Part shown: piece after piece, positions 1-64,000 of the stretch
How the letters are laid out: the number at the start of each line of letters is the position of its first letter
How positions within the stretch are numbered: the stretch's first letter is position 1
From: Patiria pectinifera
Taxonomy: Eukaryota; Echinodermata; Asteroidea; Valvatida; Asterinidae
Assembly: GCA_029964075.1 (NCBI GenBank)
Contig: CM057135.1
Location: 22,346,863 to 22,410,862 of the forward strand
Length of the DNA: 64,000 bases
Direction: 5' to 3'
Notes under the pieces: model-generated
Database searches by the model: none
What the model was told of the DNA's origin: nothing
The model's input: the letters and a program-made list of their open reading frames with translations, nothing else
Position numbers and translations under genes: made by a program

Positions 1-766
1 CAAGCTGCTGTACTCACAAGCCCAAATTGTTTGGTCAGATATTTTACTCCGTGTTTTCTACTTTGGGACGACAGCTCAAGCTTCCATGAACAGGAAGCGG
101 TGTTCTATTAACAAATGGGCCATGTCTGGCTCTCGTGAATTGGGGGTCAGGTTATTCATCACCCCAGATGTTGTTGGACAACCATGGACATGTTCAGGTA
201 TGGTGGGGTACATTTGTCAAAAGCAGGGAGTTCTCCCTTATTTTAATAATGTCTTTATCCTGCTGCCTGTCTTTCCCTTGTATCCTGAGTGGTGCGAGTG
301 GCATTTTCTGGCGGGAATCGGACAGACACCGTTTAAACATTTTCAGTGCCCTGTCATAACGCCCAATTACGTTATTACCATTCAGTATTAATTGCTTCTA
401 AATACAATGTTAATATACTTTGACAGTTTAAATTTGTTGTGACGGGCACTGTAATGGCTTCCTGGAGGCTCACTTGGGGCAATTCCTTCTGTAGCTACTT
501 GCGTTAGGATCCTGTGCCTGGATTGCTTAAGTTCAATTTTGGTATTTGCATTCAACTTTCACTGGGTAATGGTGTCCCCTCTTAGTCAGTGTCTGGTATG
601 CCATATTCATGGGTGGGTATGGTGCCCTATACTAGCAGCTGGTGTGTCCTAGTTTCAGGATATCGTGTGACCTATATATATGGTGGGCCTGGTGTGCCCT
701 ATTCATGGCTGGGTCTGGTCAACCCAGGGTAGCTAGTATCCCACTAAACAGGGAGATGTCAAAAAA
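1..766. other. unassigned sequence with weak internal repeats
   Basis: I see no gene here. Open frames at 86-391 and 135-359 are short, overlap each other in different frames and match nothing I know. From about 540 to 720 a loose repeat around 'ggtgtgccctattcatgg' recurs three to four times with many differences, so it is probably an old minisatellite. Confidence 0.3.
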
Positions 767-1255
767 GCGGAACCCAAACCCCTAAAATTATATTAAATAT
801 TTAAAAAAAAAATATGTAGCACCAAAAAAATAATGGTTGGAAGGCCAATTTCATAGGCAACTATTGGATGAAACTATTACTGAAATTGTTCAATCTGTTA
901 AAAAATATTCCCATTCAAACACAATTACCCTAAAACCTGTCTTGTCAACAATCATGCGAATTCAACAATCGTCTTCAAACATCACCTGCGATGAAATCTT
1001 AGTTTAAACGTTACCAATATGCAATAAAGTCCCTTTGAAGGCCCGTGTGTTTTTTTTTTCAAATAAATTTTATAAATAATATTGTTTGCCGTGCATTGCT
1101 AATTAAATTAATGTGTGCTACATACATACAGTTAGTGACAGTTGTTGAACCAAGTATTGTGTGTCATTTTCTATGTTGTTTCGAACAGTCAAATTTTTTT
1201 TTTTTTGGACGAGACCGTTTTTGGGGTCATTGCGTTTAAATGGTGATATTGTTTT
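767..1255 (+). repeat. dispersed repeat A, copy 1, with inverted arm
   Basis: The stretch from GCGGAACCC at 767 to about 950 matches 7007-7180 on the same strand and 3828-3953 on the other strand, with many substitutions. Shared landmarks are GGAACCCAA, a poly-A run, 'gccaatttcat' and 'ccctaaaacc'. Near 1218-1250 the block 'gtcattgcgtttaaatgg' is the reverse complement of the copy-3 piece around 7145, so this copy has facing arms. The family is unknown to me; it is probably a non-coding part of a transposon. Confidence 0.6.
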
Positions 1256-1404
1256 GTAACGAAAATGCCACTCTGGTCATTTTCTTAGACTCACCTGTAC
1301 GCCTGGGTAACTTTTTATTAGGTTCCATCCTCTTTTATAACTGTTTGATGACTTATTTTATCGCTAGTATTCACCAACCGTCAGCTGTTTTCATCCACTG
1401 CTAC

Positions 1405-2444
1405 GTGTTTGTGTGTGCTAAAAATAGAGTTAGGGTAACTCCAACATAGCCGCCTCCTTGTTTCTAAAATCTGTTCGGATTGGCCAAAAGTTTTCAAAGA
1501 ATATTTCCGATTTTAGATTATAAAACTGAGATTTGTAAGAGCAAAAAGTTGTATTTCCTTTATCTTTACCTATTTCACCACTTAGATTAAGTTTTTGGCA
1601 GATATTTCAGTAGGCAATTATTTATCGAAATTTGTAATGATTTCGTCTGCCAAGGCCTGAAATGTTTCATGAATATTCATGAGTATGACATCACTGGATT
1701 TTTGTCAATGAAATTAGGTCATGTTTACGTTCAGTCACCAACTTTGGTTTTGCCTTATTGTGAGAAATCTGGGGAAATCTGTTGTTCTTTTTTTCAGTGT
1801 AAATGAAAGCTTAGGATTTAAGGATTATTTGTATACTTTGAGTGATGAATGTACAGTATAAATTATTGATTTTTCAGATGAATGAATACTTTGTTGTGTA
1901 TAGTAATTTTTGCTAGTTTACTGCCATGTCTTTGTGTGTGCTAAAAATAGAGTTAGGGTAAATCCAACATGGCCGCCTCCTTGTTTCTAAAATCTGTTCG
2001 GATTGGCCTAAAGTTTTCAAAGAATATTTCCGATTTTAGATTATAAAACTGAGATTTGTAAGAGCAAAAAGTTGTATTTCCTTTATCTTTACCTATTTCA
2101 CCACTCAGATTAAGTTTTTGGCAGATAATATTTCAGTAGGCAATTATTTATCGAAATTTGTCATGATTTCGTCTGCCAAGGCCTGAAATGCTTCATGAAT
2201 ATTAATGAGTATGACATCACTGGATTTTTTTCAATGAAATTAGGTCATGTTTACGTTCAGTCACCAACTTTGTTTTTGCCTTATTGTGAGAAATCTGGGG
2301 AAATCTGTTGTTCTGTTTTCAGTGTAAATGAAAGCTTAGGATTTAAGGATTATTTGTATACTTTGAGTGATGAATGTACAGTATAAATTATTGATTTTTC
2401 AGATGAATGAATACTTTGTTGTGTATAGTAATATTGCTAGTTTA
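1405..2444. repeat. tandem duplication, two units of about 520 bp
   Basis: Unit 1 (1405-1920) and unit 2 (1927-2444) are nearly identical from 'gtgtgctaaaaatagagttaggg' to 'atagtaat..tgctagttta', with only scattered substitutions and a small indel near 2127. No open frame runs through both units. Low divergence implies a recent duplication, or an assembly artefact. Confidence 0.85.
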
Positions 2445-2513
2445 CAACTTGTGGGCGTGGCTTATTTACTACGCGTACGCGCAGGCTGTGTGTAAGGCGC
2501 GCGATCCAAAGAG

Positions 2514-2522
2514 TATAAATAG
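2514..2522 (+). promoter_or_regulatory. TATA box of the LTR
   Basis: TATAAATAG sits 64 bases inside the inferred LTR start, after a CpG-rich stretch (acgcgtacgcgc). This fits the Pol II core promoter in the U3 part of an LTR. No initiator can be fixed by eye. Confidence 0.5.
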
Positions 2523-2606
2523 GGCAGATTTTTGTGAATTCGGGGTTCGGGTGATTTAGTTAACCGAGTTTGCATTTGTCGGGTTGTTGTACTGATCTCT
2601 GAGACG

Positions 2607-2975
2607 TGGAGGAGCTGAGGAGCAGAGGAGCTTGTGAAGGAGCCAATAGGCACGTACAGAGCCTGTTTAATGTTTACATTAGCGTGCAGATTCACTGGGG
2701 GAAAATATTTATTATAAATTAAGTTAGGGAGGTTTGGAATTTAGAAGTTGAGGAGTAATTGAGGAGCTGAGGAGCCAGCTGAGGAGTCAGTTAAGGAGCT
2801 GTTAGGCGCAAACGGAGCCAGGTTGTAATTCACCTATTCGCTAGTGGAAAGTGGTTTAATTAAATCTTAATTTAAATTAGGGAGGGTTTGAATTAAGAAA
2901 CCTAGGAGTAATTGAGGAGCAGAGGAGCCAGTTAAGAAGTTGAGGAGCAGAGGAGCCAATTGAGGAGCTGAATTT
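2607..2975 (+). repeat. GAGGAGC-rich imperfect repeats in the LTR
   Basis: GAGGAGCTGAGGAGC and close variants recur more than ten times. A larger unit of about 154 bp is also visible: 'agggaggtttggaattt...gaggagtaattgaggagc' near 2725 returns near 2880. These are internal repeats of the LTR, not coding. Confidence 0.7.
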
Positions 2976-3120
2976 GGAGGACCCTTTGTAAGTCACTTAT
3001 TATTGGAATGGAGGAGCTGGATAAACTAATCTAAGGTCATCTAAGTTATCTCAGGAGCTAAGCAGATTCAAGAAACTACTGGCAGACCCGTCAGAGGCCT
3101 TGACTTAGCGAGACATTTGG

Positions 3121-3229
3121 ACTGGCAGACGGAATTGCCTAGTCGTGTTTATATTTGAGAAACTACCGGCAGACGGAATTGCCTAACGTAGTGATATTTT
3201 GTTTTTGAACTGGCAGACGTAATTGCCTA
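3121..3229 (+). repeat. three copies of GGCAGACGGAATTGCCT
   Basis: The 17-mer GGCAGACGGAATTGCCT occurs at about 3124, 3168 and, with one change, 3212, giving a spacing of 44 bp. Each copy is itself a short imperfect palindrome (GGCA...TGCC). It lies in the 3' part of the LTR. Confidence 0.7.
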
Positions 3230-3719
3230 TAGTCGTATTATATTTTTATAAGGGCATGGATTTGCCCGTTAAGTTTATAGTAAAGGTTAGGGAATAACTT
3301 AGAGACTGATTGTTTTGCCTCCCAGTGCAGAGAGCATTATCCTTTAAAGGTATCCTCTCCCCCTCGGTAAAGAAATTCCAGAGATCAGGCCCCTAGACTC
3401 GTTCCTCCCCAGTGCAAAGTGCACTGCCATTTACTGTATTTTCTCAGCTTTGAATTAATTTAAGTTTAAGCTCATCCTTGGCATTGTTCTTTTGATTGTG
3501 GTTTTGAATTACATTGCTAGTTTTCGAGTTGTGCTGAAGATTTGCCTGAGGTGTATCTTTCTTGAGTCAGTCCTTAAGAACTAGTAAGACTGGTTGTTAC
3601 TTCACTAATTACTTCTTCACTGGGTCATATATTTTGACTACGAACTTTAGACGCAGATTAAGAAATACTAAACCGGTGAGGCGGAACTCCGGGGGTTTAG
3701 GGCCTATAAATTTTCCGCT

Positions 3720-3730
3720 TGGTGGCAGCG
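3720..3730 (+). promoter_or_regulatory. primer-binding site, tRNA-Leu type
   Basis: TGGTGGCAGCG is complementary to the acceptor end plus CCA of tRNA-Leu with a ..CGCTGCCA end. The match stops after 11 bases. Its position directly after the LTR is what supports the call. Confidence 0.5.
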
Positions 3731-3827
3731 CTATCGTCCTGGTAACATCTTGGACAAGTTTGACGGACCGCGAATCAAACGGACCGATCACACTTTTCAA
3801 ATTTCCGCCACAGTTTGAACGGATTAG

Positions 3828-3953
3828 GCAATCTCAACGTTTCATCAAAAAGTAGCTTTGTAAATTGGCTTTTTAGTCATTATTTTGGGTGCTAAATATT
3901 TTTTCAAATATGAACTACATTTTTGGGGATTTGGGTTTCCGATATTTTTTGAT
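3828..3953 (-). repeat. dispersed repeat A, copy 2
   Basis: The reverse complement matches copies 1 and 3: GGAAACCCAAATCCCC, an A-rich run, then 'aaagccaattt' and 'gatgaaacgtt'. It lies about 100 bases after the primer-binding site. The sequence from 3954 to 4394 shows no gene; it holds poly-T runs and A+T-rich DNA only. Confidence 0.6.
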
Positions 3954-4394
3954 TCGCCCAAATGGCTGTTAGTAAATTCTTCCAAATAAACTTTCTAACA
4001 AATTAAAAAAAAACACCACAAATATACGGGGAAATACGTCAAACGGCAGGTATTAATGACTTGTGCAAAAAAGGTATATTTGGGGTCAAAATTAACGATG
4101 ACATTTAACCACATCTTGTTTGTAATGGTTCACATAATTGATCAAGCATCGAGGCCATCTATTACCAGAATTTTTTTTTTTTTTTTTTAGGTTTTAGATG
4201 AGAGCATGTACAGTTTCTCATTATTTTAAGCAGCCAGATATCGATGTTTCTTTCATAATGACCCAATCAAATCGCATGTTGGCATGAGGCCTTCAGGATA
4301 ACCTGTGTCTACCCAGACCTAATGTATAGCATATTTTTACCCTATATGCTTCTTTTCAGATGAGCAAGGGACTGATGTCTTCAAAAATATATGG

Positions 4395-4594
4395 CTTAAT
4401 AATGAAAGGCTCGAGGAAACACCATGTGCGAATAATTTCTCAACTAAGAGAATGGTTCTGGAAAGAACCAGAGGTATAACCTAAAGAACCAGAGGTATAA
4501 ATTAAGAGTTTTTACCTCTGGTTCTTTTCAGAACCATTCTCTTAGTTGAGAAATTATTCGCACATGGTGTTTCCGCAAACCTTTCATTATTTAG
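4395..4594. repeat. fold-back element with histone-like stem-loop
   Basis: The two arms are about 80-90 bp and nearly identical in inverted orientation, running from 'cttaataatgaaagg' inward through 'ggaaacaccatgtgcgaat' to 'gaaccagaggta'. The short spacer repeats 'aagaaccagaggtata'. The right arm contains GGTTCTTTTCAGAACC at 4520-4535, which fits the 16-base histone mRNA 3' stem-loop pattern. No histone gene is nearby. Probably a miniature inverted-repeat element. Confidence 0.8.
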
Positions 4595-5570
4595 TATCTC
4601 CACTATGCAAAGTCTCAAATCTTACATAAAATGTAAATGGCGCTATTAAGTGTCGCATCCCATTAGAGTTCTTTCTTTGTCAAACGTTATTGGTTTGCCA
4701 TTCGTTAAAACATGAAACATACATTTTCTAGGTGAAATGTTTGCCTTAAAAATGCATTGTATCTCTTCACATTTCACATACCATTCATATTCAATTTTTC
4801 TTCTGTAACACATAGTAGGGCCTTCAAGCTTGGCGGTGGCACATAATAACCAAGGCCAAATTTCATTCACCGAGTTTGATATAAGCGTAAAATGTGATCC
4901 CAAATTGAAAACAATAAACACAAGTCCTCCGTTCAGTACGTAGTCTCAATATGCACAAGCGTACTGTGAATTGACATCATGACAGAGATAGCATTCTATA
5001 TTAACTTTGCTTTGTAACTGCCTGGGGTCCACAAAATATCTGAATTCTGAAATTGACATAACCACTACAGGTGTTCCAGACGTTTCTGGCCAAAGTGGTT
5101 TCCCCGATCAACAGTTTACGAAGGAATAATTTATCAATATTGTTGATGTGGTGTAATGGCACGTTCGGCAAACTAGTGCCCTTTGTGCCATTATCAATAT
5201 TATCCATGCCACTTGCTTTTAAAGGAAGTGACGAATGCGTTTTCTAATGTATACATTTTACATGTATACATTTCAAAGTGCGCGGCGTTATACGCGTTAT
5301 GTATGCAGCATTACGTGGAGGGAAAACGAATTTTCGTCATTAGTGCGTTATTGATGGGTTCCGCTCACTAAGTGCTACGCCTCGAATGTCCGACGCCTCA
5401 TGATAGGGCTCGCGCCCACGCTGGTTACAACTGGTGATCAATTGTGTACTAAGTAAATGCCCACAACATATACACGTAATAACAGCGTCGACCTTTTTTT
5501 TTTTAAGTTGTATATTTACATATTTTGCCCTTTAAATTGGGATTGACGTTGAAATTACACTGGGTTTTTG
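4595..5570. other. no recognised gene
   Basis: A 91-codon open frame on the minus strand (4646-4921) has several cysteines and an internal NGKPITF stretch, but I cannot match it and it has no splice or promoter context. The rest is unassigned, with a CpG-bearing patch around 5280-5420. Confidence 0.25.
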
Positions 5571-5698
5571 GGTTACACATGTTCCGACACCCCTATGTTC
5601 CAAATGCACATATTCCTATTCCTAACCCTAACCCTAATCGGGAGTAACACAATCTAGGTTGTTGGAACATAGGGGTGTCGGAACATAGAGCAGTCACC
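5571..5698. mobile_element. miniature inverted-repeat element M1, copy 1
   Basis: It starts GGTTACACATG and ends CATAGAGCAGTCACC. Inside, GTTCCGACACCCCTATGTTCC faces its own reverse complement near 5660-5685. The centre holds 'cctaaccctaaccctaa', which looks telomere-like. The same element occurs at 6689-6818. No target duplication is visible for this copy. Confidence 0.75.
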
Positions 5699-6479
5699 AT
5701 ATCTGCCTCCGGTCACGGGGTCGCATTGATCTTGAAAGACTTTAGCTATCGTTGATTATGTTGTGAACACTGGGCACGAAAGTAACGACACTTCGTCTTT
5801 CTATTGAATATGAAATTTTACTTTTCGCCCACATACCTCGATCTTAATCATGGATGTATCTCAGGTGGTTTATCTAATATAAATAATTGGGGGAAATCAG
5901 AGGTTTTGTTGGGTTGTCGGTGGCTCATAAATGCTGCCTCATCACCAGATAATTTCTTTTAACTGTGCCAATTTTTTTTCAGATCTTAATATATAGGTTG
6001 TTGTTTTATTTTTAATCCAATAATCGTTCCAGACTTAGTATTTTGGTTAAAATTCAACTTTCTTAACTGCTTTTGCGATTGCAACCCTGCCCTTTTTATT
6101 AATTAGTCTTCCTTATCTTTCAAGAGTACTACTTGTTTGAGGTGAGTTACAAATCAAAAAAGGAAAAAGACAGGGAGGCCTTACGGTTGTCAGCGCTACT
6201 TAAAGCTAAAATTTGTGAAATATATTTTCCAAAATATTTTGCAAAATATCAACGAATTTAACTATATTGACCTGACGTTATTGGGAATGTAAAATAACAG
6301 AAATCAGCCGGGGTTTCAGTTTTTCATGTTTTTCGTGTTTGTATTACTTTTGCCCAAAATGTGCAGGGGAGGTGAGGAAGAAGTATACTGCTTTGTTCAC
6401 GTATGACAAAGGGATGGCGAAAGCGATGAAGTGTGCACAGTCTGTTTTCACCTTTGTCTTTACCGCCACTGATGCCTTA
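5699..6479. other. no recognised gene
   Basis: A+T-rich sequence without a supportable reading frame. From about 6395 the sequence becomes more coding-like ahead of the broken gene that follows. Confidence 0.3.
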
Positions 6480-6688
6480 CATAAAAAATAGCGCCAAACT
6501 CAAATTAAAACGGAGAAACTCTCAGAATAAAACAAAATTCAGGAAAATGAATCCCTCTCTGGCAAAAACCCACAGCACTTTTTGTGAAAAAAATAAGCTG
6601 ATGATCAGATTGAAGCTTGACAGCAAAAAGAATCAGGAGTCCAAGAGAGCAGAAGCTGAGTAACAGGCCAGAGCAAAACACCTCATAC

Positions 6689-6818
6689 GGTTACACCTCT
6701 ATGTTCCGACACCCCTATGTTCCGACTGCACATATTCCTATTCCTAACCCTAACCAGTAACACAATCGTATGTGCGGTTTGTCGGAACATATGGGTGTTG
6801 GAACATAGAGCAGTCACC
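6689..6818. mobile_element. miniature inverted-repeat element M1, copy 2, 8-bp TSD
   Basis: This 130-bp element begins GGTTACACCTCTATG and ends CATAGAGCAGTCACC. It is flanked on both sides by CCTCATAC (6681-6688 and 6819-6826), an exact 8-bp target duplication. The length of the duplication suggests an hAT-, P- or similar type transposase acting in trans. It splits the coiled-coil segment of the broken gene: removing the element and one CCTCATAC joins 'aaaaca' to 'aaacgg'. Confidence 0.88.
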
Positions 6819-7006
6819 CCTCATACAAACGGCGGCATATTTCCAACCATTATAATGCCAAGCGCCGACTCAAAAGAAGGGATGAACAATTCTGCAAATT
6901 AAAGGCGGATTTAGAGAAGGCAGTTACAGGGCTGACATCAGCTAAACAACAGTTGAAAACACTGAAATTAGAACTTTTGGTTCAACGTCGCTCTATCACA
7001 AACACA

Positions 7007-7190
7007 GCGGAACCCAAGTCCCCAAAAAATCTTTCATATTTAAAAAAGAATATGTTGTACCAAACATTAATGACGGGAAAGCCAATTTCATAAGCTTCTT
7101 TTAGATATGAAATAACTCAAGTCAGTTTAAAGGATATTACCATTTAAACGCAATGATCCTAAAACCAGTTTCGTCAAAAAAAAACAACAA
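7007..7190 (+). repeat. dispersed repeat A, copy 3
   Basis: It shares GCGGAACCCAA, the A-rich run, 'aagccaatttcata' and 'atcctaaaaccagt' with copy 1. It sits within the broken gene, between the coiled-coil piece and the EEELHHLR piece. An A-rich run follows at about 7177. Confidence 0.6.
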
Positions 7191-7413
7191 CAACAGTAGT
7201 TTATTGTATATTCTGATTGTTTCGAACAACAAAGAAATGGACACAGAATATTTGGTTCAACAACTGTTAACCGTCAAGATTCTTAGAAGTGACGTGTCTT
7301 CTCGAAGAGGAACTTCATCATCTGCGCAGCAAAAATCAGCCACTTCTGAAAGTTCGGAAAGGGAAAAACTGTCATTACACAGACAACGTGAAGTTGGCCT
7401 GCCTTTATGACAA

Positions 7414-8364
7414 CACTCATAGCCAAATCAGAGTCAGGCTTACTCTTCAAATGGAGTCCAGCAATGTCAAAAATGACTCCATTTTGCTAAAGAGTCTCAA
7501 TATTTACTCCTTTTCCAGAGTCTCACAATTACTCTCATAGGAGTCATTGTTGCGAGTTTAATGTGACTCTCCTATGGGGCTAGGGTGACTCTCCTATGGG
7601 GCTAAGTGATTCCCTCAAAGAGTCAGTGGTTTTTCGGTGGAGTCAAGGCACTTAATGACCAAATTATAGTCATTGGGACTATTGCAAAACATTGTAGCAG
7701 CTTATTTAAGGAAGTAAATTTAAAAACGATTACATTTTGACGTTTCGTCAAAATGTCGTCCCGTCATTCATACCTAGTTGTGGTTGAGTGTGTCAAGCGG
7801 CTCGTCACCGTGAGTTTAGTTTTAAAACTCGTCCTTAAACTTTTGCTTAAGGCCTGTTGTGAAAATGGAGGCACTGTGCCGAAAGGTTGTCTTGTGACTC
7901 GTGATTTGCAACTATTACTGTGAATTCCGACTCAACTTATAAAACTTTTCAGAGCTTGACTCGCCGACCGAGCACTGTAAGCAACAAGAGTGACAAGATG
8001 GCGGCAAGCATAGCTACGTAGGCTGGAGAGTGGAGACCGGCCGTATCGATCTCAATGTAGGAGAGTTAGTGACCGGACTACAGCAGCAACGCGCTTTACG
8101 CACCATCAACAACAACAAAAAAGAAACTTCTCGAAGCCGGCCACCAATGACTCTAGGAAGGGAGTCAAATTGACTCTGTTTTATAGTCCACTTTACTCTT
8201 CATGGGAGTAAGGGGCCATTTAACCCGTTTGACGAGTCATTAGACACCCACGACTGTGGGACGAAGTCAAATTGACGCTATATTATAGTCAACTTACTCT
8301 TTATAAGAGTCAGGGCCATTTACTCTGTTTGACGAGTCATTTGTCTCTGATTTGGCTATGAGTG
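7414..8364. mobile_element. 951-bp TIR element with GAGTCA subterminal motifs
   Basis: The ends are CACTCATAGCCAAATCAGAG and its reverse complement, with one mismatch just inside. GAGTCA, GACTC and near variants occur more than 15 times, concentrated toward both ends, which suggests repeated transposase-binding sites. There is no coding capacity. A clear target duplication is not visible; only AA is shared by the flanks. The element lies within the broken gene. Confidence 0.75.
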
Positions 8365-9330
8365 AATGGTAAGCCATGGGTTCAATGCAGGGAGAATGTT
8401 CTATATAGCTGAGACTGTTCTCATTAATATGGGTGGCTACATTATTAGCACTGACGACTTGCCAAAAGAAGCAAACTGAAGACGGCAGTTCAAGCACTTT
8501 AACTCTGCTTCCACTATCTAAATTGCAGGCGAGTTGCTGATGGCAACAAGGTGATTGGCTTCCAAGTTAATATTAATGCTGGCGCCACAACAATTCCTCC
8601 CTGGGATGTCCACTCTGGTGACCATCTACCCAGAAGGATGTCTCAATTTTATCATGGAAAAATTAGGGGATGCACTTTCCAACGATAATTCACCTCTGGC
8701 TTCGAAAGAACGCGTCACAAGAATCAAGAACACGATGGGGACCAAGCTGCTACACAAAAAAGGTTCAATGAAAAATTACAGCTGTACCGGAAGAGTATTC
8801 TGCCTGATGTACAAGACTATTGGGAGAAGTTAAACAGTTCTTCAAAAGACAAATAGGCCGAGCTACTTCTGCAATCTCCATACTCTCATCGGTGCAGCAA
8901 AATATTGCGATGCTGCTATGAAACAGCTTGAAGGTGAATGGCGAACTCAGTTTGGCCAAATGGGAGTAGAGAGCAAGCCAGCTTTCCAACACAAAAATGG
9001 TATCTACAAGTGGAAACATTCTGATTTAGTCACACAACGATTATTCAGAACAGCATTGGATGCAATTGCTGCAGGTGATGATCAATAGTCGGGATGCATC
9101 TCAGGGTTTAAGAGCATATACAGTTCTACAAAACATCAATGGGCCAAAGTTGTGCCATTCCAAGCCCAGAGATTCAATGTTTTGTTCAGCAATGCCGCCG
9201 GGACTTTTGTTCTATAGAATTCATATTGAAGGGATGTTCCTACAAAAATGGTTGGGACACTTCCTGAGCCTGCCACAGTCACCCAATGTTCTCTGCAGCT
9301 GATGGGGCACACACACCGCAATGTGAGACA

Positions 9331-10651
9331 ACATTGAGTGGGGGTTGTTTGGGGCCCAGTGAGATTTAGCCAGGAATGTAGTAGGTACAGCATGATATTG
9401 ATGGCTACTTAGGTTGAAGCTTGTATATGCCTCCTACGATGGACATGGATGGAAGGTCGCAGATGAAGTTGATTTGGAGATATCAGCCAGCGCCACCATC
9501 GCATGCTTGAATTGACTATTTGTGGCTGTTAGCAAACCAACTGTTAAGCACCAGATTGTCAAGTGCCAAAGGACGATGCTCATTGCGTCAGCTAATGTTC
9601 CCTGTGCAGATTGTTGTTCCCTGTACAGAATGGAGAAGCTGAGGTCGAGAGGAACTGAAATAATGTAAAGCTATCCATGAGTTTGAGCTTTTAGGAGTTG
9701 ATCCATGATAATTATATATTATAAGGCCATAAAAAGTTTTGAGGAGAAAGGAAGACAGGTTGGAACGGAAAAAGGAGATCTTTGGACAGGTAAGTCATTA
9801 CAGAGGAATGTAATGAGGAAGTAAGTGAATTGTTAACGAGATTGGGGTGAGAAAAAGGTGGAAAGGTCTCCTTACTCTCGATGACAAGAAGAAACGTTGG
9901 GTGCTAGAACCAGCATATAACATTGTTATTTAATGATCGTTAACTTGGTTGTCGTTAAGATCGGAGTAAACCTAAAGTTTACACAACCTAGATATACCTC
10001 ACGGTATATCAAACGTTAAATCTGACACCGTGGTAGCAAGGAAATTTCGACCTCTCAAAGGATTTGCCTTTGAATGAGATGGCGACTGTTTATAAAAGAT
10101 ATAGACATATATCATACTCGGCAAGAGGGATAGTCAGTGAAGGAACATGGGTTAATAGCACAGCGTAAGAACAGGTGAAAAACGCGGTAGCACATGGCAG
10201 ACTGAAAATTAGAAAACACAGAGAATGGATACTTAGAGGCAACCATAAGATACACGGTCATTGACAATAGTATGATTTATTTTTAAATATTTAAAATCAA
10301 ATGTTATCAAATTAAATTTGTAATCTTTTTATTTTTTTATTTTTTTAAAAAATATTGTTATATTAATATTTTTAATTTCTAAAAAAAATAGCTGATTTGT
10401 TTTCAACGAAATGGAATTTTCAACAGGACAGTGGCTATCTGGCTTTGAGTGTTGATGAAACATCGGTGATGAGACGGCCTGTTTGAGAGAGTCATGACTT
10501 GGACCCGACAGTTTGTTGCAAACATTTATTTGCATATCGAGGTATCGATTATGGTAATAATTAGTTTTTATAGAACATTTGAAATGATAATAACTAATCT
10601 ATATAGATATTTGAGATGGAGATAATGGGGATAATATTGAAGAAAACTTAT
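9331..10651. other. no recognised gene
   Basis: Unassigned sequence. It may be the tail of the broken gene to about 9550, then A+T-rich DNA with poly-T tracts at 10260-10390. Confidence 0.3.
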
Positions 10652-11175
10652 TTATGGAGGTGACTAACCATCTTGTCCAGGAGGATATTTTTGGGCGGGA
10701 CATATGGAGGTGACTGGCCATATTGGCTAGGAGGATTTTTTTACAAGGGAAATATGCAGGTGACTAACCAACTTGGCTAGGAGGATATTTTTAGAAGGGA
10801 ATTATGGAGGTGATTAATCCTCTTGGCTAGGAGGATATTTTTTAGAAGGGATTTTTTGAGGTAGCTAACCATCTTGGCTAGGAGGATATTTTCTAGAAGG
10901 GAATTATGGAGGTGACTAATCATCTTGGCTAGGAGGAAATTTTTTAGAAGGGAAATATGGAGGTGACTAATCATCTTGGCTAGGAGGATTTTTTTAGAAG
11001 GGAAATATTGAGGTGACTAACCATCTTGGCTAGGAGGATATTTTTTAGAAGGGAAATATGGAGGTGACTAACCCATCTTGGCTAGGAGGATATTCTTTAG
11101 AAGGGAAATATGGAGGTGACTAACCATCTTGGCTAGGAGAATAGTTTTTAGAAGGGAAATATATGGAGGTGGCCA
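10652..11175 (+). repeat. minisatellite, about 50-bp unit x 10.4
   Basis: The unit reads roughly 'aatatggaggtgactaaccatcttggctaggaggatattttttagaaggg' in two halves: ATGGAGGTGACTAACCAT then CTTGGCTAGGAGGATATTTT. Ten units of 49-52 bp are countable, plus a partial eleventh. Units 6-10 are most alike and units 1-2 most diverged, consistent with growth from the right side. An open frame on the minus strand across it is only a product of the repeat. Confidence 0.95.
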
Positions 11176-11526
11176 TTTTTTTAATACATTTTAAATATAT
11201 ATTATAATGGGATGATGTGGGGAATAACTATTTGATTTCTGATAATTTTCAGGTGATTTATGGAGTATGTCCAGGATCTTCGAGAAGGGATTTAGTAGAT
11301 GTGAAGTTGGCTGAGAACAGAAAGGAAAACAAATTGTGTGTTTCATGTATTTTTTACATTAAGGGATGGTTATAAATTAATAAAACCACACGTCCAAGGA
11401 TAAACCTGGCGTGACTGATGGTGAAACATGAACATATAAATATATATTTTTGGAGTAAAACAAAACCATTTAATTAAAACAATGAGGATGATTGAATGTT
11501 TGTTATTTGCATAATTTATTTTCCAT

Positions 11527-11640
11527 ACAAAGTTCCGATATAACAATTACAATTGGTGAGATGCAAATTTCCGATATATACAATTAAAATTGGTGAAATG
11601 CAAATTTCTGATATATACAATTGGAATTGGTGAGATGTAA
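11527..11640 (+). repeat. short tandem repeat, about 45-bp unit x 2.5
   Basis: 'ccgatatatacaattaaaattggtgaaatgcaaattt' recurs three times with small changes. The flanking region from 11176 to 13214 otherwise shows no supportable gene. A frame after a splice-acceptor-like site at about 11251 was considered and rejected. Confidence 0.7.
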
Positions 11641-13214
11641 CACGAATAATGGGAGGTAAAGCTGGCATAATGATATTAATCCTTCTGTATAACCATGCAT
11701 TCTAAGCCATGTTGTGTTAGGCAACATCCTATTTGTGTGTTAAAAGTAAATCAGGAGAAGTTAAAGGAAACTTTGACTGTTTGTGACTTTTTACATAGTA
11801 GGAGTGTTAATGAGTTATTTAAGATCAAGATACAAAAAATAAAGTCAAGAAAAGGATGAGCGTGTGATGGTGAGTGTATTTTAAGGGACACTTAAATGTG
11901 CATTTATACAGAAGTGTAATAATAACAAATTATTGGGTTTATATATTACAGGAGCATACAATGGAAATGGTGAGGGATCATATTCTGTGTGTGATGATCA
12001 CCTACAAACTCGAGGCAAGTATATACAAAATGTAAACAATTACATTAAAAAATGAATATTTTAATGGGGATGGCCTTTTGAAGTTATACATTATAAAACC
12101 GTCAATCTGTGAAAATTAGTGAACTAAAATATTTCTATTGAATTGTCTCATTATTGAATTGTCTCACTGAAAATGTTGTTGGTTAATGGTTAACTAACAA
12201 GTGTCTACAAAGCTATAAATATTAATGCCAAGACAATTAAAGAAGGAAGGTGTGGTTTCTGTCTGACATGACATATTTTTGTTTTCACCAATGGATATTC
12301 TTAGCGATACAAACAAAACACAAATTACATTAAAATACGGTGGAAATAAAGTTGAAATACAATGTGTGACTACATGGGTTATACAAGTGCATACTAAGGG
12401 ATTGTGTTAACAACAAATTTTGGCTGTTAATTTAAACTAATGTCTGAAGTGTATTGAAATTAGGACGGTTTAACAAATTTACTGTTATATTAGCTAAATT
12501 CTACCTCTCTATGTTCATATGTAAATTAAAGCTAACGATTGAAAGGATTCAGCATTGTTCAGATAGATATGATTGATTTTATTAAAATTATAGTGATAAA
12601 TCACCATTAAAACTAAAGTTATATGTTTGGTTTATTTAATTGTGTTGCAGGTTGTTGCTTACAGAGGAAGAGGAAGGTAAATCGCGAGGTAAACAGAATT
12701 ATTGTTTGGCATTTACCTTTTTACTATATTAAGTGCTATACTGAAAATTTAATTACAAAAATAGCACTTGGCATCACAAAACGCAGAACAATCGAGTAGC
12801 CTTGCCATTCTGGCTTCATTTACAGTGCTGCATGAAGTCATATATCTCATCAATCTACGTCTCTTGGTTCTTTCGAGCTTATAATCAATGTCGATGTCAA
12901 AAATCGCCCTCAGTATTGCGTGTGGTGTGGTTAACTTCGTTCCCGGACAGGAGTCTGTGTGTGGATGACCTCTATAGGATTCACTCTCTGTGAGGCTAAC
13001 CTGTGTTCCGCGTGCACAGTGGTAATGGGGCCACGTGTCATGCATGTGTTGTACATTATTAACATGGCTATACAAGTAAATTAAATACTTTCACTCTAAT
13101 GGGTATGTTATGGGATCGCAACAATATGTAATCCTCTGCTCTTCGACGGGTTAGTACTATAAACAATCTGAAGACTGATATAAAGATGAGCTGAATATTC
13201 TTTTTAAACTGAAC

Positions 13215-16200
13215 ATGAATTTTGCCTTTCTTCAATAGGTCATTAACCACAAAAGACTTTGAAACCATAGAGGACATCCCACTCAATAGTCCTTTTTGCT
13301 GTTGTGATGAAAATCCGAGCATGTGCACACCCATTTATGTTACATACCAAGTGTGGACTTTCCATTGCTTTCGTGTAGTTAAGAAAAACCAGTAACAAAA
13401 AAAATCATTTTTCTCGAACTGTGAAAACTTATTTAAATTTTTTTGTATGATTCCCTTTAGTGTTTCTCTTCATTCTGCCACAGATAAACTTAACCCAAAA
13501 ATGACTCTAAACCTGTTTTCCAGAAATGGGGAAACACTTTGTGGACTTGCCCAAGTCCAGGCAACGGTCGCCTCTACCTGGTTTATGTGGACCTCTTTTA
13601 TTCGGAAGTCCACACAGTGAATGTAATGCCTACCCACACACACACATTCCTTTTCTACATCCCTATGGAGACTTCTTTTGTTTTTCCTTTGTTCTTGTAC
13701 TTAACATCCTCTCATAGACTTTGTACATAACATTTCTTGTGGAGCATCACTGTCTTTAGAATTCCCCTGTGGAGACCAACTGTTCTTGCCTTTCCCTTTT
13801 TGTTGTAAGACTCCACAAAGTAGCGAATATCAAATCACATGGATTTACAGGGGTACCGCATTGTCACTCCCATTATCCCTTTTCTAGATAGCGGCTTCCG
13901 AGCTGGGTCAACCGAAACGCAAGCACGCAGACTGGTTCGACGAGAACGACCAGCAAATAAAGGCCCTCCTGGAAGAAAGGAGAATCGCACATCAGGCCCT
14001 CCTGACTGGTCGCCGGACCAGGCAAGCAACCAAGCGCTACAATGATATGAAAGCCAGAGTCCAGAGAGAGCTGCGAGCCATGGAGGATCGATGGTGGCTT
14101 CAGAAGGCAGAGGAGATCCAGAAGCTCGCCGACTCGAACGATTCCAAGGCTTTCTTTGCGAGTCTGAAGGAAGTCTATGGCCCGCAATCCACTGGTTCCA
14201 CACCAATTCTGAGTGCCGACGGTATGGTCCTTCACACAGAAAAGACGGCAATTCTCCAGCGGTGGCGTGAGCACTTTAAAGAACTGCTGAATCGCCCCTC
14301 CAACATATCACCAGAAGCGTTTGACCAAATCAACGTGCAACCAGCTGACGTCTCACTCGATCTGCCCCCCACCAACATCGAGCTTGAAAAAGCAATTCAG
14401 ACCATGAACCTGGGACGTGCCCCCGGTACCGACAAAATTCCCGCAGAGGTCTTCAAACATGGTGGCGTTGCTCTCAGGCAACGCCTACTTGAGCTGCTCC
14501 ACAGATGCTGGGATACAGAAGAACTGCCACAGGACTTCAAGGATGCCGTGGTGGTACCAATCTTCAAGCGCAAGGGGGATCGCCACAAGTGTGGCAACTA
14601 CCGTGGCATCTCTCTACTGTCGATCGCAGGCAAGATCCTGGCCAAAGTTCTGCTCAAGCGTCTTCAGCGGGTAGCGGAAAGGCAACTCCCTGAATCTCAG
14701 TGCGGGTTCCGTGCCGGACGCGGCACCTGCGACATGATCTTCACACTCCGACAACTGCAGGAAAAGTGCGTCGAGCAGCAAAGACCTCTGTACGCAGTGT
14801 TCATCGACTTTACAAAGGCCTTCGACACAGTTGGACGCGATGGCCTTTGGAGACTCCTGCAGATGTACGGTTGTCCTGCAAAGTTCACAACACTTGTTCA
14901 GCAATTTCACAACGGTATGATGGGATCGGTAACACAGGCAGGAGACACATCAGAACCTTTCGCCGTCAAACACGGCGTTAAGCAGGGCTGTGTTTTAGCG
15001 CCGACGTTATTTACCCTGTTTCTAACGGCAGTTCTCCAGGTCACGAACCAGCATCTGGATGACGGCGTCTACCTGCGAACTCGTTCCGACGGAAGGCTGT
15101 TCAATCTGGCGCGTTTGAAAGCACTCACAAAAACCCACCTCACCTTTATTAGAGATCTTTTTTATGCCGATGACTCAGCTTTCGTTGCTCACTCTGTCGA
15201 AGCCCTGCAGACCATCTTGGACCGTTTTGCACAAGCTGCCAGGGCCTTCGGCCTGACAATCAACCTCGGGAAAACGGTAGTGCTCCACCAACCGTCACCA
15301 GGAGACCCCTATGTAGCGCCAAATGTCACACTGGAAGGGACCACTCTGGAGGTTGTCGAGCAGTTCTCATATCTTGGCAGCATCATCAGCAACGACAACT
15401 CCCTGGACGCAGAACTCAATAAACGGATTCAGGCCAGCTACGCTGCCTTCGGTCGGCTAAAGGATCGGCTTTGGAAACGAAGGGGGATCCGACCAAGCAC
15501 CAAATGCAAAGTGTATCGTGCGCTTGTGCTGAGCTCCCTGCTGTACTCGGCGGAGACGTATACCCTGTACAGACGGCACGTCAAGAAGCTACAGACCATT
15601 CGGCAGCGCCACCTCCGGTCTATTCTCAACATCTCATGGTGGGATCGGGTTACCAACGATGAAGTGCTGCTTCGAGCGGGCATGCCGAGTGTGGAGCACA
15701 TGTTGCTGAAAACTCAGCTCCGCTGGACTGGGCATGTCGTGCGAATGGAGGAGCACAGACTGCCGAAGATCCTCCTGTATGGCGAGCTCTTGGAATCACC
15801 CAGACAGCCAGGCAGGCCAAAGCTGCGCTACAAAGATGTCATCAAACGCCACCTCAATGCCACCAACATCTCAATCAACAACTGGGAAAATCTGGCCATG
15901 GACCGTCCTGGCTGGCAAGCTGCAACGAAAGATGGCGTCCAAACTGCAATCGCGGATACCAAGCGGCGAAATGCTGAAGCCAGACGCCGACGTCATGAAA
16001 GGCAACAACGGCGCAACTGATTTTATAGTACTCCCGAACTCTTCGATGACGAAGATCTGCCACACACACACACCGCATTGTCACTCCCATTATCCCTTTT
16101 CTATTCAATTCCTTTGTTCCTTGTGGGATACTGCTTGTACCCCACAAGTCAATGCTCTACAGGGACATACACTCTACCCACAAACCACTCAAATGCATGC

Positions 16201-18196
16201 CCTTAAGAACTGTCCTCGTAATTAATTTGTAACTGTCCTAATTGACCCAACCCTGACGTCAGAATTTTAGAAGGCCACATGGTATGCAAATGTATGTACT
16301 CTAAGTTACTATGTAAATGGCATTTAAAAAAAATAGGCCAATTTTCAAGAGTTTTTATTTCTATACACATATTGATGTGACCAAGAAAAAATGATTTAAA
16401 ACACTAATCCTCGACAAAATAAATAATAAAGTACTTACATTCTCTTGTGCAGGTTCATCAACTTGGGAAGTTGTGGAACTGGAAGTTGTGGTCGTACTTT
16501 GAGAAGAACGTAAACCGCTCTTATTTTTTATTTTCCCCATTTGGCTTATCATTCCTAAAATATCTTTAGATGGGGATGACTTCCCTGGAAAGAAAAACAA
16601 ATGCCTTCAATCAGAATTAAATTAGCACCTGTGGTTCAATTAGTAAGGGAACTCTTGTGTACAGTACACAGGCTTGGGTACGTGTATAACATACACAAAA
16701 TTAAAGCAGGACTTGTTTTAACCTTCCAACCATGTTATAGTCACTCCATGTTCTTTATCTGTTTACATGGATAGCCATCGCAAATCTGTTTTAGGAACAG
16801 ATATGATGAAAAAGTCCATGTGTAGTAGATGTCAAATGTTATAAATTGTGAGTTCAATGTAGCACCTGTTATTAGACAGTCAGTAAAGTAACCGATGATC
16901 ACCATACAAAAACAACATGGGAAAACATTGTACGACATGGGGACAAAATTCAGGCAATATGAACATCATACACGTGTTTAAAGACAACTTGACCCATATT
17001 ATTTTTGTAATTTGACATTCATATACATGCCAACCCCACTGTTCACACAGGGCCTAAAATTGAAATCGAAATTACTATGACATGTATGTAGTAAGTTCTC
17101 TTCCAAGATAACAATATGTTAGCAAACATTTAACAACAGGGTGTCCAAATCAGGAAACACCCAAAGTTGAGGTGTGTCACATCATTCATTTTTAGAAAGA
17201 TATTTATTCCAATCATCTATTTTTCAATGAATGTAACCTTTGAACATAAACAGTAGAAACAGAAAAACACAGTTACATAATAAAGACCACTTGCATGATG
17301 TCACACGCTCGAGCAGCACGTGGAATCATGGAGGAAGTCTCACCTGTAAAAAAAAAAAAAAACTATTTAGTAAACAAGCTGCTGAAAAGGGGGAATACTT
17401 GTTTAAATGGGAAGGATAGGAACAGTGGCATAGCCAAGGGGGGTGGGGGCACGTGCCCACCCCATAATTTTCAAATGCCCCCCGCTGCCCCCCAACCAAA
17501 ATCCTGATAGTATCTCTCCCCCCAAAAAGTAATAAAAGTGCTGTTAAAAAACACTGAAAAACACTGAAAAATTCCCGGCTACGCCGCTGGATAGGAACTA
17601 AAAAACTACTTTATTTGGTGCATCATGGGGACTGTCACCATTGTAATGTTGAATGACTCGAGTCCAGGACTCTGACTAAAGTCTCAATTTTGATGACTCG
17701 AACTCGACTTTGCCTAGTTTTATTAATATTTTTTTATCACATTTCTGGTTAAATAAAAGACATTTTGATGTATTTCTTTTTTTAAACATCCATCTCAAAT
17801 TTTTGTCTTTGATTCTACATCATTAAATTATAAAAGCAGTAAACAGCTGTAGGATTGCGGATAACAACATTTCAACATTCATACAAAGTGACTGCTTACA
17901 ATGTACATCTGATCGCAGCAGCAGCATTGTGAACATGAATTAATTTATTAACTACAAGTACTGCAGATACCATCCAAATAATGATACTGTATAAAAAGTA
18001 CAGTACCTTGCACTGATCAATATGGAACAACCTGAAACATATATTGCTGGGTTTACATACTTCCAAGCCCAAATGTATACATGTGTGTAAAACTCGTGAT
18101 ATAACAACGGACACAACTCAAAATAAAATACATTGATTGACCTACCTTTTGCTCTTCAAAGTTATGTATCACCTCTTGTTGCAGAATTTCAGCAAT
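13215..18196 (-). CDS. candidate host gene with three exons, product unknown
   Basis: Three minus-strand segments look like exons. 18146-18196 follows an AG, encodes IAEILQQEVIHNFEEQK and ends at GTAGGT. 16439-16584 follows TTTCTTTCCAG, encodes a serine/threonine-rich stretch (SSPSKDILGMISQMGKIKNK then repeated T and S) and ends at GTAAGTAC. 13215-13298 follows ACAACAG and encodes QKGLLSGMSSMVSKSFVVND, with a weak donor. The second-to-third junction agrees in phase (0 to 0). The first-to-second does not, so at least one exon would be missing between them. A LINE sits in the inferred intron. I do not recognise the protein. Confidence 0.35.
13855..13886 (+). repeat. target-site duplication, left copy (32 bp)
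   Basis: The 32 bases from ACCGCATTGTC to CCTTTTCTA are repeated exactly at 16072-16103. They bracket the LINE, as expected from target-primed reverse transcription with staggered nicks. Confidence 0.95.
13887..16071 (+). mobile_element. 5'-truncated non-LTR retrotransposon (LINE)
   Basis: The element is 2185 bp, bounded by an exact 32-bp duplication, and truncated at the 5' end inside the region before the reverse transcriptase. The 3' end is a short untranslated stretch of about 50 bases and a CA-repeat tail (cacacaca) rather than poly-A. Microsatellite tails occur in several LINE clades, RTE-like among them. The endonuclease is absent because of the truncation. Exact duplications and an uninterrupted frame show that the insertion is young. 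Confidence 0.92.
13888..16020 (+). CDS. LINE reverse transcriptase, N-terminally truncated
   Basis: The open frame runs from the truncation point to TGA at 16018; the first ATG is at 14047 (657 codons from there). Counted from that ATG, the palm motif A is FIDFTKAFDT with Asp near residue 254, motif B is HGVKQGCVLAPTLF, and motif C is YADD at about 373-376, the catalytic pair. Earlier motifs GRAPGTDKIPAEVF and NYRGISLLSIAGKI are typical of non-LTR reverse transcriptases. The C-terminus has WTGHVVRMEEHRLPK and PGRPKLRYKDV, shared with 'endonuclease-reverse transcriptase' ORFs of many invertebrates. There is no stop or shift in over 700 codons. It lacks the endonuclease and a 5' promoter, so it cannot move on its own. 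Clade assignment (RTE, Jockey or I-like) is uncertain. Confidence 0.93.
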   Translation: MAASELGQPKRKHADWFDENDQQIKALLEERRIAHQALLTGRRTRQATKRYNDMKARVQRELRAMEDRWWLQKAEEIQKLADSNDSKAFFASLKEVYGPQSTGSTPILSADGMVLHTEKTAILQRWREHFKELLNRPSNISPEAFDQINVQPADVSLDLPPTNIELEKAIQTMNLGRAPGTDKIPAEVFKHGGVALRQRLLELLHRCWDTEELPQDFKDAVVVPIFKRKGDRHKCGNYRGISLLSIAGKILAKVLLKRLQRVAERQLPESQCGFRAGRGTCDMIFTLRQLQEKCVEQQRPLYAVFIDFTKAFDTVGRDGLWRLLQMYGCPAKFTTLVQQFHNGMMGSVTQAGDTSEPFAVKHGVKQGCVLAPTLFTLFLTAVLQVTNQHLDDGVYLRTRSDGRLFNLARLKALTKTHLTFIRDLFYADDSAFVAHSVEALQTILDRFAQAARAFGLTINLGKTVVLHQPSPGDPYVAPNVTLEGTTLEVVEQFSYLGSIISNDNSLDAELNKRIQASYAAFGRLKDRLWKRRGIRPSTKCKVYRALVLSSLLYSAETYTLYRRHVKKLQTIRQRHLRSILNISWWDRVTNDEVLLRAGMPSVEHMLLKTQLRWTGHVVRMEEHRLPKILLYGELLESPRQPGRPKLRYKDVIKRHLNATNISINNWENLAMDRPGWQAATKDGVQTAIADTKRRNAEARRRRHERQQRRN
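16072..16103 (+). repeat. target-site duplication, right copy (32 bp)
   Basis: Exact copy of 13855-13886, directly after the CA-rich tail. Confidence 0.95.
17423..17589. mobile_element. hAT-type miniature element, 8-bp TSD
   Basis: The ends are CAGTGGCATAGCC and GGCTACGCCGCTG, inverted repeats with a few mismatches. GATAGGAA flanks both sides (17415-17422 and 17590-17597). The interior is G-rich then C-rich (ggggggtgggggcacgtgcccacccc). CAGNG termini plus an 8-bp duplication are diagnostic of hAT. Confidence 0.9.
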
Positions 18197-18607
18197 CTAC
18201 ATCAAGCAAACATAAAATGAACAAAGCTAAAAAAAAACAAAAAAAAAATAAAACTCGTACTACCCATTGTCGGTTACAATATTTTAACCAAGTGGGCCAT
18301 GCTTCACCAATATTTGTACACGTGCCTCAAGAGCTATGGTTAACGCAGCTAAAGCCAGTGATATATTTTATACATTATGATTCAACCTCCACGCAAAAAC
18401 ATTTAATAACTTTACTTATATACAGTCTGGGTGCTAGACTTGTGACGTTGCACGGGACACATTTACCGTCGTGCAGGGTGACAGATTTACCTAGAGGGGG
18501 TCAGGATTACCTGGCACAGGCAAGCTAACGTTTACTAAAGGTTTTGCCAGCGGCAACCCATATCAACAGAGAGGGTGCAGTACTCTTTAAATTCCCACGA
18601 ACAGTTG

Positions 18608-18685
18608 TGTAGCACATTTGGTGTAGTGGATAAGCAACAGCTCTTGTGAGCGGGATGGCCTAGGTTCGATCCCGATCCCCGCCAC
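18608..18685 (+). ncRNA. tRNA-like block with Pol III A and B boxes
   Basis: The A box is TGGTGTAGTGG at 18619-18629 and the B box GGTTCGATCCC at 18663-18673, with the spacing of a tRNA gene. The anticodon arm does not pair convincingly, so this is a SINE-type head and not a working tRNA gene. It lies inside transposon T1 copy 1. Confidence 0.65.
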
Positions 18686-18797
18686 ATTTCTAAAGTTTTT
18701 TTCCCCATCCCCAAATAAATAAGAACATTCTTATTTTATTATTTTAAGATGTCTCAAGATTACAATAACTGCGCATGTTCAGTGCATATCCGGCAAG

Positions 18798-19882
18798 GGT
18801 GTCAGGTCAACTCGCCCCCTGGCCGACTCGACCCTTACCGACTCGCCCCTTATAAGCTTACCGACACGCTAAGCTGGCCGACCCATGAACGGACGTACCG
18901 CGAAATAGACCGGTTGCTACGCGCGATAGGCCCCGGGCAATCCGCGAATATCGGTACAGCTGTGCTAATGTGTTTCCAATCCAAATTCTTCATAAAAGAT
19001 CAATAGTTTCTTGCATTTGTATCAGAAATCCTTCAAAAGTGGCGTTTGAATAATTTGGCTCCATTGGGTTTTATGCTACGATCAGGCAATGTGTTCCCGC
19101 ACTGTCGTTATTATTTATGTTTTTGGAAGATGTCCTTGTAAGGTGCTTAATTTTCCAAGGAGCGAGTCGGTCAGGGGTGAGTCGGCTAGGAGGGGAGACG
19201 GCGAGGGAGCGAGTTGGCAAGGAGGATTGACCAACAAAATTAGTATTGTTTCTTAGTCCCCGATTCATGTCTTAACTTGCTAAATTACGCCCATCCGCCT
19301 TTTATTAACCAATCCAACATGGCGACCAGCAGCATGCAGCTGCAAACGAAACTTTAATAACTTAAACTCGGTCATGTCGGTGCAGCAGCTCCGTCATGTC
19401 CGTGCGTTGTGCTAGTACAACGAGTCCGTTTAAAGAGTCCAATAATACCAATGATGGCCTTACCTACGCTGTTTTACTTAGATGATTGGTGAGACGAATC
19501 AAAATATTTCACAGAAAATCTTGACTAAATGACAGAATTTTCTTTGCTCTATGTGGATATGCGTTGTATACTGTACGAAATGTACGAACATCTGATCTGG
19601 GAACTACTAAGTATAGTGCGCATGACCCTCCGCGGCCAGGGGGGCGACGTACGGCAAATGTCAATATGCGCCAAATCCACACAACGACCACGGCGCACAA
19701 GACTTTGTTTTGCCCCCAAATCCACAGCATCACAACGGCACCACAGGGAGTCGGGCAGGGGGCGAGTCGGTAAGGGGCGAGTCGGTCAGGGGGGGGGGGA
19801 GTCGGTCAGAAGGCGAGTCGGTAAGGGGCGAGTCGGGCAGGGGGCGAGTCAGCCGGGGGGGGGGGCGAGTTGACCTGCAACC
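18798..19882. mobile_element. 1085-bp TIR element inserted in T1, 8-bp TSD
   Basis: The ends are GGTGTCAGGTCAACTCGCCCC and, inverted, GGTTGCAGGTCAACTCGCCCC. CCGGCAAG is duplicated exactly at 18790-18797 and 19883-19890. GCGAGTCGGT(C/A)AGGGG and its complement recur many times near both ends and again at about 19160-19225. It has no transposase. The 8-bp duplication fits hAT, P or Sola-like families; the terminus does not identify which. Confidence 0.88.
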
Positions 19883-20194
19883 CCGGCAAGCTAACGTCAT
19901 GAACGTTTATTTTAACTAGGCTTGTAACTGCTAAAGGTTTGCCGTGTCCGGCAAAATATCCACTGCCAAACATTAACCATGGAGGTAGAATTAGAATCCC
20001 CAGGAAGACAACTGCAACCGGTACGACTCATTTTGGGTCACTTAGGTGACAAACAGAAACTAAAATAGTAAATACGGCCATACAATTTATAAATACAATT
20101 ATATTTACCAGGTTTTCCGTCTCCATGTTCGTGCACAGGTAGGCTAGGTTGTTGTAGCCGCGAGGCTGAAGATATTGCGAAGGAAGTTCGCGCT

Positions 20195-20289
20195 CAACCT
20201 CGTCCCCAGGGTGTCGAGCAGTATGCGCCCACCAATACCTGCTCTCTCAAACGAGGTTGGAAATAAAGTAAGCATTGGGGACGAGGTTG
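20195..20289. mobile_element. Mutator-like miniature element, copy 1, 9-bp TSD
   Basis: This 95-bp element has ends CAACCTCGTCCCCAG and, inverted, CAACCTCGTCCCCAA. GTTCGCGCT is duplicated at 20186-20194 and 20290-20298. The same family at 48583-49096 also has a 9-bp duplication. Nine bases is the usual Mutator footprint. Confidence 0.9.
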
Positions 20290-20422
20290 GTTCGCGCTAT
20301 AAACACGCACAATCACAATACTAAAACAAGTGTAATGTGTGTAGTGCGCCAGACTAGGTTGCCTACCTAGGTTGCTAAAAGAAAGAAGAATATTCACGCC
20401 TGAGCGGGTTTGCGACTAAGGC

Positions 20423-20862
20423 CATGTCGTCAATATTGGCGTCAATATTGGCGTAAATATTTGCGACTTGGGGGCCATGTCGTGAATATTGGCGTCAATA
20501 TTGGCGTCAATATTTGCAACTTAGAGCCCAAGTCGTGAATATTGGCGTCAATATTTGCGACTTAGGCTATGTCGTGAACATTGGCGTCAATATTTGCGAC
20601 ATGGAGGCCTTGTCGTGAATATTGGCGTCAATATTGGCGTAAATATTTGCGACTTGGAGCCCATGTCGTGAATATTGGCGTCAATATTGGCGTCAATATT
20701 TACGACTTGGAGCCCATGTCGTCAATATTGGCGTCAATATTGGCGTCAATATTTGCGACTTGGAGTCCATGTCGTGAATATTGGCATCAATATTGGCGTC
20801 AATATTTGCGACTTGGGTCCATGTCGTGAATATTGGCGCCAATATTTATATGCGATGTCCCT
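20423..20862. repeat. two-level satellite array
   Basis: About nine units of roughly 40 or 53 bp, each built from CATGTCGTGAATATTGGCGTC, one or two further copies of the 13-mer AATATTGGCGTCA, then AATATTTGCGACTTGGAGCC. Units differ mainly in whether they carry two or three 13-mers, so the array grows at two scales. Open frames across it encode only repeated peptide and are not genes. Confidence 0.93.
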
Positions 20863-21177
20863 TTAAAGCCACCATACTTGACTAATCAAAGTAACCAAAT
20901 TTTGAAGACTCGTTTATTATTTTCAGTAGATATGGATGGATAACAATCTGCAAAGGTTTTAAAAACGTGATCTTAATTTGTAGATTTCAAACACATTATA
21001 TTTAGATGATAATGCTAAGATCAGCATATGCATCGCAACTTTCAAAATGGCCTAAAAACGATTTCTCGAAACTTACGATGCGTTCAATGATTCGTAAATC
21101 CCATGGCAACAGGATGTAATACATCGTAACTTACGACGACCCCAAGGGTCGTCGTAACTCAAGTTGCAGGAGAAAAA

Positions 21178-23458
21178 ATGGCGTTTATGCTGCTGCTAGA
21201 CAGAGAAGCTGGCCGGGCATTACGCCGAGAAAGATTGTTTGGAGAGCGTAGACCGCGTAGATGCCCGCTTGATTCTTTGACGGGCGATGAAATTTATAGA
21301 CGCTATCGTTTCACCAGAAATGGAATTACACAGTTATTAGAGAGGGTTGAACTTGAACTAGAACACGATACCAAGGTAATTAATGCGACGAAACGTATAT
21401 ATGTATATTACTATAGGCCTAAGCCTACATACAATTATTATGATGAACTTATATAAGGAATACTAATTTAAAAAAAACCATAGCAAACGTTATAATTAAG
21501 TAACGTACGACTAGGGAAAAGTTTAATGTGGCTAAAGTGTATAGCGCCACCGTTCGTTTACTGAAGAATATTTCAACATGGCAGCGTCCGTACGGACGCA
21601 TTTATTAATAGCATGTTTAGTCGGCCATGTTTAGTCACCTACTTAGTTTTAGCTCCATGGTTTTATCATTTAAACACTGATCCAACCTATAAAGTATTTG
21701 CTGCTCAATGCTACAAACACTGGACGGAATCAAAGCTAAGTTCCTCTTAACTAAATTAATTTGAGTACATGCCGTTCAAACTTGAGTGAGGAGGGGAAGG
21801 TTTTAGGGAAGTACAGGCGCTGGGGCTAACGTATAGGCATGATAGGCCAGGCTTTATAGCCCCATAAATGTGGCCAATTTAATTTACTGGACTACCTCCG
21901 TAAATAATGGCCACACTTCCACCATGTACAAAAACATGTCGAACTTTGTCAAAGTTTAATTTTCGGCAGTGTATATTTTGCCGGAGACGGCAAACCTTTA
22001 GTAAACGTTAGTTTGCCGGATATGCACTGAACATGCGCAGTTACTGTTTTTTTGTACTTAAACATTTTCCGGTGACAAGTTTTAGTCTGGCTCCATGCCA
22101 AAATTATCGTTGTTACCTCGTATTCACAAGATGGGATTCAGACCATTTTATAATTTCGGACTTTATTTCCCTTTTAAAAAAAATCCTCCAGAGCCACAAA
22201 TCTGAAAAAGAAACTGTAATACTCTGCAAAAAATGTTTGAGGCATGTTAAAATAATAAAAGAAGAATATTCTTATTTATTTGGGGATGTGAAAAAAAACC
22301 TGTAAAATGTGGTGCGGTCGGAATCGAACGCGAGTCATCCTGATCACTAGAGCCTTTGCTTAACCATTACACCAAACGTGCTACACAACTTTTGGTGGGA
22401 ATTTAATACATCTTATAATTCAGCCCTATTTTAAAGAGTACAGCGCCCTCTGTTGATATGGATTGCCGCCGGCAAACCTTTAGTAATCGTTAGTTTGCCG
22501 TAATTACCTCCGGCAAAATATCCACTATCTTAATGTTCACAGTCATGACAGTAAGGCTTAGTTTGTAGTTTATTTTTGCTTTAGAACTTTAGAAGCATAC
22601 TCACCATGCTCACCATCCATTAGTTGCGATAATCGTAACCCACCATCCTCCCGACCGGGAGGATACTTACTACTGCACCATGCAAAGCCTAAAATCTTAT
22701 ATTAGAATCAATGACTCAAGGAAGCTGGCTGAGTTAATAGAATCTAATTAAAATCATGTTTGACGTGAACAACATAAAATTGTTAACCGAATCTTCATTT
22801 TCAGGCTGCAAGGTATGCTCATAGGTGATTCAGCATATGCCCTCAGACCTTGGCTTATGACACCAATTGAGAACCCCATAACAGACGCTGAAAGAAATTA
22901 TAACAGGTAATGTGATTCACACTATTTGTCCACAGTTTTTTTAAATAGGGGCGGGAGCTTTTGATGTGCTGAACTATACATGTACATGTATATTTGTGTG
23001 CATTTTTTTTCACTCTCATGGGGGGGGGGGGTGGCAGAGTTCTGAGAATGAGACTCCCTCACCCCTCTGGCTAGGCCACTGAGTAATTTAAAGGTTGAAT
23101 ATTGTATAGAAGGTGTAATTCATACTTGTTATATCTCCGATTGACTTTGACTCATGCCATATTTGTTTATTTTCCCAATTAAAGGTGTCACAGAAGAACA
23201 AGGGTCAAGGTGGAGCAAACGTTCGGTCAACTAAAGCGGAAATTTCCATGCCTGGCACTTGGTCTCAGGGTATCACCCAGTAGAGCATGTCAAATCATCA
23301 AGGCTTGCTGCGTTCTGCACAATCTAGCCAAGATCATGGGTGAGCCTGATTTTGAGGAGGAAGTAGAAGTTGAGGAGGTTGGGGCTCTGCCATATGTTGG
23401 AGTACTCCATGATGGTCAAGCACATAGGGAGCGTATTATTCGTCAGTATTTTAACTAA
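21178..23458 (+). pseudogene. Harbinger transposase, central part missing
   Basis: Exon 1 (21178-21375) starts MAFMLLLDREAGRALRRERL, contains LTGDEIYRRYRFTRNGI and ends at GTAATT. Exon 22805-22906 encodes GMLIGDSAYALRPWLMTPIE after TTTTCAG and ends CAG/GTAATG. Exon 23185-23458 encodes RTRVKVEQTFGQLKRKFPCL and ends TAA. The Asp of GDSAY and the Glu of KVEQTF are separated by 35 residues, the usual D35E spacing of the second and third catalytic residues. The piece with the first catalytic Asp is not found between 21376 and 22804, where a tRNA-carrying element now lies. The N-terminal exon and the last two exons are intact in frame. It acts as a DNA cut-and-paste nuclease in this family; this copy cannot be active. 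Confidence 0.85.
21967..22527 (-). mobile_element. tRNA-carrying miniature transposon T1, copy 2
   Basis: This 561-bp copy has ends CAGTGTATATTTTGCCGGAG and, inverted, TAGTGGATATTTTGCCGGAG. It is oriented opposite to copy 1 and shares its inner landmarks. The tRNA-like block reads on the minus strand: A box TGGTGTAATGG (22364-22374) and B box GTTCGATTCC (22320-22329). The flanking 8-mers do not match, so the duplication has decayed or the ends are off by a few bases. It sits in the intron or gap of the Harbinger transposase. Confidence 0.82.
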
Positions 23459-23533
23459 ATTGATGTATTGTAAAGTTTCATAGTTAATTCAACAGATGTT
23501 GAAATGTTATAAAAAGTAGAGTGGCCTCATATT

Positions 23534-23617
23534 TCATCCTGAGCAAGGACTTTTTCAGAGGCAAAGGATTTTGCATTATGTGATTTCTTGCCTCTGAAAT
23601 TGTCCTTGCTGAGGATG
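23534..23617. repeat. 84-bp hairpin
   Basis: CATCCTGAGCAAGGAC..TTTCAGAGGCAA faces TTGCCTCTGAAA..GTCCTTGCTGAGGATG. It lies about 75 bases after the transposase stop and directly abuts the next inverted repeat. It could be a separate small element or the 3' end of a composite one. Confidence 0.75.
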
Positions 23618-23774
23618 AGTGGGAGACTTTTGAGACAATGGTGGCAGCAAACACACAGGTCCTTTTTTCATTGTTTGCGTCATATTGAGCACGCGCGCTT
23701 TAGCTTAAACATGACGTAAACAATTGAGAAGGACCGGTGTGTTTGCTGCCACCAACGTCTCAAAATCTCCCACT
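23618..23774. mobile_element. 157-bp fold-back miniature element
   Basis: The arms of about 65 bp begin AGTGGGAGA and include GGTGGCAGCAAACACAC and a GCGTCAT/ATGACGTAAACAATTG pair. A relative of the inner part ('gctttacatgacgtaaacgattga') is present near 30575-30600. No target duplication is clear. Confidence 0.8.
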
Positions 23775-24392
23775 ATCATATCAGCCAACTCTTTTTTTTT
23801 AATTTATGTATATTTCAGGTCAATCTAGTCAGTGAGCAGTTTGCAGCAGTTTCTTCTTCATTTTCTGTAATCTGTTTTTATTGGATGCAAATAGGATGGG
23901 CAAGTAAGAGCAAGAAAATCAGCATGGGCAAAAAGAACAGGTTATCGTTAACCCCCCCCCCTCCAGTTTTGGTGACATGTAAAGACACACAACTATTTAA
24001 CAAACAATTGGAAATTAGTTCACAGTAACTATTTATTGTGCTTCTTTGAATAAAAACATACAGTTCAATAATGTATGGCGCTCTTCCATATGTACAATAT
24101 ATATAAAAACGCAGGAGTACTCTTTATTCACACTTTTTACTCTCTTCAAACTAAGATTTTAAGCATCCTCTTGAATAATATATCTTGAAAAAATATTATC
24201 TAGTGTGCATGAGATGAAGCAGGTTTCTTGCACTTCGGTTTTTTTTTGTTGTCTTTGATAACTAATTTTCCAAACAAACAAAAAAGGCCCAGAATCGGTG
24301 ATATCCCCTGGAACAGTGTGAGTAACTTAGAATTTGCAATATTTTTTTTTATATGTATGTTAAAGTTAAGGTTGAGTTAAAAAAAATATATA

Positions 24393-24557
24393 CAGTCGAG
24401 TCTCGTTAATACAAACTCCATCGGACCTAGCCAAATTTGAAAGAGGAACATCAGTCCCATTCATTGTGCACATAAATGTACAGTCGGGACTAAGGCTTTA
24501 TGTTTGTTATAACCAGAATTTTGTATTAACAGAGTTTGTACTAACGAGATTCGACTG
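24393..24557. mobile_element. Tc1/mariner (pogo-like) miniature element
   Basis: This 165-bp element has ends CAGTCGAGTCTCGTTAATAC and, inverted, CAGTCGAATCTCGTTAGTAC, flanked by TA on both sides (24391-24392 and 24558-24559). A CAGT terminus and TA target are typical of pogo/Tigger-type miniature elements. Confidence 0.88.
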
Positions 24558-24859
24558 TAGATAACCTTTACATGCTTTCATTGACTTTGGTTTAAAGAAA
24601 GTAAAATGTTGAACTTAAAATTAGGCACAGTGGAAATAGCTAATGAGAACAAACTTTTTTGTAGCACCATTCGGCATAAATTTGTAGGAGTAATGGAGCT
24701 CTGACATAAGCCCATTTGTACCCGATATTGCAACCAGACTATACATGACTAAACATCGAGTACAAACATGCTCTTCTCAGAGCCATCACTAATTACATAT
24801 ATTTTGCTGAATGTTGTTACCTCAAGTTTATCCTTATTAGATGAAAAAAAAAAACCATT

Positions 24860-26228
24860 TTAGGACTCGGATACGATTACTGCACCGTGCTTCTCCAGTG
24901 TAAATGCCACTAGTATTTGAAAGGAATGGCTAATTTCCTTCAAGGATTCCGTCATGGCTTGTGAAGCTTCCAGTTGTTGCCGAGCTATTTTCAATTTTTC
25001 TTTGTCGATCTGCAACCTTTCCCTCTCGATTTGGAGTATGCTCTGATCTCTTGCCATCTTCTTCCTTTTTGTACTGGTGGTCTTGAACTTGCAGTGCTGC
25101 ACTCGCCCTTTTCTCTCTCTATTTCCTTCTCAACCTCCTCTGGCTCTAACTGTACGGGCTCCACCTCCTCCACCTCCTCCATATCTACATCAGTGTCGAT
25201 TGTGTCACTGCATGTGATGGCTGTAGCAAATGAGTACAATTATATCATCGTCATTTTGTTTGTTTTTACAATTCGCATTTTCCCCTTCCTAACAATGAAT
25301 TCGATAGACACATGTATTACAAATAGTCTTTAAATCATTTAGTTCAAAAATCGTCAACATGTCTTATTGACTTAAACAAAGAATAACACTATTCTTGAAA
25401 TCAGCTGTGTCTCAGACTTGCATGTCATGAAGAGAACAATTCAATATAACTATCCAATAAACACCATAGTTCATGAATTGAGTGGAAATAAATACTCAAA
25501 ATATGTAAGGAAAGAATATTAGTATTTTGAATCAGGTTTTTGTCTGAAGTGTTTTCTCAGTTGTTTTCAAAGGCTTTAAATATCCTACCTTTTTCAACAC
25601 TGCCTAGCAGAAATTCCAAGTCTGGCATTGTTTCGCCTTCGTATTTTTCCACGATGCCATCTTTGCCCACCGGTAGCAGGGCATCGAGGACAAGCTCGTA
25701 TGTCGAGTTTACTGGTGGTTTAGGACCCCCTCCTGAAAATAAGCGAGAGAGCATTGTTATTGTTATTCGAATTGAAGACTTCAAATAATCTTGTAATCTT
25801 GTTAAATGCATTCATGCAATATACTTGAACAGAGTTGAAAAAACTCGAGTTTTGTTATTGTTGAAAATGTTGAAAATGTTTGTTAGCATCAGAGTCAAGG
25901 GCAAAACCTAATATTGAATCAAAAAGTTATTTGAATGAATTTCATTACCTGTTTTGTTGATCTCCCGATGGTAGCTCCTCGCCTGGCTTGAGATATCTTG
26001 CCATTTTTCACGTACTTTGGTCCAGTCCCTTAGTTGGCCCCCACACTCATTCAGCTCATCTGCCGCCATCTTCCAATGATCTTTCTTCACTTTATCTACC
26101 TCAGCTGTAGCCTTGCAGCGTGTGCCAAACAATTTCGCTGTATGGCTCTTAATGAACTCGGCCAGAATTTTGACCTCCTCATGAGACCAGTTCGCGGCTC
26201 GCTCAGGAGGAACTTTAGTCTTAGACAT
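24860..26228 (-). pseudogene. Harbinger Myb-like accessory protein
   Basis: Three minus-strand exons with good splice sites. 25949-26228 begins MSKTKVPPERAANWSHEEVK, contains the Myb/SANT-like tryptophans (W of NWSHEE, W of DHWKM, W of RDWTKVREKW) and ends CAG/GTAATG. 25589-25732 encodes GGPKPPVNSTYELVLDALLP. 24860-25220 starts CSDTIDTDVDMEEVEEVEP and ends with a coiled coil, QIERERLQIDKEKLKIARQQ. A one-base shift separates the acidic part from the coiled coil. In this family the Myb-like partner binds transposon ends and brings in the transposase. It converges with the transposase gene, as expected. Confidence 0.82.
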
Positions 26229-26234
26229 GACTAG

Positions 26235-27060
26235 GCCTATTTAATGTAAGTTTGTGAATGACAGCAATCCAAATGCTGACAGACGGTTGCACACGCCCCA
26301 ACTATTGCAAACACAATTTTTTATCATCATTAACAGATTTATATTATTCCATTTTTCATGTTTTGAATTTTTGTTTTGTTTTACATTTCAATTTGTATGT
26401 AAAACTACTTGGCCCTTGTGTTTGTGGACTCTATTTATTTTTAAATATTTTAATCATAATTCTGAGGTGAATATTGTAACCCCCCCCCCCTCCCAATTTT
26501 ATGGACATGGTTTTTTTTTTTTTTTAAATTGAATACAAGTTTCTTGTTTTCAGAATGAAGCCCTGGTGACGATGGCTGGGAGTAGTTAGAGGCCTATTTT
26601 ACATTAGCCAGCATAGGGCTGAAGCCTAATGTAACCTGGGAAAATATCAGGTTTTTTATCACTCAGTCAAGTTAAGTTTGACTTTGAGTCTTGACTCAAT
26701 AATTAATAATAATATGGTCGAAATTCTGCCTGTGCTGTGACTACTTTATATAGTAGTAAGAGAAAAGTGGTGGTTCTGTGAAGTATGTCCCTTCGTAAGT
26801 TCGTTTTGATTTTGGTGAAAAGAACTGGGGCTTTAGCCTAAATCGCTTTAACTATCGCTAATAATAAAATAAGTTAAAATCTTCTCATTTAACTTCAAAT
26901 TTAACCCCAACCGGAATACGTACTGAATGTGAATTTAAGCCGAAAGCGTGCAGACAACCGACTGACAGAAGTTTGGATGCATTGCAGTCTTTAACTGGAT
27001 ACTCTTTGACTAGGACAACAAAGTTTATCGCTGTAAATATCACTCAGTAGGCCTACTTTA
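26235..27060. other. non-coding part of Harbinger copy 1
   Basis: No gene is seen. A C-run and long T-runs occur at 26480-26525. The sequence lies between the Myb-like start and the right terminal region. Confidence 0.4.
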
Positions 27061-29422
27061 ATTAATCAAATGAATAACTTACCAAAATTCCTTAGCAACG
27101 TGGATGGTCTTCGTATATTTAATAGCAGACAACATCGTCGGCCATCTTCAGCGCGACTGCGTGCGCGTCTCTTGGTTTCGTGCGCTACAGACGGCTGTTG
27201 CATTGTTGTAGACTGTTTTTCACATAAAAGAGTCGTATGCATTAGGGTCATCCTCGTTCACAAACTTTATTTTATATAAAACATTGCTTGCGATGCATCG
27301 TTCTTACGATGTGTTTCGTGAAATTGCAAAAGCAGTTCGTCGTAGCTACGATGCTTCGTAGAGCTGCGATGGCTCGTAAACCCTGCGATGCATCGTAAGT
27401 TAAGAACAGTTTCGTGAAATCGACCGCAGGACATGTACAGGAGAACTGTCCCATGAGAAGGGACAGCCAGTACATTGTCTGTTACCAGTGTGGAAAGGTT
27501 GGCCATATCAGACAGAAATGTCCTCATCGCAGACAGAGACAACCACGACGTTAAGAGACCTTTCCGGCCAACAACTACGGACAAAAATGGTCGGGAAACG
27601 GGCATCCACCAGCTTATTTATATTAGGCCAGGGCCGGGCGGAGCCTTAATGGGCCCAAGAAGACTGAAAACAATGGGATCCTTGATTCTAGTTCTAGTGA
27701 CCGGGAAAGTAAATGTTCTTGGAATAAACACAACGGTATGTACGCGACAGGCAGGATAGATGGAATCGCAATCAGCTTCTTAGTCGACACCGGTCCTTTA
27801 GTGACGATGATCTCAACGAAAAACACACGACCAGATTAACGATCAGTCGGCTGCTATAGACTTGAGCCCGTAGACTTCCCACTACACTAGCAGGTGTTGA
27901 TGGGTTTGACCTTGAAGCATTAGGGAAAAAATACCGAGTCTATCAAGTTAGGAAGTATCGGAAGAAGACAGCAAATAGTTGTAGCGAACATTTTGACAGA
28001 CGGTATCATTGGCATAGACTTTCTTACAGTTGTCAAGTATGTCTGGTTCGACAAGTTTTGAAAATGGATGGCGACGAAATACTCTGTTGGTCGGGAGATG
28101 AGAGTCAGAATGTGTGCAGGGCGGAGATACAAAACAAAACCCTAGTGCCACCACATGCAAAGACACTAGTTCCCATTAAGATCAAATCTGGACAGCTCAC
28201 GGATACGGGTTTGATAGAGCAACGTGGAGACCTGTTCAAGATAAAGAATATAATGGCCGGTAGATGCACCACAGACACTAAAGTCCTGAATCAATACATG
28301 AATGTCGTTAGCCGTGGGATGAAACTGTTTGAGTTACCTCCAAAATTCACAATGGGATGCTGTGAATCAGTGGATACAATCGACGACAACTACTCAGAGT
28401 AACTCTGCTACCGTTTACACACAACAAACTGCTGAAAAAAAGCATAGTTCGATAAGGAACTTTGTTGAGTATTGATGGTAGCCATGAATTGGCTTGGACG
28501 ACTACAACGATTATGTAAATAACGTCAGACAGAGGTTGAGAGCAGCACATGATTTTGCTAGGATCAAGCTGCGCAAGAGTGCTCAGTATCAGGAGTATCA
28601 CCAACCTATTAAAGGCTGTTAAGAGGAAATTAAGTTAGGGGCAGACTGCATTTGTGAAAACGCAGAAGATAGATGATTATGTGTAAAGGGTGCAGAATCA
28701 CCCTCGGAAAACCCAACAGTGGTGCATCTGAAGAGGCTCAAGCCCTATGAAGGGACAAAATCGCCACAATGGTATAAACTACGCCATTAAATCATTTACC
28801 AGGCTGGTAAGGAACTCGGGGAATCCTGATTCGTTCTCAATTATTTGACATGAGAATCACCACACCCATGTCACCATGCAGAGTTATGTATCACTTTAAG
28901 GACTGATCACCCCGCATAAGTGTAACATGGTTTCTTTTTCATTGCGTTGAACAAGTATGAATTACTCATGATAATTACAAGCCGTTGTTTCCCGGAGTCA
29001 AAGGAGAACGTAGTTCAGGTTGGCTATTCCCTATGTTAGCGAAGTGAGTACTTCAAAAGCCTGTCATCAGGACATTATGAAGGTTGCCACCCAGATCTGG
29101 ATTATTTTGGCGTACGTTGACGTGCTGCGGTACGCCACCAAATTGTAGTGAGGAGAGAAGGACCAGCTGCCATGAGGTTGTGCCGGAACAGTAGGGATGC
29201 AAGGAATAAGTGCGTCAGACATGATGAGCATGGGAAATGCTTAAGTTCTGGAAGGTTTAAGCAGCAGCATCAGCGGTGTTGCACCAGGGGTAACTTGCAG
29301 ATAATTCTGTTTTGGGGTTTGAGTGGCCTTCGCGTTGGGACGGTGCCCGTTGCAGAAACGGCATATGATGAGGATGAAGACGACACATCGAAAAAGATCG
29401 CGTAATCATTAATTTCGACTTC

Positions 29423-29875
29423 ATGAGCTCTGGACAGATTAATAATTGTATCATAATACGTGTATTCTTTGAAATAGTATAAATTGTTTGTTGCGGACAA
29501 CAGGCAAAATGACAACAGTAGAGAGCTCTTCACATTACATGATGTGTAGGTATAGAGATGTTATTCAAAGACGATTTAAAGAAACTTGATTATATTGATT
29601 GATTCATTCATAAAATCCTTAAAGTATGCATTAAAGTTTTAGTGACGTTAGTTATGAAGTGTCAGCAGAAGATGATTTTAAGTGAACAGGACATTTGGAC
29701 TAAATCGTTGATTGATTGTATCATAATTATTCTTTGAAATGGTACACTTTGCTTGTTGCGGACAAAAGGGCAAAATGATAACAGTAAATTGCTCTTCTCA
29801 TTACGTGTTGTGTATGAAATGTTGTTCAGAGATAATTTGATTCTTTGATTCATTACTTTACTTAGAGTAGAAAGA
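29423..29875 (+). repeat. direct duplication within the fossil
   Basis: A block of about 150-190 bp with 'attgtatcataat', 'ttctttgaaat', 'ttgttgcggacaa' and 'aaaatga(c/t)aacagta' occurs twice, about 265 bp apart, with roughly one change in seven bases. It lies in the region between the integrase-like part and the 3' LTR. Confidence 0.7.
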
Positions 29876-30183
29876 CAACGTGTTAAGATGTTCAACACTA
29901 GGACAGTAAGCTTGGTCAGAATGTACGTTGTCCGTAGGATAAAAATGTGTATAGCTGTGAAGTTGTAAAACTTAAACCATTTAATAATTTGTCTGGACCA
30001 CGAATTGTTTGTGTTCATTTCTAGTTGTGGTGTTTAAATTAAAAGTTGAGAGTTTACATGTTACTCATATTTTCATGTTGCCTTTCTCGTTTTCATCTCT
30101 CTTTAGTGTACAGAATGTTAAAGCTTCAGAAACGTGTACTTTTGTCGAACCCAGGAGGGTTCGTTTTTGTTCAGCGGGGGTAG

Positions 30184-30510
30184 TGTGACGACTTGAGTCG
30201 TCCCTGTTTATGATGTCATTATTTATAAATAGTCTTGGCATTACGTGACGTGGAGAGCTCCTACTGCGCATGTATTTTTGCGCGATTCACGCCCATTTTC
30301 CACAGGTGGAAAATGAGTGCGCCCTCTTGTGACTCGACCGTGCAGGGACCACGCTACGTGGCGCTCTACAATCCTATAACCTTGATTCAAGTCGCCTGAA
30401 AAATGGGTACCCTTTACTATTGTGTTAATAAAATATTCGCAGCCCCCTTGAAGGTCAGCTAGCTCTTTACACGCGTACACGCGTGCAGTGGTACTTACTT
30501 GTGACATCAC
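30184..30510 (+). promoter_or_regulatory. 3' LTR (5' part) of the Gypsy-like fossil
   Basis: It begins TGTGACG directly after the G-rich tract 'cagcgggggtag'. A TATA-like TATAAATA follows within 50 bases. The end near 30507 (gtgacatcacaca) is a guess based on the ACA terminus. Confidence 0.5.
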
Positions 30511-30559
30511 ACAACTCAGTGGTATCATACGAGCGCGTGGTGTTGCGCCATATAGCGCA

Positions 30560-31060
30560 CTCAAACTTTAGCTTTACATGACGTAAACGATTGAAAAGAA
30601 CGGCAGTGCGTAGTGTTAAATCTAAGCTATATCCGCTCCGTTCACAAGTACCCCCTCACCGGCGAAGGCAGAACAGTTTGGGGTGACAAACCGACGCCGT
30701 CATGTCTGACAGCAATTCATTTGCTGCAAAGCGCGGCCACTGCGTGTACATAGAACAAATCCCCTGGTGTACGCGCGTCACACACAAGGAACGGTGCGCG
30801 TCAACCAGCGAAATGTCCCGTCCCGTAAAAGGGCACCCTCTTTAGTTAGCGCACGGAGCTCATACTGCCTTTTTTTTGCAGCTTTTTCGAGAACCGCTCT
30901 TCCAAACCACTTCAAACTTGACACTGCACATTCTGTTGTCCCGAGCAACCCACCCACCGATTTTCAACTTCATATGGTGTCCGGTTCTTGAGATAATCGA
31001 CGTACAGACGGACAGACACACACACATAGAGCGATTCCTGGAATTATAGTAAAGACCAGT
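30560..31060 (-). mobile_element. possible Helitron 3' flank remnant
   Basis: This stretch resembles 62220-62560, which lies just past a Helitron helicase. Shared landmarks: 'gga.ctcat..tgc' plus poly-T, ACTTCAAACT, 'cccgcgcaa/cccgagcaa', 'ccaattt/ccgatttt', and GAGATAAT(C/T)G(A/C)CGTACAGAC(G/A)GACAGAC. The match is too long to be chance, but the element's identity rests on the neighbour at 62.8 kb. No terminus is resolved. Confidence 0.45.
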
Positions 31061-31984
31061 GCAGTGTCCGTCTTAAATGTGCATGTTCGGGAAGCGCAGC
31101 CTTGCCGCTGGTATTGGTTGCATGCTTGCAGAGTTTTTGAGGTCTGCTCGTGCAATCTACGCACGCGATTCAATGATGTTGTTTTCATTGGTTGAACGCA
31201 CATTCACGTCAAAGTTTTTACTAAGTTTAAAGTTGTTTTGGCGAGTGGTACGCAAAAAATGGCGGAGATATTCAGCCGTACTGGACAATGGTATCGCCCT
31301 GCAGCTCCGTCGACCGGCTACAGTGGTGCACGTGGTTGCTCAGGCGACTGCAAAATGAATATGCCTGTGCAGTTACTACTTTTTTTTGGTGAGATTCAGT
31401 TATAACTTGATTGTAACCCCTTGTGGTTTGTGTTTCAGTTTAATAACTTATTGATATCCATATCTTATATATAAAAAAATTGGGGAAAAAATGCGGTCCC
31501 CCCCCCCGCAATATCCCCCTGGGATTCCCCCCAGTTGCCCTGTCTGCTTCAATTCTTATATCCCTTCCTCCCTTCCCCGTCCTCGTCTGCATCTATTATC
31601 ATTTCTTCACCATTCTATACACACAAAAAACATTAAATTGTTGGTTTTTTGTTTTTCTGCATGCAGCAGCAACCGTGTATGTTGGCTCAGTTTTTAGTTC
31701 AAATTGTTCATTTTTTTTAACGTCATAGAGACTTAATGTAAGCATAAAAAACAAATGTATGTTTATTTCTAAGAGCCTTTCCATTTGTCCTAATAGTGAA
31801 AAAGAAATTTGATATTCATATACGTTTCGTCATTGAAATCATTTTGTTTTACAGTGTTAAGCCATAATATATCAGTAATCACTATTCTTTACAGATAGGC
31901 TGTTGTACAACGTTAATTCGATATTAAGTTTAAATCCATTGCTACGAAAGCGTTGAAAGTTCATAAAACAAACTAAAAAGAAAA
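31061..31984. other. no recognised gene
   Basis: An open frame at 31077-31358 on the plus strand is GC-richer than its surroundings, but I cannot match it. Otherwise there is a C-run at 31499 and pyrimidine-rich sequence to 31620. Confidence 0.25.
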
Positions 31985-32180
31985 TTAAGTCATACTTATG
32001 ACTTGTATCTCATAATTATAACATATTAGTAAGTCATAGTTATGACTTATATGTTATAATGACTTTGGATACTTTATAATAATGACTTAATACTAAGTCA
32101 TAATTAGGACTTCACACACAGTTGTAATTAGTAGATATGTCATAACCATGCCTTAATAATAAGTCTGAATCATGACTTTT
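31985..32180. repeat. AAGTCAT/ATGACTT palindromic repeats
   Basis: AAGTCATA and TATGACTT alternate about ten times, so the stretch can fold in many registers. No terminal repeats are visible. The sequence on both sides (to 32539) has no gene. Confidence 0.75.
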
Positions 32181-32539
32181 TCTTAGTTTGTCTTATGTTT
32201 CTTTAACGCTACCTTACATTGCTGGGTTGGCTGCCAGATGTGAAAAACCACAAAAACCTTTGGAAAAGTGGAAACGTATACCTGATCTATGCAAGACAAC
32301 TCCTTCGGGCTAGGGTAGCAATGATAACAAAATTGTACCAATATACGTTGCAGAGCTGACTTACCGACGACTCCATCATTTGGGCGATTTTTAGGGTGTA
32401 TAAAGGTGTTTAAAGTATTTATGCCAAAATTCTTAATTCTTGTCTAAATTTTGAGATTTGGAGCCCCCACTTTGTGGTGAATCAGTCACACAAAAAATCC
32501 ATAATTAGTGACATAGTGAAAAAGGCGGAAATTCGCTGT

Positions 32540-32830
32540 TAATCAGCTTATGAAAGGTGTGCGTCCAAAATACCAACGAATATTATTCGTCAGTTTGTCA
32601 GATTGTGCACAGGCGATCCGACAGACTGACGAAAAACTTACAAATTTTTCGCTGGTAACCACCTTATGTAAGATGCACATCTTACATAAGCTGGTTACTA
32701 GCGAAATATTCTGTGCGTTCAGAGTACTAACGAATGCGTTTCGTCAGTTTGTCGGATCAAGGTCAAACAGGCCTCTGTGCATTACACACGGCCACTGACT
32801 GACGAGAGAAGTTTGTATTCCACCAACTTT
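32540..32830. mobile_element. fold-back element
   Basis: The central inverted repeat TTTCGCTGGTAACCACCTTA / TAAGCTGGTTACTAGCGAAA has almost no spacer (arms about 32646-32674 and 32677-32705). Outside it, 'caacgaat..tattcgtcagtttgtcaga' faces 'tccgacaaactgacgaaacgcattcgttag' read in reverse. The outer borders are approximate. Confidence 0.65.
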
Positions 32831-33390
32831 GTATTATCAATAAGAGAAGGATATTAAGTGGTTTTTAAAGCTACAGTCCTTCATTTGCAGTTATCCAAAA
32901 AGTAACTGACGTAGGTATCGTTGGAAAAACATAATATGATGAAAGATAGTAAGGGAACTAAATTCCCTGTGAAATTAATATTTCTGGCAAGCTGTCATTT
33001 TGAAGAAATCAACAAACAGAAGGCCTTTTTGTAAGTAATTCGGGTTTTTTCCCCGGCGAGAATTAGAAACAAGGGCAAGCACGACACATACGACACACAT
33101 TCGCGAGCGGCTGCTGCGTGGCCACTTATCAAAATCCCAAGATTCAACCAGTAAAAATCCAAGAAATTCCAAGGTAATGGAAAACAGTGTACACAATTCA
33201 AAATGTATTTCAACAGAGCACGCAATAGCCTAAAATCATATAGACATTTGATATTTTTACCACCAAAAATTCGAAGGTCTTGGGTGAAATCCCAAGGAGT
33301 GGCAACAAAAATAATTATTACAAAAGAAATACTGTGCCAGTAATGACGTTTACAAAGGAACTGCAATCATGGCATGCATGCATCGTAAAT

Positions 33391-34354
33391 CCCGGGACAT
33401 ACCGTTATTTTGTTTTACCGTTTTGCATTTCCTCAAAACAAAAGCAGTAAACAAACCATTGACCGTTGTGTCGTTTTACAGTTTTGTAAAACTGTCAAAC
33501 GGTAGTAAGATCAATACGGTTTCTCTGTTTTATAAGTTCAATTAAATTTATTACAGCATAACGATCAATGATTTTTGTTTTACAGTTTTACACAAATAAC
33601 TTTGAAAAACAGCAAAACGGTCAGTATGGAATACAGACTGGTTTTTTTTTTTATTTCAGTGCCATAGTGAGCAGTCCGTGGTGCATTTTGTGGTGCTGGG
33701 CAAGGGGATGGCGGATGACCATGCTTTACATGAAAAAGTGTTACCTCGGCATACTGCGTGGTGTGATTCCTGGCGTGACCCTGACCCCCTTCAGGCTCAC
33801 GCGATTCAGTTGGTGGGGCTTAAAGAGTTGCAAGCATAAAATAATGGCGCTGGAAAACTCCGAGGGAGTACATTACTTTTACAATGGATACAGGATGGTA
33901 ATACGTTTGAAGAAGTTGCAGATATTTGAAGGAAATTGAAGTTCGGCGCGGCTCTTCAATAGCCAGTTCGAAAACCATGTCGTACGTTGAGAACGAAATG
34001 TGCGGAGGGTTATTTGGGTCCCAGGCAATGACTCGATCGCATGAGGACGTATTAACATGCCTAGCTGCATTGCTTAATTGCCGAACCTAAATAAAAAAAA
34101 TGGTCGACAGGACTATTGACCGTTTCTCATTGTCATGTTCTTGTAAAACAACACACCTAATAAATGAAGCAACTAACCGTTTATTGCTTTCAACAATTAA
34201 GAAAAACAACAAAAATGTCATTGGTTTTTTGTGACCTAATACCGTTTGACCGTTTTACAAAATTGTAAAACGAAAAAACGGTCAACGATGCGTTTACTGT
34301 TTTTGTTTTTGATGAAATCCATAACGGTAAAACGAAATAACGGTATGTCCCGGG
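33391..34354. mobile_element. 964-bp TIR element with CCGTTTTAC motifs
   Basis: Near-perfect inverted ends: CCCGGGACATACCGTTATTT continuing through TGTTTTACCGTT, then the mirror image at the right. CCGTTTTAC, GTAAAACGG and variants recur at least eight times in the outer 250 bp on each side. Target duplication is unclear. The middle holds an exon-like piece (33660-33839). Confidence 0.88.
33660..33839 (+). CDS. exon-like piece inside the TIR element
   Basis: A pyrimidine run and TTATTTCAG precede 60 in-frame codons ending TAA at 33837. The peptide contains VVHFVVLGKGMADDHALHEK and HTAWCDSWRDPDPLQAHAIQ. Base composition is far richer in G+C than the rest of the element. I do not recognise it. 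It has no start codon of its own, so if real it would be a terminal exon, either carried from a host gene or left from the element's own transposase. Other frames are shorter or less protein-like. Confidence 0.4.
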   Translation, partial: CHSEQSVVHFVVLGKGMADDHALHEKVLPRHTAWCDSWRDPDPLQAHAIQLVGLKELQA

Positions 34355-34680
34355 ATTATCGTAGCGCAGAATCCGCAGATTCCAACGCCAGATTGTTTGC
34401 GGTTTACATTATTATGCCAACATTATGACAGTTACTTGCGAATTACAAAAAAAATTAAATCTGAAGATAATGGTGACATCTTTATAAAAATTCCTAAGTT
34501 CCCAAGGTTTTGTCCAAATCTCAAGGAGTGGCCAAGTCGTCAGATCACGCAACATCGACTTCGCGTAGCTGCAAGCTGAATTTAAACCCAATTGAAAACA
34601 CAATTCAGCCACTTTTGATTTGAACTCGAGATCCTACAATGTTGTTTTCTCAGAATATACCGCTTAGGTTAGTTGTTCAG

Positions 34681-35035
34681 CACCCTTCTTTAGATTATGA
34701 GAACGTTTGCTTTCAACGAATAAAATGCACAACTTAATACAAATGTCGGACTATATATTTGAATTGCAAAATGGTATGATTATCATCGCTCTGCAAAACC
34801 TGGATATTTCCACTTGGAAAGGCCAGCTTTTGCCTTGCGATAATTAATACTCCACCCATACACCCTTCTTTAGATTATGAAAACGTTTGCTTTAAACGAA
34901 CAAAATGAACAAATTACAAATGATGGACTATATCTTTGAATTTCACAATGGTAGGTATATCATCACTCGGCAATATCTGGATATTTCCAGTTGGAAAAGT
35001 CCAGCCTTCCTTGAAATAATTAATATTCCACAAAT
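34681..35035 (+). repeat. tandem duplication, 180-bp unit x 2
   Basis: Both units begin CACCCTTCTTTAGATTATGA and contain 'aacgtttgctt', 'ggactatat.tttgaatt' and 'ctggatatttcca.ttggaaa'. Units start at 34681 and 34861. Divergence is moderate with short indels. Nothing coding. Confidence 0.9.
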
Positions 35036-35097
35036 ATTACTATGATAGTATTTGTCTACTTTTTTCCTCTCCCTCCCTTCCCCGTCCTCATCTGCTT

Positions 35098-35403
35098 CTA
35101 TTTTGATTTGACACTCATCCCCTCCTCCTCTTTCTCTTCCTCTTTAACTTCCTCCCCTTCCTCTTCCGCTTTCTCTGTCGGATTTGACCCAATTGAATTG
35201 CCTTCTAGCAATTCTGTGTTTATGGAAATAGAAAGTAAAACAATAGTTATCCATAAGAGAAGCAAAAGTAATTTTCGAGGCGCCTCATGTGTTTCTTTTT
35301 TTGTTTCTGCTAACCTCATTTTTTTGCGACACTTTTTCACCAAAACTATCACAGCTCTCACAAAATGCAGTAATGTTGACAACAGGCCAACGCAAACAAT
35401 CAC
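35098..35403 (-). CDS. small open frame with two hydrophobic segments
   Basis: 101 codons with ATG. One hydrophobic stretch is near the N-terminus (VGLLSTLLHFVRAVIVLV) and a second in the middle (LLLLLLWITIVLLSISI), followed by a glutamate/lysine-rich tail. This would suit a small membrane protein. The strand's T-rich complement could make such a pattern by chance, and there is no supporting context, so I rate it low. Confidence 0.15.
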   Translation of the reverse strand: MIVCVGLLSTLLHFVRAVIVLVKKCRKKMRLAETKKETHEAPRKLLLLLLWITIVLLSISINTELLEGNSIGSNPTEKAEEEGEEVKEEEKEEEGMSVKSK

Positions 35404-35610
35404 ACCTACACTCTTTGTAATTTAATGCATAGACGAGATTGATTTTTTTAATACCCAGACTTCCGTCAATTTTGAAAGAAAGGAGGTAATTTAACTAAAC
35501 ATGCTATGAAAATTCGCATTTAATAATCTGTGAAAACTTACTCAGTTGGAATTGACGGCGTGATTATTGTTGCATCAATTTGTATTCATCGTGCAAATTT
35601 AGTTGGCTCA

Positions 35611-35636
35611 AAGATAACACCCTAGGGTGTTATCTT
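35611..35636. repeat. 26-bp perfect palindrome
   Basis: AAGATAACACCC-TA-GGGTGTTATCTT is fully self-complementary. It lies exactly where the LINE homology begins, so it may mark the 5' truncation junction. Confidence 0.85.
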
Positions 35637-36040
35637 CGAGCAGCTGCCTTTGGAATCCACAAAATTGGGAAACTCGGAAAGTTCCTCAACCAAAGTTCCA
35701 CCGAGCGTCTAGTAAATGTTTTTGTTACGTCCCACCTTGATTACTGTAATAGTTTGTTAATAAATTCACCCATTTCCCATTTGTCGGCACTTCAACATAT
35801 CCAGAACACAGCAGCTCGTCTCATCACGCGCAAAAGGAAACATGAACACATAACCCCAATCCTTCGTGCCTACACTGGCTCCCCATTCCACAACGCATCC
35901 AGTACAATATCCTCCTTCTCACTTACAAGGCTCGGAACGGACTCGCACCCTCACACATCAAGGAACTCATCACACCCAAATTGCAAACATCTTCCATCCA
36001 TCTCCGCTCATCACCCACAGCACACATGCAACCTGCTCGT
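35637..36040 (+). mobile_element. L2/CR1-type LINE, 5' part of the remnant
   Basis: The reading frame encodes LGKFLNQSSTERLVNVFVTS, then SHLDYCNSLLINSPISHLSA and LQHIQNTAARLITRKRKHEH, a typical C-terminal part of the reverse transcriptase of L2/CR1-group LINEs. One frame shift follows near 'ctggctccccattcc'. It is truncated at the 5' end and interrupted at 36041 by Harbinger copy 2; it resumes at 43498. Confidence 0.85.
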
Positions 36041-36502
36041 GCAGCCGATTTCATGAAACTCGTCTTTTCTTACAACTCATCTTAGGACTTAAGACGAGTC
36101 CCCACTCTAAGATCGATCCTAGGTAATACACGTCCAAAGATCGATTTCACCAAACGCATCTTAAGGAAGACGCATCCGGAATACAGTTTTACAAACCGCT
36201 AATTATTGAACAAGGATGACTTTTTGCGTGCTACGGCTGTATCATGTTCGATTCGGCATTTTCATGCAACTTCGGCATTTTCATGCAACAGCCGTCGGAA
36301 ATGTACACGCGCTTGCAGTAAAATCAAGATGGCTGGTTGGCGGTTATGTTGGAGTGAAAAATTCGTCTGCTGAAAACGTCTGCTGAAATTGTCGGCTAGG
36401 TCGTTAACACTTAAATATATACGTAGAAATTGGTCAATTTTGGCTCTTCGCATTGTACAAGTTACACAACGAGGTCATTTTTGGGGGTTGTAAAAACACA
36501 TT

Positions 36503-38343
36503 TTGAGTCGCAACATCGAGTGCGTCTGTGGTGTACGTGTATATGAATCACTGTGTACACATGGAGCCAACGGCAACGTGCAGCAGCATGAACGTCAACG
36601 AAAGTGGGGGAGGTCTAGGGCCAGTAATTGGTCTCACGAAGAAATAAAAGTGTTGAGTGAATTTGTGCGGGCCTATAAACACCAGCTTATGGGTACGAGT
36701 AGCAAGTCCACAGCCAATGTGGAGAAGGTTAAAATCCACTATTGGAAAATGGCAGGGAGAGTATTGGTGGAAAAAGGAGGGGTGGAGCGACCATGGAATA
36801 AAATCAGAAAAAAGTGGCAAACCATCACCAGTCAAGCACGGTCGTACCATAGAGAAATAGAATGTAACAGAACGGGTAAGCTCATTAATTAAACAAACGT
36901 TTACGTAATATTTTATTTTTAACTTGTATTTGGGGGGGGGGGGGACTGGAAGCGATTGTCCTTCATCATAGTTTGTACATATACATGTTGCCCTCGCACC
37001 ATGGATCAGTTACGGAAAGAATGTTCCATCCTGACGCCACTTTCTCATTGTATTTTATTCAATGAAGATCAGTCCTTGCAAAACTGTTCAATAGGCATGA
37101 ATTTTGCGCTAGAAGACATGTTTCAAATACTTTGAAAATGCATTCAACTCTCCATAGACTTTGTACACAACAAAATTAGTGGCGACGGGATAATACATGC
37201 TTTCTTCTGCATTATTCATGCAGTCTCGACCCCAATAGTCATCCTTTTGTAATATTATATAACCTAGCTAGGCCTCTCACATAAAAAAAAACTTAACATG
37301 CCGGTAAACTGTTATGAAGGTGGAGGGAAATTGTACAATGGGTCCATTGAACTTGCAACACCAGCATCTGACAAAGTGAAACAGATGCGTCCTGCGATGT
37401 ATTTCACAAACCATGTCGTAAGTGCGACACGTCGGAGGTGCATTTATAGCATAACTTGGTGACTGTTTTATGTATTTAATCAGTGTACAGTAAATAGTCG
37501 TCTGATATTCAACAAAGAGTCATCGGATCTCCACTACAAATTTGTTAAAATGTAAAACAAAATGGAGGCCGTGTGATGCAATTTTAAAGGAAAACAAGCT
37601 CTCAGGGGACTGTTCAAGTCCCAAGTCTGGCAGGTCGAGTCCGAGTCACAAGAGACTCCGGTCGAGTCTGAGTCGCGAGTCGCCTTTAAAAGTTATTTGG
37701 GGAAAAAATTGAGGTACTGCTAAAACCACTCAATGTAAATGTTTCCATTTTTTCAACAGCTTTTCTCTTATTTAATGAACTGGGTATACATACAACTAAA
37801 ATGCTCTTGGAATCTGAAATTGTTCAAGTAATATTAACTTAGGTTTAATTCAGCACTGAAGGAAAAATTTTTGCAGTGAAAATACAAACGAATGACATTG
37901 TATCAAAAGTATTTACATAAAAGAAAACGTATGTACAGTAATTCAATACATCCTGGCAATTAGTAACGACTCTTAATTTAATGAATGATTTCCTAATTGT
38001 TTGTATTCAGTTTTAAGCAAACATTTTTGTGTGTTTTTTGTTTAAAGCCATCAGTTTAGGTGAAGTCGCACTTGCTGAGTCCAACCCGGCCCCTCCATCT
38101 GAGGAAGCACATCATCGACATCCAGGAATTGTTCAAGAATCAGAGGAAGTGACAACAAAAACCACAAAGGTGGACTCCATCTTGGAGATAGAGAAACAGA
38201 AGCTGGCGCTGGAACATGAGAGACTTCAGGTTGCTAAGGAGCAGCTGGAAGTTAGTAGGCAGATTTCAGGTTCACTGGGTGAAATCAGCCACAACTTCCA
38301 ACTGTTCCTTTCCAACCTGTTGCTGAGGGATCAAACTAATTAA
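36503..38343 (+). pseudogene. Harbinger Myb-like accessory protein, copy 2
   Basis: The first exon (36503 to about 36875) encodes ASNWSHEEIKVLSEFVRAYK, the W-based Myb/SANT-like fold, then KIRKKWQTITSQARSYHREI, and ends at GTAAGC. The last exon (38048-38343) follows TTTAAAG and ends with a coiled coil (EIEKQKLALEHERLQVAKEQ) and GEISHNFQLFLSNLLL. Both align by eye with copy 1 (NWSHEEVK, SQARSYHREI, SLKEISHSFQIL). The middle exon equivalent to STYELVLDAL was not found. The ATG is uncertain: the frame is open upstream of the conserved part. It is still open and less damaged than copy 1. Confidence 0.75.
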
Positions 38344-38456
38344 AGGGCTCATGAAAATTATAATGCATTTTTGTCAGGTACATATTTTGTGTAACTTTCT
38401 GCAACATTCACATCTATCATTGCCGGTCAGGCAGCGTCGCGATCCACAATCTCAGC

Positions 38457-38499
38457 TCACTGCACATTAGCCCCGTCGTCGTCATGAAGATATATATCA
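38457..38499 (-). pseudogene. possible last exon of Harbinger copy 2 transposase
   Basis: It follows a strong acceptor (TTTTTCTCTTGCCAG) and encodes a short acidic end with HDDDGANVQ and then TGA. The position, strand and HD..G pattern fit the transposase C-terminus of copy 1 (VLHDGQAHRERI), but the piece is short. Confidence 0.35.
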
Positions 38500-38879
38500 C
38501 TGGCAAGAGAAAAACTATTTGACATCCCTTTTTGGTTATTTTGTTAAAATCTGCACGTCTTTAAACATTTAAAATGTTCAAAGCTATTCCGGCCAACTGA
38601 GGGCGCTGTTGTCATAATTTCATTTCAGGAAGACACTTGTTAGTTGAAGGATATTCTGTTCAAATTATGAACCCAAATATTTGCTTATTGGAAACATCTT
38701 TGAGAAAAAAAATGCTCATTGTCTTGCTGACGCAACAAATGAATCACCACAGAAATGGAATTTACAACAGCAAAGTATCTTACTTCATTATTTTATAACA
38801 TTATGAGGTGAAGAATTCATTGCTATTTTCGGAATTAAAATTGCACTTTTGTATATACAATATTCTTATTGTGAGAAGA

Positions 38880-41800
38880 GTCACAACGGACAAACAGCAA
38901 TGTGGTCAATACGGTACCAATTTATTCACTTGAGATAGTCAAATTCAGCAGCATTAACTAACAATCACTTAAACAGCTTGTAACTAATGTTTAAATCCTT
39001 ACATCAAGGTACATCAATCAAGAGAACAAGAAATGCGCAGTCGCATAACGGGTCCCAAGGGACTACGGATATCCATACTTATTACATAAGCACAATGCTT
39101 TTAGAAGCGCCACCGCTTCTCACAACAAATCGAAGCGCAAAATCGCTTCACACAAGCTGATGACCACTATGCTGTGGATAATTCACTTATCCGCAGCACA
39201 AGAGCCCTTGGAGGGAGGGGTGGTGGATCACATGATCCATCATCACGTTAAGATGATGGACGTATTTAGCCAGCACTGGCGATAGTCGCTCGTCCGTCTG
39301 TGCTGACCCTCGCAATCAAACTTTGACAAATGGACAATCTCACCTCTCCCTCCCTGGGCTTACACCATCCATACAACCAAACACCTGGTTTTTTGTTTTG
39401 TTTATTTTTTGTGGTCGCCCGTTCACCACTATCGTCCCCAACTAGCAGCAATACTTAACTAATTAGCTATCATGGTTAGCATCTCTTTAACCAATGGCAG
39501 TAACACGGGCAAGTACATGTAGCTTACAAATTACATACAGCTGAAAACACTACTTTACGTATTTACTCACACTACTTAATTAACATACACACGCTACGTA
39601 CTTATTTTCCTTAATCACACTATGTTTTCAACGAAACTTTCTTCAACCTGTACTGGAATACTTTGCTTAAACTCAATCAATCTGGCGACAAACTTCACCC
39701 TCGTCAAGCTCAGCAATTCTATTGCTGTAAAAACAACCTTCACAATGCGGTAAATACTGTGTTTCTTGGTTTTTGGTTTGTTTTTTGTTCATGTTTTTTG
39801 GGGTTTTTTCCTTCTTTTTTTAACGCCGGGGTGTGTTAACTAAAATGTATAGCTCTAAGTTTGCCTCTTGTTTTGGCTACAAGTAGACAGACGAGTTTGG
39901 GCAAATCTGCCTGACTGAACTGACACTTTTCGTGTTTGGTTTTTTTATTGTTATGGTATGTGCCTAAGATCCACTGGTAAGGTCCACACGGGCTGGTTAG
40001 CCCAAGTGAGGCACATTTTATGTGGGGTGTGTTGCCAGGAGTGCAACTGAAAAGTCGTGAGTTAACAATTACCTCAGTTAACAATTACCGCAATTACCTC
40101 AGACAGGTGAACCCCACCCTTGAGGAATCAGTGCTAACTGTGACGTCACAATCTCTGGATGAAATATCAGCGACGTATTTTGCGACTGATAACGCTGACG
40201 TCCGGCATAATAATTAAATGACTGTCTCACTCCCTCGAGGGCTTTTTGGAAAGAATGGTAACAACCACGAGGGGATGGGTGCGTTTGCAAGAGTCTAAGT
40301 TCAAGTTCGGTGAAAAGTCTTGAAGTACATGCACCGCTTCTTCCAAACCAGTGGATCTCTGTACTGTGGCCAAGCTCGCCGTTCCTGTGCCCATCTTCCG
40401 GCCTTTAGCTTGGCGGATGAGGCTGTCCCCGCTGAGCCATATCCTCGGTACTCTGTATGAATCAAACCACAAAAGAATTTTTTGAAGTACCCATTCTAAA
40501 ATGCAACCCACAACTTTATTTACCAATGAGAAACTACGCCTTAAAAAAAACCCCATTTTTGATATCTTAGTATCCGATGATCGTCAATCACTGCATAGTA
40601 TCACAGGCCTGTCTCGTGATCACCTTTTCTGTACCCTGATATAGGCCCGGCACAAACGCGAACTGCCTAAACTGGTTCTTTGCTTATTAGTGGTAACCAA
40701 TAGGCCTCGCTCTACAAATTCGCCCTTCCAATTTTTTTCCTTGATATTTTGTGGGACCGATGCGGCTAGCAACTCCCCACGCGGTGAAAGCGGTGTGGCG
40801 GCATACGACCCGACTGGGCCGGGCATTGTAATACTACTACTACTACCGATGGTACTGGTGACAGGCAAGATTTGGGAGGGTTGTGGAAATACCTGTGGAG
40901 TGCCCGGATTACCGGCCACGCCCTCACCGCCGCCCATGCCCATCCCCAAGACGTATTGGGATTTTGCCCCCCTTGAATACCCGTATATGGTAACACGGTC
41001 TGCTCACCCGGCACGTTGACGTTGACTGCTGCTGTCGAACTGTCGCCGAATTGCTGACCACCGGTTGGCGCCGGGCTCGCTGCCGTCGTCAGTAGCCGTC
41101 CTTGGACGAGCGATGTGGGTGGGGCTGTAAGCCATCCGAAAGGTTGCTGAACAAAGGGGCGGACCAGGCTCTCCGCCGCAGTAGCCGTCACCCCGGTCGC
41201 AGCTTGAGCTTGTGTCGCCGGCGGTGCTGCTCTGCTTGGTATCGTATCCCGCTGCTGGATTGCTGGCCGACCGGCGGGACCAAACTCGGTGCCCGGGCCG
41301 TGCTCGGACCGTATATTTCCGACCCCGGCTGGCTTGCCGGCCGAGTGGTAGTGGTATCAGTCCATTTGCACCTGTAGCTACGTCCGTTGAAGGGCTTGGG
41401 GTTTGCGAGGCCTGTGGGGCGGGGTAGCCGTCGTTGGTTTGCCGACCTGCCGCTAGTATGGTTGCACGCGTCTCCCTCACCGACTCCGTCTCCGGTTGGC
41501 CTCTGTCCGTGGGAATCACGCGTCTGGCCCGCTTGGGGGGCGGCTGAACCTTACCCATCCTGTTCACCTCTGCTCGATCTGTCTCGAGTGTGACAAATGT
41601 ATGTGTTCAGTCGAGGGCTCCCGTTGATCTCGTCTGCTCGGGGCACTGTGCACGCAGAGTTATGTCCCGAGTCCCGACGCCTACTGTGATTTCTCGCACC
41701 CTTGTCGTCCGGTGAATTTTGCGGAAACGGAAGCCAGTTCTCCGCTAGATGTATTCCACCGTCAATCGAAGCGAGGGGCGGATCGCTGTCCGAAAGTTTG

Positions 41801-42140
41801 TTCCACCGAAAGGAGCGTTATACACGAGAGCTCACAAATCTTCGACTTTCTCCAGCGAACACAAAACCGAAACTGAGCGGCCTATTTGCCTTGGGAGGCA
41901 ATGCCTGCGCCCTCCAGAACCCTAAACAAAGAACTCATTTTCCCTGATCGCGCCAACATGACGCAGACCAGACCTCCAAAAAATGCTTCAGCAGTCAAGC
42001 CCTCAGGATTGCCTCACCCTCATCTGAAACCTTTCCCGAATGTCATGGCCGCCTTGTGACCTTTCACAAAAGGGCCTGCGCTCGATTTGAGCGCAAACCG
42101 TCTTTTATAGTTGCCACTGCGATTAATTCTTCTATTTGGG
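38880..42140 (-). mobile_element. tyrosine-recombinase-type retroelement (fossil)
   Basis: On the minus strand, a leader region (about 41570-42140) with a TATAAAAG box near 42112 precedes an open frame at 41004-41567 that starts MNRMGKVQPPPKRARR, a basic, proline-rich gag-like protein. Further on, 40227-40556 includes PRIWLSGDSLIRQAKGR, like the SGNH-hydrolase-type motif reported in Ngaro/DIRS-group elements. The left part (38880-39800) has many short inverted repeats. The element is broken, with several breaks, and its borders are approximate. It lies inside Harbinger copy 2 and so is younger than it. Family assignment is tentative. Confidence 0.45.
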
Positions 42141-43113
42141 CAACATGGTAAAAACTTTCACTTACTGATGTATGTATTTATAAAAAAAAATATTCTTTAA
42201 TTTAAAAGCAAGGAAAACAGTGTTTCCCCAAATTACTCTGAATTTAATGATGATGTCTGTAATAATGTACTTTGATCTGAAGCTTTTCCATAATTTATAA
42301 GTCATTTATTGCTTGTAATTTCAGATCATTGGATAGATCTAGACAGCATTGTCCAATATATTTGAAATTAATTTAATTGTGTTGCAAACAAAACATTTTA
42401 ATATTGTTGCGCCACCCACATTATTTTAAATTAGTGGAACCACTCGGATGAGAGTATAATCACTCTTCCCGGTTACAATCCCTTCCTAGCAATCCTTAAT
42501 CGGAAAGTAAACCTAAAAAGGTAACAGTATGGGGATCCTAACGCAATGGTCAATAAATAAGATTTTACAAATTTCCGTATTTTGTAAAAAATGCTTGTTT
42601 GGAGCAAATTCCGGAATCTGCCATTTAGTTATGCGGTTGTGAACACGATCCGATTAGTTGTGTATTTAACAGTTGAAAACATTATCAAACAGGGCCTAGG
42701 CCTTTGTGCAATGTAATGTAAAATGTAATGTATCGATTTTATTCTGACCTTTTTTTGACTGGGATGGTGCAAAGAAAAAAACCGATTGCCTTGTTGAGAA
42801 ATAATTATACAGCCGTTTAAATGTTTTCTGTATATAGGCCTTTTTTTCAAATCATAAACACTTCATAAATGTAGGAACATATAGAGATGCTCCCTGAAAC
42901 AACCTTGCTTTCATAGGTTAAATCGTTAGGTATGAAACAAATTCCCTATACTAATATTTGAATAATTTCTTCTCTTACGCCAAAATTTATTCAGGCTTTA
43001 TTCCCGGATCCCATCCCCGGCTATTACGGTTGCTTACTAAATGTCTGTCCGCTTTCTACAAAATTAGGCCTAAGTCTGTCATTAAAGTTTTCACTGATTG
43101 CTAATTAACTCAC
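42141..43113. other. non-coding part of Harbinger copy 2
   Basis: A+T-rich sequence with no recognised exon. It should have held the middle transposase exons on the minus strand, but none is visible here. Confidence 0.4.
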
Positions 43114-43306
43114 CCGGGTGTCGGACTCCAATTCATCTGCAACCCTTTCTAGAACTTGGAATACCCCCTGTCTTGTGAATCTATATCTCGTGAGGATTTC
43201 CTCGTCATTAAGACTGTCTAGTGGATTTCTCTCCTGTCTCGGAATAACCTCTCTCGCCTTATTGTCGCGATCCGCAAGAAAAATAAGCGAGATTGTGAAT
43301 TTCAGT
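43114..43306 (-). pseudogene. Harbinger transposase exon 1, copy 2
   Basis: The minus strand encodes LADRDNKAREVIPRQERNPL, then DSLNDEEILTRYRFTRQGVF, then VLERVADELESDTR and ends CGG/GTGAGT. It aligns with copy 1 exon 1 (LDREAGRALRRERL, LTGDEIYRRYRFTRNGI, LERVELELEHDT). No ATG is found in the expected place, where an ATA is read. With the middle exons unseen, the gene is not functional. Confidence 0.8.
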
Positions 43307-43497
43307 ATTGTACGTGTTCGCGGAGATAAGACGTCCCACGGACCGATCCTAAGTTAAGACGAGTTCGGCCGCGTTGCTAAGGAAGTTAGGACGTGTTGAA
43401 CGCGTCTTAAGTTTGGTAAAATTTATCCTGGGACGAGTCGCGAGTTGAGACGAGTTACCCTTCCTAGGACGCGTCTTAGCGTTTCGTGAAATCGGCT

Positions 43498-43820
43498 GGT
43501 TGTTCTCGTACCCATACTCGATACGCCGATCGTGCCTTCTCCGTCTGTGCTCCCAAACTTTGGAACAATCTCCCCATCGTCATACGGGATTCCCAAACTA
43601 GGGAAATTTTCAAAACCAGATTGAAAACACACCTATTTAACTCCGAGTCAACTTAGACACATAACACTTCTTTAAATGTTACACTTTATTGTATTTCATG
43701 TTTTGTTAATACCTGTATATTCTGGTACTATATACTTACGTATGTTTACTTTTTGTTAAGCGCTTAGAAACACTTCGTGTTAAGCGCTATATAAATGTTA
43801 TTTATTATTATTATTATTAT
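43498..43820 (+). mobile_element. L2/CR1-type LINE, 3' part and tail
   Basis: The frame resumes with RYADRAFSVCAPKLWNNLPI and TREIFKTRLKTHLFN, the conserved end of the L2/CR1-group protein. The 3' tail has the hairpin TTAAGCGCTTAG...TTAAGCGCTATATAAATG and a (TTA)n run, as in L2-type LINEs. It pairs with 35637-36040. Confidence 0.88.
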
Positions 43821-44076
43821 TAGAAGTTTAAGGTTTAACACCAAGTGTATCATGTACCACAACCAGTCTTTGTTGGAAATTACGTTTGTCACAAAAACCT
43901 TTTTGGGTAGTTTGCGCGTGCTAATATAATTAAATAACGGCATTTTAAAATTATCTTTATCCGTTTCAAAAACAAAACACTGTCGCATACCTCACATTCT
44001 GTCGCATTCCTCACACTTTTCCAAATGAAATCGTTTTACCTAAGACGCACTTGTTGGAGAGCCATATTGTGCCTTG

Positions 44077-45029
44077 CAGAGTTGCTGACTCGAGTCATGT
44101 GACTTGGACTCGAGTCGGACTCGAGTCGCTATTTTTGTGACTTGTGACTTGACTTGTAAATACCAGCTTTGACTTGTGACTTGACTTGGACTTGCAAACA
44201 ATGACTTGTGACTTGACTTGGGATTGCAAAAAATGACTTGTTACCAATCCAAGTCAGACGCTACTCGAGCGACCCAATACACTTTAATTAAGCTATTATA
44301 CTTATAATTAGCTTTTTCATTCCAGAAAATAGACCTCAGTGAATAAATCCAGTAAAAGGAATAGTTCCCACTAGTTTCAAAAGTTTTCAATAAGACTGTC
44401 ACAACAAACTACAGTTTTCAATGACCAATTGTCTCTTGCTTAATGTATTGGTTGAACAAACTTTGAAAGGAACCTTTCATGAAAAGAAAGCAGGCCTTTG
44501 TCAATTGCATGTAAAATACCGGATAGCCTAACCCATTGGTAGGCGTTTAGTATACATGACAATTGAACAATAAAGTGTTAGTATACTACATGTAATCGAG
44601 TGAGGAAGTCTTTTTTTCACGGTCATCTCAGCATTTATTTCTACAATGTAAAGTAAATTTATTAAAGTATACAAAGGGCTAATATCCGACGGATATGTGA
44701 TAAACTACAAGAGTAGTAATTGCAACACATTGAAAAAGGGGAATTAAGGAGGCATGTTCAAAATAACTCGTAAGTTCACGCCAGGTTAATTCTTTTAGCT
44801 TATTACAGCTGGACAAAATAATGTGCAACTTGACGTGTTCTTGGACAAAGATACTTGTGACTTGACTTGTTTTTAGACCAAATGACTTGTGACTTGACTT
44901 GTGACTGGACCTAATGATTTGTGACTTGACTTGTGACTGGACCTAATGACTTGTGACTTGACTTGGACTTGCAAACAATGACTTGTGACTTGACTTGGAC
45001 TTGCAAAAAATGACTCGCTGCCACCTCTG
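44077..45029. mobile_element. hAT-type non-autonomous element, 8-bp TSD
   Basis: This 953-bp element has ends CAGAGTTGCTGACTCGAGTCA and, inverted, CAGAGGTGGCAGCGAGTCA. GTGCCTTG is duplicated exactly (44069-44076 and 45030-45037). GTGACTTGACTTG(G) arrays occupy both subterminal regions; the middle is A+T-rich and non-coding. Related GACTCGAGTC-type fragments lie at 17655-17710 and 37596-37690. Confidence 0.93.
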
Positions 45030-45293
45030 GTGCCTTGTATTAGAAGATGAAGAGTGGGCCTGGGGTTTCATGGGGTGTTGGTGGGGAGTCAGTGCATGCT
45101 CGTCTCAACATCATTCGCTATAACATCAGAGGATTGACGGAAGCAACAAGCATCCTGAAAGCAGTTATTGAGACGCACTGGATCCAGACAAGTCCTGCAG
45201 CTAGAAAAGAGCATTAGCAACATGAAAAGGGGGGGGGGGATACAGCTCAGCAAAACAAAAATCTAACCAATATTACGAAAATAACATCATGTC

Positions 45294-45943
45294 GTCACCA
45301 TTTTCACGAAGAGCCACATATGTCAAAAATTACCAATTTTTCGATTTTGATTTTTTTTCAATATTTTGCTTTAAAAAATGTACTTAACCATTTTGACATG
45401 TTTCTGTAAGCAAAACATCAATAATTTCCAAGTTACATTAATGTTGCAAGGGGCCAAAATCTCAATAAATGAATTTTGCGTTTTCACGAAGAGCCACATT
45501 CATTTTGGCCCTTTGAACGCGTACAAAACCCATTGCATGGAAATACGTAAAAGTAGGTCAAACGAGATTTGCGTTTTCAAGAAGAGCCACATACATGTAT
45601 CTTTGTTACATTTTCAGCTGCGCGCGCGTACTCACGCGCGCCTATGGAAATACACATTGAACAGAAAGGGCCAATATGTCGGAAACCTGAATTTGCAATT
45701 TCACGAAGAGCCACATATCTTTACTAATTAATTTTTACTAATTAACTGCTGAATTAAGTCTTATTACTCGGTTCATGTTAAAATTCAGCTCACACAAAAT
45801 AGTGTGATGGTTTCCTTGCTTCACAAAGTTGTTGCAAGTGGTATTTTGTGCAGTTTTAAAATATGAGAAACTTCTTTTGCGATTATCTCGAAAACACTTT
45901 TTCTTCAAAATCGACATATGTGGCTCTTCGTGAAAACGGTGAC
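45294..45943. mobile_element. 650-bp TIR element, TTTTCACGAAG family, member 1
   Basis: The ends are GTCACCATTTTCACGAAGAG continuing CCACATATGTC, and its mirror with one change. TTTTCACGAAGAGCCACAT or a close variant occurs five times in total (about 45302, 45480, 45573, 45700 and, inverted, 45917). GTC flanks both sides, a possible 3-bp duplication. No transposase. The open frame at 45378-45731 spans the repeats and is not protein-like. Confidence 0.82.
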
Positions 45944-46659
45944 GTCACCATTTATTGATGCTTAAAATGTGACGAGTGAAATTCTCCAAGATCTTGAAGG
46001 TATAATAAAGCATGTTTACAGCTATGTTTACAACACTCAACAGCTTACATGATCTGGAAGTATACACAGTTTGAATAAATTAAGCTTTTTGTACGTTTTT
46101 CATAAACAAATAACATGCCGTGAATGATGTACCAGAAACAAAATACACAATGGATGGCATAGAAAAATCATGGTGTCCAAGCAGTACGGTACATGTAGCA
46201 TGCCGCTAGATTAGATGGCCCGATAAGACATAGGCAAGAAGACATCATTGTTGTTAGCTGGCATTAAGTTACTATTAATACGCACATTATACGCATTTTT
46301 TTGTGGGTTTTTATAGCCAATTTCGACGAACCCGTATGATTTTTTTTTTAAAAATGCTCGTATGAAGGCTGATAGAGATCGTCCTACAGTTCTAATATTC
46401 GTATATCCTATTTCAGTAGGTCACAGAAAACTGAAGTTTTTCTGAATTTTTTTTCGAGGTCAAAAACTGCCCAAAAACTAAGATTTTCTGTTCATGTATC
46501 TTATTGAAAGTCATATTTTCGGCTCCAAAAACAGCTGAATTGTGTGTCTACATCAGTACTTTGATTCTCAAAAATATTCATTACTGTAACCACTCCCCTT
46601 GACCTCATCTGCGCGTTAAAGAAACCACCGTTTGTGACGTAACGGACAGTGTTTATTCA

Positions 46660-46740
46660 GGTTGCGTTCGATTAGCTTCCCGTGTATACACGGAGGGTAC
46701 GCCTGCGGAAGCCACGAAACGAGACTAATCGAACACCGCC
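46660..46740. mobile_element. small inverted-repeat element
   Basis: GTTCGATTAG faces CTAATCGAAC across about 50 bases (GGTTGCGTTCGATTAG against GGCGGTGTTCGATTAG in reverse). Very short, GC-richer than its flanks. Unclassified. Confidence 0.6.
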
Positions 46741-46839
46741 GGGTTTTTTTCCTAGGCATGCTGGGTAAATAGAAGGTCAAAGGTTGTTGGGCGGGAACTT
46801 TAAAGAGTGTGAAATGTTAACACGTCGTCTGCTTATCGG

Positions 46840-47120
46840 GAAAATGGAGAGGCATCGATCGAAATTATTTAGCTGCATCATAGAGTAAACGAATTTGCTC
46901 AAAATTATCAATACGTATGAAAATAACGACCAGGTAACGGTAAATTTAATGACAAATTGTTGGGACTGCCCAAAAATTAAGGAGTTCGTCGAGTACATAG
47001 TCCCGCAGTACGAACCAATGGACTTCAACACTCATTTTCGGCTTTAAAAACTACATTTGAGCTTCTCATTCAACAACTTGGACCTTGTCCAGAGTTTAGG
47101 CCAAGACAAATCCCCTGAAA
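46840..47120 (+). pseudogene. fragment of a Harbinger-type transposase N-terminus
   Basis: One frame encodes CPKIKEFVEYIVPQYEPMDF followed by NTHFR, and a shifted frame TTFELLIQQLGPCPEFRPRQ. Together these resemble the helix-rich N-terminal part of PIF/Harbinger transposases (V-P....F..HFR.S..TFE.L...LGP). A frame shift and stop separate them and nothing of the catalytic domain follows. This is a different family from copies 1 and 2. Confidence 0.45.
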
Positions 47121-47637
47121 TCCACATACATTATTACAAAGTCGGTATTGGTTCTCATGCTGAACCTGAACCTGAAAACGGTAGGGCAGTGTTGTATAAT
47201 ATTTGTCACGTCGATGGCCCTTTCCAACAACATGTTTGATTCAACCGAATGATAAATGTTTATTTACAGTTATTTACCCAATGTCTGTTTGCTGACTCGA
47301 TTTGGATTAAAATGTGTCCAGTTGTTGTCTATTGTTGATATATTGTTACTTGTATAATAATGCAAAGTAGTTTGAAATAAAAAAAAATGCATTAATAGTT
47401 TATATTTTGATTGTTTCCGTTTGTTTCTATAATTGCAAATTTTTTTTTAATTAAAAAGATTTTTTTGGTTAATAATTGTAAATATTCGTGTTTACTTATT
47501 TTAACTTTAATAAACAAGGTTTTTTTTATTTGTAAATATTTGACATTGTTTAATTTACATGGAAAAATAAAATATTTTTTATGTGCTCACTTTGAATAAA
47601 AGAAAAGGAAAGGAAAAAAAAGAATGTTTCACAGGTC

Positions 47638-48288
47638 GTCACCGACACCAGGAAGTAACACCCATCTACATACCAGTAAAAACTAGCAATCGGAGAAAAC
47701 GGCAACTAAAGTTAAACGCCTTCTAAAACAACACTTTGCGTCAAGACGACAGAGTATTTTCAGTTGGGTTTCTCGTTGTGGACACTTGATGAATGAATTT
47801 ATTAAATCAGCTGTTTTTCACTCGTTTGTGTATTAAATAAACAAGAAATAAGAGAAAAAAGACGAGTGTTAGTTCGTGAAACCGAAAAAGCTGCGAAACT
47901 GTAAATTTTCGGTTTTCACGAAGAAACACTCTTCAATGTATTTAACACGAGGAAAGTGCAACTTCAGGTCAGCGCGCGCGCTCATACAACTTGTTACAAG
48001 AAGAGTGTTACTTCGTGAAAACGTTTTTGCTCACTTATGAGCAGAGTGCGCGCCATGCATTGCAATGGAAAATGGAACTCGAGTGTTACTTCGTGAAAAC
48101 GAAAATTTTCACTTTTGCGCAAAAGTTGCCATGGATACTTAGCGTAATTATTAAAGTAAAGTTCTTGAAGCTTTGAAACTTCGTGCAATGGTAGGCCTTG
48201 ATGAAAAATGTTTAAAAATCCAAAAAACTGAAAATCGAAAAAAAATATGCTTTAACACGGTAGAGTGTTACTTCGTGGTGTCGGTGAC
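47638..48288. mobile_element. 651-bp TIR element, TTTTCACGAAG family, member 2
   Basis: The ends are GTCACCGACACCAGGAAGTAACAC and, at the right, GTGTTACTTCGTGGTGTCGGTGAC. GTGTTACTTCGTGAAAACG and variants recur about five times (inverted near 47917; direct near 48005, 48082 and 48263, with weaker ones). It shares GTCACC ends, length and the GTTTTCACGAAG core with the element at 45294, but otherwise differs in sequence. Target duplication is unclear. Confidence 0.8.
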
Positions 48289-48582
48289 GAGGTGTTTGAA
48301 ATGATGACTTCATTGTTAATAATATTACAGGGGGGAAAAACATATCAGATAGTCATTTTCAACTTCTGCTCCAATGAGACAAGATCATGGATAAAAAAGT
48401 AAAAAAAAAAAAAATCCATTAATAGTTTTTATTTTGAATGTTTCCGTTTGTTTCTATAATTGCACATTTTTTTGCTGGTCTGGGCAGTCAAAGATGTCCG
48501 GGGTACATCTGCTTGGCCAGGTGAACAATCTGGGATCTGTCTCTGGGGTTCTTAAACAGAACGATGTAATGACAGTTTAGAC

Positions 48583-49096
48583 CAACCTCGTCCCCAGGGT
48601 GTCGAGCAGTACGCGCCCACCACTACCTGCTCTCTTACCCTGGTATTGGATCATTTGCATGTGCAAGATTTTTGCAGACGTATGCAAATGAGGAACAGTC
48701 TGGTGCCTGGATATGCGTTACACATTAGCGTTTGTTTTTGTATGCGGTGTCTGGGGTAAAAACAGAGTCGATTCGTAGCAGCGCGAGCACGGCGTGAGTT
48801 ACGAAAACACGATTTTTGAAATCAAACTGTTACGATCTTATCAAGACAACATGCAGTATCATAGTTCATATTAATATGAGCAAATTGGAAAGGAAATTAG
48901 TATTTTTGAGAAGGCGTGGACGAATGATCGCGAAAACACGTACTGCACGTTGTGAATATATAGCACCAAGTACATGATAAAAATCCATTACTAGCCAATT
49001 GCAGTATCCAATCAGGATACAGGAAGAAAGTTTCCTATCCAGGGTTTACTATTGGAAACGCGGTTGGAAATAAAGTAAGCACTGGGGACGAGGTTG
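48583..49096. mobile_element. Mutator-like miniature element, copy 2, 9-bp TSD
   Basis: The ends are CAACCTCGTCCCCAGGGTGTC and, inverted, CAACCTCGTCCCCAGTGC. AGTTTAGAC is duplicated exactly at 48574-48582 and 49097-49105. It shares both outer arms with the 95-bp copy at 20195 ('gtcgagcag.acgcgcccacca', 'ggttggaaataaagtaagca') but has about 420 extra internal bases, so copy 1 is an internal deletion derivative. Confidence 0.93.
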
Positions 49097-49105
49097 AGTT
49101 TAGAC

Positions 49106-49612
49106 TGATTGTAACTGATGACGGTACTTCGTTATAGCGCCCTCAAGCGACCAGACGTTTCACCACACATAAGTTCATCACGCGTTGTGTCTCAGAATTA
49201 CAGTCAATAAATGCAGTCAAATTTGAAGACACAGAGGCATGGAGGTAATATAAATTGTACCTTTTATGATTGTTCAAATGTTTAATAGAAATATAAGATT
49301 AAGTTTTAATTCATTGTAAGGCCAAACTTTGCTATAAGAAATGAAACTTAAACACAATAATCGTACATCCTGCCGAATGTTTATTGTAGCGATGTACATG
49401 TACTTAACTGCGGTTCCTTTTGTGTTTTTCAATATAGTTTTCACGGAGTGAGTTACAACATGGAGATAATTATAACATGGAGTAAGTTATAACATGGAGG
49501 ATTAAAGGAGCACCTAAAAATAAACACTTGACACTTCAGTGAAATACATGTACTGTGAGTCTACAAGTTACTTGCGATCTGAGATACAGCGACACTGATG
49601 GTTCTGCTCTCT
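49106..49612. other. no recognised gene
   Basis: Unassigned. 'gagttacaacatggag' style repeats occur three times at 49447-49500. Confidence 0.3.
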
Positions 49613-49795
49613 TTAGACTGGTGAAACAGGTTTTGCACGATGTAAATCACTGACAGGTTGCAATCCTTGGGTAAACAGTTTCGTAGCTTGAGGATCTTTA
49701 CCACATACCTGCATTAAATCGTCCAGAACCACTAGATTTCGTTGTTTCGGGTCAATGCAGTAACAATACACAATAGCTAAAAATAGTAACACCAC
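49613..49795 (-). mobile_element. fragment of a virus-like element ATPase (fossil)
   Basis: The minus-strand frame contains QRNLVVLDDLMQVCGKD and KLFTQG. From memory this resembles the Walker-B region (LLVLDDLM....D....LFT.G) of a high-copy ATPase-like protein found with large virus-like transposons of invertebrates. It is a short broken remnant. No other part of such an element is visible nearby. Identity is tentative. Confidence 0.3.
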
Positions 49796-49799
49796 GAAG

Positions 49800-52548
49800 T
49801 CAGAATTATGATGTATGTAGCTGACTAGAAATAAGTTCTATAATTGTTCCAATAAAAATTGGAAAGAGTGTCAGTGTTTGGGAAAACAGAAACCACTTCT
49901 TATAGTACGGTATTTGAACAAAACTACTGGTAAAGAATGTTGCAACCTGATGCTATTTCATCAGTTGTGTACGACTGGACTACAAAGTACAAAGTAAGCT
50001 TTATGGAGGAATTTTTTAAAGCATTTCCTAACGAAATTGGACATGTTTTTCAGTCCCAGATTCATGTCTTATCATCATTTTGGCTATGATCGACCTTCAT
50101 TTTTTAAATTAAGATGATGAAAACCATGTAAAAAGAAACATGATTGTACAGCAGACCATGAACAGACTAAGTTTTTAAGTAGCTTGGGTAATCCTTACTT
50201 TTAGGAAACATCTTGTACGAGTTCTGCATAAAACTGACTTTTGCAGATGGCTGTCCAGTATCAAAGTGACTTTTGCAGGCTAAAGAAATCTTCTTTCTCC
50301 AAACAAGCTCATGTTAATTGAAATTTTAAAAGCACTTTCAAAGAAAATGTGACTTTCCTACCTTTTTGCAGTTTGCCATCTTGCTTTATAATATATTTTG
50401 TTTGTCAATGTCGTAATGGTCGTCTTTAGCCCCTCATATATCGAAGCCCTGTTGCCGTATTCACAGAACGACTTGAGTCATAAAAAAGCAGGCACCCCAC
50501 TTAAACATGCGACTTAGAGTAGTTTTACAATTGAAGCAGTATTCAAAAAGAATTTTCATTTAGCGCCCAACTTATTTTCATGACTCAAATCTAAGTGCGG
50601 TCAGACCTGTCCTAAGCCAAGTTCAGTGGGATACTAGGTTGTCAGGAGGTTGGAATTTTTTTGGCACAAAATTGGAATTTCTAGGGGTAGAGGGAAATAT
50701 CGTTAATAACGAATGATAGTAAAAGAAAAGCCAAGTTTAAATTAATGTGTGGCATTCCGGAGATTGTATTTCGTCGACATTTTGACAGTCATTTTCGAAC
50801 GATTTGTTGATTTTATGCGGGCGGCACGGGTACAATTGAAGAAACGAATGTAATGGCATGCACAGTCCTAACACATGACTGCCGAAAGACTAATAATTGA
50901 AATTAACTGTCTTACCTTCCAGCGCGTATGGCATAAATCATCATGAAAATTTGTTTCATACTCGATAGTAAATAAGATGAACAATAAGCACTTTGACGGT
51001 TATATGCGCCATCTTGTTCGCGGGGCAAATGCGCCCCGTGCGGCATGCTTGAAATGTTCGCGCAAAGCTAGCCCAGGTGTTCGCAACACTGATTTTCAGG
51101 AAAAAAAGCTCATGCAAATCTTCTGAAATTATCTCTAAAATATCTGCTTACTGAGTCGGAACAATTCACCCCCATCAGCACATCAGCAGCAACTTACGTA
51201 GCGACGGCTGCAGTACGTCCGCACCGCTTTGTTGACTCGTAAGGAATGAATAATGAATGATTTACGTGTAGTTCAGAACGGAAGTTAGGGGCACTGCACG
51301 AGCGCAGTGCTGACAAATATCAAGACCCGTTCCCTGTATCTGTCATTCACTTTTGACCGTTCTTCGTTCGGCCCACTTTTAAGGAACGAACAAATCACTG
51401 TCTTTGCGTCTTCCTTGCCCCCATCCCCTCAAATACATTTACGTAGGCATATATTTTTCATGAGGATATACTGTAATCTGGTGTTGGAAACGATCAAACA
51501 ACATTAAAGATCGAAAATATCAGATATCAAACATCTTGGATGACCGATAAGTGGCTGCATAGTGATTTGGTTTCAGCAGGTTGATATAGGCAAGGGCACA
51601 TAGGCCCCCGGGGCTGTTTGGTTAGTTGAGTTTTCTGTATTCATTGCATAGCGAGCTTGAAATAATATGTAGGCCTAGTTGTTTAACTTTTATACAGTAA
51701 TTTTGAACAGACTATCGGTGAATTATTAATTTGAGTTTTTGACTTCCGATGCCATTTTTATTTTAAAAGCGCTAATCTCATTTTTTTTGTACAAACCAAA
51801 CTTTTTTACAATCTTATCTTATTCTAACCACATAAATTATTATTGCATTATGCATGTATTATCAAAGTATAAATATAAAGTATTTATTTACATTTTTATT
51901 TACATGTTCTACAATGGTGATATGTCAGTGATATGATGATAAAATGCAAAACATTTAAACCAAACCGACAGGCTGAGTAAAACGAACAGCACTTAAAATG
52001 TATTACAATAAAAATTTATGATGAGCTTACTATAAAAAGATTACATACAAATTACAATACACGTACGAAAAACAAGAACTAAAAAAAGGCGACTAAAATA
52101 AAGGGAAAAAATACACCCAACAAGAAAAGTTGGCTTTAGCACTCATTCAATAAAAAAATACAGTGGACGTAAAAAAAATAGGCGACACAATAAGAGACAA
52201 TATGCCACAATAAAAACCAAAAGGCCATGGAAATGCTAGACATGAAAGAAAGGAGGAATGGCAGGGAAAAATTCATGTAGGAAAAGACAACAACAACAGT
52301 TTTCATAAGCACTAATTATATCTCCTATTGTTTCTAAATTATAATTTACAATTTAATTTTGAGGTTGTGGTAATAAAGACATTTATTTAAAAATGCTGAC
52401 TTACAGTCATTGCTAAAATTACATACAAGAAAATCAGAATTGTTTGCAGCCCGTACCGCATCTTTTCCTTCTGTTGAAGATAGGATAAACACAATCTTTC
52501 AAATAGGTCTAGATTATTTCTACTTTCAATTTCTTATCCTTTGCCTAG
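49800..52548. other. no recognised gene
   Basis: Mostly A+T-rich, with a CpG-rich patch near 51010-51080. Short frames are unsupported. The region before 52549 ends in a splice acceptor for the gene that follows. Confidence 0.35.
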
Positions 52549-53321
52549 ATCATGGATGCAGATACTGAAAGAGAGTTTGAAGATTTCTTAAAGATGACAA
52601 AAAAGAGCTGGTGGACTGCTTATCAGCTAGGAAATGCTGCACCACAGGCTAAACAGGTTCTCGTTGCAAGGGATTTTGTTGCAAAGGAGAACAAGGAACC
52701 CGTCAAGGCGTCTGACGAAGCACACCAAAAAACCTGCCACGCCAATACGGAGTAAACTTAAGGGGGCTTCCAGATCCCCTGAGCATCCCTGAAGACAGGT
52801 GGTCTGAAGACGTCAGCAAGTGGCCTGTAATCGACCTGGGCAAGATTTTCCAATATATTTTGGAAACAAAAGATTTTAACATAGATTACGTCGGCAAGTA
52901 CAAAACCCACAAGGCATACTCGTACTTTGCAAGCAAGTTTGGTGGGCCAGTAAAATGGGCGGCAGTTGAGGATGACTTTAGTTTCCTCAAGTGTTCAGTC
53001 ACTCCATCACAGAGCGTCAGGGCTGAATCCCACCAGGTATGGGTACTTGCCAACCATGATGGCACCCTACTGTCCTCGTGGTGCTCCTACATCGCAGGTT
53101 ATGGGAAGACCTGCAACCATGTGATTGCAGTTCTCTATAAGGTGGAGTTTGCAGTGACAAATTCTCTGAATACACCTTCGGGCACAGAGAGTAGCTGCCA
53201 ATGGAATAACTCCACTCAGCAAACCATCGAACCCCCCAAAAAAATCGAAGACATGGATTTCCGAACCGACACATGCAGTATGAATGGAAAGAAAACGTCA
53301 GTATCGGGAGATCAAGTGTAG
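52549..53321 (+). pseudogene. SWIM-domain protein of the YqaJ-recombinase type, truncated
   Basis: Downstream of TCCTTTGCCTAG the frame starts MDADTEREFEDFLKMTKKSW. A one-base loss in an A-run near 52727 moves the frame; the downstream frame then reads NLPRQYGVNLRGLPDPLSIP, YKTHKAYSYFASKFGGP and VWVLANHDGTLLSSWCSYIA, with the SWIM zinc-binding pattern C-Y-I-A-G-Y-G-K-T-C-N-H-V-I-A near 53085-53130. It ends after WNNSTQQTIEPPKKIEDMDF with TAG at 53319. Many invertebrate multi-copy proteins have this arrangement before a YqaJ nuclease domain, some within ISL2EU/Harbinger-type transposons. The nuclease part is absent here. An open frame at 53441-53638 follows but is not recognised. Confidence 0.7.
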
Positions 53322-53666
53322 CGGCCAAACTAAGATAGATTTCTTATTTTTGTTTTGCCAAGTGAGGGCGCTGTTGCGGAAAAACGGCAGTTAAGCAAAA
53401 TGCAACATGGCTTCATCTCGATCACGATAGAGTTTGCAACTTGTGTAATTCTTCACCCAAAGCATTGGTGGCCAAGTTGAAATTGAGATTGGAAGAAGAG
53501 GAGCTAAATTTGACCACAGAACTGGACATTCATTGTTCAGGACAAGGAAAGAGTTTGAACAGTTTTGAATTAAATGCTGTTTCAATTAGGGTTTCAAATT
53601 CATTTAAGCAGTTGATAATGAAACTGTGTCCATTGTAGCACAACCCAATAACCAGTCACGCTTGCA

Positions 53667-54013
53667 CTGTAAACCATGTGTTTAGGTTTAGAACACCTAA
53701 ATAAACACTAATCTGTGACAGTTTTTAAAAATGTGACCCAGTTTATCCAATGAACATGTTTAATTTGAAAATATATTTGGTGTTTAAAATCAGCACACTG
53801 ACGGTGTTTAATCTTTAAACGGAACAGTGTTTAAAATATATACATCAAAGGCGTTTAACATTTCAATACTACTGACGTTTAAAAAGTAAACACACAGTCA
53901 AAAAGAAAACACGTCAATCTGTTGTTATTTTAAACATGTGACCCGTTTATTGCCTGTGTCAGATTTTAAACATGTGACGCCATTTATATATTGACGTGTT
54001 TATATTCACAGTG
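53667..54013. mobile_element. miniature element with GTGTTTAA repeats, copy 1
   Basis: The ends are CACTGTAAACCATGTGTTTAG and, inverted, CACTGTGAATATAAACACGTC. GTGTTTAA, ACGTTTAAA and similar motifs recur about fifteen times. Non-coding. The sequence from 54014 to 54761 is A+T-rich, without a gene, and probably holds the 3' untranslated part of the next gene. Confidence 0.65.
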
Positions 54014-54761
54014 TGTGTTTAGTTTTCGAACAGTATTCAAAATTGCAAGTAAAACTTCAGTCACAATATTAACAACATTGAAATAAACGCATTTAGGGCA
54101 CTTCACAAAGCTGTCTTGTTTTCACCTACAGGATTGTGGTGAAAGGCCTATTGCGTTTTATCGAATCATGAAAATAGACACAATAAAATAATAAATGTAA
54201 TTTATGGTCACCCCTAGAGAATATTTTACATCACGACAGCAAAAATAATGTGACATTTATGTGAATATACTGCCATGCCTTATCAGCATGTTTCCAACAA
54301 TCCTATTTTTAAGACGCCAACATTTCAGGCCAATTACAACTTTTACAAGTATCAAAACAAAGAAACAAAAATATTAACAAACACAAAAGGGTGAATATAA
54401 TGTAAAAAGGGCTAAAAACAATTAATTTCCTATTCAATGAGAGTTAGAAGTAAAACTGCAAATGAATTATACTTATTTTTCAAAACCTATGAAGGTTTTC
54501 GGTATAGTTTGTAGTGGTCAAATAAGTATTGATCTTTAGCTGAGATTTCAACACAAATACCTTGCAGTGAACTGCATGAATTTGCTGGAATCTGCCCAGA
54601 ATATTTTTCTCTGATTATGATTTTGTGAAAAGAACTCAAAGCATGTGAAAATACCTTGAATAATCCAAATCAAAGGCATAGTACCCCGATGATAGGATGG
54701 AGAAGAAGCGCATCATTGTACGTTGTAGTTTGAGATTTTCTTGATGGTGTCTGCACATATA

Positions 54762-57700
54762 TTATGTAAACTGTCGTTTAGATGCTGATAGTCTGTCTGG
54801 TTCAGCAGCATTCTGTGGACATAAACAAGATTTCTGAGTGAGCCATACAAAAACTGATCAACTTTGAAAGTGAAACCATGCTCGCAGTAAAAACAATAAT
54901 GGAGAAAAATAACAGTCATTAAATAAAGTTTACTCAAGGAAGAATAATTATTAAAACTGATTACAAAATTGGGTTCAAAGGTAAGTTGCACAATTGTCAG
55001 CCTTTTTGGGACCCACGTCAATATTAACCTATGTTATCCAAGGTAATGTGCACAAAGACTGTAAAGTTACAGTTTGCACTTGATCATGGATCAAAAATTT
55101 AAAAAAAATCTGAAGTAATTTAGGCAAGCTTTTCACAGTATCGTACATAACTTTGCAGTCATGTAGGTAAATTACGGAGACTTTGTATTTAAAATTGTAT
55201 TTTAAACCTGACTTGACTTTAGGTCACCTACAATGTTATGCTTTTTCATTTCAGGATGTTTTACCACCAGAGTAAATTTACAGTGGAAGTTGAAAGGTTC
55301 TTTTACAAGATAGAATCTCAGTCAAACATCATCATTCAATGAAATTGAAGATTTGAATAATATATTTTACAATACAAAAATACCTCATGAATAGTTAGCA
55401 CTCTCCTCGTCTTTGTATCCTCGCCACGTTTAAACTTGGTGTTCTGCTGGACGTACATGCATGCAGTTACATCGAGCATCTGCAGAGGACCCTATATTCA
55501 AAACATAAACACATGTTCTGTAAAACGAACGTTTTTGAATCACGCACTGCGGGTTTTTCAAAAGTTGTATACACAGCTGATCTAAACAATCACTCACTGC
55601 CAAAGCCAAATGACGATCAATGCCAAAAGACACTTAGCCTACCTCATATTATAAGTCAATAGCTTCCTTCATCTGCATGCAAGGGATTAGACACACCCTG
55701 AAAATATACAGACAAAAAAAATATTAAAACAATATACGCCCATATCATCATGTGAAATGGAAATTATGGTTAAAAAAATCCATTTCACTGAATGTTTCTA
55801 AGATTACAAACATTTTGACACGGCGTGTTTGCAATTGCAATTCGCACCATAGGCTATACGCCATTAAGGAGGTCTGCTCAAATGATTAGATTTAAGGGCG
55901 CAAAGAACAACCCAAGACAAACAGACAAAATCAAAACACCAGCAGTAGTCAAATTATGTTTGGTTTCATGAACTTGTTACAAATTATTTGTTTGCAAAAT
56001 CAATTACGATAGTTTTGGATCTGAATCTCAATCTAATTCACAAAACAAGTGTTACAAAAAGCATACTTTGATTCAACTTCCAGCTCTATAAATACGTTGC
56101 CAATGATAAATTGTAATCACAAAGTTTGTATTTCTAAGTAAAGTTGTCCCGGTTCCTAAGATTTCCAGGTTCTAATAATTTAATCAGGTTCCCAGTTCAC
56201 AGGTTCCTAATATTGTAATAAGGTTCCCAGTTCACAGGTTCCTAATATTTTAATATTTTAATCAGGTTCTCCGAAGTTCCCCGAACGCCCAGCTGTGTTG
56301 TGAACTGGGCATCCATATTGCACCTGACATGAAACAGTCGTATTGCAATAAATCAATGTGACACACGGTGAAAATCACCCCTTTCGTCAACATGAAATAA
56401 ACTAAAACCTAGCCCAGCGGTAGCAGAGAACTTGCATTGTGACATTAGGAAATTAAAGAATTACAAATTTCGCTCATTTGAAACTTATAATGTTGGTTTT
56501 CAAGCACAAATTTATGCACACGATAATCACACTTTGGTGTGCGGGCAGAAAAGGGCTGATCGCGTGTTCACGGCACTGAGTGCGCGTTTGTATACATTTT
56601 TCTGGGCTGCGTGCCAATTGTATGGTGCCTCGTAAAAGACGTCTCATTACATTAAGTATACACTCAATATGCACCATCCCCATAATGTGGCTCAAATACA
56701 GAACTTCCTTCATAAATATTGTGAACTGCACAGCAGTTATACTTTATAACAGCATCGTCATCCAAGAAAAGGAATATGAGGAAATCAAAATCAGGGTTCT
56801 TTTTCCCAATATTCATGTTTTATCACACGATCCCTTGGCCAATACCCTCTAATCCATCTCAATCATATTTTTAATCTATCATCCTGTATATCGGGATTAA
56901 TTAAATCAAACAACACAAAAGATAAAACTTACCACCTGTGTGGAAGCTTCCAGAACTGGTTCAAACTACAACCGTCGGACTGCATGCACAGAATACGTTG
57001 CATCTGAGTACTCTTGCTGACTTGGCAATATGCATACCAAACTTGACCTCTAGCCTAGGTCATAACCAACTGTTAATAGCTTTTGTAAGACTACATGTAC
57101 ATGTACGTATATTGTTTTATTACCCGATGCAAATGTTGTTACCACGAAGAGGATGCTAATTCTCGCCATTCCATTCTTTTATAAGTGTGGCCAGATTATT
57201 GTCAGAAAAAAATGGCGGTTTGACTTTGTGCCGCGTTATTAACTGGCCCGATTATGCCAGCGCGCAATCAGATTTAATCCTATTGGTTAAGACTTAACAT
57301 CACGTGGTCATATTTAAACATCGTGACGTGTACCGTGTGTATTAGTTTTGAACACAAACAGCTAAAATAATAACCTGAGTTATTATTAGTGTCCTAATTA
57401 GTTAATACACTTTTTAAAACAAAGTGGTACTTGTTGGGAATAAACAAAATGCTAACAACTGAAATTGAACAGTTAATACATTTTCTAAAACCGATCTCAT
57501 AATAAACACCCAATAGAACTTTGACATTAAACATTTAATGTTTTGTTTAAAAACACAAGATGTGTTTAATTTTGTCACACAGTGTTTTAATCTAAAACAC
57601 TGCGTTTATTGCTTAAACGTGTCACACGTTCTCGCGTTTTACAGTGCTGCATCGCACAGAAGACGTTGATTTAACAATGATTTGACTGACTTGCTTAATT

Positions 57701-59250
57701 GTGCTGGGTTGTAGCCGGCTGCCATGATTAGGTCATTATCCTTTTCTTGTGCTATTACGAAAGTTTCAGAGTGTGATGTTATTGAACAGATCATGATGAG
57801 CATTATTATGGCGTAAATCGAAGACTTTCAATTGTTTCTCTTCCCCTTTCCTTTTTCTATACTCTGACAATTGTTGCAACAGCTTTATTTCTCTCTTTTC
57901 TTTTAGATAAAGACTGAAATGATGGCGATCGTACAACATCATCGGATAGGTATATGTGATATATAGCAAACAATAATTCGTTGCGTGCCCGGCAGAAGGG
58001 AATATGTGCATATGCCCTTATGCAATAGCGCGTAATTACCAAAATATTCCCAGCAAAAGGGCATATTCAGAAAAATGACTCTATTTGAAATGTAAACATT
58101 TATTCAGAAATTTATACAAGTTGTTCCAAAACTTATGAATCATACATGTGACAAATTTCAAATTCGTACGATTTATATTACATGTGGGAGAACCTTGGAT
58201 TCATAATACGCGCGGGGGAACAATGGAACCTTTCAATGCAATTTTCTTGAAAAATATTTTTGCGTCAGAACGCTCATATGCCCTTCTGCCGGGCACCCGA
58301 CGAATTATACTAAACAACATCGATTTTAAATGAGTTCAATTAAAATTCTTACCTCTACTATTGATGCCACGAAATAATGAGCACCGACCCCTAGCACCGG
58401 CAACAGCTCCTGGGGAAGATCAGTTGGGGGTGGTGGCAGGATGGGGAACATCATATGGCCTGCCTCTCTACAACAATGAAATATATTGAAGGCTAGCGAT
58501 TATCTTTTTTTTCCAGTTTGCTGTAAAAATATCACCTTTTGCTCAACACCGTATTATCGTTTATGGGCGTAAGCAAAATGTTGGAATGATACAGTATGTC
58601 TTTAAAACGACAGGGAAAGTCAAAATCAACCAAACTCCCAATCAATGAATCACGGTAGCAGAGAAATACATGAAATAAATACAACCAACCGCCGGAACTA
58701 ACCTGGGGTGCGCCGGAGGTCAGCTGACATTTTGTTGAGGGAGCCCTCCCTCAACATCGTTAGTCTGCGCTGAGACTCGAGGCGGAGCGTTGGGTCTGTG
58801 CTGTCCATATGGGGCAGCGCAACCCCAACGGCTTCGCTGATGGTCTCACTGACCTCAGTCATCTATTTAAGAAGAGATGGACAGAATTATTTTCCTGTTT
58901 ACACATAAACAATTCGCATGAAAGAGCTCGTGAATGATTATATTACACTCTTAAACCGCAGGTAAACATTTTGTCGGTTAAAAAAGTGTTTATGTTGCCT
59001 TGAGTATTTTGTTAACCAACTGTTGGGCTGTTTACGTGTTAAATAACAGTTGGTTAAACTAATTGTATTACAAAAAGCTGGTTAAATTTACAAGAATTCA
59101 ACCAGCGTTGGATAAAATGACTAATGTTGGTTGAAAGGTCTCATTACTCTTTGATATTCATTAAGTTCAACAGTTATGTAGCAAGAAAGTTATAATAATT
59201 TTTGTTCGTACCTCTTTCTTGGTCAGACCTTTCGTATTGTTGTCATTCAT
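54762..59250 (-). CDS. five-exon host gene, about 156 residues, product unknown
   Basis: Exons on the minus strand: 59212-59250 (after TTTTTTTTCAG; MNDNNTKGLTKKE; donor GTACGA), 58703-58862 (after AAATAG; starts MTEVSETISEAVGVALPHMD; donor GTTAGT), 58353-58465 (after TAGAG; GHMMFPILPPPPTDLPQELL; donor GTAAGA), 55384-55491 (after GAATATAG; GPLQMLDVTACMYVQQNTKF; donor GTATTT), 54762-54812 (after TGTCCACAG; NAAEPDRLSASKRQFT then TAA). Every junction is phase-consistent: 0, 1, 0, 0. The protein is soluble-looking, with a PPPP turn and a basic C-terminal third, and no signal peptide or membrane segment. The first exon begins exactly at ATG, so 5' untranslated exons probably lie beyond 59.3 kb. I do not recognise the family. 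An alternative exon at 56933-57003 has good signals but breaks the phase. Confidence 0.6.
55500..57300. other. intron of the five-exon gene; short tandem repeat
   Basis: This is the intron between the third and fourth exons. At 56150-56275 a unit of about 38 bp ('aggttcctaatattttaatcaggttcccagttcac') repeats about three times. A possible alternative exon is at 56933-57003 (MQRILCMQSDGCSLNQFWKL), with donor GTAAGT. Nothing else is supportable. Confidence 0.45.
57330..57646. mobile_element. miniature element with GTGTTTAA repeats, copy 2
   Basis: The right end GCGTTTTACAGTG mirrors the left end CACTGTAAA of copy 1. The interior has GTGTTTAA, TGTTTTAA and AACACT motifs in both orientations. The left end is not resolved (possibly near 'gacgtgtaccgtgtgt'). 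It lies in the intron of the minus-strand gene. Confidence 0.55.
57973..58308. mobile_element. TIR element with GCCCGGCAGAAGGG ends
   Basis: The ends TAATTCGTTGCGTGCCCGGC then AGAAGGG..ATATG pair with TAATTCGTCGGGTGCCCGGC then AGAAGGGCATATG inverted: 33 bases with a few mismatches. The interior repeats AAAGGGCATAT. Non-coding; within the intron of the minus-strand gene, 45 bp from an exon. Confidence 0.85.
58951..59145. repeat. TTGGTTAAA/TTTAACCAA motif cluster
   Basis: GGTTAAA, TTAACCAAC and TTGGTTGAA occur about eight times in both orientations, resembling the GTGTTTAA elements in design. Probably another miniature element with unresolved ends. It lies between the first two coding exons. 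Confidence 0.5.
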
Positions 59251-59259
59251 CTGAAAAAA

Positions 59260-62080
59260 AATAAGACAGTTGTTTGAAAATAATAATTAGAAGAAAGTTA
59301 GACAGTATACTGTGATCAAAGCCAAACACTTTCATTAAGAAGATTTCTGTTCTGGCTTAAAGATTTCCTGCTTAGTTTCTATCTCGGGCGAACTGTCCGT
59401 GTGTTTGTCCGTCCAAGGCATCTCGACGCAAGCCTAGGCTTCCAGAAGATGCCTCCGCACATATCTATATTTTCGCTCTTTTTACCTTTTTGACAAACTC
59501 TATTTATAGATTATAAATTTAGTGGCGCTTTCTAAGCTTGTATTTCTCATTTTGGTGTGGAAATAAATGTGAATTTCGAATTGAATTTATAGTAGTTCAA
59601 GCAGTTGTGGCGTGAACGACAATTTGGGTCTGGGGGACGCACCCTCAGGGGATAGGAAATAAAGAGGATAGGACCTCAATTAAGTGAGGGGAGGTGTAAT
59701 CGCAAAGCCGTTTAAGTAGTGGTCAGGCGGCGCGGGGAGGCGCCAATAATTGCCACGATAATTATTTATTATAACAAATTATACTTGAGCGGCTAAGTAC
59801 AATCTGCAGAAAAATATATCCTAATATATGGGCAGATTTGACGGACAACAGTGAATAAACAATTGGACACAAGATGTGAATGAACAACAAAACAAGGAAT
59901 AAATTTATTCCGGTCCGCAACAATTAAAAGGGAAACAACAATGAACAAAATGCAGTTAACTTACTTTTGATCGCTCAGTTTCTGAGCTAATTAACTCAGG
60001 TTGTATACCAGAGTAATAAGATTACTAGTAAAATACTAGCGCTTTCCCTCCGGAGGTGCAAGTAAATTGACCAATCGGACATCCAGGAGATGTCCGGTTA
60101 GGCCTTTCTGTAATTAAAATCAGTCACAAAGCAGGACAAATTATTGCCTAGAATTCTTGTTTTACTGACAGGTAAAAAAAAAATTGTTTCTAGAAATAAA
60201 TGTTCTTACCAGTTCAGATGAATTCCTTGTGGTGGACTAAGAAGTGGTGGACTAAAATTATTACACTGGTACTAAGCTCTATGGGCTGACACAATAGAAA
60301 ATTCCTTGTGGCACCGTCGGCAGCAACCTGGCAAGTGACCCTAAACTAGACTGTGGCTACTTAGCAACCAACTGAAACTTCGCGCCACAGCGCAGCTCTA
60401 AAAAAATCGCCCAAACATGCGCCATGTATAAAGAAATACGGACGCGCCCAAAACTCGTACTCCAGATAAGCGGCGCCCAATACACGCCAACAATATCGCA
60501 CAATTCCGCGCTGCATGCACAAGTGAAATTAGCAATGCGCCCAACAAGGCGCTTGCTTTTACGCGCGGCACTGAGGTACAAAAATTACAAGGCGAAAATC
60601 TTCAACGTGAGTAAACTAATTTCCGTTACACAGTAATTAGGTTATGGATAAAAACGTGCAAGCATAACTCCCCCTAAATAAACGGGGGGAAAATGGTCTT
60701 GAAATGAATATCAATTCATGTATATGAACACGTTTTGCCATATTGTTCGCCATACTTCCAAAATACATGTTCCCAAGCACTATCATGACTATCTGCAATT
60801 ATCAATGGGATAGCATGAATCTAAATTCCTGTATCTGAATCCAAATTCCTGTATTGGGCCTATATCATTTTTTTCCTTGTCCATGTTCTTCCTAAGTGAA
60901 ATTGTTGATTTCCCTGAAGTGTTTACCATACTTTTCATGAGAGTGTGTCTATTCTTTAATTGCAGTGCGTGGGCAAACATTTCAATGCAATTTTTCAATT
61001 TACTTCCAAAATCAGTGTTTAAATGAAATACATTTGAATCGCACAAAATATAGGTCGATATTTTTTGTCATGTTTTATATCTATACCAATGTAAATCTTT
61101 GCTTGAGATAAACAGGGCAGTGCTAAAGTAAAAGAAAAATCAGTAATTACCTTCATTGATGCTAGCTCAAACTGCTTATGGTATGATAGGACTGCTTAGA
61201 ATGATAGGAATACCAAGAATATAAACCAAGAACACAATAACACAATGCGCAGCACATTACAACAAGTACATATACATGTACGCACGGGCGAGGTGACAAA
61301 CTTTAATGAGCTCTGATATCATTTCATTAACTTACAGCCAATTACATGCAGCGCTCACTGATTTGGGAAGTAATGAATACACCTTCAGCGAATACGCCGG
61401 TGACCTGATTTAGCCGCGTGCAAACAATAAACACAGTAAACAAATAACCATTAGCCAATCAGCATGCAGTACTGCGCGTGAAGAACAAGCTGCACGCGCA
61501 TCGGGCGCGCACACTAGCCAAAATTGGGTTATCGGCCGGTTATACAGTACAGTTGATCAACTTCATATTGATTAATGGTTTTATGAATATTGAAAAGTAC
61601 GTACATAATTTTTTGTGAATTATATTCATTTTTGGTTTGAATATTCACTAGAGTTGACAGCAACTAGCTGAATAAAGTTCGCGAGTGACAGGCAAATAGA
61701 CTTCCCCGTATGCCATCTGGCCGAGCGAATCGGCAACCTAAAACGCATGTATTGTTAATGGATGTGTGACATAGTCAATGTGCCCGAAGTGCAATTGCTG
61801 TCGTTTTGAATTCGAAAAGTACGTACATAAAATAGTCCAACAAGCAGGAATATATGGTTTCTACAGCAAGCAGACAAACTAAATTTACATTTGGTACAGT
61901 TAGTATGTTCAGTACCCGTTTCTTTTAGGAGTTATGGTTTCAGTAAGTCGAGGGTGTATGCAATTAGCCTATACCCATCTTTGTGTGTGAATACAGCGGG
62001 TATTTCAACTTCGATTGTTTGTAAGGAGGATGGCCATTTATTTGTTGTAATGATTGCATTGTTCATTATACGCACTTTTG
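59260..62080. other. upstream region of the five-exon gene; no coding seen
   Basis: Possible 5' untranslated exon ends: CTGAACTG/GTAAGAAC at about 60207-60222, and a short acceptor-donor pair at about 61150-61172, both on the minus strand. CpG-bearing stretches occur at 60370-60600 and 61380-61510. No TATA box can be assigned. Confidence 0.3.
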
Positions 62081-62199
62081 TACGCGTACTCGATTGATGG
62101 GTTACAACGGTGTAAGCACGGCAGGAAGTTTGCCTTAAAATTAAGTCCGCGTGCATTAATTTATGCACACTTATGTTTAGCGTTATGCAAAACATGGTA

Positions 62200-62560
62200 T
62201 AAAAATAGACAAAAAATATTATTTCTTGCCGTGCTGCATCCATGTGTACGTTTTTCTTCTAAATATGAGCAAATTGTGCAGCAGTGCGTTTCTGATTTAA
62301 GATGTCCTGGTCACCTATTGTTGATAATGGAAAAACCAATCCCTGTACAGTACTCCTTGTTGATAATGAAATACCCCCCAAGTGAAGATCAGGGAGGCCA
62401 CCGTGACTGAACTGCAACAAATGGAGCCATTTTTTTTAAAGGCTCATCCATACAACTTCAAACTGGGCTTAAATCGTGGGATCCCGCGCAATACACCCGC
62501 CAATTTACAGTATCTGGTTTAGGAGATAATTGCCGTACAGACAGACATATAGGCACACAG
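62200..62560 (-). mobile_element. Helitron 3' flank
   Basis: Non-coding sequence downstream of the helicase stop. It contains ACTTCAAACTGGGC and GAGATAATTGCCGTACAGAC followed by AGACAT, shared with 30860-31040. The CTRRT terminus and hairpin expected at a Helitron 3' end are not located. Confidence 0.45.
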
Positions 62561-62801
62561 CGCAGTGCCCGGAAATTGATTTGTTTCTGCATCTAATAGG
62601 GGACGTTGAGCTTAAGAGAGACAATAGGGGATCCCCAAATGCAGGCATATACACACTTGTGTGCTTATAGTGTAAGTGTTGTGTATCTTTTTAAAAATAC
62701 AAATACAGCAATGGAAAATGTACAGTGGTACAATAATCATACGGGAACATAACTGTAACAACTACATGTGTTTAAATGAGCTGAGGTACCAGAGCACCTT
62801 T

Positions 62802-63880
62802 TTACCTTTGTGTTGTCAAGACTTCTTGATAAACAACATTGCTCAGAAAACGGCGCTTCTTCTTTGTCTCTTCATCTAGAACAAGAATGCGAAGCCTGCT
62901 TGATGTGCCAACCCGGCAGGCCGCCACGTAGAACTAACCGTGGCTTTAGAAGTCTCGCGTGCAGAAGACCCCAACACAGTGTAGCGACTGCCCCTGAGAT
63001 TTGTTGACGGTCATGGCAAAGCAGGGTCTCAATGGAAACTGTGGATGACGTAGAGTGAAAGGAAAGATGTTGTCAGATGGTGAGAGGGTGATGCTTGGAA
63101 TGAGGAGTGTGAGTCCAGCGTTTACACCAACCACAGATTGTGCAACCAAGAGATGGGGCAGGATTTGATTGATGAGATACCTTGACCCATTGCAGTGTCC
63201 TTTGTGCTGGTCGAAGTTCCAAAGTAGCATTAAAACCATTACCACCTTTAGAGTGATGCGATGGGGAGGCATACCAGACGGGCAGAGGGTATTTAGAATT
63301 CAGTCGGGTCAGACTCTGCTGTGTCGACACTGCTGCAGACATGCTCCTCTCCTGGAAAAATATTTGTCATGTACTCGTTAACCTCAGAGTTGGTTGGGCA
63401 CAGTATGATACGCTCACATAGCCACGTGGCGTTGGCAAAGTTGGTGTGGATGTCCTCATGCACCCAATTAACAATGTCCTCAAGTGTGTCACTGGGAAGA
63501 GTGAGCGATTTGTTGAGTTCAATAGCAAATTCACTTTCCTCTGGAACCACAGGGATTTTGCCTTCGCCAAGGTTCAGCAGGTACTTTGCAAAATGGGCTT
63601 CATCTTGTTGCTCTCCAGCAGCCTGCCTGATTCTCATGTTGTGGGTAAGACGCAAAACCTCGACGTTTCTCCACAGGTATGAGCTCTTTAAGCTCCTTCC
63701 TACTATCTCAGACAGTGCGATTGCCATGTGGCACGACGGTAAGTATCAGCCTCAAGTCACCGCTGAAAACCATTGTTATGCCACCTAATGGCTTCTGTGA
63801 AGCTCGCAGCCACTGGAATGTGCGATCTGCTGCCTCTAATCCGCGGCGGTCCATCATTGACACCTTGTCTACCACACATT
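62802..63880 (-). pseudogene. Helitron Rep/helicase, C-terminal half
   Basis: On the minus strand, in order: DKVSMMDRRGLEAADRTFQW (Walker B/motif II region, Glu replaced by Lys), GGITMVFSGDLRLILTVVPH (motif III, normally GGDFRQ.LPV), LTHNMR, the long open frame 63293-63727 with NIFPGEEH, then CNGSRYL, then FAMTVNKSQGQSLHCVGVFC (motif V), then AACRVGTSSRLRILVLDE (motif VI region) and VVYQEVLTTQR before TAA at 62802. At least one frame shift separates the 63293-63727 frame from 62946-63272, and a stop precedes the last part. This PIF1-type helicase unwinds DNA in rolling-circle transposition. The Rep nuclease would lie to the right of the window or is lost; sequence past 63880 is not coding. 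Confidence 0.88.
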
Positions 63881-64000
63881 CTCAAATTTGTATCGTTTTG
63901 GAGACATTTCTTTGTTCTCTTGTAGTAAAGTGTTCAATTTTGAAAGTGAAGTTTCAAAATGCTCTTATTTTAGTCAGAATTTGTTTCCTTGGCTGAAATT

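Follow-up and report, generated by a model that had tools for sequence, protein, structure and literature searches.

A candidate coding core, exons 2 and 3, within a proposed five-exon minus-strand gene of Patiria pectinifera

The locus and its surroundings

The window analysed here is a 64,000-nucleotide stretch of the genome of the sea star Patiria pectinifera (contig CM057135.1, positions 22,346,863 to 22,410,862 of the forward strand), in which an earlier note, made from the letters alone, had proposed a minus-strand gene of five short exons. All five pieces lie where they had been placed, with AG before and GT after each and with TAA at the end of the last; joined together, with exon 3 taken at 113 bp, they read open from ATG to TAA as 156 codons plus the stop (Table 1). 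The pieces thus exist as described, whereas two further parts of the proposal, that the splice sites are good throughout and that agreement in reading phase is evidence for a gene, did not survive analysis, as set out below.

Table 1. Positions in the window of the proposed exons and of associated features
Feature	Position	Strand	Description
Exon 1 as proposed	59212..59250	minus	39 bp, starts at ATG; peptide MNDNNTKGLTKKE
Exon 2	58703..58862	minus	160 bp, 53 codons; best-supported exon
Exon 3, TAG form	58353..58467	minus	115 bp; proline-rich peptide EAGHMMFPILPPPPTDLPQELLPVLGVGAHYFVASIVE
Exon 3, GAG form (earlier note)	58353..58465	minus	113 bp; start behind GAG
MITE-like element	57973..58308	no strand	37-nt terminal inverted repeats; in the intron behind exon 3
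Rival exon	55643..55697	minus	acceptor 5.97 bits, donor 4.66 bits
Exon 4 as proposed	55384..55491	minus	108 bp; unsupported
Exon 5 as proposed	54762..54812	minus	51 bp, ends in TAA; unsupported as coding

The arms of the MITE-like element are 89% complementary and 262 nt apart. Elsewhere, the AT-rich window contains a retroelement with a 657-codon open frame and a reverse transcriptase domain (about 14047-16020, plus strand, E = 1.4e-36), a piece of a DDE_Tnp_4 transposase (23183-23455, plus strand) and Myb/SANT frames at 25911-26240 (minus strand) and 36503-36889 (plus strand); the transposase piece and the Myb/SANT frames we take to be the protein pair known from Harbinger-type elements. Two minus-strand frames at 62949-63727 match the PIF1-like helicase and Pif1 2B domain models and are, we assume, perhaps a Helitron remnant. 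Two well-scoring coding stretches on the plus strand at 52549-53321 have no Pfam match at E ≤ 0.1, and the second of these frames, 201 codons from stop to stop, is SWIM-like as judged by eye only. Tandem arrays occupy 10653-11171 (51-bp unit, 10.2 copies) and 20573-20846 (53-bp unit, 5.2 copies). No match among 4227 families was obtained in an Rfam gathering scan of the window and a tRNA scan found none, and a bacterial promoter scan is uninformative for an animal-like genome.

Splice sites and evidence for single exons

Splice sites were scored with generic metazoan weight matrices that were not trained on this species. The donors of exons 1, 2 and 3 are strong by this measure (3.56, 4.36 and 6.09 bits), and the acceptor of exon 1, at 6.58 bits, is among the strongest in the window, with a density of 0.08 per kb per strand. 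The acceptor of exon 2 is moderate (1.24 bits, with 9% of AG dinucleotides as good), and that of exon 5 scores 3.40 bits. The description of the sites as uniformly good fails at exon 4, where both acceptor and donor are weak (0.74 and 0.87 bits), and at exon 3, where the acceptor that had been chosen, behind GAG, scores −1.43 bits and is equalled or bettered by 27% of all AG dinucleotides.

The start region of exon 3 reads ...TTGTAG/AG/AGGCAGG, with slashes behind the two competing AG dinucleotides, the second of which is the earlier choice. The TAG acceptor, two bases upstream, scores 2.46 bits and is 3.9 bits better, but it places exon 3 out of phase with exon 2, and reading then stops right behind ERQAI. 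Phase agreement at all four junctions therefore holds with the GAG acceptor, whereas at the better sites it is confined to three of the four and the break falls between exons 2 and 3. Such a loss of phase at the best sites is what a decayed gene would show, and it was counted against an intact gene.

Internal-exon candidates that do not overlap one another were ranked on both strands by combined splice and coding score, with the coding model, whose amino-acid frequencies are generic values, run at four settings; two blocks were left out, the reverse-transcriptase block at 13.7-16.3 kb and a GC-rich block at 39.9-42 kb. Exon 2 ranks between first and fourth among the 253-254 candidates outside these blocks, and exon 3 ranks sixth in its TAG form and 11th to 18th in its GAG form. 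The two lie on the same strand, 235 bases apart, and this proximity of two top-ranked candidates argues against GC-rich patches that carry splice-like flanks by chance. The score of exon 2 is reached outside the blocks by one cluster of internal candidates, exon 2 itself, and by five when the blocks are included; for the TAG form of exon 3 the corresponding numbers are six and 12. The six comprise exons 2 and 3, three clusters at 25.6, 26 and 43 kb, of which the one at 26 kb matches Myb/SANT models, and one that overlaps a tandem repeat. When terminal exons are counted as well, exon 2 is surpassed by a stretch at 19640-19919 that carries repeats.

The coding score taken alone is modest: when each exon is compared with the window's open stretches of its own length, 1.3% of these score as high as exon 2 and 6.5% as high as exon 3, and the scores of exons 1, 4 and 5 are reached by 7.1%, 9.0% and 39%, respectively. 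Exon 2 has a GC content of 60% against a window mean of 39.7%, and 160-bp segments that reach 60% GC make up 0.46% of the 5926 outside the two blocks and 1.36% in the whole window. By combined splice and coding score, exons 2 and 3 rise above background as single exons and exons 4 and 5 do not. Each of exons 2 and 3 is stop-free in one frame and is followed by a strong donor, which speaks against the remains of a pseudogene, as does a tblastn search of the window for paralogous exons, in which no second copy was found (best non-self E = 2.5).

Exon 1 scores 13.9 bits as an internal exon, and as an initial exon its score is a common one (0.875 per kb of real minus strand). Since it stands directly behind a very strong acceptor, a leader exon upstream is probable, and exon 1 is probably internal and not the first exon of the transcript. 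Upstream donors of at least 3.0 bits occur at 61151, 60210, 59965 and 59643, the first of which would add an in-frame ATG-AAG.

Phase-consistent chains and the 3′ end

The earlier note had held that phase agreement across four introns is unlikely by chance. With sites at least as strong as the weakest acceptor and donor of the proposed model, exons of at least 30 bp and cross-junction stops ignored, the region holds 763 phase-consistent five-exon chains. Of 40 dinucleotide shuffles, 26 contain at least one such chain (the median being 79 chains), and among 26 real segments matched in length 23 do so (median 757.5 chains), contradicting that claim. Because there are three possible phases and many sites, the agreement is mostly a product of choosing; phase agreement over several introns is thus weak evidence wherever many sites are available to choose from, and the ease with which such chains arise by chance lends some weight to the view that no gene is present.

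Scores of whole chains speak in part for coding sequence. The best chain in the region by splice and coding score reaches between 35.3 and 72.6 bits for two to six exons and exceeds all 300 dinucleotide shuffles at each of these exon numbers. Shuffled sequence makes a lenient null, since the composition of real sequence is uneven, a point that also favours chance: the five-exon chain has a median of 36.3 in 50 overlapping real segments, against a shuffle mean of 7.9 in which shuffles without a chain were entered as −50. The 64.87 of the proposed chain is reached by five of these 50 overlapping segments, two of them covering the reverse-transcriptase block, two from the minus strand at 37.6-44.8 kb and one from that strand at 23.2-28.0 kb. 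A rival five-exon chain that ends in the exon at 55697 scores slightly higher than the proposed one (65.96); it also needs a weak additional exon, 2b. This exon 2b (58599-58536, 64 bp) would preserve the frame if exon 3 were spliced at its TAG acceptor, but was rejected on its score of 3.2, which is too low.

The exact five-exon gene, with the GAG acceptor and a 156-residue protein completed by exons 4 and 5, has in its favour the open frame from ATG to TAA and the standing of its 3′ end. There, exons 4 and 5 are the best completion by an internal and a terminal exon within their own 3.75-kb stretch, and their score is reached by just 21 of 300 shuffles; it is, however, equalled or exceeded in 50 of 87 control stretches of real sequence, which overlap one another. 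These controls leave out both repeat blocks and, above 54.5 kb, the minus strand, and they still contain other element pieces. Exon 4 ranks 29th to 50th of the 253-254 internal candidates outside the blocks, and real sequence beyond these blocks holds 0.27 candidates of its grade per kb-strand, against 0.036 in shuffles. Exon 5 has a coding score of −0.08 bits and a GC3 of 0.12, and thus no coding signal, and terminal phase-0 exons comparable to it number 2.9 per kb of minus strand. The rival exon has a far stronger acceptor and, serving as the terminal exon behind exon 3, runs to a TGA at 55656. Polyadenylation signals give no decision on the 3′ end, the first minus-strand AATAAA below exon 5 lying at 53951, about 0.8 kb beyond it. 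The proposed exons 4 and 5 are most likely wrong, to judge from these comparisons, and together with the weak acceptor of exon 3 and the higher score of the rival chain this makes the exact five-exon gene a very improbable reading.

Relatives, predicted fold and readings of the locus

The statement that the product belongs to no known family holds for the four collections searched. The spliced peptide has no match among PDB sequences up to E = 10; no Pfam family was found at E ≤ 1, whether the query was the spliced peptide, exon 2, or exons 3 and 4 joined, in a scan whose HMMER filters remove most hits weaker than about 0.1; and none of three pattern matches in IMG/VR and none of 38 in GTDB contigs were confirmed, by tblastn in the case of IMG/VR. 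Pfam, PDB, IMG/VR and GTDB contigs are ill suited to the search for relatives of an animal-type gene, and the statement reaches no further than these collections. A 15-residue string of the peptide sought in the literature gave no match.

Structure prediction, which had also been proposed as a check, was applied to exon 2 alone, as a single sequence without an alignment, and yielded two helices at residues 2-19 and 24-50, with a mean pLDDT of 77.9 and a pTM of 0.52. The control, a single open intronic stretch of equal length and unmatched composition (56580-56738, plus strand), gave 55.3 and 0.27, respectively. Foldseek returned 116 matches to the exon 2 model at E ≤ 10, and among the best 50 of these none reached E ≤ 0.001, the best having E = 2.2. 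The model is read as a generic helical hairpin.

On balance, we favour the reading that exons 2 and 3, and likely exon 1, belong as internal exons to the 5′ part of a real, ordinary spliced protein-coding gene on the minus strand. Coding spliced sequence is accordingly retained from the original proposal for exons 2 and 3, with exon 1 plausible, and the specific five-exon gene of 156 residues is not. The transcription start would lie upstream, within 59.3-61.2 kb, and at least one leader exon would be spliced onto the strong acceptor in front of exon 1. Exon 2 would supply a hairpin of two helices and exon 3 a linker rich in proline, and the frame between them would be kept either via the downstream GAG acceptor or via an unseen small exon in between. 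Judging by composition and the one single-sequence fold, the product might be a small adaptor or complex subunit and not an enzyme. If the core is real, it represents one more ordinary uncharacterised gene, and the ranking of each exon by splice and coding score is what separates its likely part, exons 2 and 3, from the unsupported part, exons 4 and 5.

An origin by chance, with GC-rich patches between splice-like flanks and no gene at all, seems unlikely to us given where these two top-ranked candidates stand. We also consider it improbable that exons 2 and 3 are what is left of a gene, duplicated or of mobile-element origin, whose frame has been lost: several element remains lie in the window and the better acceptor of exon 3 does break the frame, and against this stand the open exons, their donors and the missing second copy.

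A more specific version, to which we give very little credence, is an as yet unannotated, lineage-specific gene whose exon 3 has overlapping TAG and GAG acceptors, such that the choice of splice site switches the product. If true, one product would be a short peptide that stops some five codons past the start of exon 3, and the other a longer protein with the proline-rich segment. The candidate gene at large, under any of these readings, resembles taxon-restricted (orphan) spliced animal genes in its short exons, short peptide and lack of a recognised Pfam domain. It also resembles tandem 3′ acceptors of the NAGNAG type, known for wobble splicing, in that two AG dinucleotides compete at exon 3; unlike in those, the spacing here is two bases, and switching acceptor changes the reading frame, where the NAGNAG type gains one residue.
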